A DNA stretch of 26,591 nucleotides from a virus. The stretch is taken from IMG/VR virus record IMGVR_UViG_3300027734_000272, positions 1 to 26,591 of that record; one strand, given 5' to 3'. The notes under the pieces are model-generated. The model made no database searches and had not been told where the DNA came from. It saw only the letters and a program-made list of their open reading frames with translations. Made by a program: the position numbers and the translations under genes. Of this stretch, positions 1 to 26,591 are shown piece after piece (within the stretch, counting starts at the first letter, position 1; each line of letters opens with the position of its first letter).

Positions 1-1
1 G

Positions 2-1138
2 GCGTTTACTGGTGTTGCTCAAAATGTAGGCAACTACCAGCCCGCGCTGAATGCCGCTGGCTATAACTACGGCGCGGCTGCGAACACGGACATCACCGGT
101 GCGGCCGCCCCCTACCTACAGGCTGGCACGACCACCAGCGGCCTAACGCAGGCCAACCCCTACCTGCAAGCCGGAACATCCAGCGCCGCCGATTTGGTTG
201 GCGGCTACATGAACCCGTACACCCAGAACGTGGTGGACCAGATCCGGCTTGCGAACCAGCAGAACATCGCCCAGAACCTTTCCCCGGCCGTCACCTCTGG
301 TGCGGTAGGGTCAGGCCAGTTCGGCTCCCAGCGGGGCACAAATGCCCTTGCGCTGGGCATCTCGAACGCCAACATCGGTGCGCTCGGCTTGCAAAACCAA
401 GCATTGCAGACTGGGTACGCCAATGCACTAGCCGCAGCCCAGCAGCAGCGCATTAACCAGCTCAACGCTGGCCAGACCGCAGGCACCTTGCAAGGTCAGT
501 TCAACACCAACCAAGTGACTGCCGGTCAGGTGGCGGGCAACACTGCGGCGCAGGAAGCGGCCGCACGCACCGCTGCGGCCACCGGGCAAGTTAACCTTGG
601 CCAACAGCAGCAGCAAAGCGGACTGGCCGATGTCAACGCGCTGGCGACGCTTGGCGGCCAGCAACAGACCATTGCGCAGAACAAGGAGCTGTTCCCGCTG
701 GACGTGGCGGGCAAGCAGATGGCCGCGTTGAGTGGTGCCCAGATCCCGACGACCACCATGCAGACCATGACCGGATCGCCGCTGTCGGCCATCGCGGGCT
801 TGGGCGCACTGGCGGGCGGTATGTTCAGCAAGAACGCAAGCGGAACATCGGCTGCCGGGAATATTTACGGGGCGATAGCGCCCGTGATGTCGGACATTTA
901 TAGCGGGGTCAAGACCGGCGTGTCAGACGCTTATCGATATATTACGAACGGCAATCCCGGGATGAGCGGAACCGGAGATGCGAGCTACACACCAAACTAC
1001 GGCACTTCGGGAAATGTTTATGGGCAACCGGGCGTTGAGGCTTCGCCTGATAACACGTACGTACCTGATTACCAAGCGCCCTACACCGCGCCGTACACGC
1101 CAGATTACACTTTGCCCGAGTACTATGAAGACTACTAG
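2..1138 (+). CDS. Gly/Ala/Gln-rich virion protein, 5' end cut by window
   Basis: The reading frame is open from the first bases of the window to the TAG at 1136-1138, so this is the C-terminal part (about 378 residues) of a longer protein. I do not recognise a named family. It is rich in Gly, Ala, Gln, Asn and Thr. Near the start a repeat-like unit (PYLQAGT) occurs twice. A long Q/A-rich, probably helical segment follows, then a Gly/Ala stretch, and a tail rich in Tyr and Pro (PYTAPYTPDY). Such composition is common in phage tail-tip or DNA-ejection proteins; assignment to that role is inference from composition and from the transglycosylase-type gene 14 bases downstream, the two probably being cotranscribed. 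It could also be a tail or fibre-associated protein. Confidence 0.7.
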   Translation, partial: AFTGVAQNVGNYQPALNAAGYNYGAAANTDITGAAAPYLQAGTTTSGLTQANPYLQAGTSSAADLVGGYMNPYTQNVVDQIRLANQQNIAQNLSPAVTSGAVGSGQFGSQRGTNALALGISNANIGALGLQNQALQTGYANALAAAQQQRINQLNAGQTAGTLQGQFNTNQVTAGQVAGNTAAQEAAARTAAATGQVNLGQQQQQSGLADVNALATLGGQQQTIAQNKELFPLDVAGKQMAALSGAQIPTTTMQTMTGSPLSAIAGLGALAGGMFSKNASGTSAAGNIYGAIAPVMSDIYSGVKTGVSDAYRYITNGNPGMSGTGDASYTPNYGTSGNVYGQPGVEASPDNTYVPDYQAPYTAPYTPDYTLPEYYEDY

Positions 1139-1152
1139 AAACGGAGGCCCGA

Positions 1153-3273
1153 ATGGCTGAAGCACCAATCAAAGGTGGCCTGTCCACCAACCCCCGAGAC
1201 ATTAACTTCTATGGTGCTCAGGACGAAGACATATCCGAGTACCAGAAGTCGCTGGATGACAGCATCAAAGCGCTCCAGCAGCGCTACGCCCAACCGAACT
1301 GGTTCAATGTCGCTGCGGGCTTTTTCAAGCCCCAGTTGGGCGGCTTTGCGGCCTCCTTGGGCAGCGCATCGGAGGCCATGGGTCAAAACGTGGAACGTGA
1401 GCGCGAATCGCAACTGCCCATTGCACAGATGCGCAGCCAGCTTGCCATGTCCAAGATTGCTATGGGGCAAAACAAACAGGCAGCGGACTTGGTGAAAAAA
1501 CACGAAGCTGAAGGCGCTCCTCTGTACGCATTACCGCAATTGGCGGCAAAACTTAAAGCTCTTGGATCGCCTTTAGCGGATTCGGTTAACGCTCAAATTG
1601 ATCAAACTCGTAAATCTCAAGACTTGCAAGTGCAGCGCGTAAATTCCGCCATAGAACAACGAAGAGCCGCAGAATCCTTGATCAACAGGGACGAAGCGCA
1701 AGGCGTGTTGACACCTGCGGAAGCAGCGGTAAAACGCGCGGCCTTGCCTGCTATTCCTACGTTGCCGCCCGATCCCTTTGATCGCCCAGCACAAGGTGAA
1801 AGAGGCGCGTTAGTAAAGGCTGTTGATTTGAGTGTGAAAGATTCTGCTGCTGGAACGGCTGGCCCCGGTAAAGGGGACGCTCTTGCCGACACCGTTGCGG
1901 CGGCGAAGGCTCTTGCTGGTAATTCTGCTGCTGCGGCTGCGGCTGCTGCTCCCCCACCTGCTGCGGCTGAAGCAACTACGTCCAAAGCCATTGGGGCTCA
2001 AGATTTTCTTACCAAAGCGGTGTATCCAAGTGAGAGCCCTACAGGAGCGCCAAACCCGCGATCAACTGCGGTCGGTAAAGGTCAAATGCTGAAAGACACC
2101 CGGCAATTCATCAAAGATAAATACGGCATGCAGGCCGGGATAGATCAGTACGATAAAGACCCGGCAGTAGCTGCCGCATATGACTACGCCCTTCTGGGCC
2201 ATAACCAAGGTCTTTTGAAAGACCCGACGGCGCTTAACCATCGGCTCATGTGGTGGTTCGGTCCGGGAGATGGGCCAAAAATTCTTAACGCAAAAAACAA
2301 TGAGACATTAAAAAGTCTTGGACTATCGTTGAAAGAAAATGAAGATCCTAAAAAAGATCAATACAAAATTAACGGCTTAACAGCCGATACCACCGTTGGC
2401 AATCTTAAGACAACTATTTCTACGCAATTGAAGAAAAACAAAATTGATCCAGACGCCAAAGTAGTGTTTGGTGAACAACCAAAGGGTGTCGAAGCAGCGG
2501 CCGTGCCTGCCGCAGCAGCGCCTGCGCCAAAACCAGCAGAGCAAGACCGCTTCCCAGTATTGCATGCACGCCCCACTGGTGAAGGCGAGCTTCGTGGCAA
2601 ATCCCCCGACGAACGGGCGCTCATTATTAAAGTCGCAGAAGAAAAAGCAAAAGCTGATGAAACCCGCGCGGATGGTTTTGTTAAAAAATGGTCTGGCTAC
2701 GGCGACCCCACGATTTACACCCCGTACATGGGCGAACTTAGTCAGTCTATAAGCATGATTGAAGGCAACAAGCCCGTAGCTAAAAAAGTGTTTAACGCTA
2801 TGGGCCAAGGTGACCTGCAAGCTCAACTGCTGAAGGCTGCAAACGAAGGGTTTACGTTCAATGGTGGCGTGTGGTCGGGCTCGGTGAACCTTCCTGTGAA
2901 AGCATGGGTCGACGCGGGTCTGTCACCAGAAGAGGCAACTTACGCCAACAAAATGGCGACTATGTTTTTGCGCATAAACGGCTACAAGGGCCAACTTCAA
3001 AACATGAGTACAAGCAATCCGCCGGTTGCGGAATTCAGTGCTTTGCAAAACAGGGGTGCTAACTTAGGCCAACCTTGGGACGCGGCGTTGTCTACGCTTA
3101 AAAAGGATAGGATCAACGGGTACTGGAGCAACAAGATTTATAACATTGTCCTTGCTGAAAAAGAAAAAGCCGGATTGGGTGAATTAGCTCCGACCGCTGC
3201 GGTACTAAAGCACTCCAAAGAGTACAAAGCCGCAGACTTGCAATGGAAAAAAGATTTGCAGGCAACTCAGTAA
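1153..3273 (+). CDS. Internal virion protein with lytic transglycosylase-like domain
   Basis: The 706-aa protein starts at an ATG preceded by GGAGG at 1143-1147. Residues 1-200 are mostly helical and hydrophilic, with a GFFKPQLGGF segment near 57-66. Residues about 255-275 form an Ala/Pro linker. Residues about 281-378 resemble a lytic transglycosylase fold: an ES pair at 294-295, a Gly/Gln stretch (TAVGKGQM, 305-312), and repeated Tyr/Ala helices ending in a WWFGPGDG turn. Glu294 is the candidate catalytic residue. In T7-like phages such domains sit in internal virion proteins that open the peptidoglycan during DNA ejection. The rest of the protein is unrecognised and helical. The domain call rests on motif resemblance only. 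Confidence 0.7.
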   Translation: MAEAPIKGGLSTNPRDINFYGAQDEDISEYQKSLDDSIKALQQRYAQPNWFNVAAGFFKPQLGGFAASLGSASEAMGQNVERERESQLPIAQMRSQLAMSKIAMGQNKQAADLVKKHEAEGAPLYALPQLAAKLKALGSPLADSVNAQIDQTRKSQDLQVQRVNSAIEQRRAAESLINRDEAQGVLTPAEAAVKRAALPAIPTLPPDPFDRPAQGERGALVKAVDLSVKDSAAGTAGPGKGDALADTVAAAKALAGNSAAAAAAAAPPPAAAEATTSKAIGAQDFLTKAVYPSESPTGAPNPRSTAVGKGQMLKDTRQFIKDKYGMQAGIDQYDKDPAVAAAYDYALLGHNQGLLKDPTALNHRLMWWFGPGDGPKILNAKNNETLKSLGLSLKENEDPKKDQYKINGLTADTTVGNLKTTISTQLKKNKIDPDAKVVFGEQPKGVEAAAVPAAAAPAPKPAEQDRFPVLHARPTGEGELRGKSPDERALIIKVAEEKAKADETRADGFVKKWSGYGDPTIYTPYMGELSQSISMIEGNKPVAKKVFNAMGQGDLQAQLLKAANEGFTFNGGVWSGSVNLPVKAWVDAGLSPEEATYANKMATMFLRINGYKGQLQNMSTSNPPVAEFSALQNRGANLGQPWDAALSTLKKDRINGYWSNKIYNIVLAEKEKAGLGELAPTAAVLKHSKEYKAADLQWKKDLQATQ

Positions 3274-3294
3274 AACCGCAAACGAGGATTACAA

Positions 3295-4761
3295 ATGTCT
3301 GATGACGCAGATATCCAAGCTCGGATGGCCAGAATGGCCAAAGAAAGGGAAGCCGCCCTTGGTGGAGCCTCGACAACAGAATCCGTTGCTTCTCCACCGC
3401 AATCTAATGAAGATGCGGAAATGCAAGAACGCATGGACAGAATGGCAAAAGAACGTGGAGAGCAATTTGGGCTAGAAGACTCGACGCCCCGGGAAAACGC
3501 GGCCATGTTGGAAGCGCGGCGTGTGGCGGCTGAAAAACAAGAAGCATTAGCAAAAGCAGAAGCCAATAGGCCAAAAACTTTAGGTGAAAATGCCGGAGCG
3601 CTTTACGAAAAGGGTAAAGGACTTTTGCCCAAAGAGATGCAGGGATATGTTGATGATGCGGCTTTAGGTGTAGCGGGGTACTTGGGCGGAAAAGCATTGC
3701 GTTCAGTGATTGACCCAAAGTACCAGTACGGAACCCCAGAGTACACGGAACACCAAGCACGGCTTGGCACCGCTGGCGACGTTAACGCTGTCGCTGACCA
3801 ATCCCGGGCTGTTATGGGGGACGCCCAGCAGCAGCATGCCGCTGCGGCGCAGGCTATGCAAGCCAACGCCGATGCATTGGCCGCGCAGCATGCCGCCGCC
3901 GAGCAAGCCCTACGGCAAGCCGAGCAGGAGAACCTGTACCACAGCAGTAGGAACCCCACGGAAGAGGCTGATGAAAGATTGCGCGGGGTGCAAAGGCAAG
4001 TAGTTGGAAATGCCGGTGAAGGAGCGGGCGGAAACACTGGGCGGGCTAACCAGACTGGGTACAACACCCGGACCGCGCAAGAGGCCGCAAGAACGCAAGC
4101 CACGGCGAGTACATTGGGCAGTATGGGCTTGAACCCTACCAACGCGCTTGCCCAAGCCCCCGATCTGGCCAGTACGCCAAGCGGCTTGCTGGTGCCCAAA
4201 GACGTTGCTTTGGAAGAAGAAGCAAAACGGTTGGCCGCGCAACGTGAACAGGACCAACGCCGTGTTGCTTTTGCGCAGCAGGTGGCCCGAGAAAAAGCTG
4301 AAGCAAAATTACGACTTGACCAAGCCCGGGCCGCTGAAGCCAATGCCCGAACGGCTATGGCCCAAGAAATGCAGCGTTTGCAAAGGCACGCAGCGACACC
4401 ACCTATATCGGACATCGCACAGGCTAGGCACCAAGAAAACATTGCCCGTGCGAACAGCTTGCAAGCAGAGATGCCGGGCACAGGTAAAAAAATGCTAGAG
4501 TTTGTTGGCAAAAGAATATTGCCCAGATATGTTCCCGGCGTAGGTGCAGCTTTCGCGCCACTTGAAGCAGAGCAGGCTAAAAAAGATTATGACGCGGGCA
4601 ATTATTTTCGGGCGGCTATACACGGCGCGGGTAGTCTTGGCGGCATAGCTCAAGCCACCGGTGTGCCATTTTTAATGGGTGCGGGTGACATCCTGCAAAC
4701 ACCCGCCACATTGCAGGCCCTGTACGATTTCATGCAAACCCCCGCAGCGGCTAAGCGCTAA
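3295..4761 (+). CDS. Ala-rich coiled-coil virion/ejection protein
   Basis: The 488-aa protein starts 21 bases after the transglycosylase gene, with GAGG upstream of the ATG. Two similar short units near the N terminus (ARMARMAKERE at about 9-19 and ERMDRMAKERG at about 44-54) are an internal duplication. The middle is long Ala/Gln/Glu-rich helix, typical of coiled coil. The C-terminal 100 residues are more hydrophobic and glycine-rich (for example AAIHGAGSLGGIAQ). I do not recognise a family. Position, composition and shared orientation suggest a third component of an ejection or tail-tip set, as in the gp14/15/16 group of T7-like phages; this is inference. It is the last plus-strand gene of the late block before the convergent minus-strand gene. 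Confidence 0.65.
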   Translation: MSDDADIQARMARMAKEREAALGGASTTESVASPPQSNEDAEMQERMDRMAKERGEQFGLEDSTPRENAAMLEARRVAAEKQEALAKAEANRPKTLGENAGALYEKGKGLLPKEMQGYVDDAALGVAGYLGGKALRSVIDPKYQYGTPEYTEHQARLGTAGDVNAVADQSRAVMGDAQQQHAAAAQAMQANADALAAQHAAAEQALRQAEQENLYHSSRNPTEEADERLRGVQRQVVGNAGEGAGGNTGRANQTGYNTRTAQEAARTQATASTLGSMGLNPTNALAQAPDLASTPSGLLVPKDVALEEEAKRLAAQREQDQRRVAFAQQVAREKAEAKLRLDQARAAEANARTAMAQEMQRLQRHAATPPISDIAQARHQENIARANSLQAEMPGTGKKMLEFVGKRILPRYVPGVGAAFAPLEAEQAKKDYDAGNYFRAAIHGAGSLGGIAQATGVPFLMGAGDILQTPATLQALYDFMQTPAAAKR

Positions 4762-4777
4762 CGATTGGTCGGTACGG

Positions 4778-4806
4778 TCACCGCAACGATCCAATGATGG
4801 CGGTGA
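4778..4806. terminator. Possible bidirectional terminator hairpin between convergent genes
   Basis: TCACCGC at 4778-4784 and GCGGTGA at 4800-4806 form a 7-bp inverted repeat with a 15-base loop, in the 81-base gap between a plus-strand stop (4761) and a minus-strand stop (4843). No T-run follows on either strand, so an intrinsic terminator is only a possibility. Confidence 0.3.
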
Positions 4807-4842
4807 ACACCAGCCCCCAGAAGAAGAATTTGAACCAATACA

Positions 4843-5067
4843 CTACATCGCGCCCCGCTTCTCGCTGAGAGCCCGGGCCACCTCGGGGTTGAGCGACCGC
4901 ACAAACTCAATGCACTTTGCGCGTTCGGCGCGGGCGTACTTCAGGTTGACAGCCTTCTCCACCGCCGCGCACAGCTCGTAGACGTCCACGTCGTCGGCGT
5001 ACAGCCCGTCCTTGTCGAGCATGTCGCAGCTCAAAAATACGTTGCGCATTTCCTCTTTTGTAAGCAT
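4843..5067 (-). CDS. Small hypothetical phage protein (74 aa)
   Basis: An in-frame ATG exists at 5079, but it has no Shine-Dalgarno sequence. The sequence ATGGAGAAAAGCATG places a good GGAG six bases before the next ATG at 5067, so the downstream start is preferred. The 74-aa acidic, helical protein begins MLTKEEMRNVF. It contains a LYADDVDVYELCAAVEKAV segment and ends in a basic tail, with two cysteines. I do not recognise a family. It stands alone on the minus strand, divergent from the YdaS-like gene, with a candidate promoter that shares that gene's -10 box, so the two are probably controlled together. Confidence 0.7.
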   Translation of the reverse strand: MLTKEEMRNVFLSCDMLDKDGLYADDVDVYELCAAVEKAVNLKYARAERAKCIEFVRSLNPEVARALSEKRGAM

Positions 5068-5080
5068 GCTTTTCTCCATG

Positions 5081-5108
5081 TTGATGTAACTAAAGGTTAG
5101 ATTATAAT
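5081..5108 (+). promoter_or_regulatory. Promoter of the YdaS-like gene; predicts a leaderless transcript
   Basis: TTGATG at 5081-5086 and a consensus TATAAT at 5103-5108 are separated by 16 bases. A start site about seven bases after the -10 box falls on or next to the ATG at 5115. No Shine-Dalgarno sequence is present, so the mRNA is probably leaderless. Confidence 0.65.
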
Positions 5109-5128
5109 GCGGGCATGACCCTTGCCGA
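5101..5128 (-). promoter_or_regulatory. Opposing promoter of the 74-aa gene, sharing the -10 box
   Basis: On the minus strand, TATAAT (plus 5106-5101) is preceded at a 16-base spacing by TCGGCA (plus 5128-5123, four of six matches to TTGACA). Together with the plus-strand promoter it forms a face-to-face pair around the shared core ATTATAAT. Only one of the two can be occupied by polymerase at a time. Confidence 0.4.
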
Positions 5129-5315
5129 GTATTTCAAGACCGATGTCCGTGGTGCGAAAGCCGAGATGGCCCAGTACCTTGGCATCACCTCGACGTGGAT
5201 GGCCCTGCTGATTGCGAAGCGCCGTCAACCATCGCCTGCGCTTGCTGTTGCGATTGAAAAAGCGACTGCTGGGCTCGTAACCCGGCAGGAGCTCCGGCCT
5301 GACCTGTTTGCGTAA
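5115..5315 (+). CDS. YdaS/Cro-like helix-turn-helix regulator
   Basis: The 66-aa protein has the layout of the YdaS/Cro superfamily. An N-terminal helix (MTLAEYF) leads to a helix-turn-helix at about residues 16-45, including MAQYLGITSTWMALLIAKRR. The C terminus is LRPDLFA, a common YdaS ending. Such proteins bind operators in phage switches and in prophage YdaS/YdaT pairs. The gene is an isolated plus-strand gene between two minus-strand genes. Its promoter implies a leaderless mRNA. The likely target is its own divergent promoter region at 5081-5128, giving autorepression and control of the 74-aa gene; this is inference. Its 3' half is overlapped in antisense by the last gene of the replication operon. 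Confidence 0.8.
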   Translation: MTLAEYFKTDVRGAKAEMAQYLGITSTWMALLIAKRRQPSPALAVAIEKATAGLVTRQELRPDLFA

Positions 5316-5442
5316 CCAGATCACGCCACGCGGACAGCAGGACCTTGTTGTCCTCCCGTAGCTGCTTGTTCTCGTCTACCGCTTGGCGGGCTATCTCCTC
5401 CAGAGTTTCCCGATCCCACTGCGTAAAGTCTGCCTTTGGCAT
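5185..5442 (-). CDS. Small coiled-coil protein overlapping the helicase end
   Basis: The ATG at 5442 follows AAGGAAG at a good distance, placed inside the 3' end of the helicase gene. The first 45 residues (MPKADFTQWDRETLEEIARQ, then a helix ending ALLSAW-like) look like a real phage protein: small proteins with a W-D-R-E-T-L opening often follow this helicase type. The last 40 residues are Gln/Ala-rich and lie antisense to the YdaS-like gene, so they are probably less constrained. The function is unknown; a coiled-coil helper of the helicase is possible. It overlaps the helicase by 122 bases in another frame. Confidence 0.55.
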   Translation of the reverse strand: MPKADFTQWDRETLEEIARQAVDENKQLREDNKVLLSAWRDLVTQTGQAGAPAGLRAQQSLFQSQQQAQAMVDGASQSAGPSTSR

Positions 5443-6811
5443 TTGTCTTCCTTTTCTTCATTGAATCTAACAACACGTCCTGCACCCGGCGCTTGGTGGT
5501 CAGCCGCTCCAGCACCAGCTCGTCCACGGTGTTGCGGGCGATGATCCGGTGGATGAACACCGGGCGGTCGTAGCCAGCCTGTAGCTGGCGCGTCGGGCCG
5601 ATCCGCTCAATTATTTGCAGGTGCTCTTCGAGGTTCCAGTTGGGCGAGAAGAACACCAGTATGTTTCCGCCGTCCTGTAGGTTCAGGCCGTGGCCAGCGC
5701 TTGCCGGGTGGGCGAACAGGACCGGGATCTTGCCCGCGTTCCAGTCCACGATGGTGGCTGGGTTCTTGTCCAGATGCCTGCCCTGCGGGAACGCCTTCAG
5801 CAGCCGCGCAAGGTCGCTCTTGAAGTTGTAGGCCACCAGCACCGGCATACCCGCAGCTTCTTCGATGATGGACTCCAGCGCCTCCAGCTTGACCTTGTGG
5901 GTCTCCTTCCACTTGCCGGTGTCGTCGGTGTAGGCCGCGCCAGCGGCAAGCTGCAGGCACTTGACGGTCTTGGCGGCGGCGTTGAACGCCTCCAGCTCAA
6001 TGCCTTCCAGCTCGGTGTACATCGCGTCCTCCATCTCCTTGTAGTGCTTGCGCGCCTTGGGCGGCAGGTCCACGAAGATGTTGTTGACGATGGGCTCGTG
6101 CAGGTCGAACCAGTCCGCCGCGTCGATGGTCAGGCAGACGTCGCGCAGCTTGTCTTGGATCTCGGTCTGGGCACCCGGCAGCGGTATCTTGCTGAAACCA
6201 TCAAAGCCGGTGCGGAACCAGCGTTGGTCAAACGCGGTAAACGTGCGCCCCAGCCGCGTCCCGGCGTCCACAAACCACGCCTGCCCCCACAGGTCCTTCA
6301 AGCCGTTGCTGGCTGGTGTGCCGGTCAGCTCGATCAGCCGGGTGATGCGGGTGTGGGCGATGGAGCCCAGCGCCTGCGCGCGCTTGCCGCCCTGCCGCAG
6401 CCGGAACGACTTCACCTTGGTGGACTCGTCCAGCACCACGGTCTTGTAGGGCCACCTGTCGCCCCAGTAGGCGACCAGCCAGACCAGTTGCTCGTAGTTG
6501 GTGGTGTAGATGTAGGCCGGTGAGCGGATGGCCTGTATGCGCTCCGCCTCCGTGCCCGTGATGACCGACACGTTGATGTCCTTCAGGTGGGACCATTTCA
6601 GGACCTCTGAGGGCCACGTGGTGGTCGCCACGCGCAGCGGGGCCACGATGAGCACCGGGCCGTCCTCGACCAGTTGTAGGCCGTCCAGCGCCGTCAGGGT
6701 GGCCACCGTCTTGCCTGTGCCCATGCCAGCCCATACCGCGCAGCGCGGCGTGTCGATGATGTGGTCGATGATCAGGTGCTGGTAGGGCCGGGGTATGAAT
6801 TCAGTTCTCAT
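5321..6811 (-). CDS. SNF2-type superfamily 2 DNA helicase
   Basis: The 496-aa protein carries both RecA-like lobes of an SF2/SNF2 ATPase. Walker A is GMGTGKT (29-35). Motif Ia is in VLIVAPLRVA (53-62). Motif II is DEST (128-131), replacing the usual DEAH/DEAQ. Motif III is LTGTPASNG (162-170). The second lobe holds SAGHGLNLQDGG and an arginine-finger region, ERIGPTRQ. It is close in length to phage helicases of this class and acts on phage DNA in replication or recombination. It overlaps the VRR-NUC gene by ATGA, which supports joint action. The last 45 residues after the conserved LLDSMKKR are Gly/Ser-rich and overlap another gene, so they may be a late extension. Confidence 0.92.
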   Translation of the reverse strand: MRTEFIPRPYQHLIIDHIIDTPRCAVWAGMGTGKTVATLTALDGLQLVEDGPVLIVAPLRVATTTWPSEVLKWSHLKDINVSVITGTEAERIQAIRSPAYIYTTNYEQLVWLVAYWGDRWPYKTVVLDESTKVKSFRLRQGGKRAQALGSIAHTRITRLIELTGTPASNGLKDLWGQAWFVDAGTRLGRTFTAFDQRWFRTGFDGFSKIPLPGAQTEIQDKLRDVCLTIDAADWFDLHEPIVNNIFVDLPPKARKHYKEMEDAMYTELEGIELEAFNAAAKTVKCLQLAAGAAYTDDTGKWKETHKVKLEALESIIEEAAGMPVLVAYNFKSDLARLLKAFPQGRHLDKNPATIVDWNAGKIPVLFAHPASAGHGLNLQDGGNILVFFSPNWNLEEHLQIIERIGPTRQLQAGYDRPVFIHRIIARNTVDELVLERLTTKRRVQDVLLDSMKKRKTNAKGRLYAVGSGNSGGDSPPSGRREQAATGGQQGPAVRVA

Positions 6812-7077
6812 GCTATTAGGTTGTCCACGGCTTCGTATGAATCAATTATTTCCACCAGCTCACCGAGCTTGCGCATGCGGTTGTGCTCACGTATCTGGTG
6901 GGGCTCTGGCTTCTTGCCGGGTGCCTTCAGCTCAATCCAGATGGGCGTCCGGTTGGGCAACATCACCCGGCGGTCCGGTGCGCCGACGTGGCCGACCCAC
7001 TGGGCCTTGCGTATTTGGCCGCCGACGTCCTTGACGCGCTTGACGAGGTACTTCTCAATGTCCGATTCCTTGGTCAT
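6808..7077 (-). CDS. VRR-NUC domain nuclease
   Basis: The 89-aa protein is a stand-alone VRR-NUC nuclease of the PD-(D/E)XK superfamily. The core GAPDRR (32-37) gives Asp35. WIELKAP (47-53) gives Glu49 and Lys51. A conserved Gln61 and His65 follow in PEPHQIREH. Stand-alone VRR-NUC proteins are Holliday-junction or flap-type structure-specific nucleases and are frequent beside SNF2 helicases in phages. It overlaps the helicase downstream and the 42-aa gene upstream by 4-base ATGA junctions, so translation of the three is coupled. The family is clear; the exact substrate is inferred. Confidence 0.93.
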   Translation of the reverse strand: MTKESDIEKYLVKRVKDVGGQIRKAQWVGHVGAPDRRVMLPNRTPIWIELKAPGKKPEPHQIREHNRMRKLGELVEIIDSYEAVDNLIA

Positions 7078-7202
7078 TCTTCGTCGTCCTCTTCCATTTC
7101 CTCCAGCTCGGCCTGCAAGTCGATGGCGATGGCCAGCAACGCGGCCCGCTCGGTGTCGCCCTTGATGTAGGCAAGGCGCTCTGCTTCTTCTGGTGTGATC
7201 AT
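7074..7202 (-). CDS. 42-aa acidic small protein
   Basis: Reading the minus strand from the ATG at 7202 gives a 42-residue protein that starts MITPEEAERLAYIKGD and ends in an acidic run (EEMEEDDEE). It lies between the polymerase stop (TGA, one base, then this ATG) and the VRR-NUC start (ATGA overlap), filling the gap exactly, which is the main evidence that it is real. It is predicted to be one or two helices. Function unknown. Confidence 0.7.
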   Translation of the reverse strand: MITPEEAERLAYIKGDTERAALLAIAIDLQAELEEMEEDDEE

Positions 7203-7203
7203 G

Positions 7204-9261
7204 TCAGTCCTTTCGGTATCGGTACGTTTCAAAGCCCGCAGCCGCAAGCGGCATGTCGGGTGCCCAGTCCGGGTTCGTGGCCAGCAGCGATGCTAGGTGG
7301 TCCGCGTTGAACTCCGGTTGGTCGGGGGCCTCGGCGATGATCTCGTCATGCACCGTCAGCACTATCTGGTAGCCCGCAGCTTCGATGCGGGGCATGTTGG
7401 CGGCCATCACGTCGCGGGCAACTGCTTGGCACAGGTTCTCGAACAGCTTACCGCCGTGCGTGCTGATCCGCGTCCACTTGCGCGTGAACTGGTCCACGCC
7501 CATGTAGGTGACCGCACCGTCCACCAGCTTGGGGTGCGGGTAGACCAACGACCGGCCTGATGGCAGCACGATCCGCAGCCAGCTCGTGCTGGTGATCTTC
7601 AGCCCCAGCGCGACGACGGTGGACCCCCGGTGGTTCATGGCCCGTATGACTGCGTTCTTGAGCTGCGCCCAGTAGCTGGTGATGTTGGGGTGCGCCTCGC
7701 GCCACGCCCGCTTGAGCACGTCGCAGGCCACGAAGGCGTCGTCGGACAACCCGTAGCGTGGGCGCTTCTCTTTGATCACGAAGGCGAAGTAGTTGTCGGC
7801 CGCTGTCACCAGCCCCCGTGGGGCGTTCTCCAGCACCTTGTCAGCCAGCTCGTCTAGGTTGATGCCGTAGACCCCTGCAAAGGTCGCAAAGGCCCCTACG
7901 CCGCCCTCGTAGCCCAGCGCCAGCTCCTGCACCTTGCCGACCTGCCGCTGGTCCTTGGTGACCTTGTCAGGGGTCGTGCCGAAGGACTTGCTGTAGGCCA
8001 GCTTGTACAGGTCTGGGCCGATGCCCTCGTCGAACTCGCGGAAGGCTTGGAGCTTCCACTCCTCGTTGGCCAGCCACGCCTGATCCCGGCCCTCGATGTT
8101 AGACAGGTCGGCCACCACCAGCTTCTTGCCGAACGGGGCGACGATGCAGCTACGGATGGCCGAGCTGGCCAGCTCCATGACGTTGTCGGTGGTCAAGTGT
8201 GCGCACCCGGCCAGCATGGCCTCGATGCCCGCGTCGATCGCCTCCTGCTTGAGCGACGGCCGGGGCAGGTTCTGTGGCTGGAACAGCCGCCCAGCCCAGC
8301 GCCCGGTACGCGCCGCGCCGTTGAACTGCAGCAGCCCACGCAGACGCTTGTCCGCGCTGGTGCCGCGCGCCAGCACCCTGTACTTGGCCGTGCTGGTGGA
8401 GCTGGCCTGCAAGCGCACACGCAGCAGCTCCTTGAGCGCCGGGTCCACGTCCATGGCCAGCGTCTTCTCCACCGTGGCCATCTGCAGGTCGGGCATGTCC
8501 ACTGCGTAGTTCTCAAGTATGTGCAAGCGCAGCGCTGCGCCTTGCGTGGTATTGGCAACGCGGCCGTCGGTCAGCTCCAACGACTGCGCGGTCAGGTCGC
8601 CCTGCGCCCGATCCACAGCACGGATGGCCGCATGCACCAGATCCATGTCGATGGTTACGCCCCGGTCGTTGATGCGTTGGTCGAGCTGCCACAGCGCCAT
8701 CTCGGTCTGGCTCATGTTGTAGTTGGGCATGCGTTCCATGACCGCGCGCATGGCCTCAATGTCGGAAGCGGCGTACGCCTTGAAGCGTTCCCACTCGGCC
8801 GGGTGCGTGTCCCGGGTGGCGCGGGCGATCTTGCGGTTTACGCCTTGGGGCTTGCAGAACAGGTTGATCAGCCGCTTGCCGTCCTTGTCCTTGGCCTTGT
8901 CAGCGGGCAGCCCCAGCACCTCACAGAGCATGCTCAGCGAGGCCGGTAGGCCGTGGCTCAGGGCCTGCACCATGGTGTCATGGATGCGGATAGGGGGAAG
9001 GCACAAACCCCACGCGCGCTGCATAACCGTGCGGTCGAAGTGGCTGTTGTGAATGACGACAGTGACGTCAGTCTTCACCAATTGCTCGGTCAGCTCCGGC
9101 GGCATCCGCATCCCGGTCAGCGTGACGTCGTGGACCTGCGCGGGCTCGTCGTCCACCGCCCACGCCACCAGCAGGATCTCTGCGTCGGCGGCGTAGGCGT
9201 GGGTGCCGTGCGTGATTGGGGTCTTGGAGTAGGTCTCCAAGTCCAAGTACAGCGTGGTCAT
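7204..9261 (-). CDS. Family A DNA polymerase with 3'-5' exonuclease
   Basis: The 685-aa protein is the phage replicative polymerase. The exonuclease domain is complete: Asp7 and Glu9 (LDLET), Asp76 (HNSHFD) and the Y163-x3-D167 motif. The polymerase domain has GRWAGRLFQPQNLPR (320-334), motif A VVADLSNIEGR with Asp385 and Glu390, motif B with Arg439, Lys443 and Tyr451, and motif C VHDE with Asp639. The motif B position that is Phe762 in E. coli Pol I is leucine here (Leu447). Motif A reads DLSNIE instead of the common DYSQIE. There is no 5'-3' exonuclease domain, as expected for phage enzymes. The start overlaps the 57-aa gene by ATGA and has no own Shine-Dalgarno, so it is translationally coupled. 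Confidence 0.95.
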   Translation of the reverse strand: MTTLYLDLETYSKTPITHGTHAYAADAEILLVAWAVDDEPAQVHDVTLTGMRMPPELTEQLVKTDVTVVIHNSHFDRTVMQRAWGLCLPPIRIHDTMVQALSHGLPASLSMLCEVLGLPADKAKDKDGKRLINLFCKPQGVNRKIARATRDTHPAEWERFKAYAASDIEAMRAVMERMPNYNMSQTEMALWQLDQRINDRGVTIDMDLVHAAIRAVDRAQGDLTAQSLELTDGRVANTTQGAALRLHILENYAVDMPDLQMATVEKTLAMDVDPALKELLRVRLQASSTSTAKYRVLARGTSADKRLRGLLQFNGAARTGRWAGRLFQPQNLPRPSLKQEAIDAGIEAMLAGCAHLTTDNVMELASSAIRSCIVAPFGKKLVVADLSNIEGRDQAWLANEEWKLQAFREFDEGIGPDLYKLAYSKSFGTTPDKVTKDQRQVGKVQELALGYEGGVGAFATFAGVYGINLDELADKVLENAPRGLVTAADNYFAFVIKEKRPRYGLSDDAFVACDVLKRAWREAHPNITSYWAQLKNAVIRAMNHRGSTVVALGLKITSTSWLRIVLPSGRSLVYPHPKLVDGAVTYMGVDQFTRKWTRISTHGGKLFENLCQAVARDVMAANMPRIEAAGYQIVLTVHDEIIAEAPDQPEFNADHLASLLATNPDWAPDMPLAAAGFETYRYRKD

Positions 9262-9431
9262 TGGCTGCTTGCGGTACGGATGGCGTGCAGGACCTCTTCC
9301 CAGCCCTCGATCAGGGCCTCGGACTGGTAGACCCGGCCAATCAGGTCGGGGTTTTTCTTTGCGTATCCTTCGCCCAGCAGGCCGTCAACGGCCTCGATGA
9401 CGTCCATCAGTTTGTCTTTCATTCGGCTCAT
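9258..9431 (-). CDS. 57-aa small protein upstream of the polymerase
   Basis: The ATG at 9431 is preceded by GGAGATACACAC, the same leader as at two other operon starts in the window. The predicted product begins MSRMKDKLMDVIEAVDGLL and is 57 residues of mostly helix with a central LIGRVYQSEALIEGW. Its stop overlaps the polymerase start as ATGA. Because it has the strong leader and the polymerase has none, one role is to load ribosomes for the polymerase. I do not recognise the family. Confidence 0.7.
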   Translation of the reverse strand: MSRMKDKLMDVIEAVDGLLGEGYAKKNPDLIGRVYQSEALIEGWEEVLHAIRTASSQ

Positions 9432-9443
9432 GTGTGTATCTCC
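9429..9443 (-). repeat. Leader repeat copy (Shine-Dalgarno plus ATACACAC)
   Basis: On the minus strand this reads GGAGATACACACATG, identical to the copies at 11603-11617 (minus) and 11749-11763 (plus). All three end at start codons, so this is a conserved translation-start module. Confidence 0.8.
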
Positions 9444-9532
9444 GGTGTGTATGTAAAAGGCGGGGGTACTCGCTGCACCGCAGGGCTATTGATACCATCA
9501 CAAGTTGCGGCATCCGCTTTCCCCCCTATTCG
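9432..9532 (-). other. 101-base gap inside the replication operon
   Basis: No gene fits here. Apart from the leader repeat, it is GC-rich with short inverted repeats (CTGC-GGT-GCAG and opposing G and C runs). It may hold an internal promoter or processing hairpin upstream of the 57-aa gene, but I cannot assign a clear -35/-10 pair. Confidence 0.35.
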
Positions 9533-10069
9533 TTAAACCAAGTCTTCCGCCGTCAGGTCGTCAAACTCGTCGGCATCGGCAATAGCGCCGCCACCGAAGT
9601 GCTCACCGTCTTTGTAGAACTGGACACCGGCCAACGTCGCGTTGATGCGCTTACCGTAGTTGTTGTCCTGCACCCACAGCTCGACGCTGGCGTTGACGAA
9701 GCAGCCCGCGTAGGGCTTGCCGTCCTCTTCGGTCAGCGGGGACTTGTTGACGTCGATCACCAAGGGCCGCAGCGCGTTGCGTGCGCTCAGGTACAGCATG
9801 CCCTCGAAGCCCGCGTAGTTGGACTTGAGGTCGCCGCTGTGCAGGCAGGTCTTGTCGGCCGCGCGCAGGGTCTTCAGGTTGGCGTCGGCCTTGACGCCCC
9901 ATTTCTCGCGGGCCACGGCCTCGATGGCCGCGTTGACGGCCTTGACCTGCGGGTCTTTAGGGTCGAGCAGGAAGACCGCGCTGAAGGCGGGCTTGCCCTC
10001 ACCGTTGACGGTCTTGGCCTCAAACAGGCTAGGGAAGCTCAGGCGTACGTTTGTCAGTTTTACTTTCAT
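9533..10069 (-). CDS. DUF2815 phage single-stranded DNA-binding protein
   Basis: The 178-aa protein matches the DUF2815 family, which has an OB-like fold and serves as a phage ssDNA-binding protein. Recognisable parts are the N-terminal LTNVRLSFPSLFEAK, the FSAVFLLDPKD strand, the central aromatic/basic region, KPYAGCFVNASVELW, and the acidic C terminus (DADEFDDLTAEDLV). An acidic tail is typical of SSB-type proteins for partner binding. A TTG twelve bases upstream is in frame, but GGAG lies six bases before the ATG at 10069, so that ATG is the start. It lies 16 bases after the DUF2800 stop in the same operon. Confidence 0.9.
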   Translation of the reverse strand: MKVKLTNVRLSFPSLFEAKTVNGEGKPAFSAVFLLDPKDPQVKAVNAAIEAVAREKWGVKADANLKTLRAADKTCLHSGDLKSNYAGFEGMLYLSARNALRPLVIDVNKSPLTEEDGKPYAGCFVNASVELWVQDNNYGKRINATLAGVQFYKDGEHFGGGAIADADEFDDLTAEDLV

Positions 10070-10085
10070 GGGGTTCTCCAAAAGG

Positions 10086-11240
10086 TTAGGAATTCGTCAC
10101 GTCGTCAAAGTCAGAAGCGGTCGCTGACGTAACCAGCGCGGGCCGCTTATCGGATTCGGGTGCCACCGATGGCTGCCCTTCGGATTGGGTGATCAGGTCC
10201 TGAATCTTGGTCCACTGGCGTGGCCCAACGTCCCCGGCCTTGGCCAGCTTCTCGATGCTGGTGGGGCTGGCCAGTTTGTAGTCGTACATCTGGTCGTGCT
10301 TGATCCGCATGGACTTCAGCGTCTCCTCTGCGGCGTCCGGGTCGGCCCACTGCCGGTTGCCCTTCTTGCCCTGCACCAGCTTGTAGCCGTGGACGGGCTC
10401 ACCGGCCAGCAGGCGGCGCTCGACCTCGGCACGCACTGCCTTGACCCACTTCTCGATCATGTCCGCGTTGGCCATGATGCGGGCAAGATCCCGCTCGTCC
10501 GCCGTCTCGGGCACCACGGTGTCGAAGTCGTCCATGACCGTCTTGGTGATGGCCGGGCAGGTCGCCTTGGCCCTGCACCACTGGCAACCCTTTGCGGAGG
10601 GCATCAGCGGGGCATCCGGCTGCCGGGTCAACTCCGCCATGAGCTGCACCTTGACCATGAAATCGTTCATCTCAAACACGTCGAGGGTCCATTCGGGCAT
10701 GGCGTTCAGGCGGGGCTGCACGATCATCATGCGCACACGCTCAAAATCGTAGGCCAGCTCGTGCTCCACAAGGGCCGCAGCCGCGTACATCATGAGCTGC
10801 GGGTTCTCTTCGGCGTCCACCGCGACACCCCGACCGAACTTGGCGTCGATGACGATCAGCTCGTCCATGGTCATGATGACGGCGTCGGCGGTGCCGTGGG
10901 CATCCTCCTCGCCGGTCATGTGCCAGATGGACAACCGCTGTTCGACCAGCAGCTCACCGCCGGTGGTCTTGACGATGTCGCGCACCGTGTCCACATAGGT
11001 CTGGATTGCCTGCGCCTGCTCGGCCTGCAAGATCAACCCGGTCTCGGCGTCGGTCACGCCTACATACCCGGCCGCGTCGGTGCCCCGGGTCAGGCAGTGC
11101 GCCGACACGGTGTGCATCATCGTGCCCTCCAACGAGGCGTCCGAGCTGGTGTCGGGTATGCCTTCGCACATCCGCACCGAGCCGGGGCAGGACATCCAGC
11201 GCACGGCCGAGCTGGGGGATAGCTGGGCGTGTGCGCTCAT
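10086..11240 (-). CDS. DUF2800 PD-(D/E)XK nuclease with Cas4-like Fe-S cysteines
   Basis: The 384-aa protein belongs to DUF2800, a phage RecB/Cas4-like nuclease family. The SLEGTMMHTVSAH segment (36-48) is the family's LEGTxxH helix. The catalytic core is GTADAV (Asp119) and IDAKFGRG (Asp132, Lys134), followed by Gln148 in ENPQLMMYA. Four cysteines placed as in Cas4/AddB iron-sulphur nucleases are visible: Cys18 near the N terminus, then Cys219, Cys222 and Cys228 (C-x2-C-x5-C). In phages these enzymes are thought to process DNA ends for recombination, and DUF2815 commonly follows. It overlaps the upstream 122-aa gene by ATGA. Confidence 0.9.
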   Translation of the reverse strand: MSAHAQLSPSSAVRWMSCPGSVRMCEGIPDTSSDASLEGTMMHTVSAHCLTRGTDAAGYVGVTDAETGLILQAEQAQAIQTYVDTVRDIVKTTGGELLVEQRLSIWHMTGEEDAHGTADAVIMTMDELIVIDAKFGRGVAVDAEENPQLMMYAAAALVEHELAYDFERVRMMIVQPRLNAMPEWTLDVFEMNDFMVKVQLMAELTRQPDAPLMPSAKGCQWCRAKATCPAITKTVMDDFDTVVPETADERDLARIMANADMIEKWVKAVRAEVERRLLAGEPVHGYKLVQGKKGNRQWADPDAAEETLKSMRIKHDQMYDYKLASPTSIEKLAKAGDVGPRQWTKIQDLITQSEGQPSVAPESDKRPALVTSATASDFDDVTNS

Positions 11241-11605
11241 GCTGCCAGCTCTTGCAGGAAGGCCGCGTAGTCCTCGACCTTGAGCTGGGGGCCCTTGGCC
11301 GCGCCGAACTTGGCCAGCGCCGCGATGACCTTGGCCTTGTCGATCTTGAACGTGCTAGTGATGGCTGCGGCCACCTGCGCGTACTCAATACCAGCGGTCG
11401 TCGCTGGCGTAGAGGTTGTCTCCAAGGTTGCGGTCACGGACGGGCCGGAAGGCTTTTCCTCGGAGGTAGTCGGGGTGTCGCGCTTCAGTACGGCCTTTGG
11501 GACGGGGGGTGCCTCCTGCTGGGCTGCGGGCTGGAAGCCCTCCAGTGCGCGGATCAGGTCCGCCATCATCTCGGTGTTGCGCTCAAGCGCTTGCTCTAGG
11601 CTCAT
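11237..11605 (-). CDS. 122-aa leading protein of the replication operon
   Basis: The start at 11605 is set by GGAGATACACAC immediately before the ATG; an earlier in-frame ATG at 11629 lacks a ribosome site and lies in the leader hairpin. The N-terminal 25 residues are helical (MSLEQALERNTEMMADLI). A Pro/Thr/Ser-rich linker of about 50 residues follows. The C-terminal 45 residues form a helical module (AAITSTFKIDKAKVIAALAKF, then a KVEDYAAFLQEL ending). Similar C-terminal modules occur in phage proteins beside ssDNA-binding and recombination genes, so a DNA-recombination helper is possible. No enzyme motif is visible. Confidence 0.65.
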   Translation of the reverse strand: MSLEQALERNTEMMADLIRALEGFQPAAQQEAPPVPKAVLKRDTPTTSEEKPSGPSVTATLETTSTPATTAGIEYAQVAAAITSTFKIDKAKVIAALAKFGAAKGPQLKVEDYAAFLQELAA

Positions 11606-11617
11606 GTGTGTATCTCC
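11603..11617 (-). repeat. Leader repeat copy of the replication operon
   Basis: On the minus strand this reads GGAGATACACACATG and ends at the start codon of the 122-aa protein. It is identical to the copies at 9429-9443 and 11749-11763. Confidence 0.8.
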
Positions 11618-11623
11618 ATAAAG

Positions 11624-11643
11624 CCACAACGGGATTGTTGTGG
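11624..11643 (-). promoter_or_regulatory. Leader hairpin of the replication operon
   Basis: CCACAAC (11624-11630) and GTTGTGG (11637-11643) form a perfect 7-bp stem with a 6-base loop, just upstream of the Shine-Dalgarno. A possible minus-strand -10 (TAGGAT, plus 11657-11652) would start transcription next to the stem, making it a 5'-end hairpin. Confidence 0.5.
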
Positions 11644-11700
11644 ACAGGCCGATCCTACACCACTTTTCCGGTCGGTTTGTAACTTTTTAAAAATATTTTG

Positions 11701-11728
11701 TTGTGGGTACAAGTTTTTGTTGTACTAT
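11701..11728 (+). promoter_or_regulatory. Candidate promoter of the small-gene operon
   Basis: TTGTGG at 11701-11706 and TACTAT at 11723-11728 are 16 bases apart and match consensus at three and four of six positions. The transcript would begin about 26 bases before the ATG at 11761. The -10 is overlapped by the dyad at 11707-11725, which would allow repression. Confidence 0.4.
11707..11725. promoter_or_regulatory. Operator-like dyad overlapping the -10 box
   Basis: GTACAA and TTGTAC form a perfect 6-bp inverted repeat around a 7-base centre, total 19 bases, the size of many Cro/repressor operators. It overlaps the candidate -10 of the plus-strand operon. The binding protein is unknown; either Cro/YdaS-like protein in the window is a candidate. 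Confidence 0.4.
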
Positions 11729-11748
11729 CGGGTTTCCCTTAACTTTTT

Positions 11749-11763
11749 GGAGATACACACATG
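11749..11763 (+). repeat. Leader repeat copy of the small-gene operon
   Basis: Reads GGAGATACACACATG on the plus strand, the mirror image of the replication-operon leader across the divergent region. Confidence 0.8.
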
Positions 11764-12087
11764 AACTGGAACCCCTACAAACGCATCGCTGACCTTGAGC
11801 GCCGGGTCAATGAGATGCACCACGAGATGCTGCACGTGGTGGCAAGCACCAGCGCGCGCGTGCGCATGCTGGAACAAAAAATGGGCCGCAACACCGTGCT
11901 GGCCGATTTCAAGGATGAGACCGGGCAAACGTCCGGCGGCCTGCCCACCGGAATGTTTACCATTGAGCAGACCCAAGCCCTTCTCGACAAGCGTGTGCGC
12001 GCCAACGCGGCCGCCCGGAAGGCTTACGCCAAGAAAAAGCGGCTGGAGGCCAAGGCCATGGCCAGAGCAGCGGCGGCGCAGTCATGA
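11761..12087 (+). CDS. 108-aa coiled-coil protein, first gene of the ATGA chain
   Basis: The start follows the repeated GGAGATACACAC leader. The first 45 residues form an amphipathic helix (ADLERRVNEMHHEMLHV, then RVRMLEQKMG), consistent with a coiled coil. A Gly/Thr-rich middle follows, and the C terminus is strongly basic and Ala-rich (YAKKKRLEAKAMARAAAA). No family is recognised. The basic tail could contact nucleic acid. It overlaps the next gene by ATGA. Confidence 0.75.
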   Translation: MNWNPYKRIADLERRVNEMHHEMLHVVASTSARVRMLEQKMGRNTVLADFKDETGQTSGGLPTGMFTIEQTQALLDKRVRANAAARKAYAKKKRLEAKAMARAAAAQS

Positions 12088-12221
12088 GATACATCGCCGA
12101 CCTGTTTGCGCTGGTGGGGCTTGTCTCCACCATCGTCGTGGTGGGGTTCTACATGGGCTACGCCACCTATCAACCCAAGTGCGGCAACATGCTGGCCGTG
12201 TTCACCAAGGAGTGCAAATGA
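12084..12221 (+). CDS. Single-span small membrane protein (45 aa)
   Basis: The 45-residue protein MRYIADLFALVGLVSTIVVV... has one hydrophobic span (about 7-27) and a short tail with two cysteines. It has no Shine-Dalgarno of its own and starts within the upstream stop (ATGA), so it depends on coupled translation. Tiny early membrane proteins of phages often affect host envelope or exclusion; the role here is unknown. Confidence 0.65.
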   Translation: MRYIADLFALVGLVSTIVVVGFYMGYATYQPKCGNMLAVFTKECK

Positions 12222-12430
12222 TTCCAACATCCAGACTGCGCTTTGTTAAGCGCGACATACGAGTGCCGTTTCAAGACTATAAAGATGTAACGGAATTAAA
12301 AACAGTTCACATCCTCCAGCAATGGTGGGAAAAGTCAGTAACCATAAACCTTGGCTGGACTGGTGACATGCCTTTGCGTAAAGCAGAGGGAGAATGGCGT
12401 GATGTACCACTTGAGGAGGAGCAAGCATGA
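12218..12430 (+). CDS. 70-aa hypothetical protein
   Basis: The start at 12218 has a strong AAGGAG upstream, inside the end of the previous gene, and overlaps its stop. The protein begins MIPTSRLRFVKRDIRVPF, has a WW pair (LQQWWEKS), and ends EEEQA. Similar small proteins with an I-L-Q-Q-W-W core are widespread in phage early regions. Function unknown. The last codons encode the GAGGAG ribosome site of the next gene. Confidence 0.75.
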   Translation: MIPTSRLRFVKRDIRVPFQDYKDVTELKTVHILQQWWEKSVTINLGWTGDMPLRKAEGEWRDVPLEEEQA

Positions 12431-12606
12431 CCGAAGACCAAAGGTGGCAGGTCATGAGCGCCCTTATGCCGCCCGCGTACTTGGCCGCAATCATCACAAG
12501 GATTGCAGACGGCACTATCAACAGAGCAGGCGCACTGATTGTGTTTGACGCCATCTACGAACAAAACAAGGCTAAATTAGCCAAAGCAATTGAGGAGCAA
12601 GCATGA
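12416..12606 (+). repeat. Pair of 15-base direct repeats flanking the 59-aa gene
   Basis: GAGGAGCAAGCATGA occurs at 12416-12430 and again at 12592-12606. Each copy contains a Shine-Dalgarno, the upstream gene's last codons and the downstream ATG. Confidence 0.75.
12427..12606 (+). CDS. 59-aa helical protein flanked by a direct repeat
   Basis: The 59-aa protein starts MTEDQRWQVMSALMPPAYLA and ends AKAIEEQA. It is predicted to be all helix with no recognised domain. A 15-base sequence, GAGGAGCAAGCATGA, ends the gene before it (12416-12430) and also ends this gene (12592-12606), so the gene sits between two identical start/stop junctions. That is compatible with gain or loss by recombination. 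Confidence 0.7.
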   Translation: MTEDQRWQVMSALMPPAYLAAIITRIADGTINRAGALIVFDAIYEQNKAKLAKAIEEQA

Positions 12607-12797
12607 TCGCCATGGTGAAACGACTGCTGACCATGCCGTCTCCGTTGGAGATGGCGGCGCGTGAGCTGATGCAAGCCCAGCGGGCCAAGCTGGAAGCCGA
12701 GAGCGCACGCGAGTACGCATACCACATGGTCAACTACAACGACGACCGCATTGCGCGGTTGCAGGACCGACTTAACGAACTGAAGGAGCAGGTATGA
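12603..12797 (+). CDS. 64-aa conserved phage early protein
   Basis: The protein starts MIAMVKRLLTMPSPLEMAARELMQ and has a long charged helix ending LQDRLNELKEQV. The opening VKRLLTMPSPLE and the EAESAREYAYHMVNYNDDRI core resemble a small family seen often in proteobacterial phages, with no assigned function. It is predicted to be a helical, perhaps coiled-coil, protein. Both ends are ATGA overlaps. Confidence 0.8.
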   Translation: MIAMVKRLLTMPSPLEMAARELMQAQRAKLEAESAREYAYHMVNYNDDRIARLQDRLNELKEQV

Positions 12798-12982
12798 GAG
12801 AAAACACCGACAAAACGTGGATGGAAGTCCACGGCGGCTATGCCAAGGACATGACCCTGCGTGATTGGTACGCGGGGATGGCTATGCAAGTGCTTAAAGA
12901 TGACATTTGGGATTTTGACTTGCTGTGTAAGCAAGCCCACGAATTGGCAGACGGGATGCTCAAAGCGAGGAATGCGAAATGA
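12794..12982 (+). CDS. 62-aa conserved phage early protein
   Basis: The protein MRENTDKTWMEVHGGYAKDM... contains TLRDWYAGMAMQ and ends ELADGMLKARNAK. This TLRDWFAG-type segment with an alternating helix is a recurrent short phage family of unknown function. Both ends are ATGA overlaps. It has two tryptophans in the first 26 residues and one cysteine. Confidence 0.8.
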   Translation: MRENTDKTWMEVHGGYAKDMTLRDWYAGMAMQVLKDDIWDFDLLCKQAHELADGMLKARNAK

Positions 12983-13134
12983 TACTTACACCGCAGCAGA
13001 TGTCCGAGTCAGTTTTGAAAACATTGGAGGATGTTGTTGCCGACATCTACCCACCCGAAGAACGTGAAGAAGCCAAGGCCCGCATTCTTGATGCATGGAG
13101 CGCGGAAATGTTTCAGCGGAGGGTTGCAGAATGA
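12979..13134 (+). CDS. 51-aa helical protein
   Basis: Translation from the ATG at 12979 gives a 51-residue acidic protein that begins MILTPQQMSESVLKTLEDVV and ends MFQRRVAE. It has no recognised domain. It fits exactly between its neighbours through ATGA overlaps on both sides, which is the main support. Confidence 0.65.
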   Translation: MILTPQQMSESVLKTLEDVVADIYPPEEREEAKARILDAWSAEMFQRRVAE

Positions 13135-13253
13135 ACGACGACGATTCTGGTGGCGAATTTTTCTTCGACTTGTTGAAGACCGTGGTCGCCATACTTTTCT
13201 TCCTGCTGTTTGTGTCCGTGCTAGGCAGCGTGGTGTGGGGGTTGGTAGCATGA
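13131..13253 (+). CDS. 40-aa single-span membrane protein
   Basis: The 40-residue protein starts with the acidic MNDDDSGGEFF and continues into a hydrophobic segment (about 13-36, TVVAILFFLLFVSVLGSVVW). The acidic N terminus suggests N-out topology under the positive-inside rule. ATGA junctions occur on both sides. Function unknown. Confidence 0.65.
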   Translation: MNDDDSGGEFFFDLLKTVVAILFFLLFVSVLGSVVWGLVA

Positions 13254-13462
13254 TCCAGACCATCTTCATACCAATCCTGTTCGTCTGCATGAACAACAAC
13301 TGCGAGTTCATGCAATCACAAACGTGGTTCAAAACTGAACCGCAATGCCGCAGCGCGGTGGATGCGCAGAAAGACAACCTACGCAAGATGGCCGCCAAAG
13401 GCAACGCGGTGATCGCGCAGCTCGAAGGCACTTGCATCACACTCAAGAATGGAATGTTATGA
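13250..13462 (+). CDS. 70-aa small secreted or membrane Cys protein
   Basis: The N terminus (MIQTIFIPILFVCMNNNCEF) is a short hydrophobic stretch like a signal peptide or membrane anchor. It is followed by a hydrophilic region with cysteines at about 13, 18, 33 and 62 that could pair in the periplasm. Small phage proteins with a hydrophobic start and spaced cysteines in early operons are common but unassigned. ATGA overlaps link it to both neighbours. Confidence 0.7.
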   Translation: MIQTIFIPILFVCMNNNCEFMQSQTWFKTEPQCRSAVDAQKDNLRKMAAKGNAVIAQLEGTCITLKNGML

Positions 13463-13722
13463 AAACACCAGAAGACGAAGCCTTTGATGAACTTGCCCGC
13501 AAGCAGGGTGACTGGGGCGGCGGCTTCCCAGCCAAGCGCAAGATGGCTGCGGATAAGTTGCAGGAGCCTGACATGCTGACCATTGCGTACCAGTCGGGCT
13601 TCTACGACGGCAAGCAGGCGGCACTGGCCAAGCGCGAGTGGAACTTCTGCGAACGCTGCGGCAAGCGCACAAAAGACCTGACCACCATTCACACCTGCAC
13701 ACCGCCACAGGAGGGAACATGA
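13459..13722 (+). CDS. 87-aa protein with C-terminal zinc-ribbon-like cysteines
   Basis: The N-terminal part is MKTPEDEAFDELARKQGDW, followed by a helix containing YQSGFYDGKQAALAK. The C terminus has CERCGKR and, after a DLTTIH stretch, HTC, so a C-x2-C plus H-x-C set could hold one zinc ion. The YQSGFYDGK segment recurs in other small phage proteins. The function is unknown, and nucleic-acid or protein contact by the zinc module is inference. Confidence 0.75.
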   Translation: MKTPEDEAFDELARKQGDWGGGFPAKRKMAADKLQEPDMLTIAYQSGFYDGKQAALAKREWNFCERCGKRTKDLTTIHTCTPPQEGT

Positions 13723-13883
13723 ATACTGACGAAACTTATTTGGGGGATGGTGTGTACGTTAGTTTTGACGGTTATCAAATATGGCTGGCAGTCAACCACC
13801 ACGAGAACAAAGTGATCGCGTTGGAGCCTGATGTGTTTGCCCGTTTGTGTGAATACGTTGTATTTTTGGAGGAGAAAACATGA
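13719..13883 (+). CDS. 54-aa conserved phage beta-strand protein
   Basis: The protein MNTDETYLGDGVYVSFDGYQ is followed by IWLAVNHHENKVIALEPDVFA. The YLGDGVYVSFDGYQIWL core and the IALEP turn are a widely recurring short phage family, probably a small beta structure. Function unknown. AGGAGGGAAC precedes the ATG, one of the stronger ribosome sites in the operon. The terminal codons in turn supply GGAGGAG to the next gene. Confidence 0.8.
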   Translation: MNTDETYLGDGVYVSFDGYQIWLAVNHHENKVIALEPDVFARLCEYVVFLEEKT

Positions 13884-14044
13884 ACCGCATCGAAGAAGAA
13901 GACGACGACATACAGGACTACAAGCGCCCGTGGGTGGGGCTGACGGATGAAGAAATACACAACACAGTTGGGTACGACGAAACTTGTGAGATGTACCAAT
14001 TTGCTCTTGCTCTTATTGCCAAGTTGAAAGCAAAAAACTCATGA
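13880..14044 (+). CDS. 54-aa acidic protein with RPWVGLTDEE motif
   Basis: The protein MNRIEEEDDDIQDYKRPWVG continues LTDEEIHNTVGY and ends IAKLKAKNS. The PWVGLTDEEI motif is common in short phage proteins of unknown function. The start follows a strong GGAGGAG. It overlaps both neighbours through ATGA. Confidence 0.75.
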   Translation: MNRIEEEDDDIQDYKRPWVGLTDEEIHNTVGYDETCEMYQFALALIAKLKAKNS

Positions 14045-14262
14045 ACATACTGCAATACCTGAACGGCCTACGGCCAGCCATACCTATGTCCGCCGAGCGG
14101 CCATGCACGGTTATGAGCAACGGCGAACTGCGCAGGCACATGCTGCAAGGCGCTGTGCTCATTAACGGCGAGACGGTGACCCCGGACGAGCCGATGGACT
14201 TCCCAGTCTTTTCGCTGGTGTTCTTCCCGAAATCAAAGAACCGCAGGACCACGATCGTATGA
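14041..14262 (+). CDS. S4-like small RNA-binding-type protein (73 aa)
   Basis: The segment SNGELRRHMLQGAVLINGET (26-45) followed by VTPDEPMDFP resembles the alpha-L RNA-binding (S4) fold, with a helix carrying basic residues and a strand-turn-strand VLINGETV. The ending FSLVFFPKS plus basic residues is typical of the phage version. Such proteins may bind structured RNA, but a target is unknown. Both junctions are ATGA. Confidence 0.7.
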   Translation: MNILQYLNGLRPAIPMSAERPCTVMSNGELRRHMLQGAVLINGETVTPDEPMDFPVFSLVFFPKSKNRRTTIV

Positions 14263-14660
14263 TCTGCCCCACTTGCAACGCGTGGACCCGAACGCTTGAG
14301 ACGCGGGAAAAGCCCGGCCACCAGACCTACCGCAGGTACGAGTGCGCCAACGGGCACGCCATCAAGACCATGGAGGCCGTGATCGTTGTGCCTGCCCCGG
14401 TCACAAGGGCCGACGAGGTGCGCAAGATGATGCGGCAGGACTACCTCGGCGGCATGACCGCGTCCCACTTAGGGCTCTGCCTTGGCATGTCCACGCGCTT
14501 GGCTAGGGAAATATTCGTGAGGATGCGAGACGCCTACGTCAAGAGCTGGATCGTCGAGAAGGATAGGTGGGTGGGGGTGTGGGCCCTCGCCGCAGACATT
14601 GAAGACGTCCCACGCAACTGCCCGAAACCAACAATGAAACCACCGAAAGCAAAACAATGA
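14259..14660 (+). CDS. Zinc-finger plus winged-helix-like DNA-binding protein
   Basis: The 133-aa protein opens with MICPTCNAW and later YECANGHAI, a C-x2-C...C-x3-H set like the N-terminal zinc ribbon of NrdR or Ogr/Delta-type regulators. Residues about 52-100 (DEVRKMMRQDYLGGMTASHL and following LCLGMSTRLAREIFVRMRD) look like a helix-turn-helix. The C terminus is basic and Pro/Lys-rich. A transcription regulator, perhaps for late genes, is a reasonable inference. No exact family match is claimed. Confidence 0.65.
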   Translation: MICPTCNAWTRTLETREKPGHQTYRRYECANGHAIKTMEAVIVVPAPVTRADEVRKMMRQDYLGGMTASHLGLCLGMSTRLAREIFVRMRDAYVKSWIVEKDRWVGVWALAADIEDVPRNCPKPTMKPPKAKQ

Positions 14661-14893
14661 AAACTGAAGAACACGTCGTTCTAACCGGGTTTGCTGAACC
14701 GGATACGCGGGTCACCATGTCAATAAAAACCCGTGATGGTGAAATTAAATTCATTGCTGGAGAGAACTTTTGTTACGGTCTGACTAGCCCTATAAAAAGT
14801 GGCGGTGGAATCACCATGGGCGACGCGAATAGGCAGTGGCTGCACGAGCACTTGGACAAATGGATAGACGACAACATTGAAAGAACCAAATGA
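14657..14893 (+). CDS. 78-aa hypothetical protein
   Basis: The product has a beta-like N-terminal half (HVVLTGFAEPDTRVTMSIKT), a Gly-rich middle (KSGGGITMG) and a helical acidic end (HEHLDKWIDDNIERTK). I do not recognise the family. Both ends are ATGA overlaps. Confidence 0.7.
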   Translation: MKTEEHVVLTGFAEPDTRVTMSIKTRDGEIKFIAGENFCYGLTSPIKSGGGITMGDANRQWLHEHLDKWIDDNIERTK

Positions 14894-15120
14894 GCACCGA
14901 ACTGAAATCAGGGATAGAGCAGGCCGTGGCGGCCGCAGGGTCGCAGGCCAAGCTGGCAGACATGCTGGGCTGCACGCAGCAGAACGTATCGTTCTGGGTG
15001 CGCCAAGGCTACGTGCCCGTGGAACGCATCCGGGAGATCGAGCAGGCCACCGGCGTGCATCGGTCTATACTGATCGACCCGGAGTTAATAGACCTGCTGT
15101 CACCGACAGCGGACCTATAA
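14890..15120 (+). CDS. Second Cro/YdaS-like helix-turn-helix regulator (76 aa)
   Basis: The protein has a Cro/YdaS-type helix-turn-helix at about residues 15-45: SQAKLADMLGCTQQNVSFWV, then RQGYVPVERIREIEQATGV. The following HRSILIDPELIDLL is the usual C-terminal arm. It is the last gene of the ATGA chain and lies just before the primase. Its 3' end contains the dyad GCTGTCACCGACAGC and a TATAAT, so it may repress the primase promoter and itself; this is inference. It is distinct in sequence from the YdaS-like gene at 5115. Confidence 0.85.
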   Translation: MSTELKSGIEQAVAAAGSQAKLADMLGCTQQNVSFWVRQGYVPVERIREIEQATGVHRSILIDPELIDLLSPTADL

Positions 15121-15121
15121 T
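15096..15121 (+). promoter_or_regulatory. Operator-like dyad and -10 box before the primase gene
   Basis: GCTGTC (15096-15101) and GACAGC (15105-15110) form a 6-bp dyad around ACC. A consensus TATAAT lies at 15116-15121. No convincing -35 is visible, and the site is inside the end of the regulator gene. A transcript from here would have a leader of about 95 bases to the primase ATG. Confidence 0.4.
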
Positions 15122-15223
15122 CGTTTCGGAACACGGCTAGGTGCGAAGTCATGAGCGCACCGAAAAGCGAACTACCCACGCAGCCGTTGTTCACTTTTTA
15201 ATTGGGTACGTTTGGGTATAAAA
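15122..15223 (+). other. Leader region of the primase gene
   Basis: These 102 bases hold no gene I would support. TTGGGTA occurs twice nine bases apart (15203 and 15212), and TATAAAA sits directly before the ATG. No Shine-Dalgarno is obvious, so initiation of the primase may depend on structure or an unusual site. Confidence 0.3.
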
Positions 15224-17278
15224 ATGACACAGACAACACCAGACCTGCCACCAATCGGGCAGGTATTCAAGCCGCAGCACATCCCGCAGCAGCTCAAAAA
15301 CATGCGACGCTGGGCCCCGTGGAAGGCCGTGTGGAACGAGACCCGGCAGAAGTACGACAAGATCCCCTACCACCCTGACCACTACGGCCTGAGCACCAAG
15401 GACGTCAAGCGCTGGGTTGACTTCGACACCGCCAACAGCTCCCAGCGGCTCAACCCCAACAAGTACAAAGGCGTGGGCTTCGTGCTCACCGACATCACCG
15501 ACGTGGTGGGCATCGACCTAGACAACTGCGTCAAGGACGGCGTCATCGCCCCGTGGGCCTTGGAGATCATCGACGCCGTGAGCAGCTACACCGAGCGCAG
15601 CCCCAGCGGCAACGGCATACGCATACTGGCTACCGGCACCTTCCACACCGACTGGAACAACCACGACGTGGGCATCGAGGTCTACGCGGGCCACGCGCCG
15701 CGCTTCCTGACCATCACGGGCGACGCGGTGGGGCTCCCCGTGGGCTACCCGCTGTACGAGGCCCCGGCCGAGGTCCTGAGCACCCTGCACAGCCGCTACG
15801 GCCGTGGCCGGGCCACCGCCAACGTGATCCCCATCCAGATGCCCGAGCTGATCCCGTACGTCTTGCTGCCCGACGTCGAGGACATGGACATACCCGATGC
15901 CACCAAGGACATCCTGCTGCACGGACCCGACGAGACCGACGACCGTTCACTGGCCCTGCACCGCACCGGTGTGCAGCTCTACAGCGCGGGCTACAGCGAC
16001 GCCGAGGTCCTGTCCATACTGGCTAACAGCCAGCCCCTGTTCGACGTGGCTTTGTCCCACCGACGCATGGACGACGAGCGCGCCCTGCAGTACCTATGGG
16101 TCGAGCACTGCCAGAAGGCCAAGCCCAAGGCCGTCACCAAGGACTCGGTGATGGCCGACTTCCAAGACCTGAGCGCCGACCCGGAGGTGGCCGCCCAGAC
16201 AAAAAAGTCCGAGGAGGCTAAAGCCAAGGCCGAAGACCGCTTCAAACTGGAGACGGCAGTCGAGTTTGCCCAGCGCCGCAAGGCGTCGTGGATCGTCAAG
16301 GGCGTGGTGCCCATGGCCACGCTGGGCGTCATCTACGGGGCGTCAGGCTCGGGCAAGTCGTTTTGGCTTTTTGACCTGATGGCCGCCGTGGCCCGCGCGC
16401 AGGCCGTGAAGGACACCGCCAACGCCGTGCAGGCCCTGTGGCGTGGCAAGAAGATAAACCCTGCCCGCGTGTGCTGGATCGCTGCTGAGGGCGTGGAGGA
16501 CATGCGCAAGCGCGTCTTGGGCTACTGCACCCACCAAGGCATACCGCTGGCCAGCCTGCCCATGGAGTTCATCGGCGAGGCACCCAACTTCATGGAGGTT
16601 GTGGACGTCAAGGCCGTGATCAAACAGATACGCGCCCGGGGCAAGTTCGACGTGATCGTGATTGACACGCTGGCACAGGTCATGGCGGGCGGAAATGAAA
16701 ACTCAGGCGAAGACATGGGACAGGTGCTGGCCTACTGCCGCGAGATCACCCGGCTCACCGGGGCGATGGTCGTGTTGGTCCACCACAGCGGCAAGGACGA
16801 ATCCCGGGGAGCCCGGGGATGGTCGGGCCTTCGCGCCGCAGCCGACTTTGAGATGGAGATCATCCGCTCGGACAACGACCGCGTGGCCACGGTCACCAAG
16901 ATGAAGGGCGGGGAAGACGGCGGCGAGTACGGCTTCAAGCTGGAGACCGTCACGGTCGGCATGGACGACGACGGCGACGTGGAGACGACCTGCGTGGTGG
17001 TCTACACCGACAGCAGCCGGGCCTCTGTGGCCGTCACCAAGGGGCCGAGCGGGGCGAAGCACAAGCTGATCCTCAAGGAGGCCACGCGGCTCATCGAGCT
17101 GGCCGGGTCCGGCGTCACCTTCAGCGAGATCGTCGAGGTGGTCTGGCCGAAGTACCCACGGAACGACGAGAGCAAGCGCGACCAGCGCAAAAACAACGCC
17201 GGACGTGATTTGCGGGACGTCATTGCGGCTGGGCATCTGGCCCAAAACGACGATGGCGTGGTCAGCTTTCCAGAGTAA
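15224..17278 (+). CDS. Primase-helicase: AEP primase plus RepA-type AAA ATPase
   Basis: The 684-aa protein joins two enzymes. Residues about 20-190 are an archaeo-eukaryotic-type primase/polymerase: Asp98 and Asp100 in VVGIDLD, SPSGNG (126-131) where the usual His is replaced by Arg133, and Glu152 in GIEVY. Residues about 345-560 are a RecA/RepA-like ATPase: Walker A GASGSGKS (372-379), Walker B VIVIDT with Asp481, and the VLVHHSGK sensor (517-524). Residues about 613-684 form a winged-helix-like domain repeated in the next gene. It should unwind and prime phage DNA. A TTG at 15212 is an alternative start. Confidence 0.9.
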   Translation: MTQTTPDLPPIGQVFKPQHIPQQLKNMRRWAPWKAVWNETRQKYDKIPYHPDHYGLSTKDVKRWVDFDTANSSQRLNPNKYKGVGFVLTDITDVVGIDLDNCVKDGVIAPWALEIIDAVSSYTERSPSGNGIRILATGTFHTDWNNHDVGIEVYAGHAPRFLTITGDAVGLPVGYPLYEAPAEVLSTLHSRYGRGRATANVIPIQMPELIPYVLLPDVEDMDIPDATKDILLHGPDETDDRSLALHRTGVQLYSAGYSDAEVLSILANSQPLFDVALSHRRMDDERALQYLWVEHCQKAKPKAVTKDSVMADFQDLSADPEVAAQTKKSEEAKAKAEDRFKLETAVEFAQRRKASWIVKGVVPMATLGVIYGASGSGKSFWLFDLMAAVARAQAVKDTANAVQALWRGKKINPARVCWIAAEGVEDMRKRVLGYCTHQGIPLASLPMEFIGEAPNFMEVVDVKAVIKQIRARGKFDVIVIDTLAQVMAGGNENSGEDMGQVLAYCREITRLTGAMVVLVHHSGKDESRGARGWSGLRAAADFEMEIIRSDNDRVATVTKMKGGEDGGEYGFKLETVTVGMDDDGDVETTCVVVYTDSSRASVAVTKGPSGAKHKLILKEATRLIELAGSGVTFSEIVEVVWPKYPRNDESKRDQRKNNAGRDLRDVIAAGHLAQNDDGVVSFPE

Positions 17279-17293
17279 CCAAAGGAGAAACCT

Positions 17294-17686
17294 ATGTCAG
17301 AAACCAAGTACGAAGTCCTAGCGCGCATGGAAGCCGCCATCGCCACGATGCTTGCCATGCGTGATCTGTACTTCAGCACGTTGCCCCAAGAATTTCAAAT
17401 AGCGCGCGACGAGCCGCCTACCCCAACGCCCCTCGTAACGCGAAGCACGCTTCGTCAAAGGATGATTGTTAACACGGTGTCTAACCTTCAAGAGTTGTCG
17501 GGAGTGAACCCCACCTTTGAAGAAGTTCTCGACGCGGTTTGGCCACAGTACCCCCCGACCTTAGAAGGTAGGCGCGATATGCGCAAAGTCAACGCTAGGC
17601 GCGACCTGCGGGACGTTATTGCGGCCGGTTATTTGATAAAAAACAAGGACGATGAGGTCAGTTTGCCGGGCGTGTGCTACTTGTAG
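17294..17686 (+). CDS. Stand-alone copy of the primase C-terminal winged-helix domain
   Basis: The 130-aa protein starts after AAGGAG, 15 bases beyond the primase stop. Residues about 1-30 are a helix (EAAIATMLAMRDLYF) and 31-55 a Pro-rich linker. Residues about 60-125 clearly match the last 70 residues of the primase-helicase: both share VWPxYP, then RD-x-RK-x-NA, RDLRDVIAAG and a VS-x-P ending. The wing domain is therefore duplicated as a separate protein. Beside the repeat region at 17713-17820, a role as an origin-binding or loading factor is plausible inference. No known family name is claimed. Confidence 0.8.
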   Translation: MSETKYEVLARMEAAIATMLAMRDLYFSTLPQEFQIARDEPPTPTPLVTRSTLRQRMIVNTVSNLQELSGVNPTFEEVLDAVWPQYPPTLEGRRDMRKVNARRDLRDVIAAGYLIKNKDDEVSLPGVCYL

Positions 17687-17712
17687 GTTTTTGCATGTTT
17701 GTAAAAAATAGC

Positions 17713-17820
17713 TTGCTTCATTGCTTCAAGATTGCTTCAGAAGCCTTCAGAAGCAGGGCATATTGCTTCATTCGCTTCACCCCCCTTTAGGGGTGAAGCA
17801 TGAAGCAGAAGCCTGAAGCC
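17713..17820. repeat. Iteron-like repeats and hairpin: candidate replication origin
   Basis: TTGCTTCA occurs at 17713-17720, 17721-17728, 17732-17739 and 17763-17770, with TCGCTTCA at 17772-17779. The inverse TGAAGC occurs at 17794, 17801 and 17814. Further GCCTTCA/GAAGC variants fill the space. It lies directly after the primase and winged-helix genes and is followed by AT-rich DNA (17821-17880), the usual layout of a theta or iteron origin. No gene covers it. Confidence 0.6.
17764..17807. other. Long near-perfect hairpin within the repeat region
   Basis: The inner stem pairs GCTTCACCCC (17774-17783) with GGGGTGAAGC (17790-17799), 10 perfect base pairs around a 6-base loop. The outer stem pairs TGCTTCAT (17764-17771) with ATGAAGCA (17800-17807). 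Only two unpaired bases interrupt the total of 18 base pairs. No T-run follows, so it is not a typical intrinsic terminator. Confidence 0.75.
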
Positions 17821-17864
17821 AATTTGGTAATTATTTACAAAAACTATCGTGGTGAGATTTACAA

Positions 17865-17963
17865 TAGAAATATTTTACAAACAAACGCTTGTAACATCCA
17901 AAAAGCGGGTACACTTCAGGCATCGCAACAACGCGATGACACACAAACACACAGGAGTTAAAA
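17865..17963 (+). promoter_or_regulatory. Expression module A: promoter, 5' hairpin and leader
   Basis: TAGAAATATTTT (17865-17876) lies 45 bases before a -10-like TACACT (17910-17915). Then come the hairpin CATCGC/GCGATG with a 6-base loop (17921-17938), an ACACAAACACAC stretch and AGGAGT before the ATG. Every element recurs at the same spacing in module B (20164-20263). A start site seven bases after the -10 would put the hairpin at the mRNA 5' end. TTACAA/TTGTAA (17875-17894) is a further dyad. Confidence 0.65.
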
Positions 17964-18254
17964 ATGGCAAAAGCAGCAAAGTTGGTGGTGGAGTTGAACG
18001 AAGGCAGCGTGGACCGTCTGGGCATGTTGCTGGCACAGATCGCTGATCTGACCAAAGAAGCCGACGCGATCAAGGACGCGATCAAGTTGTCCGGCCTGTC
18101 GCATGAAGGCTCGTTCTTCAAGGCCACGCTGACCAAAGACGTCGACAAGAAAATCTTCGACAAGGAATTCTTCGTCCAGCAGCACGGTGAGGTCGCGTAC
18201 GACGCCTACACCAAGAACATCCAAATCACTTCCGTCAAAGTCACTTCCCGTTAA
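17964..18254 (+). CDS. 96-aa protein, payload of expression module A
   Basis: The protein MAKAAKLVVELNEGSVDRLG starts with a basic strand. It then has a helix typical of a coiled coil (IADLTKEADAIKDAIKLSGL) and a beta-like C-terminal half (EGSFFKATLTKDVDKK, ending ITSVKVTSR). The layout resembles small conserved phage proteins with an EADxIKD helix followed by an FKATL-type strand, function unassigned. The promoter and leader module, the strong ribosome site and the 3' hairpin suggest high expression. It is unrelated to the 79-aa protein of module B although their starts share the same ten bases. Confidence 0.8.
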   Translation: MAKAAKLVVELNEGSVDRLGMLLAQIADLTKEADAIKDAIKLSGLSHEGSFFKATLTKDVDKKIFDKEFFVQQHGEVAYDAYTKNIQITSVKVTSR

Positions 18255-18262
18255 TCAACCCG

Positions 18263-18276
18263 GGGGCTTCGGCCCC
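18263..18276 (+). terminator. UUCG hairpin at the end of module A
   Basis: GGGGC (18263-18267), TTCG loop and GCCCC (18272-18276) begin eight bases after the stop. The surrounding TAATCAACCCGGGGGCTTCG is repeated after the 79-aa gene. There is no T-run, so it is more likely a 3'-end stabiliser or weak terminator. Confidence 0.6.
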
Positions 18277-18291
18277 TAGAAAGGAATCCCC

Positions 18292-18456
18292 ATGATCTGC
18301 ATCTACACAGTCCGTAAAAACGGCAAGATTGTTTTTTCCAGCAAACCTATGTCTGAGTCGCAGGCATTGGCTGAGGCCGCGCAGTATGCGGAAGCAGAAG
18401 TGACGGAGTGCGAAGAGTACTTCGGCCAAGACGACGAAATCAATTTTCAAGCATAA
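18292..18456 (+). CDS. 54-aa acidic small protein
   Basis: The ATG at 18292 follows AAAGGA. The product is MICIYTVRKNGKIVFSSKPM, then a helix (SESQALAEAAQYAEAEVT) and an acidic end. The YTVRKNGKIVFSS strand pair followed by a helix suggests a small alpha/beta fold. The family is not recognised. It lies between the module A hairpin and the DUF932 gene. Confidence 0.7.
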   Translation: MICIYTVRKNGKIVFSSKPMSESQALAEAAQYAEAEVTECEEYFGQDDEINFQA

Positions 18457-18477
18457 CTTTTACCCTAGGAGAACACC

Positions 18478-19344
18478 ATGATCCGTTTCGCAACCGCTTC
18501 CGCTCAAACTACCTTCCGTTCCACCAGCCCCTTGAGCAATGGCCAGATCGCCTACCACGCGCCCAGCGTGATGGCCGACGCCGCTCACCACTCCCGTGGT
18601 GACCGCTACGCTTTCATCCCGACGATCCAAGTGATCGACGGCCTGCGTGCCGAGGGCTTCGAGCCCTACGAGATCCGTCAGACCAAGACCCGCAGCGCTG
18701 ACAAGCGTGAGCACACCAAGCACATGGTGCGCATGCGTCACCTCAGCTCGATTGCCACCAGCGAGGAGGTGCCCGAGATCATCTTGCTCAACAGCCACGA
18801 CGGCAGCTCCAGCTACCAGATCATGTCGGGCGTGTTCCGCTTCGTGTGCTCCAACGGCCTGATCGCCGGGGACATGTTCAACAACATCCGCGTCCGGCAC
18901 AGCGGCCGCATCGTGGACGACGTCATCGAAGGCGCGACCCGGGTGCTGGAGGACGCCAAGCAGATCGGCAGCCGCATCGCCGACTACAAGGCCATCACGC
19001 TGGACCACGACGAGCAGGTTGCGTTTGCCAAGGCTGCAGGACAAGCCCGCTGGGGTGACGACGCCCCGGTCACGCCCTACCGCATGCTGACGGCCAACCG
19101 CTGGCAGGACAACAAGGCCGACCTGTGGACCACGTTCAACCGCGTGCAGGAGAACATGCTCAAGGGCGGCATCTCCGGGCGCAGCGCCACCGGCCGTCGC
19201 ATGACGACCCGCGCAGTGGGCGGCGTCACCGAGAACGTGAAGCTCAACAAGGCGCTGTGGACGCTGGCGGATACCATGGCCGCCCTGAAGCTGGACAAGG
19301 CCACCGACCAGTTCGTCGAGTCCCACGAGCACGCCTACCTGTAA
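18478..19344 (+). CDS. DUF932 phage/plasmid-like protein
   Basis: The 288-aa protein matches the DUF932 family (phage/plasmid-like proteins): an N-terminal region with SVMADAAHHSRGDRYAFIPT, then VRMRHL, EIILLNSHDGSSSYQIMSGV, FRFVCSNGLIAGD and a central helix. Members are found on plasmids and phages near replication genes. Their biochemical role is not established. GGAGAACACC precedes the ATG, the same leader as at 20544. A strong hairpin with a UUCG loop follows the stop. Confidence 0.9.
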   Translation: MIRFATASAQTTFRSTSPLSNGQIAYHAPSVMADAAHHSRGDRYAFIPTIQVIDGLRAEGFEPYEIRQTKTRSADKREHTKHMVRMRHLSSIATSEEVPEIILLNSHDGSSSYQIMSGVFRFVCSNGLIAGDMFNNIRVRHSGRIVDDVIEGATRVLEDAKQIGSRIADYKAITLDHDEQVAFAKAAGQARWGDDAPVTPYRMLTANRWQDNKADLWTTFNRVQENMLKGGISGRSATGRRMTTRAVGGVTENVKLNKALWTLADTMAALKLDKATDQFVESHEHAYL

Positions 19345-19352
19345 ACCAACCC

Positions 19353-19370
19353 GGCCCCCTTCGGGGGGCC
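19353..19370 (+). terminator. UUCG hairpin after the DUF932 gene
   Basis: GGCCCCC (19353-19359), TTCG, GGGGGCC (19364-19370) make a 7-bp perfect stem nine bases after the stop. No T-run follows. Its position matches the hairpins at 18263 and 20511. Confidence 0.6.
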
Positions 19371-19387
19371 ACAACCAAGGAGCCAGC

Positions 19388-19609
19388 ATGGCAACAGCAA
19401 AGAAAGCCCCGGCAAAGCCCACAGAATCGGCTGTGGACAGCGTTCAGACCTACCGGATGCCCAAGGACGTCTCGGACTGGATCGAGGGCGCTACGGCCCG
19501 TATCACGTACCTGACGACGACCGTGGAGCGGCTGAAGCAGGAGAACAAGGACCTGCGCACGGCCAACAAGGTCATGGAAGGCCGGGTCATGGGCAACTCA
19601 CAGGAGTAA
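19388..19609 (+). CDS. 73-aa coiled-coil protein
   Basis: The start follows CAAGGAG. The N terminus is basic and Pro/Ala-rich (MATAKKAPAKPTES). The rest is a likely coiled coil (ATARITYLTTTVERLKQENK, then DLRTANKVMEGRV). No family is recognised. It may bind DNA or dimerise. Confidence 0.7.
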   Translation: MATAKKAPAKPTESAVDSVQTYRMPKDVSDWIEGATARITYLTTTVERLKQENKDLRTANKVMEGRVMGNSQE

Positions 19610-19612
19610 ATT

Positions 19613-19912
19613 ATGGACTTTGATGAAAAAATGACAATCGCAATCGTCACTGAGGCAGCAAGAATTGAAGAATTCGCGCTCAAGATGGGCGACGAGTTTG
19701 AGCGCAGGGACGGTGAAGGCACCTCGGTGGACGTACTTTTCAACGCGGGTGGCATGATCGTGGCCAGCGCCCTCAGTTTGGTTGACGAGGATGAGCGAGG
19801 GACAATGTTTGTCGCGATGATGGTCAATATCGTGCGGAACACCAAGATAGTGCTGGCGGAGCTTGAGACCAACGTCCTGCTCAACAAAATTCGGAAGGAG
19901 ACCAAGACATGA
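19613..19912 (+). CDS. 99-aa helical protein
   Basis: The product MDFDEKMTIAIVTEAARIEE is predicted to be nearly all helix, with a Gly-containing middle (LFNAGGMIVASALSLVDEDE). It has no recognised domain. CAGGAGT precedes the ATG, and the stop overlaps the next gene through ATGA. Confidence 0.7.
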   Translation: MDFDEKMTIAIVTEAARIEEFALKMGDEFERRDGEGTSVDVLFNAGGMIVASALSLVDEDERGTMFVAMMVNIVRNTKIVLAELETNVLLNKIRKETKT

Positions 19913-20163
19913 GCAAACCAGAACTGACACCCCTCGCCCGGCAGATACTTGGCCACGCCAACGTCATGCCGATGTTCACGCAGAAGGAATTCGATCAGGC
20001 GCTGGAGGAAGCCAAGGCCGAGATCATGGCCTTCGCTATCGACGCAGCCCGGCAGGCCGTGGCCATGGAGAACGAGGCGTGCGCACGGCTGGCCGACGAC
20101 TGCGTGAACATCGAGACGCTGGCCGACAGCATTAGGCAAAGGCTATCGAAGCGGGTGCATTGA
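19909..20163 (+). CDS. 84-aa helical protein
   Basis: The protein begins MSKPELTPLARQILGHANVM and continues with long Ala/Glu-rich helices (FDQALEEAKAEIMAFAIDAA). It has two cysteines and no recognised family. Translation is coupled to the previous gene by ATGA. Its end abuts expression module B. Confidence 0.7.
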   Translation: MSKPELTPLARQILGHANVMPMFTQKEFDQALEEAKAEIMAFAIDAARQAVAMENEACARLADDCVNIETLADSIRQRLSKRVH

Positions 20164-20263
20164 TAGAAATATTTTTCTTGTGGGGCGGCCCAAACTGTAA
20201 TTTCCTGTTACATTTCATTCATCGCAATAACGCGATGACGCACAAACATACGGAGTAAAGAAA
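20164..20263 (+). promoter_or_regulatory. Expression module B: promoter, 5' hairpin and leader
   Basis: Equivalent to module A with identical spacing: TAGAAATATTTT (20164-20175), -10-like TACATT (20209-20214) preceded by an extended TG, hairpin CATCGC/GCGATG (20220-20237), a CACAAACATAC stretch and GGAGT. Between modules the -35 region differs, while the -10, hairpin and leader are conserved. The dyad TGTAA/TTACA (20196-20212) overlaps the -10. Confidence 0.65.
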
Positions 20264-20503
20264 ATGGCAAAAGTTACAACAGCAGTCGTTTATCCCGCAG
20301 TCGGATTTATGGGCGCAACAAATTGCGTTCCTGTTTTCGGTAAGTCGGTTGAAGAAGTTCGCGCACTGGGTCGCACTGATCGTGAGCGCTTTGATCTTGC
20401 TGTCGAAGTAGTGGCGTATTTTTATCGCGGCGTGGCCACACCTCAAGTTCAGGATAATCCTGCCGCTTTTTTTGCACCTTGGGCGCAAGTAGCTGCGCTT
20501 TAA
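20264..20503 (+). CDS. 79-aa protein, payload of expression module B
   Basis: The protein MAKVTTAVVYPAVGFMGATN is followed by CVPVFGKSVEEVRAL and a helical end (AVEVVAYFYRGVATP). It is not similar to the 96-aa payload of module A apart from the first codons. The family is not recognised. The leader, ribosome site and 3' hairpin match module A almost exactly, suggesting an independently expressed, swappable gene. Confidence 0.75.
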   Translation: MAKVTTAVVYPAVGFMGATNCVPVFGKSVEEVRALGRTDRERFDLAVEVVAYFYRGVATPQVQDNPAAFFAPWAQVAAL

Positions 20504-20510
20504 TCAACCC

Positions 20511-20526
20511 GGGGGCTTCGGCCCCC
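20511..20526 (+). terminator. UUCG hairpin at the end of module B
   Basis: GGGGGC (20511-20516), TTCG, GCCCCC (20521-20526) make a 6-bp stem seven bases after the stop. The same flanking sequence occurs after module A. Confidence 0.6.
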
Positions 20527-20553
20527 TCCTACACACCCACACAGGAGAACACC

Positions 20554-20919
20554 ATGAACAAAGTATTCGACGAGAGCCTCGATCACGTAATCCGCAACGA
20601 CGACGACAAGATCTTCGTCGAGCCCTACGGCGCTGACGGCGTCTGGCTGTCAATCCAAGCCCAACGCACCAACGGCGTCGTCAGCGTGGGCACATCGATG
20701 CCCGTCGAGCAGGCCATCCAACTGCGTAACTCGCTCAACTTTATTCTTGCGGGGCTGGCCTTGCCGGTCTTCACCGTCACCGTGGTGGGCATCAAGAACC
20801 ACGAGTACACCATCGACGTGCATGCCACGGACGAGGACGCCGCCATCGACTGCGTGCTCGACCAGACTTACGACGACCTGCGCTCCCTGCGCTGCGGCGA
20901 GATCGAGGTGGTCCTGTGA
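20554..20919 (+). CDS. 121-aa hypothetical protein
   Basis: The ATG at 20554 follows GGAGAACACC, identical to the DUF932 leader; the frame runs open upstream, but this start is preferred. The protein has a beta-rich N-terminal half (KIFVEPYGADGVWLSIQAQR), a helix (MPVEQAIQLRNSLNFILAGL) and a C-terminal alpha/beta part with VTVVGIKNHEYTIDVHATDE. No family is recognised. It overlaps the next gene by GTGA. Confidence 0.75.
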   Translation: MNKVFDESLDHVIRNDDDKIFVEPYGADGVWLSIQAQRTNGVVSVGTSMPVEQAIQLRNSLNFILAGLALPVFTVTVVGIKNHEYTIDVHATDEDAAIDCVLDQTYDDLRSLRCGEIEVVL

Positions 20920-21098
20920 GCCCGGTCCAGATTCACGTGGAGTTCAACGACCTCTACATGCGGCACGTCGCCACGCTGGGCAGCGGCGACCCCGAGGACC
21001 ACGCGCCGTGGGCGTGGGGCCACACGGAGCAGAAGGCGATCGACGAGCTGCTGGCGCTCGAGGGCCTGCCGGAGGACACGCCCTACGTTCTTTGCTAA
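20916..21098 (+). CDS. 60-aa hypothetical protein with GTG start
   Basis: The start is a GTG inside the previous stop (GTGA). The product has a VQIHVEFNDLYMRHVATLG strand/helix segment and ends ALEGLPEDTPYVLC. No domain is recognised. The overlap is the main support. A different start further in is possible. Confidence 0.6.
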   Translation: MSPVQIHVEFNDLYMRHVATLGSGDPEDHAPWAWGHTEQKAIDELLALEGLPEDTPYVLC

Positions 21099-21140
21099 AC
21101 TGTCCCCAAACGCGCTGCAAGATGCGCTGAAGGGGTACAA

Positions 21141-21644
21141 ATGGCAACTGGTAAAAAAGCGCGGCGTCCGGCAAACGATCCGCATTTCCCGGACAAGGAG
21201 CAGATCAAGGATCGCCTGATCGCTTGGCTGTCTGAGGGCAATACGCTGATGGATTTTTGCCGCGTGGAGGTTCACCCATCATTCAGGACGATTTACAACT
21301 GGCAAGCCGAAGACCCTGTCTTTGATGCAAACATCGCGCGTGCGCGTGATATAGGGCACGACGCAATTGCTGAGGAGAGCCTGCAACTGGCAGACAAAGA
21401 GCCGCTGGCCGTGTTCGACGAGGCTGGCAACAAGCGCTTCGACCCCGGCAGCATTGCGTGGCGCAAGATGCAGATTGAAACGCGCTTGAAGCTGCTGGCC
21501 AAGTGGAACCCCAAGAAGTACGGCGACAAGACGGTGCTGGCGGGCGACCCCGACGCCCCGTTGGCCGTGACGGTGGACTTCGGCACGTTCGACGCGATGC
21601 TCACCAACATCGAGCTGCTGCGCCACGATGGGCAACCTAGTTAA
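21141..21644 (+). CDS. terS: Terminase small subunit
   Basis: The 167-aa protein precedes the large subunit and has the layout of Sf6-type terminase small subunits. A basic start (KKARRPANDPHF) precedes a helix-turn-helix DNA-binding region at about residues 18-55 (WLSEGNTLMDFCRVEVHPSF, RTIYNW). Then come helical oligomerisation segments (ARDIGHDAIAEESLQLADKE, AWRKMQIETRLKLLAKWNPK) and KYGDK. It recognises the packaging site and regulates the large subunit. AAGGGG is the ribosome site. The stop overlaps a copy of the sequence that starts the large subunit. Confidence 0.85.
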   Translation: MATGKKARRPANDPHFPDKEQIKDRLIAWLSEGNTLMDFCRVEVHPSFRTIYNWQAEDPVFDANIARARDIGHDAIAEESLQLADKEPLAVFDEAGNKRFDPGSIAWRKMQIETRLKLLAKWNPKKYGDKTVLAGDPDAPLAVTVDFGTFDAMLTNIELLRHDGQPS

Positions 21645-21927
21645 CCGGAGACCCGCATGGACCTCGCACACTTAGACACCATCGCAAAGAAGTACGACCT
21701 GAGCGATCCCGACCACCGCGCCAACTTCCGCATGGACGTCAGGGAGACCTACAAGCCCACCAGAATGTCCGCCATCAATGAGTGGACGGGCGGCAACCAC
21801 AAGAGCCGGGAAGACGCTGTGCGCGCCTTGGCGGACACGTACATTGCCCAGAAGCGCGGCGTGGTGCGCAAGGCTGCTGGCGGGCGCGTGAGCTGGTAAA
21901 CCGGCGCGATGGGCAACCTAGCTGACC
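21626..21927 (+). repeat. Pair of direct repeats flanking the 80-aa gene
   Basis: CGATGGGCAACCTAG is found at 21626-21640 (end of terS) and 21907-21921 (start of terL), and the similarity continues for six more bases with two differences. The first copy contains an ATG GGC AAC CTA that would be the terL start. The 80-aa gene lies between the copies. Confidence 0.75.
21657..21899 (+). CDS. 80-aa gene inserted between the terminase subunits
   Basis: The ATG follows GGAG closely. The protein MDLAHLDTIAKKYDLSDPDH has a helical start, a basic/aromatic middle (RETYKPTRMSAINEWTGGNH) and a helical end (EDAVRALADTYIAQKRGVVR). The family is not recognised. It sits between copies of a direct repeat that carries the terL start, so it looks like a cargo gene. 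Confidence 0.7.
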   Translation: MDLAHLDTIAKKYDLSDPDHRANFRMDVRETYKPTRMSAINEWTGGNHKSREDAVRALADTYIAQKRGVVRKAAGGRVSW

Positions 21928-23324
21928 TGCTGCGCGACCCGCAGGTGCGGGCGCAGTACGCCAAGCTGCCCGCAACGCACCGCGCCGCGTTCGACTGGCG
22001 CGCCAAGTGGCTGCTGGCCGCGCACAAGCACCAGCTCGAGCCGCCCGGCACGTGGTGGAACATCCACTTGATGGTCGCAGGCCGGGGCGCGGGCAAGACG
22101 CGCGCAGCCGCCGAGAACCTCGGCTGGTGGGCATGGCAGAACCCCAACACCCGGTGGCTGGTGTCAGCCCCAACGTCCAGCGACCTGCGCGCAACCTGTT
22201 ACGAGGGCGATAGCGGGCTGCTATCGGTGATCCCACCCGAGCTGATCAAGGACTACAACAAGAGCCTGCACGAGCTGGTGCTGGTCAACGGCAGCCTGAT
22301 CAAGGGCATCCCGGCGTCGGAGCCCGAGCGTTTTCGCGGTCCGCAGTTCCATGGCGGCTGGCTGGACGAGCTGGCCGCGTGGGACTATCTGCAAGAGAGC
22401 TGGGACATGATCATGTTCGGCATCCGGCTGGGCCAGCGCACCAAGCTGATCTGCTCGACCACACCCAAGCCCAAGGACGTGGTGCTGGACCTGATCAGCC
22501 GCGAGGGCGACGACGTGGTGATCACGCGCGCGTCGACCTACGCGAACATCGCCAACCTAGCCCCATCGTTCCAGAAGCAGATCCTGCAGTACGAGGGCAC
22601 CAACCTTGGTCGGCAAGAGATACATGCAGAGATTATTGACCCCGAAGAAGGCGGCATCGTCCAGCGCGACTGGTTCCGGCTGTGGCCAGACGGCAAGCCC
22701 TTCCCCAAGTTCGAGTACGTGATCCAGTCCTACGACTGCGGCTACAAGGACAAGGAGGCCAGCGACCCGACCGGCAACATCACGCTGGGCGTGTTCAAGC
22801 CGCTGGACGGCGGCATGTGCGTGATGGTGATCGACTGCTGGCAGGAGAAGCTGACCTACCCCGACCTGCGGCCCAAGATCATCGACGAGTACGAGACCGT
22901 GTACGGCGAGGGCAAAGAGAAGAAGCGCGTCGACCTGCTGCTGGTCGAGGACAAGGCGGCGGGCATCTCGCTGATACAGGACCTGCAGCGGGCCGGGCTG
23001 CCGGTGCGGGGCTACAACCCGGGGCGGGCCGACAAGAGCCAGCGCCTGAGCATTGTGGCCAACATCATCAAGGCCGGGCGCGTCTGGGTGCCGGAGAGCA
23101 GCGTGCGCAAGGGCTACGTGCGGGACTGGGCCGAGGGCATGGTCAGCCAGATATGTTCGTTCCCCAACACGGCGCACGACGAGTACGTGGACTGCATCAG
23201 CCAAGCCCTGCGCTTCCTGCGCGACGCGGGCTGGATCAGCATCGACTTCCCCAAGGAGTGGGTGGACGAGGACGACTACATTGACGCGGGCCAGCGCAGC
23301 CGCGAGAATCCGTACGCGGCGTAG
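21909..23324 (+). CDS. terL: Terminase large subunit
   Basis: The 471-aa motor-nuclease has the ATPase motifs AGRGAGKT (Walker A, 57-64), GWLDELAAW with Asp153-Glu154 (Walker B, 150-158) and CSTTPKPK (182-189, coupling motif). The C-terminal RNase H-like nuclease has Asp276 (SYDCGYKD), Asp348 in LLLVEDKAAG and Asp424 in HDEYVDCI. It translocates phage DNA into the prohead and cuts it. The start has no clear Shine-Dalgarno and lies in the second copy of the direct repeat. Confidence 0.95.
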   Translation: MGNLADLLRDPQVRAQYAKLPATHRAAFDWRAKWLLAAHKHQLEPPGTWWNIHLMVAGRGAGKTRAAAENLGWWAWQNPNTRWLVSAPTSSDLRATCYEGDSGLLSVIPPELIKDYNKSLHELVLVNGSLIKGIPASEPERFRGPQFHGGWLDELAAWDYLQESWDMIMFGIRLGQRTKLICSTTPKPKDVVLDLISREGDDVVITRASTYANIANLAPSFQKQILQYEGTNLGRQEIHAEIIDPEEGGIVQRDWFRLWPDGKPFPKFEYVIQSYDCGYKDKEASDPTGNITLGVFKPLDGGMCVMVIDCWQEKLTYPDLRPKIIDEYETVYGEGKEKKRVDLLLVEDKAAGISLIQDLQRAGLPVRGYNPGRADKSQRLSIVANIIKAGRVWVPESSVRKGYVRDWAEGMVSQICSFPNTAHDEYVDCISQALRFLRDAGWISIDFPKEWVDEDDYIDAGQRSRENPYAA

Positions 23325-23353
23325 AATGCGCGCCAAACCCTACCGGAGGTCAT

Positions 23354-25720
23354 GTGACACCACCCATTGAGCAAATGCGTGCCGAAGTTACGGCAAGCAA
23401 GGCCAAGAAAGCCAAGACGCCCAAACAACCCAAGCTGCTCAGCGAAGATGAGCAGAAGCGCATCAAGGTCGACGCCGAGGGCCCCGGCGGCGTCAAGGGC
23501 ATCGTGGTGCCCAAGCACCTGATCGAGGGCAACCCCAAGGCGTACGCGGAGGGCCTGAAGAACATGATGGCTGCAAGGGCGCGGGTTTACGGCTCAGAGC
23601 ACCGTGAGCCACTGACCCTTGGCCAGATGGGCAAGATACACAAGCAAGCCCTGCAAGAGCATTTCGACAAGCCACTGCACGAGCAGCTCAGTGCGGAAAA
23701 AGAAGCGCTGAACCGTATCCGTGCCGCAAAGTTCATCAAGCCGGACAAAGACACACTGGACGAGTCCGAGAAGCTGGACACCGTGGAGCACGAGCACGAC
23801 GAGCAGGGCCGGTCCCACGTCGGGTACGCGTCCAAAGGCATTGCGGGCCACGCCCTGTTCCCCAAGGGGCACGGCGACGACATGGACTACAAGGTGATCA
23901 ACACTTGCCCCGGCCAGACCGGCGGCTGCGGTGGCGGGATCGACAAGAACGGCATTGTGGACACGAAGCAAGGCACCTGCTTCGCACCCAACGCGGAGTC
24001 CCAGTACGCAGCCGCCGTGAGCCGCCGTGCGGGCCACGCCATCGCCAAGCACGATCCGGCCATGACCCGCGACTGGATCATTGCCCACACCGGGTCGATG
24101 CGCACTGCCGCCAACAAAGCGGACAAAAGCAATAAGCGCATGCTGTTCCGCCCGAACGTGGTGGACGAGACCGACGTGTCATCCCGTCACGCCATCCGGC
24201 ATTTGAACGAGCAGCGCAAGGCTGAAGACAAACCGGCAATCATTGCCAATTCCTACGGCAAGACCAACGAGCTGCACGACCCGGAGAACGGCTACTACGT
24301 CACCCATTCCAACGTCGGCCCGAAGGTTAAGCACGGGCAAGAGATCACGGAAAACATTGGCCGCGACAAAGCCCGTGTGCGCAACACCATCATGGCCGCC
24401 GACAACCGGGGCGACTTCACGAACGACCAAGGAAACAAAACGCCCCCAAGGGGCTCGTACATGGTCACGGACATGAAGCGCGGATCGCCTTTGGCCAAGA
24501 GAGCGGAGCAGTCCATCACCCACGCCAAGTACTGGACCACCGGGCGGCCCGCCAGCGAGTTGTCCGAGGACGAGAAGGCGGAAGGCGAAGAAGGCCACTT
24601 CGGCCCCAACGGCAAGCCCACAACGCCGGACAAGGCGCACTTCGGCCACACCACGCTGAACGACAAGGCTGGCACGCCGTTGCGCTTTGACTACCAGAAG
24701 CAGCACGTACTGCACCCGCGCTTGGTGAACGTGCCCGAGCGCAAGGAAAACAAAAAGACCGGCAAGACGGAGATGGTCGAGCACATGATCCCGACCGACT
24801 CTCGATTCAAAGATGAGGACTTCTTGCCCAAGAACCGGTTTAAGACCAAGAACGGCAAAGTGGCTGGCCACATCCTGATGACCACGCCGACAGAGTCCAC
24901 CAGCAACATTGGCCACCAGACATCGTTCACCCATCCCGTGAGCCCGGCGCATATTGAACACGCGCTGGCCAACAACGGCGAGTACGTGATGGACAAGCCC
25001 GAGGATCAGATAAAGGCCAAGGGCAAAGAGTACGCTGCACCACAAGCAATCAAGTTCTACGCCGAAGGCGGCCATGTTGGTGGGCGGCATATTGGCTTCA
25101 GCGATGATGACTTCCACTGCTTCCCCGAGCGGAACGTCGTGGCACAACGCCACTTGGCTATGCGGCGCGGCGACGACGAAGCAGAGATTCGCAAGCCCGT
25201 GCGTCAGCCCACCCGCAAGATGGCCGACGGCGGCGCGGTTGAGCCCGACAAGGACACCATGCTGGCCAGCCTGCTGTTGCGCAGGACGCCTGACTCGGTG
25301 AACATCAAGGACGTCGGTGTCAAAGAGGCACCCAACCTGCCCATCAAGGCGTTCGTGTCGCCCAACGGCGGCAGCGGCGCGGGCCTGCCCATCGGCGGCG
25401 TGGACTTCCAGCCCCTGACACCCGGCAACCAGATGATGCCCATGCAGCCCGGCCAGCCGCAAGGTGGCCTGCCGCCCCCGCCCGGACAGCCACCCATGCC
25501 ACCACAGGGCGGTATGCCGCCCCCCGGAGCGCCCGGCGCACCGCCGCCCAAGCCCGGCCAGCCCCAGAGCAACATCCTTGCCCTGACGCCCCAAGGCCAA
25601 GCCATGCAGGCCATGCGGCCAAACCCGCAGGCCATGCCGCAGCGCCCCGGGCCCACAGGGCCACGCATGGCGCGCGGCGGGTCAACCCACGACATTTACC
25701 TGACGGAGCGCAAGCTGTGA
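23354..25720 (+). CDS. 788-aa protein with Cys motif, MA-GG repeats and Pro-rich tail
   Basis: GTG start with GGAGG upstream. Residues about 180-212 hold NTCPGQTGGC and later GTCFAPNAE (Cys185, Cys192, Cys209), resembling the Cys region of GP88-type phage proteins; this is tentative. A long Lys/Asp/Gly-rich region (AHFGHTTLNDKAGTPLRFDY) follows. Short motifs with a Gly-Gly core recur at about 570 (FYAEGGHVGG), 625 (KMADGGAVEP) and 775 (RMARGGSTHD). Residues 705-735 are Pro/Gly-rich. The function is unknown. Its place after terL, where a portal is usual, is odd. It overlaps the next gene by GTGA. Confidence 0.75.
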   Translation: MTPPIEQMRAEVTASKAKKAKTPKQPKLLSEDEQKRIKVDAEGPGGVKGIVVPKHLIEGNPKAYAEGLKNMMAARARVYGSEHREPLTLGQMGKIHKQALQEHFDKPLHEQLSAEKEALNRIRAAKFIKPDKDTLDESEKLDTVEHEHDEQGRSHVGYASKGIAGHALFPKGHGDDMDYKVINTCPGQTGGCGGGIDKNGIVDTKQGTCFAPNAESQYAAAVSRRAGHAIAKHDPAMTRDWIIAHTGSMRTAANKADKSNKRMLFRPNVVDETDVSSRHAIRHLNEQRKAEDKPAIIANSYGKTNELHDPENGYYVTHSNVGPKVKHGQEITENIGRDKARVRNTIMAADNRGDFTNDQGNKTPPRGSYMVTDMKRGSPLAKRAEQSITHAKYWTTGRPASELSEDEKAEGEEGHFGPNGKPTTPDKAHFGHTTLNDKAGTPLRFDYQKQHVLHPRLVNVPERKENKKTGKTEMVEHMIPTDSRFKDEDFLPKNRFKTKNGKVAGHILMTTPTESTSNIGHQTSFTHPVSPAHIEHALANNGEYVMDKPEDQIKAKGKEYAAPQAIKFYAEGGHVGGRHIGFSDDDFHCFPERNVVAQRHLAMRRGDDEAEIRKPVRQPTRKMADGGAVEPDKDTMLASLLLRRTPDSVNIKDVGVKEAPNLPIKAFVSPNGGSGAGLPIGGVDFQPLTPGNQMMPMQPGQPQGGLPPPPGQPPMPPQGGMPPPGAPGAPPPKPGQPQSNILALTPQGQAMQAMRPNPQAMPQRPGPTGPRMARGGSTHDIYLTERKL

Positions 25721-26591
25721 GCTTCTACTCCCCTATCGACCGGCTGGCCCAAAACCTACCCCGTCCCAAGGGGACCGGCTCGGAGTTCATGACCGAGTTG
25801 AGCAAGATGCCCGGCTACAAGGCGCAAGAGGCCGAGGACCGTGGGCTACAGGCGCTGACGAACTTGCCGAAGATGGAGCGGGCGCAATTCATGGAGGCGC
25901 TGAAGGCCAAGCCGCCGGTGGTGCCCACCGTGAGGGAGAAATCCAACGAGGACCTTGATCTACGGCACCTATCCCGGGAAGAGAGGGCGGAAACTGCTAG
26001 GGTGGATGGCGTTAACCACGAAGAGTACACCCTGCCCGGCGGCAAGCACTACCGCGAAATATTGCTCAAACACCCGCTTCCGCAAAAATCTTTTAATGGC
26101 GTGCAAGTACATTTTGCTGGCGAGCCCAACATACTGGCCAGCATTCGCGTCAAAGACCGCACCGGCCCCAACGGCGAAAAGATATTGCACATCGAAGAGC
26201 TGCAATCTGATTGGCATCAGCAAGGCCGCGAGAAGGGTTACACGCCGCCTGACGTTCAAAAGCAAATCGCCGATGCGGAGCGTGCGCATTGGGGGCTGCA
26301 AAAGCAGTTGCGAGAAGCCAAACAAAACGCGGCCTATGCCGAAGCTGGTCTGGACGACCCGATAACAAAACGGATGCGGGACCTAAACCCTGAAATGAAT
26401 CAGCGCTTGGAAGCCGCCAAAATCAAGCACAACAACACCATCATGGAGCTATTGCCGCAGGCCATGAAGGCCGAGGCAAAGTACCAAGACCTGTTGCACC
26501 AGTCAAAGAACACTGTGCCCGATGCTCCGTTCAAAAAGAGCTGGCACGAGATGGCGCTCAAGAAGATGATCCATCACGCCGCTGCCAACGG
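25717..26591 (+). CDS. Large polyvalent (LPD-like) phage protein, 3' end cut by window
   Basis: Starts at a GTG overlapping the previous stop and runs open to the window end (291 codons). The segment with YREILLKHPLPQ, HFAGEPNILASIRV, LHIEELQSDWHQQGR and PDAPFKKSWHEMALKKMI is the conserved module seen in large polyvalent phage proteins, especially of marine and freshwater phages. These are long multi-domain proteins thought to enter the cell with DNA or modify host targets; the module's activity is unproven. The first 60 residues are a leader-like region (MSFYSPIDRLAQNLPRP). Confidence 0.75.
   Translation, partial: MSFYSPIDRLAQNLPRPKGTGSEFMTELSKMPGYKAQEAEDRGLQALTNLPKMERAQFMEALKAKPPVVPTVREKSNEDLDLRHLSREERAETARVDGVNHEEYTLPGGKHYREILLKHPLPQKSFNGVQVHFAGEPNILASIRVKDRTGPNGEKILHIEELQSDWHQQGREKGYTPPDVQKQIADAERAHWGLQKQLREAKQNAAYAEAGLDDPITKRMRDLNPEMNQRLEAAKIKHNNTIMELLPQAMKAEAKYQDLLHQSKNTVPDAPFKKSWHEMALKKMIHHAAAN

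Follow-up and report, generated by a model that had tools for sequence, protein, structure and literature searches.

Initiators that read iterons downstream of their own gene are already known. In RSF1010, a separate iteron-binding protein, RepC, acts beside RepA. The helicase of the P4 alpha protein is of the SF3 type, and to our knowledge there is no stand-alone copy of the alpha winged-helix domain. As summarized in PMC4234260, which cites Yeo et al. 2002 for the domain arrangement, P4 alpha has in one protein a primase, which is of the bacterial type (Toprim), a helicase, and a C-terminal winged helix that binds origin repeats. In SaPI/PICI Rep and SCCmec Cch2, the C-terminal domain of the initiator helicase binds iterons just downstream of the gene (PMC7581432, PMC6092414). 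In the case of PLE RepA, the DNA-binding domain covaries and swaps with the origin, and a phage nuclease, Odn, reuses the origin-binding domain of the satellite initiator (PMC8263062). The pIGRK protein RepR', a shorter form of the initiator, is a negative regulator of replication (PMC6854812). For the iteron-related domain of geminivirus Rep, an unrelated rolling-circle protein of plant viruses, residues recognizing virus-specific iterons have been inferred comparatively, as presented in PMC2974675 and PMC12548392.

The DNA investigated here (the window) is a stretch of 26,591 nt from the virus record IMGVR_UViG_3300027734_000272. It encodes a primase-helicase of 684 aa (15224..17278; it, the solo gene described below, the domains and motifs of both proteins, and the slot between primase and array are given on the forward strand), in which profile and structure searches identified an N-terminal NrS-1-type primase-polymerase domain (6a9w, 2.5e-29; 7rr4, 1.3e-13), a RecA-fold helicase core of the RSF1010 RepA type (AAA_25, 1.4e-30; 1nlf, 2.7e-11), and a C-terminal winged helix. 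The 6a9w match to NrS-1 comes from the PDB profile search, which also returned 7ola (3.6e-38) and RepA (1.2e-9), while AAA_25 is a Pfam match and 7rr4 and 1nlf are Foldseek matches. The locus resembles P4 alpha in that a winged helix is modelled at the C-terminus and covaries with an array of repeats, which it is predicted to bind; it is different in having an NrS-1-type primase and an RSF1010 RepA/AAA_25 helicase rather than Toprim and SF3. The array is directly downstream of the primase-helicase gene, as the iterons are for SaPI/PICI Rep and SCCmec Cch2, but the helicase belongs to another family, a palindrome with iteron arms lies at the centre of the array, and in some phages there is a separate copy of the reading domain. 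The iterons of SaPI/PICI-type replicons flank an AT-rich region; here the two arms of the array are on either side of a G/C-rich palindrome, and the AT-rich part is on one side only. Upstream of the primase-helicase, a small HTH protein (14890-15120) is phage-repressor-like (phrog_35, E 2.4e-9). Beyond the array, the gene at 17964-18254 has a weak PADLOC match to an oligonucleotide cyclase (E 1.4e-4), probably by chance, and no Pfam or PHROG family.

The separate copy, referred to here as the solo protein, is encoded by an ORF of 130 aa (17294..17686), with its ATG at 17294, 15 nt beyond the primase stop codon (TAA, 17276-17278), and an AAGGAG-type ribosome site at approximately 17281-17287. 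The sequence-only reading had proposed that this is a stand-alone duplicate of the primase winged helix, similar over about 65 residues, and both its coordinates and the similarity hold. The match is in fact longer: solo residues 51-125 align without gaps to primase residues 609-683, a total of 75 residues with a BLOSUM62 score of 188, where 1000 shuffles gave a mean of 32, a standard deviation of 4.8, and a maximum of 55. In a search of the window's own record, this pair had 49 % identity (E 2.6e-20) and there was no third copy of the domain. The motifs VWPKYP/VWPQYP (the VWPxYP of the earlier reading) and RDLRDVIAAG are present in both, and the likeness extends to the DNA, of which about 156 nt can be aligned (score 54, shuffle maximum 16). 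The paralogy is therefore established by computation. No match to the solo protein was found in annotated phage records, and no family for it in Pfam, PHROGs, NCBIfam, or PADLOC.

The fold of the two domains is the same. An AlphaFold2 model of the solo protein, built from 38 sequences, has a mean pLDDT of 90.1, rising to about 96-98 in the winged-helix part, where a three-helix core, with the recognition helix third, is followed by a beta wing. Its elements are helices at 5-28, 32-39, 53-69, 75-85, and 97-111 and a strand at 121-123; in the model of the whole primase, those of the tail (residues 609-683, 17048..17272) are helices at 611-627, 633-643, and 655-668 and a strand at 679-681. The shared elements coincide at a constant offset of exactly 558 residues in two separately built models, which are not fully independent, as the alignment for the solo model included tails. 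The solved structures closest to the solo protein are winged helices, MukF (Z 8.8) and MecI (Z 8.3), and Foldseek matched LexA and DtxR, none with E < 0.001; ordinary winged helices are numerous among the fold matches. The P4 origin-binding domain is not among the fold matches listed, which is uninformative either way. Before the winged helix there is just a helix of approximately 24 residues (residues 5-28, 17306..17377) and a short helix. The first of these is present only in the solo proteins of the window's lineage, has no relatives in Pfam, PHROGs, NCBIfam, or PADLOC, and is a possible oligomerization element. Searches of the same four collections found no nuclease or other effector domain in the solo protein.

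The iteron region that had been reported to adjoin the solo gene is also present. Eight exact GCTTCA/TGAAGC units at 17715..17819, five on the forward strand (17715, 17723, 17734, 17765, and 17774) and three on the reverse (17794, 17801, and 17814), make up the densest 6-mer cluster in the window, and no second iteron-like cluster was found. Within the array is a central G/C-rich inverted repeat, GCTTCACCCC..GGGGTGAAGC (17774..17799), with an iteron at the start of each of its two arms; the arms change along with the iteron in many relatives. No intrinsic terminator was called at this palindrome. To one side is a stretch of 27 % GC (17825..17905), a possible unwinding element. Close relatives share this plan 3′ of the primase, with short repeats, a palindrome whose arms start with the repeat, and inverted repeats. 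A repeat array follows the primase in nearly all relatives, its unit varying by phage (TGCTTCA, TGCTTCC, TGCACCA, TGCAACA, TGCCACA, TGGATCA, and others). It is likely that the array, the central palindrome, and the flanking AT-rich stretch are the origin.

Evidence for what reads the array comes from covariation. Without reference to the protein, the array units were set in the 7-mer frame TGCNNCA, and arrays fitting this frame poorly were excluded from the statistics; several of those excluded are consistent by eye and are uncounted. Counting offsets from the Asp of the RDxR motif in the tail, mutual information links +1 and +4 to iteron base 4, +3 to base 3, and +5 to base 5. The links of +1 and +4 with base 4 and of +5 with base 5 were above all 300 shuffles at every clustering level, and that of +3 with base 3 was reached by at most two of the 300. 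In the window, the corresponding motif is D653-Q654-R655-K656-N657-N658 (17180..17197), in which Q654 would be the base-4 reader and N658 the base-5 reader. Residue X of RD-X-R falls into classes by base 4, with Q or N accompanying T (9), T, A, L, or M accompanying A (12), and R or K accompanying C (6), against four exceptions: two TGGA units in which R/K accompanies A, one case of T with T, which is a register tie, and one of Y with T. The TGGATCA and TGGAACA units of L029 and L145 pair with K/R despite the A at base 4, and the rule differs when base 3 is G. C at base 5 goes with H five residues after the Asp. Textbook contacts are Gln with A, Arg with G, and methyl with T; the classes would fit these on the other strand. 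A residue-base rule for a phage winged helix of this type was not found in the open-access literature.

Module linkage alone is disfavoured as the cause of this covariation, both by distant primases and by a comparison of phage pairs whose primase bodies are less than 55 % identical. The +1 class is shared in 92 % of such pairs with the same iteron core and 5 % with different cores, while flanking tail identity is 33-35 % and 29-31 %, respectively; outside the reading residues the tails thus gain little in similarity, and linkage is an unlikely cause of the pattern. Base 4 has changed 15 times over the helicase tree. Among supported independent pairs, T with Q/N has seven for, none against, and one with no difference (sign test, p 0.016); for A and C the informative pairs are all in the same direction, too few for significance. 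The rule was recorded before 80 new loci were fetched. Base 4 was predicted in 42 out of 45, a weak result as nearly all are T with A, and each of the three misses resembles a register tie between the strands. Base 5 was predicted in 15 out of 16, and across the TGCA arrays of the new loci 13 had both H and C, none had H without C, none had C without H, and 32 had neither (p 1.4e-11). The base-5 test on the tree has nine changes each, with four pairs on supported branches only (p 0.125). Relatives L064, L065, L152, L185, and L219 are without the RDxR motif, and some of these have clear arrays with very different units; there may be other reading modes among them. The tail is likely to be the origin-reading domain, because the residues of its reading helix covary with the iterons and the base-5 rule holds on new loci, and from this we infer that it binds them physically.

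Natural swaps of this module are also seen. Over approximately primase residues 1-360, phage L015 and the window are 90-100 % identical, and the product of the next gene agrees in 92 out of 96 residues, whereas L015 has a tail of 36 % identity and GCTTCC iterons, so that tail and iterons differ together. In L029, the tail and iterons are those of L051 and the body is nearer to L018. L048 and L052, and likewise L027 and L043, have near-identical helicases with different iterons and readers.

The pairing of a solo protein with the primase was sought in 66 viral loci from a primase search, with 60 bacterial loci and more viral ones added from alignment searches. It was found in the window, which has two identical contigs (L001/L002), and in four further phages (L003, L004, L034, and L052), making five distinct phages in two lineages, all of GCTTCA type. 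The suggested pairing is therefore real, but it is not general, most relatives having no solo gene. Neither of the two outcomes named as refuting the sequence-only reading, a structural mismatch or a pairing confined to this phage, was observed. No further solo proteins were found in an additional alignment search or among 80 more distant loci, and one candidate from the solo search, L073, proved to be a portal-like protein and hence a false positive. Many of the added bacterial loci are in Burkholderiales-like genomes; relatives are present in those of Janthinobacterium (L074), Limnohabitans (L076), and Aquariibacter (L075), which suggests Burkholderiales hosts for the phage group.

In all carriers the order is primase, solo, array. 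Comparison of relatives shows that this interval (17279..17686 in the window) is a variable slot, empty in most and otherwise occupied by a solo gene or another small gene. In L030, L021, and L041 it is filled by a paralogue of the post-array gene (17964-18254 in the window), and the slot seems to accept copies of neighbour genes. In four out of five (the window, L003, L004, and L052), the solo gene is in the primase frame, 1-5 codons past the primase stop, and readthrough would produce a fusion. Window-type solo proteins form one clade (support 100/99) inside the primase tails of their own lineage, and in that lineage the solo protein is therefore a duplicate of the tail. The L034 and L052 solo proteins stand apart from this clade; a single origin of all five is neither rejected (p 0.28) nor demonstrated. 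Solo proteins evolve faster than primases, with dN/dS of 0.34-0.70 and 0.13-0.29, respectively, yet the values are below 1, consistent with moderate purifying selection.

The putative reading face has changed only in part. In the window it is D95-M96-R97-K98-V99-N100 (17576..17593), and all five solo proteins share R94, D95, R97, K98, N100, and A101, which make up the face that goes with GC.TC units. Residue 96, at the base-4 reader position, is M in the window, L003, and L052, Q in L004, and R in L034, while the primase tails of these phages have Gln there; the reader differs from that of the primase in four of the five. The DNA specificity that the two domains had been supposed to share is thus supported by the core of the reading helix and not by the base-4 reader. 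The affinity or preference of the solo protein may differ from that of the tail. It should be considered a predicted iteron binder, perhaps with altered preference, and we infer that it too contacts the iterons physically.

The explanation favoured here, with roughly an even chance of being correct, is that the solo protein is a duplicated reading domain acting on the same array, which limits or times initiation in relation to a self-initiating primase-helicase. The primase-helicase would be a replication protein that initiates for itself, its C-terminal winged helix reading the iterons directly 3′ of its own gene. The solo protein, as a copy of the reading domain with a helical N-terminal piece and neither primase nor helicase, would sit on those iterons, and with the needed sites occupied initiation would be limited or timed. 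For a protein that lacks a catalytic domain and has gained an N-terminal helix, array occupancy against the primase-helicase would be the simplest role. Points against this explanation are the changed base-4 reader, the fast evolution of the solo proteins, and their rarity, which shows that most relatives can do without the function. That the effect would be negative rather than positive is suggested by analogy with pIGRK, where a short initiator form acts as antagonist; whereas RepR' is made from an internal start codon, the solo protein is encoded by a duplicated gene that stands apart and supplies an N-terminus of its own. Competition with the helicase's own tail, as put forward in the sequence-only reading, is on these grounds plausible, whereas the loader role is unsupported. 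A positive, RepC-like factor, which would bind the iterons in order to recruit or load the primase-helicase, is considered unlikely. The RSF1010 RepA type of the helicase, the position of the gene directly 3′ of the primase and in the same frame in four out of five, and the free N-terminal helix would suit such a factor, but the primase already has its own reader. RepC is required for replication, and the absence of the solo protein from most relatives that share this primase and array argues against it being required here.

It is less probable again that the solo protein has been re-specified, reading the iterons of a rival phage or an operator elsewhere and so causing interference or gene control, with Odn as the model (PMC8263062). 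The Met or Arg now at the base-4 reader in four of the five, the fast evolution, and the fact that it is these very iterons in which related phages differ are compatible with this; however, K and N matching the GC.TC core are invariant, and neither the window nor those related loci that were tested contain clusters of GCATC, GCCTC, or GCGTC, tried as a separate target. In PLE, as here, the reading domain of the initiator swaps with the origin and a second protein reuses it, although PLE has a RepA_N domain and iterons of about 30 bp, and Odn has a nuclease where the solo protein has no recognizable effector. A slim chance is given to the more elaborate idea that phages twice split off the reading domain and changed its base-4 reader, which would provide a diffusible discriminator between own and rival origins, deciding which co-infecting relative replicates. 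No greater chance is given to the idea that recombination at the 3′ end of the primase gene produced the solo protein incidentally, in that the primase acquired a new tail and the old one stayed behind, functioning little if at all. The last 20 or so codons of the L004 solo gene are almost identical in DNA to the end of the primase gene in L012, which has no solo gene, a sign of recombination between solo and tail; primases without a solo gene finish in the same flank, and the dN/dS is high. On the other hand, it is below 1, the L034 and L052 solo proteins are closer to each other (pN 0.16) than are their primase tails (pN 0.30), the gene has its own ribosome site and a new N-terminus, and the same slot holds two solo families.

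For this group of phages, a residue-to-base rule for the winged helix, roughly colinear, is proposed from about a hundred phages and prophages, and the part of it for base 5 held when tested on new data. The rule explains the replication-module swaps between near-identical phages. If it holds, the origin would be predictable from the protein sequence, and vice versa.

Follow-up and report, generated by a model that had tools for sequence, protein, structure and literature searches.

The locus raises the question of what a dense group of short repeats, placed directly behind a replication gene, does for the phage that carries it. The window, i.e. the whole stretch of DNA analyzed (26,591 nucleotides), is a 26.6-kb virus record (IMG/VR IMGVR_UViG_3300027734_000272) of a freshwater phage, with genes for a DNA polymerase of family A, an SNF2-type helicase, and the terminase. 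An earlier note had read part of it as a candidate replication origin built from iterons around a strong hairpin. All eight units listed there were recovered: TTGCTTCA at 17713, 17721, 17732, and 17763, TCGCTTCA at 17772, and inverse units at 17794, 17801, and 17814. The first five are forward units, and the iteron array as a whole spans 17713-17821. Further degenerate inverse units, absent from the earlier list, were found near 17745-17755 and 17808-17813. The most common 6-mer, GCTTCA, occurred in 8 copies within a 160-nt stretch. In dinucleotide shuffles of the same 600 nt, the best 6-mer averaged 2.8 copies and never exceeded 4. Over the whole window, TTGCTTCA-like words were no more common than expected by chance (27 versus 22.6 expected); the signal therefore lies in their clustering.

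The hairpin was also recovered when the strand was folded as DNA, with 18 bp and one 2-nt bulge. It occupies 17764-17807, where the arms 17764-17771 and 17774-17783 pair with 17790-17807, the bulge is TC at 17772-17773, and the loop has 6 nt (17784-17789). The conserved sequence CTTTAG is located at 17785-17790. Folding of the 126-nt array gave z = -5.75 compared with shuffles. AT-rich DNA behind the array was borne out, as 17821-17880 has 78% AT, and only 0.02% of 60-nt windows score as high. This downstream flank (17821-17885), a candidate DNA-unwinding element, contains three TTTACAA elements. A second AT-rich flank, not listed before, lies upstream (17688-17712, 76% AT) and holds a GTAAAAAAT element with an inverted partner at 17870-17883. 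The motif [GC/GT]AA[AT]4-6[AC/GC], which was defined post hoc and whose enrichment is partly a composition effect, occurred at 5.5 per kb in the AT-rich flanks versus 0.058 elsewhere. Iteron origins have clustered short repeats near an initiator gene and an AT-rich region adjoining the repeats, and both were found here (8 units versus the shuffle maximum of 4; 78% AT versus 41% for the window). The array, the hairpin, and the AT-rich DNA are real and well beyond chance.

The gene upstream (15224-17278, plus strand) encodes a 684-aa protein with a Pfam AAA_25 match (E = 1.4e-30) and the PHROG annotation primase/helicase. Profile searches against the PDB matched a PrimPol domain (about aa 18-196; 15275-15811, plus strand) to the NrS-1 primase (6a9w, E = 4e-28) and a RepA-type RecA-fold helicase domain (aa 344-526; 16253-16801, plus strand) to RSF1010 RepA (1g8y, E = 7e-8). 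The N-terminal part also matched PDB entry 7ola, listed as "DNA primase" (E = 1e-37). For the AlphaFold2 model (pLDDT 89), the top Foldseek matches were NrS-1 PrimPol and RSF1010 RepA (E values of 1.9e-13 for 7rr4 and 5.8e-11 for 1nlf). The assignment to the AEP PrimPols of the NrS-1/pRN1 type is backed by sequence, by fold, and by the motifs DLD, SPSG, and RFLTITG; that to the RSF1010 RepA-type hexameric helicases is backed by a RecA-fold domain of the AAA_25/RepA family. The 684-aa enzyme is predicted to join an NrS-1-type PrimPol and a helicase of the RSF1010 RepA type in one chain. Since both folds are those of replication enzymes, these predicted assignments would count for an origin. In the AlphaFold2 model, the C terminus (aa 611-684; 17054-17275, plus strand) forms a winged helix of H-H-H-E order (helices 611-627, 633-643, and 655-668; strand 679-681), which is the proposed iteron-binding domain. 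The third helix is its predicted recognition helix (about aa 654-668; 17183-17227, plus strand). In one relative (L010, 4808-4812) the primase-helicase frame is split in two by a frameshift or a sequencing error.

Between this gene and the array lies a small gene (17294-17686, plus strand) for a 130-aa protein, which the earlier note had taken for a putative DNA-binding paralogue. The protein is 49% identical to the primase-helicase C terminus over 75 aa and is a stand-alone winged-helix copy with its own N-terminal extension (AlphaFold2 pLDDT 81). Residues 49-128 matched winged helices with Z up to 8.7 and Foldseek E values of only 0.07-0.1, so the fold is clear and the subfamily is not. The paralogy stands, but the protein is not likely to be the main array binder. 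Among the relatives compared, a copy is present only in the window, L004, L005, L011, and L012. The protein was dropped as the main binder because most relatives with an array of the same kind lack it. The array is more likely bound by the primase-helicase, by way of its C-terminal winged helix. A small ORF also occupies the slot of the 130-aa paralogue in L020, L029, and L040 (also L033); that of L020 reads VDRLGEVLGRIAQLTLEANDIK and resembles a 96-aa protein whose gene in the window lies downstream of the array.

Relatives were collected by searching IMG/VR with several members, and one Limnohabitans genome (L070) was added. The comparison set consists of 47 non-redundant full-length primase-helicases from phages with a readable array. 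In nearly all 47 phages, the unit array and hairpin lie directly 3' of the primase-helicase gene. The array starts no more than about 150 nt past the stop codon in most relatives, and a small ORF intervenes in the window and a few others. The shared layout is an AT-rich flank, forward, inverse, and forward units, a GC-rich hairpin, inverse units, and an AT-rich flank. The unit varies between phages as a whole set, with about 15 types, while layout and hairpin are kept. The types, whose labels were assigned partly by eye, include TGCTTCA, TGCTTCC, TGCACCA, TGCAACA, TGGATCA, TGCCACA, CCCACA, TNCTCCA, CTTCTTCA, TGTTCC, GGACA, CCGTAACG, and others. One locus (L160) was too short for 6-mer scoring; the best 6-mer occurred in 6-13 copies in 41 of the 46 scored loci, compared with shuffle means near 3. 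In the five exceptions (L152, L061, L063, L081, and L143), the units are degenerate or longer and are visible on reading.

Repeats scattered over unrelated sites of related phages, which the earlier note had named as evidence against an origin, were looked for in five relatives (54-111 kb), and the CCCTTTAGGG hairpin core was found once per genome. Each genome has its units densely clustered at a single place, immediately 3' of the primase-helicase gene. No repeat array was found in the 600 nt past the helicase gene of Caulobacter phage RW and Mycobacterium phage Wanda, which are top or frequent helicase relatives in tblastn. Behind the more distant AAA_25 helicase genes of freshwater phages (L234-L291), short repeats are again dense (TACGCA, GTTACA, GTCCGA, ATAGCC, and others), and the hairpins differ. 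GC skew was followed along four large relatives of 54-57 kb, one of which carries a 127-bp terminal repeat, and it did not switch clearly at the array. Its extremes did not match the array consistently; as this speaks neither for nor against an origin, skew was left out of the evidence.

Each of 666 protein columns was scored by its adjusted mutual information (AMI) with unit type. The top columns were 654 (AMI 0.54), 644, 656, 660, 658, 646, 679, and 657. All belong to the C-terminal domain, and most fall within or next to the predicted recognition helix (655-668). Seven C-terminal columns were tested against 30-88 core columns of like entropy, none of which equaled any of the seven (core maximum 0.31). 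In an RD-X-R motif, X is Q with TGCTTCA units, T (or L, M) with TGCAACA, L with TGCACCA, K with TGGATCA, R with TGCCACA, and N with TNCTCCA, with exceptions in distant members. L144 and L145, for example, have TGCTTCA units but N in place of Q. Residue-unit matches recur for Q654 and TGCTTCA in the distant L070 and for RKQH and TGCACCA in L018 and L231. At core identities of at least 0.8, the helix region is 0.89 identical in pairs with the same units (14 pairs) versus 0.41 in pairs with different units (11 pairs). Below a core identity of 0.6 the link is weak (0.36 versus 0.26; 0.32 versus 0.31). Because the domain adjoins the array, co-inheritance alone would tie all of its columns to the unit even without contact. 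The case for direct contact draws on how the columns rank inside the domain and on the few repeated residue-unit matches. From this co-variation and from the cassette exchange described next, we infer that the winged helix contacts the units.

A tree of 47 leaves, built from the core (aa 1-590), contains at least 26 changes of unit type. In the pair L044 and L026, DNA identity is 73-97% (mostly 85-97%) as far as position -240 relative to the stop codon, falls to 43-52% between -240 and +180, and returns to 80-97% thereafter. The unlike block of ~420 bp comprises the winged-helix coding end and the array. At the protein level, the core of this pair is 95% identical and the C-terminal domain 33%. 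A similar block pattern was found in four more pairs (W/L014, L056/L046, L060/L061, and L143/L119). The block divergence in these pairs and the changes on the tree together show, at the level of sequence comparison, that the domain and its own array have been replaced together, many times.

A CTTTAG hairpin apex with a stem of at least 4 pairs is present in 45 of 134 loci, and CTAAAG, the other orientation, in 5 of 134, four of these being distant relatives. The apex differs in about half of the set, with other apices in many relatives. In L145, the array of which lies about 0-200 nt past the stop codon, the hairpin loop (CCCCTAAAGGGG) is reversed relative to that of the window. Paired changes in the apex are strong, but the sample consists of hairpins preselected for at least 4 pairs, and this covariation is therefore only supportive. 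In Rhizobium phage 16-3 (L307, 4054-4420; about 56244-56610 of the record), GCGTGACA units in both orientations and a CTTTAG hairpin lie directly 3' of p101 (Prim-Pol + AAA_25). In this cultured temperate phage, the array is a likely origin that has not been annotated. Further cultured elements (L305, L306, and L308) combine a CTTTAG hairpin with other, unrelated repeats 3' of a RepA-type helicase gene; these are Roseobacter phage CRP-831 (GTATAAA units), Burkholderia phage BcepGomr, and, as identified by reading, Polaromonas plasmid pPNAP03. A loop that is kept while units change suggests, by analogy to the ssi hairpins of RSF1010 (PMC4434180), a shared step such as primer start.

Other functions for such a locus were weighed against these data. 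An operator or attenuator, at which the winged helix of the enzyme or of the 130-aa protein would regulate downstream transcription, is unlikely. The array does have the replication gene on one side and gene 17964 on the other, the winged-helix domain resembles many repressors, and a stand-alone copy exists. However, at least 8 units with a hairpin and AT-rich flanks exceed the needs of an operator, and most relatives that keep the array have no such copy. Furthermore, no promoter beyond chance was found, no T tract of an intrinsic terminator follows the central hairpin, and the other gene-end hairpins of the phage (18260s and 20510s) carry TTCG loops.

Less probable still is a site for partition, incompatibility, or copy control, comparable to P4 crr, instead of an initiation site. 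Iterons often control copy number, and the alpha protein of phage P4 binds both ori and crr. However, a single array was found per genome, with no second site of such units that could be a separate ori, and the AT-rich flanks and hairpin suit initiation. That the array acts as RNA, in the form of a structured transcript past the 3' end of the primase-helicase gene, is very improbable. The strong fold and the paired apex changes would fit this, the latter with the preselection noted above, but an Rfam search gave no family (best E = 0.71), the unit changes along with a DNA-binding domain, and the dyad alone accounts for the pairing. A packaging site (pac or cos) has next to no probability. The terminase genes are 3.3 kb away (21141-23324), but the array tracks the primase-helicase C terminus and not the terminase, adjoins the replication gene in relatives, and has a similar hairpin beside a plasmid helicase gene.

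An origin of the iteron type is the best explanation, and the comparative data support it much more strongly than the single sequence did. The segment 17688-17885 is most probably the replication origin of the phage, bound by the primase-helicase via its C-terminal domain, with the hairpin probably used for priming or strand opening. The primase-helicase, encoded just upstream, would bind the TGCTTCA units through its winged helix, as co-variation and cassette exchange indicate. Forward units left of the hairpin and inverse units right of it would load helicase copies around the dyad, and the AT-rich flanks would open. The hairpin with its CTTTAG apex, exposed on single strands, might then be a start site for the fused PrimPol or an aid to strand opening; this is the least certain step. 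The 130-aa protein, as a stand-alone binding domain, may compete for or modulate the origin. Sequence comparison shows the swap of one block, the winged-helix coding end plus the array, by which binding specificity would evolve.

Two observations concern the region behind the array. The leader of ORF 17964 (17910-17973; CATCGCAACAACGCGATGAC...ACACA...GGAGTTAAAAATGGCAAAAG) recurs with 85% identity ahead of ORF 20264 (20209-20273), and this is either a duplicated expression signal or a small inverted repeat. Gene-end hairpins at 18238-18276 and 20487-20525 are 87% identical and have TTCG loops, compared with the TTTA loop of the array hairpin.

Several known systems share parts of this organization. 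P4 alpha combines primase, helicase, and origin-binding domain in one protein and acts on an iteron origin. The window system resembles it in these three functions, the binding domain being predicted, and in the iterons; P4 alpha differs by its Toprim-type primase, its other helicase family, and its two separate repeat sites. According to PMC7581432 (citing Ubeda et al. 2007), the C-terminal domain of the initiator helicases SaPI Rep and SCCmec Cch2 reads short iterons just downstream of its own gene, and SaPI5 Rep also has a primase domain. The window system would be similar in function, with a C-terminal domain and iterons 3' of its own gene. However, the SaPI/SCC helicases belong to DUF927 and D5/Primase_Cterm, whereas Pfam gives AAA_25 only for the window enzyme, which is of the RSF1010 RepA type. 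Because the helicase family differs, the enzyme would work like SaPI Rep without being a member of that group. The phage group also differs by its central hairpin with a conserved loop and by repeated cassette exchange.

In pRN1, ORF904 combines PrimPol, helicase, and winged helix, and its gene is followed immediately on the 3' side by an essential stem-loop of ~100 bp (PMC4234260, where P4 alpha is also discussed). The layout is like that of the window, but pRN1 has an SF3 helicase and, according to that paper, no iterons, whereas the window has an AAA_25 helicase and a stem-loop itself built of iterons. The window system is thus no member of the pRN1-type replicons, nor, by its helicase family, of the P4 alpha type. 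At oriV of RSF1010 (IncQ), RepC, RepA, and RepB' act with the ssiA/ssiB hairpins (PMC4434180). RepA-type helicase, iterons, and hairpin are shared, the hairpins of RSF1010 being primase start hairpins; the three activities are separate proteins in RSF1010 and fused, with an NrS-1-type primase, in the window. The phage NrS-1 primase-polymerase recognizes the short template motifs 5'-TTTGGTTA-3' and GTGA/GTGG (PMC8718748). It is the closest characterized relative of the N-terminal domain, and its helicase part differs. The literature, covered incompletely, gave no account of the array in Limnohabitans or other freshwater phages, nor a description of the domain combination, of recurrent cassette exchange, or of a hairpin conserved across unit types. 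The parts are known; new are the domain combination, the recurrent cassette switching, and the conserved CTTTAG loop.

A broader reading is offered tentatively. Replication identity might reside in a swappable cassette of ~420 bp, the binding domain with its matching array, exchanged under selection around a widespread CTTTAG hairpin at which the PrimPol would start, in a plasmid and in unrelated phages as well. Within this reading, an equally speculative source of selection could be, for example, escape from competing co-infecting replicons or from parasites that use the origin. For uncultured phages, the layout gives a simple rule for finding origins: one looks past the 3' end of a PrimPol-RepA fusion gene for short units arranged as a dyad about a hairpin, whose apex is often CTTTAG. 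The same layout in Rhizobium phage 16-3 provides a cultured test system. Nature has placed about 15 initiator-origin specificities on nearly one enzyme, and several pairs differ mainly in the cassette. With this natural set, the recognition code of the initiator, and the reason why phages change it, become directly testable.
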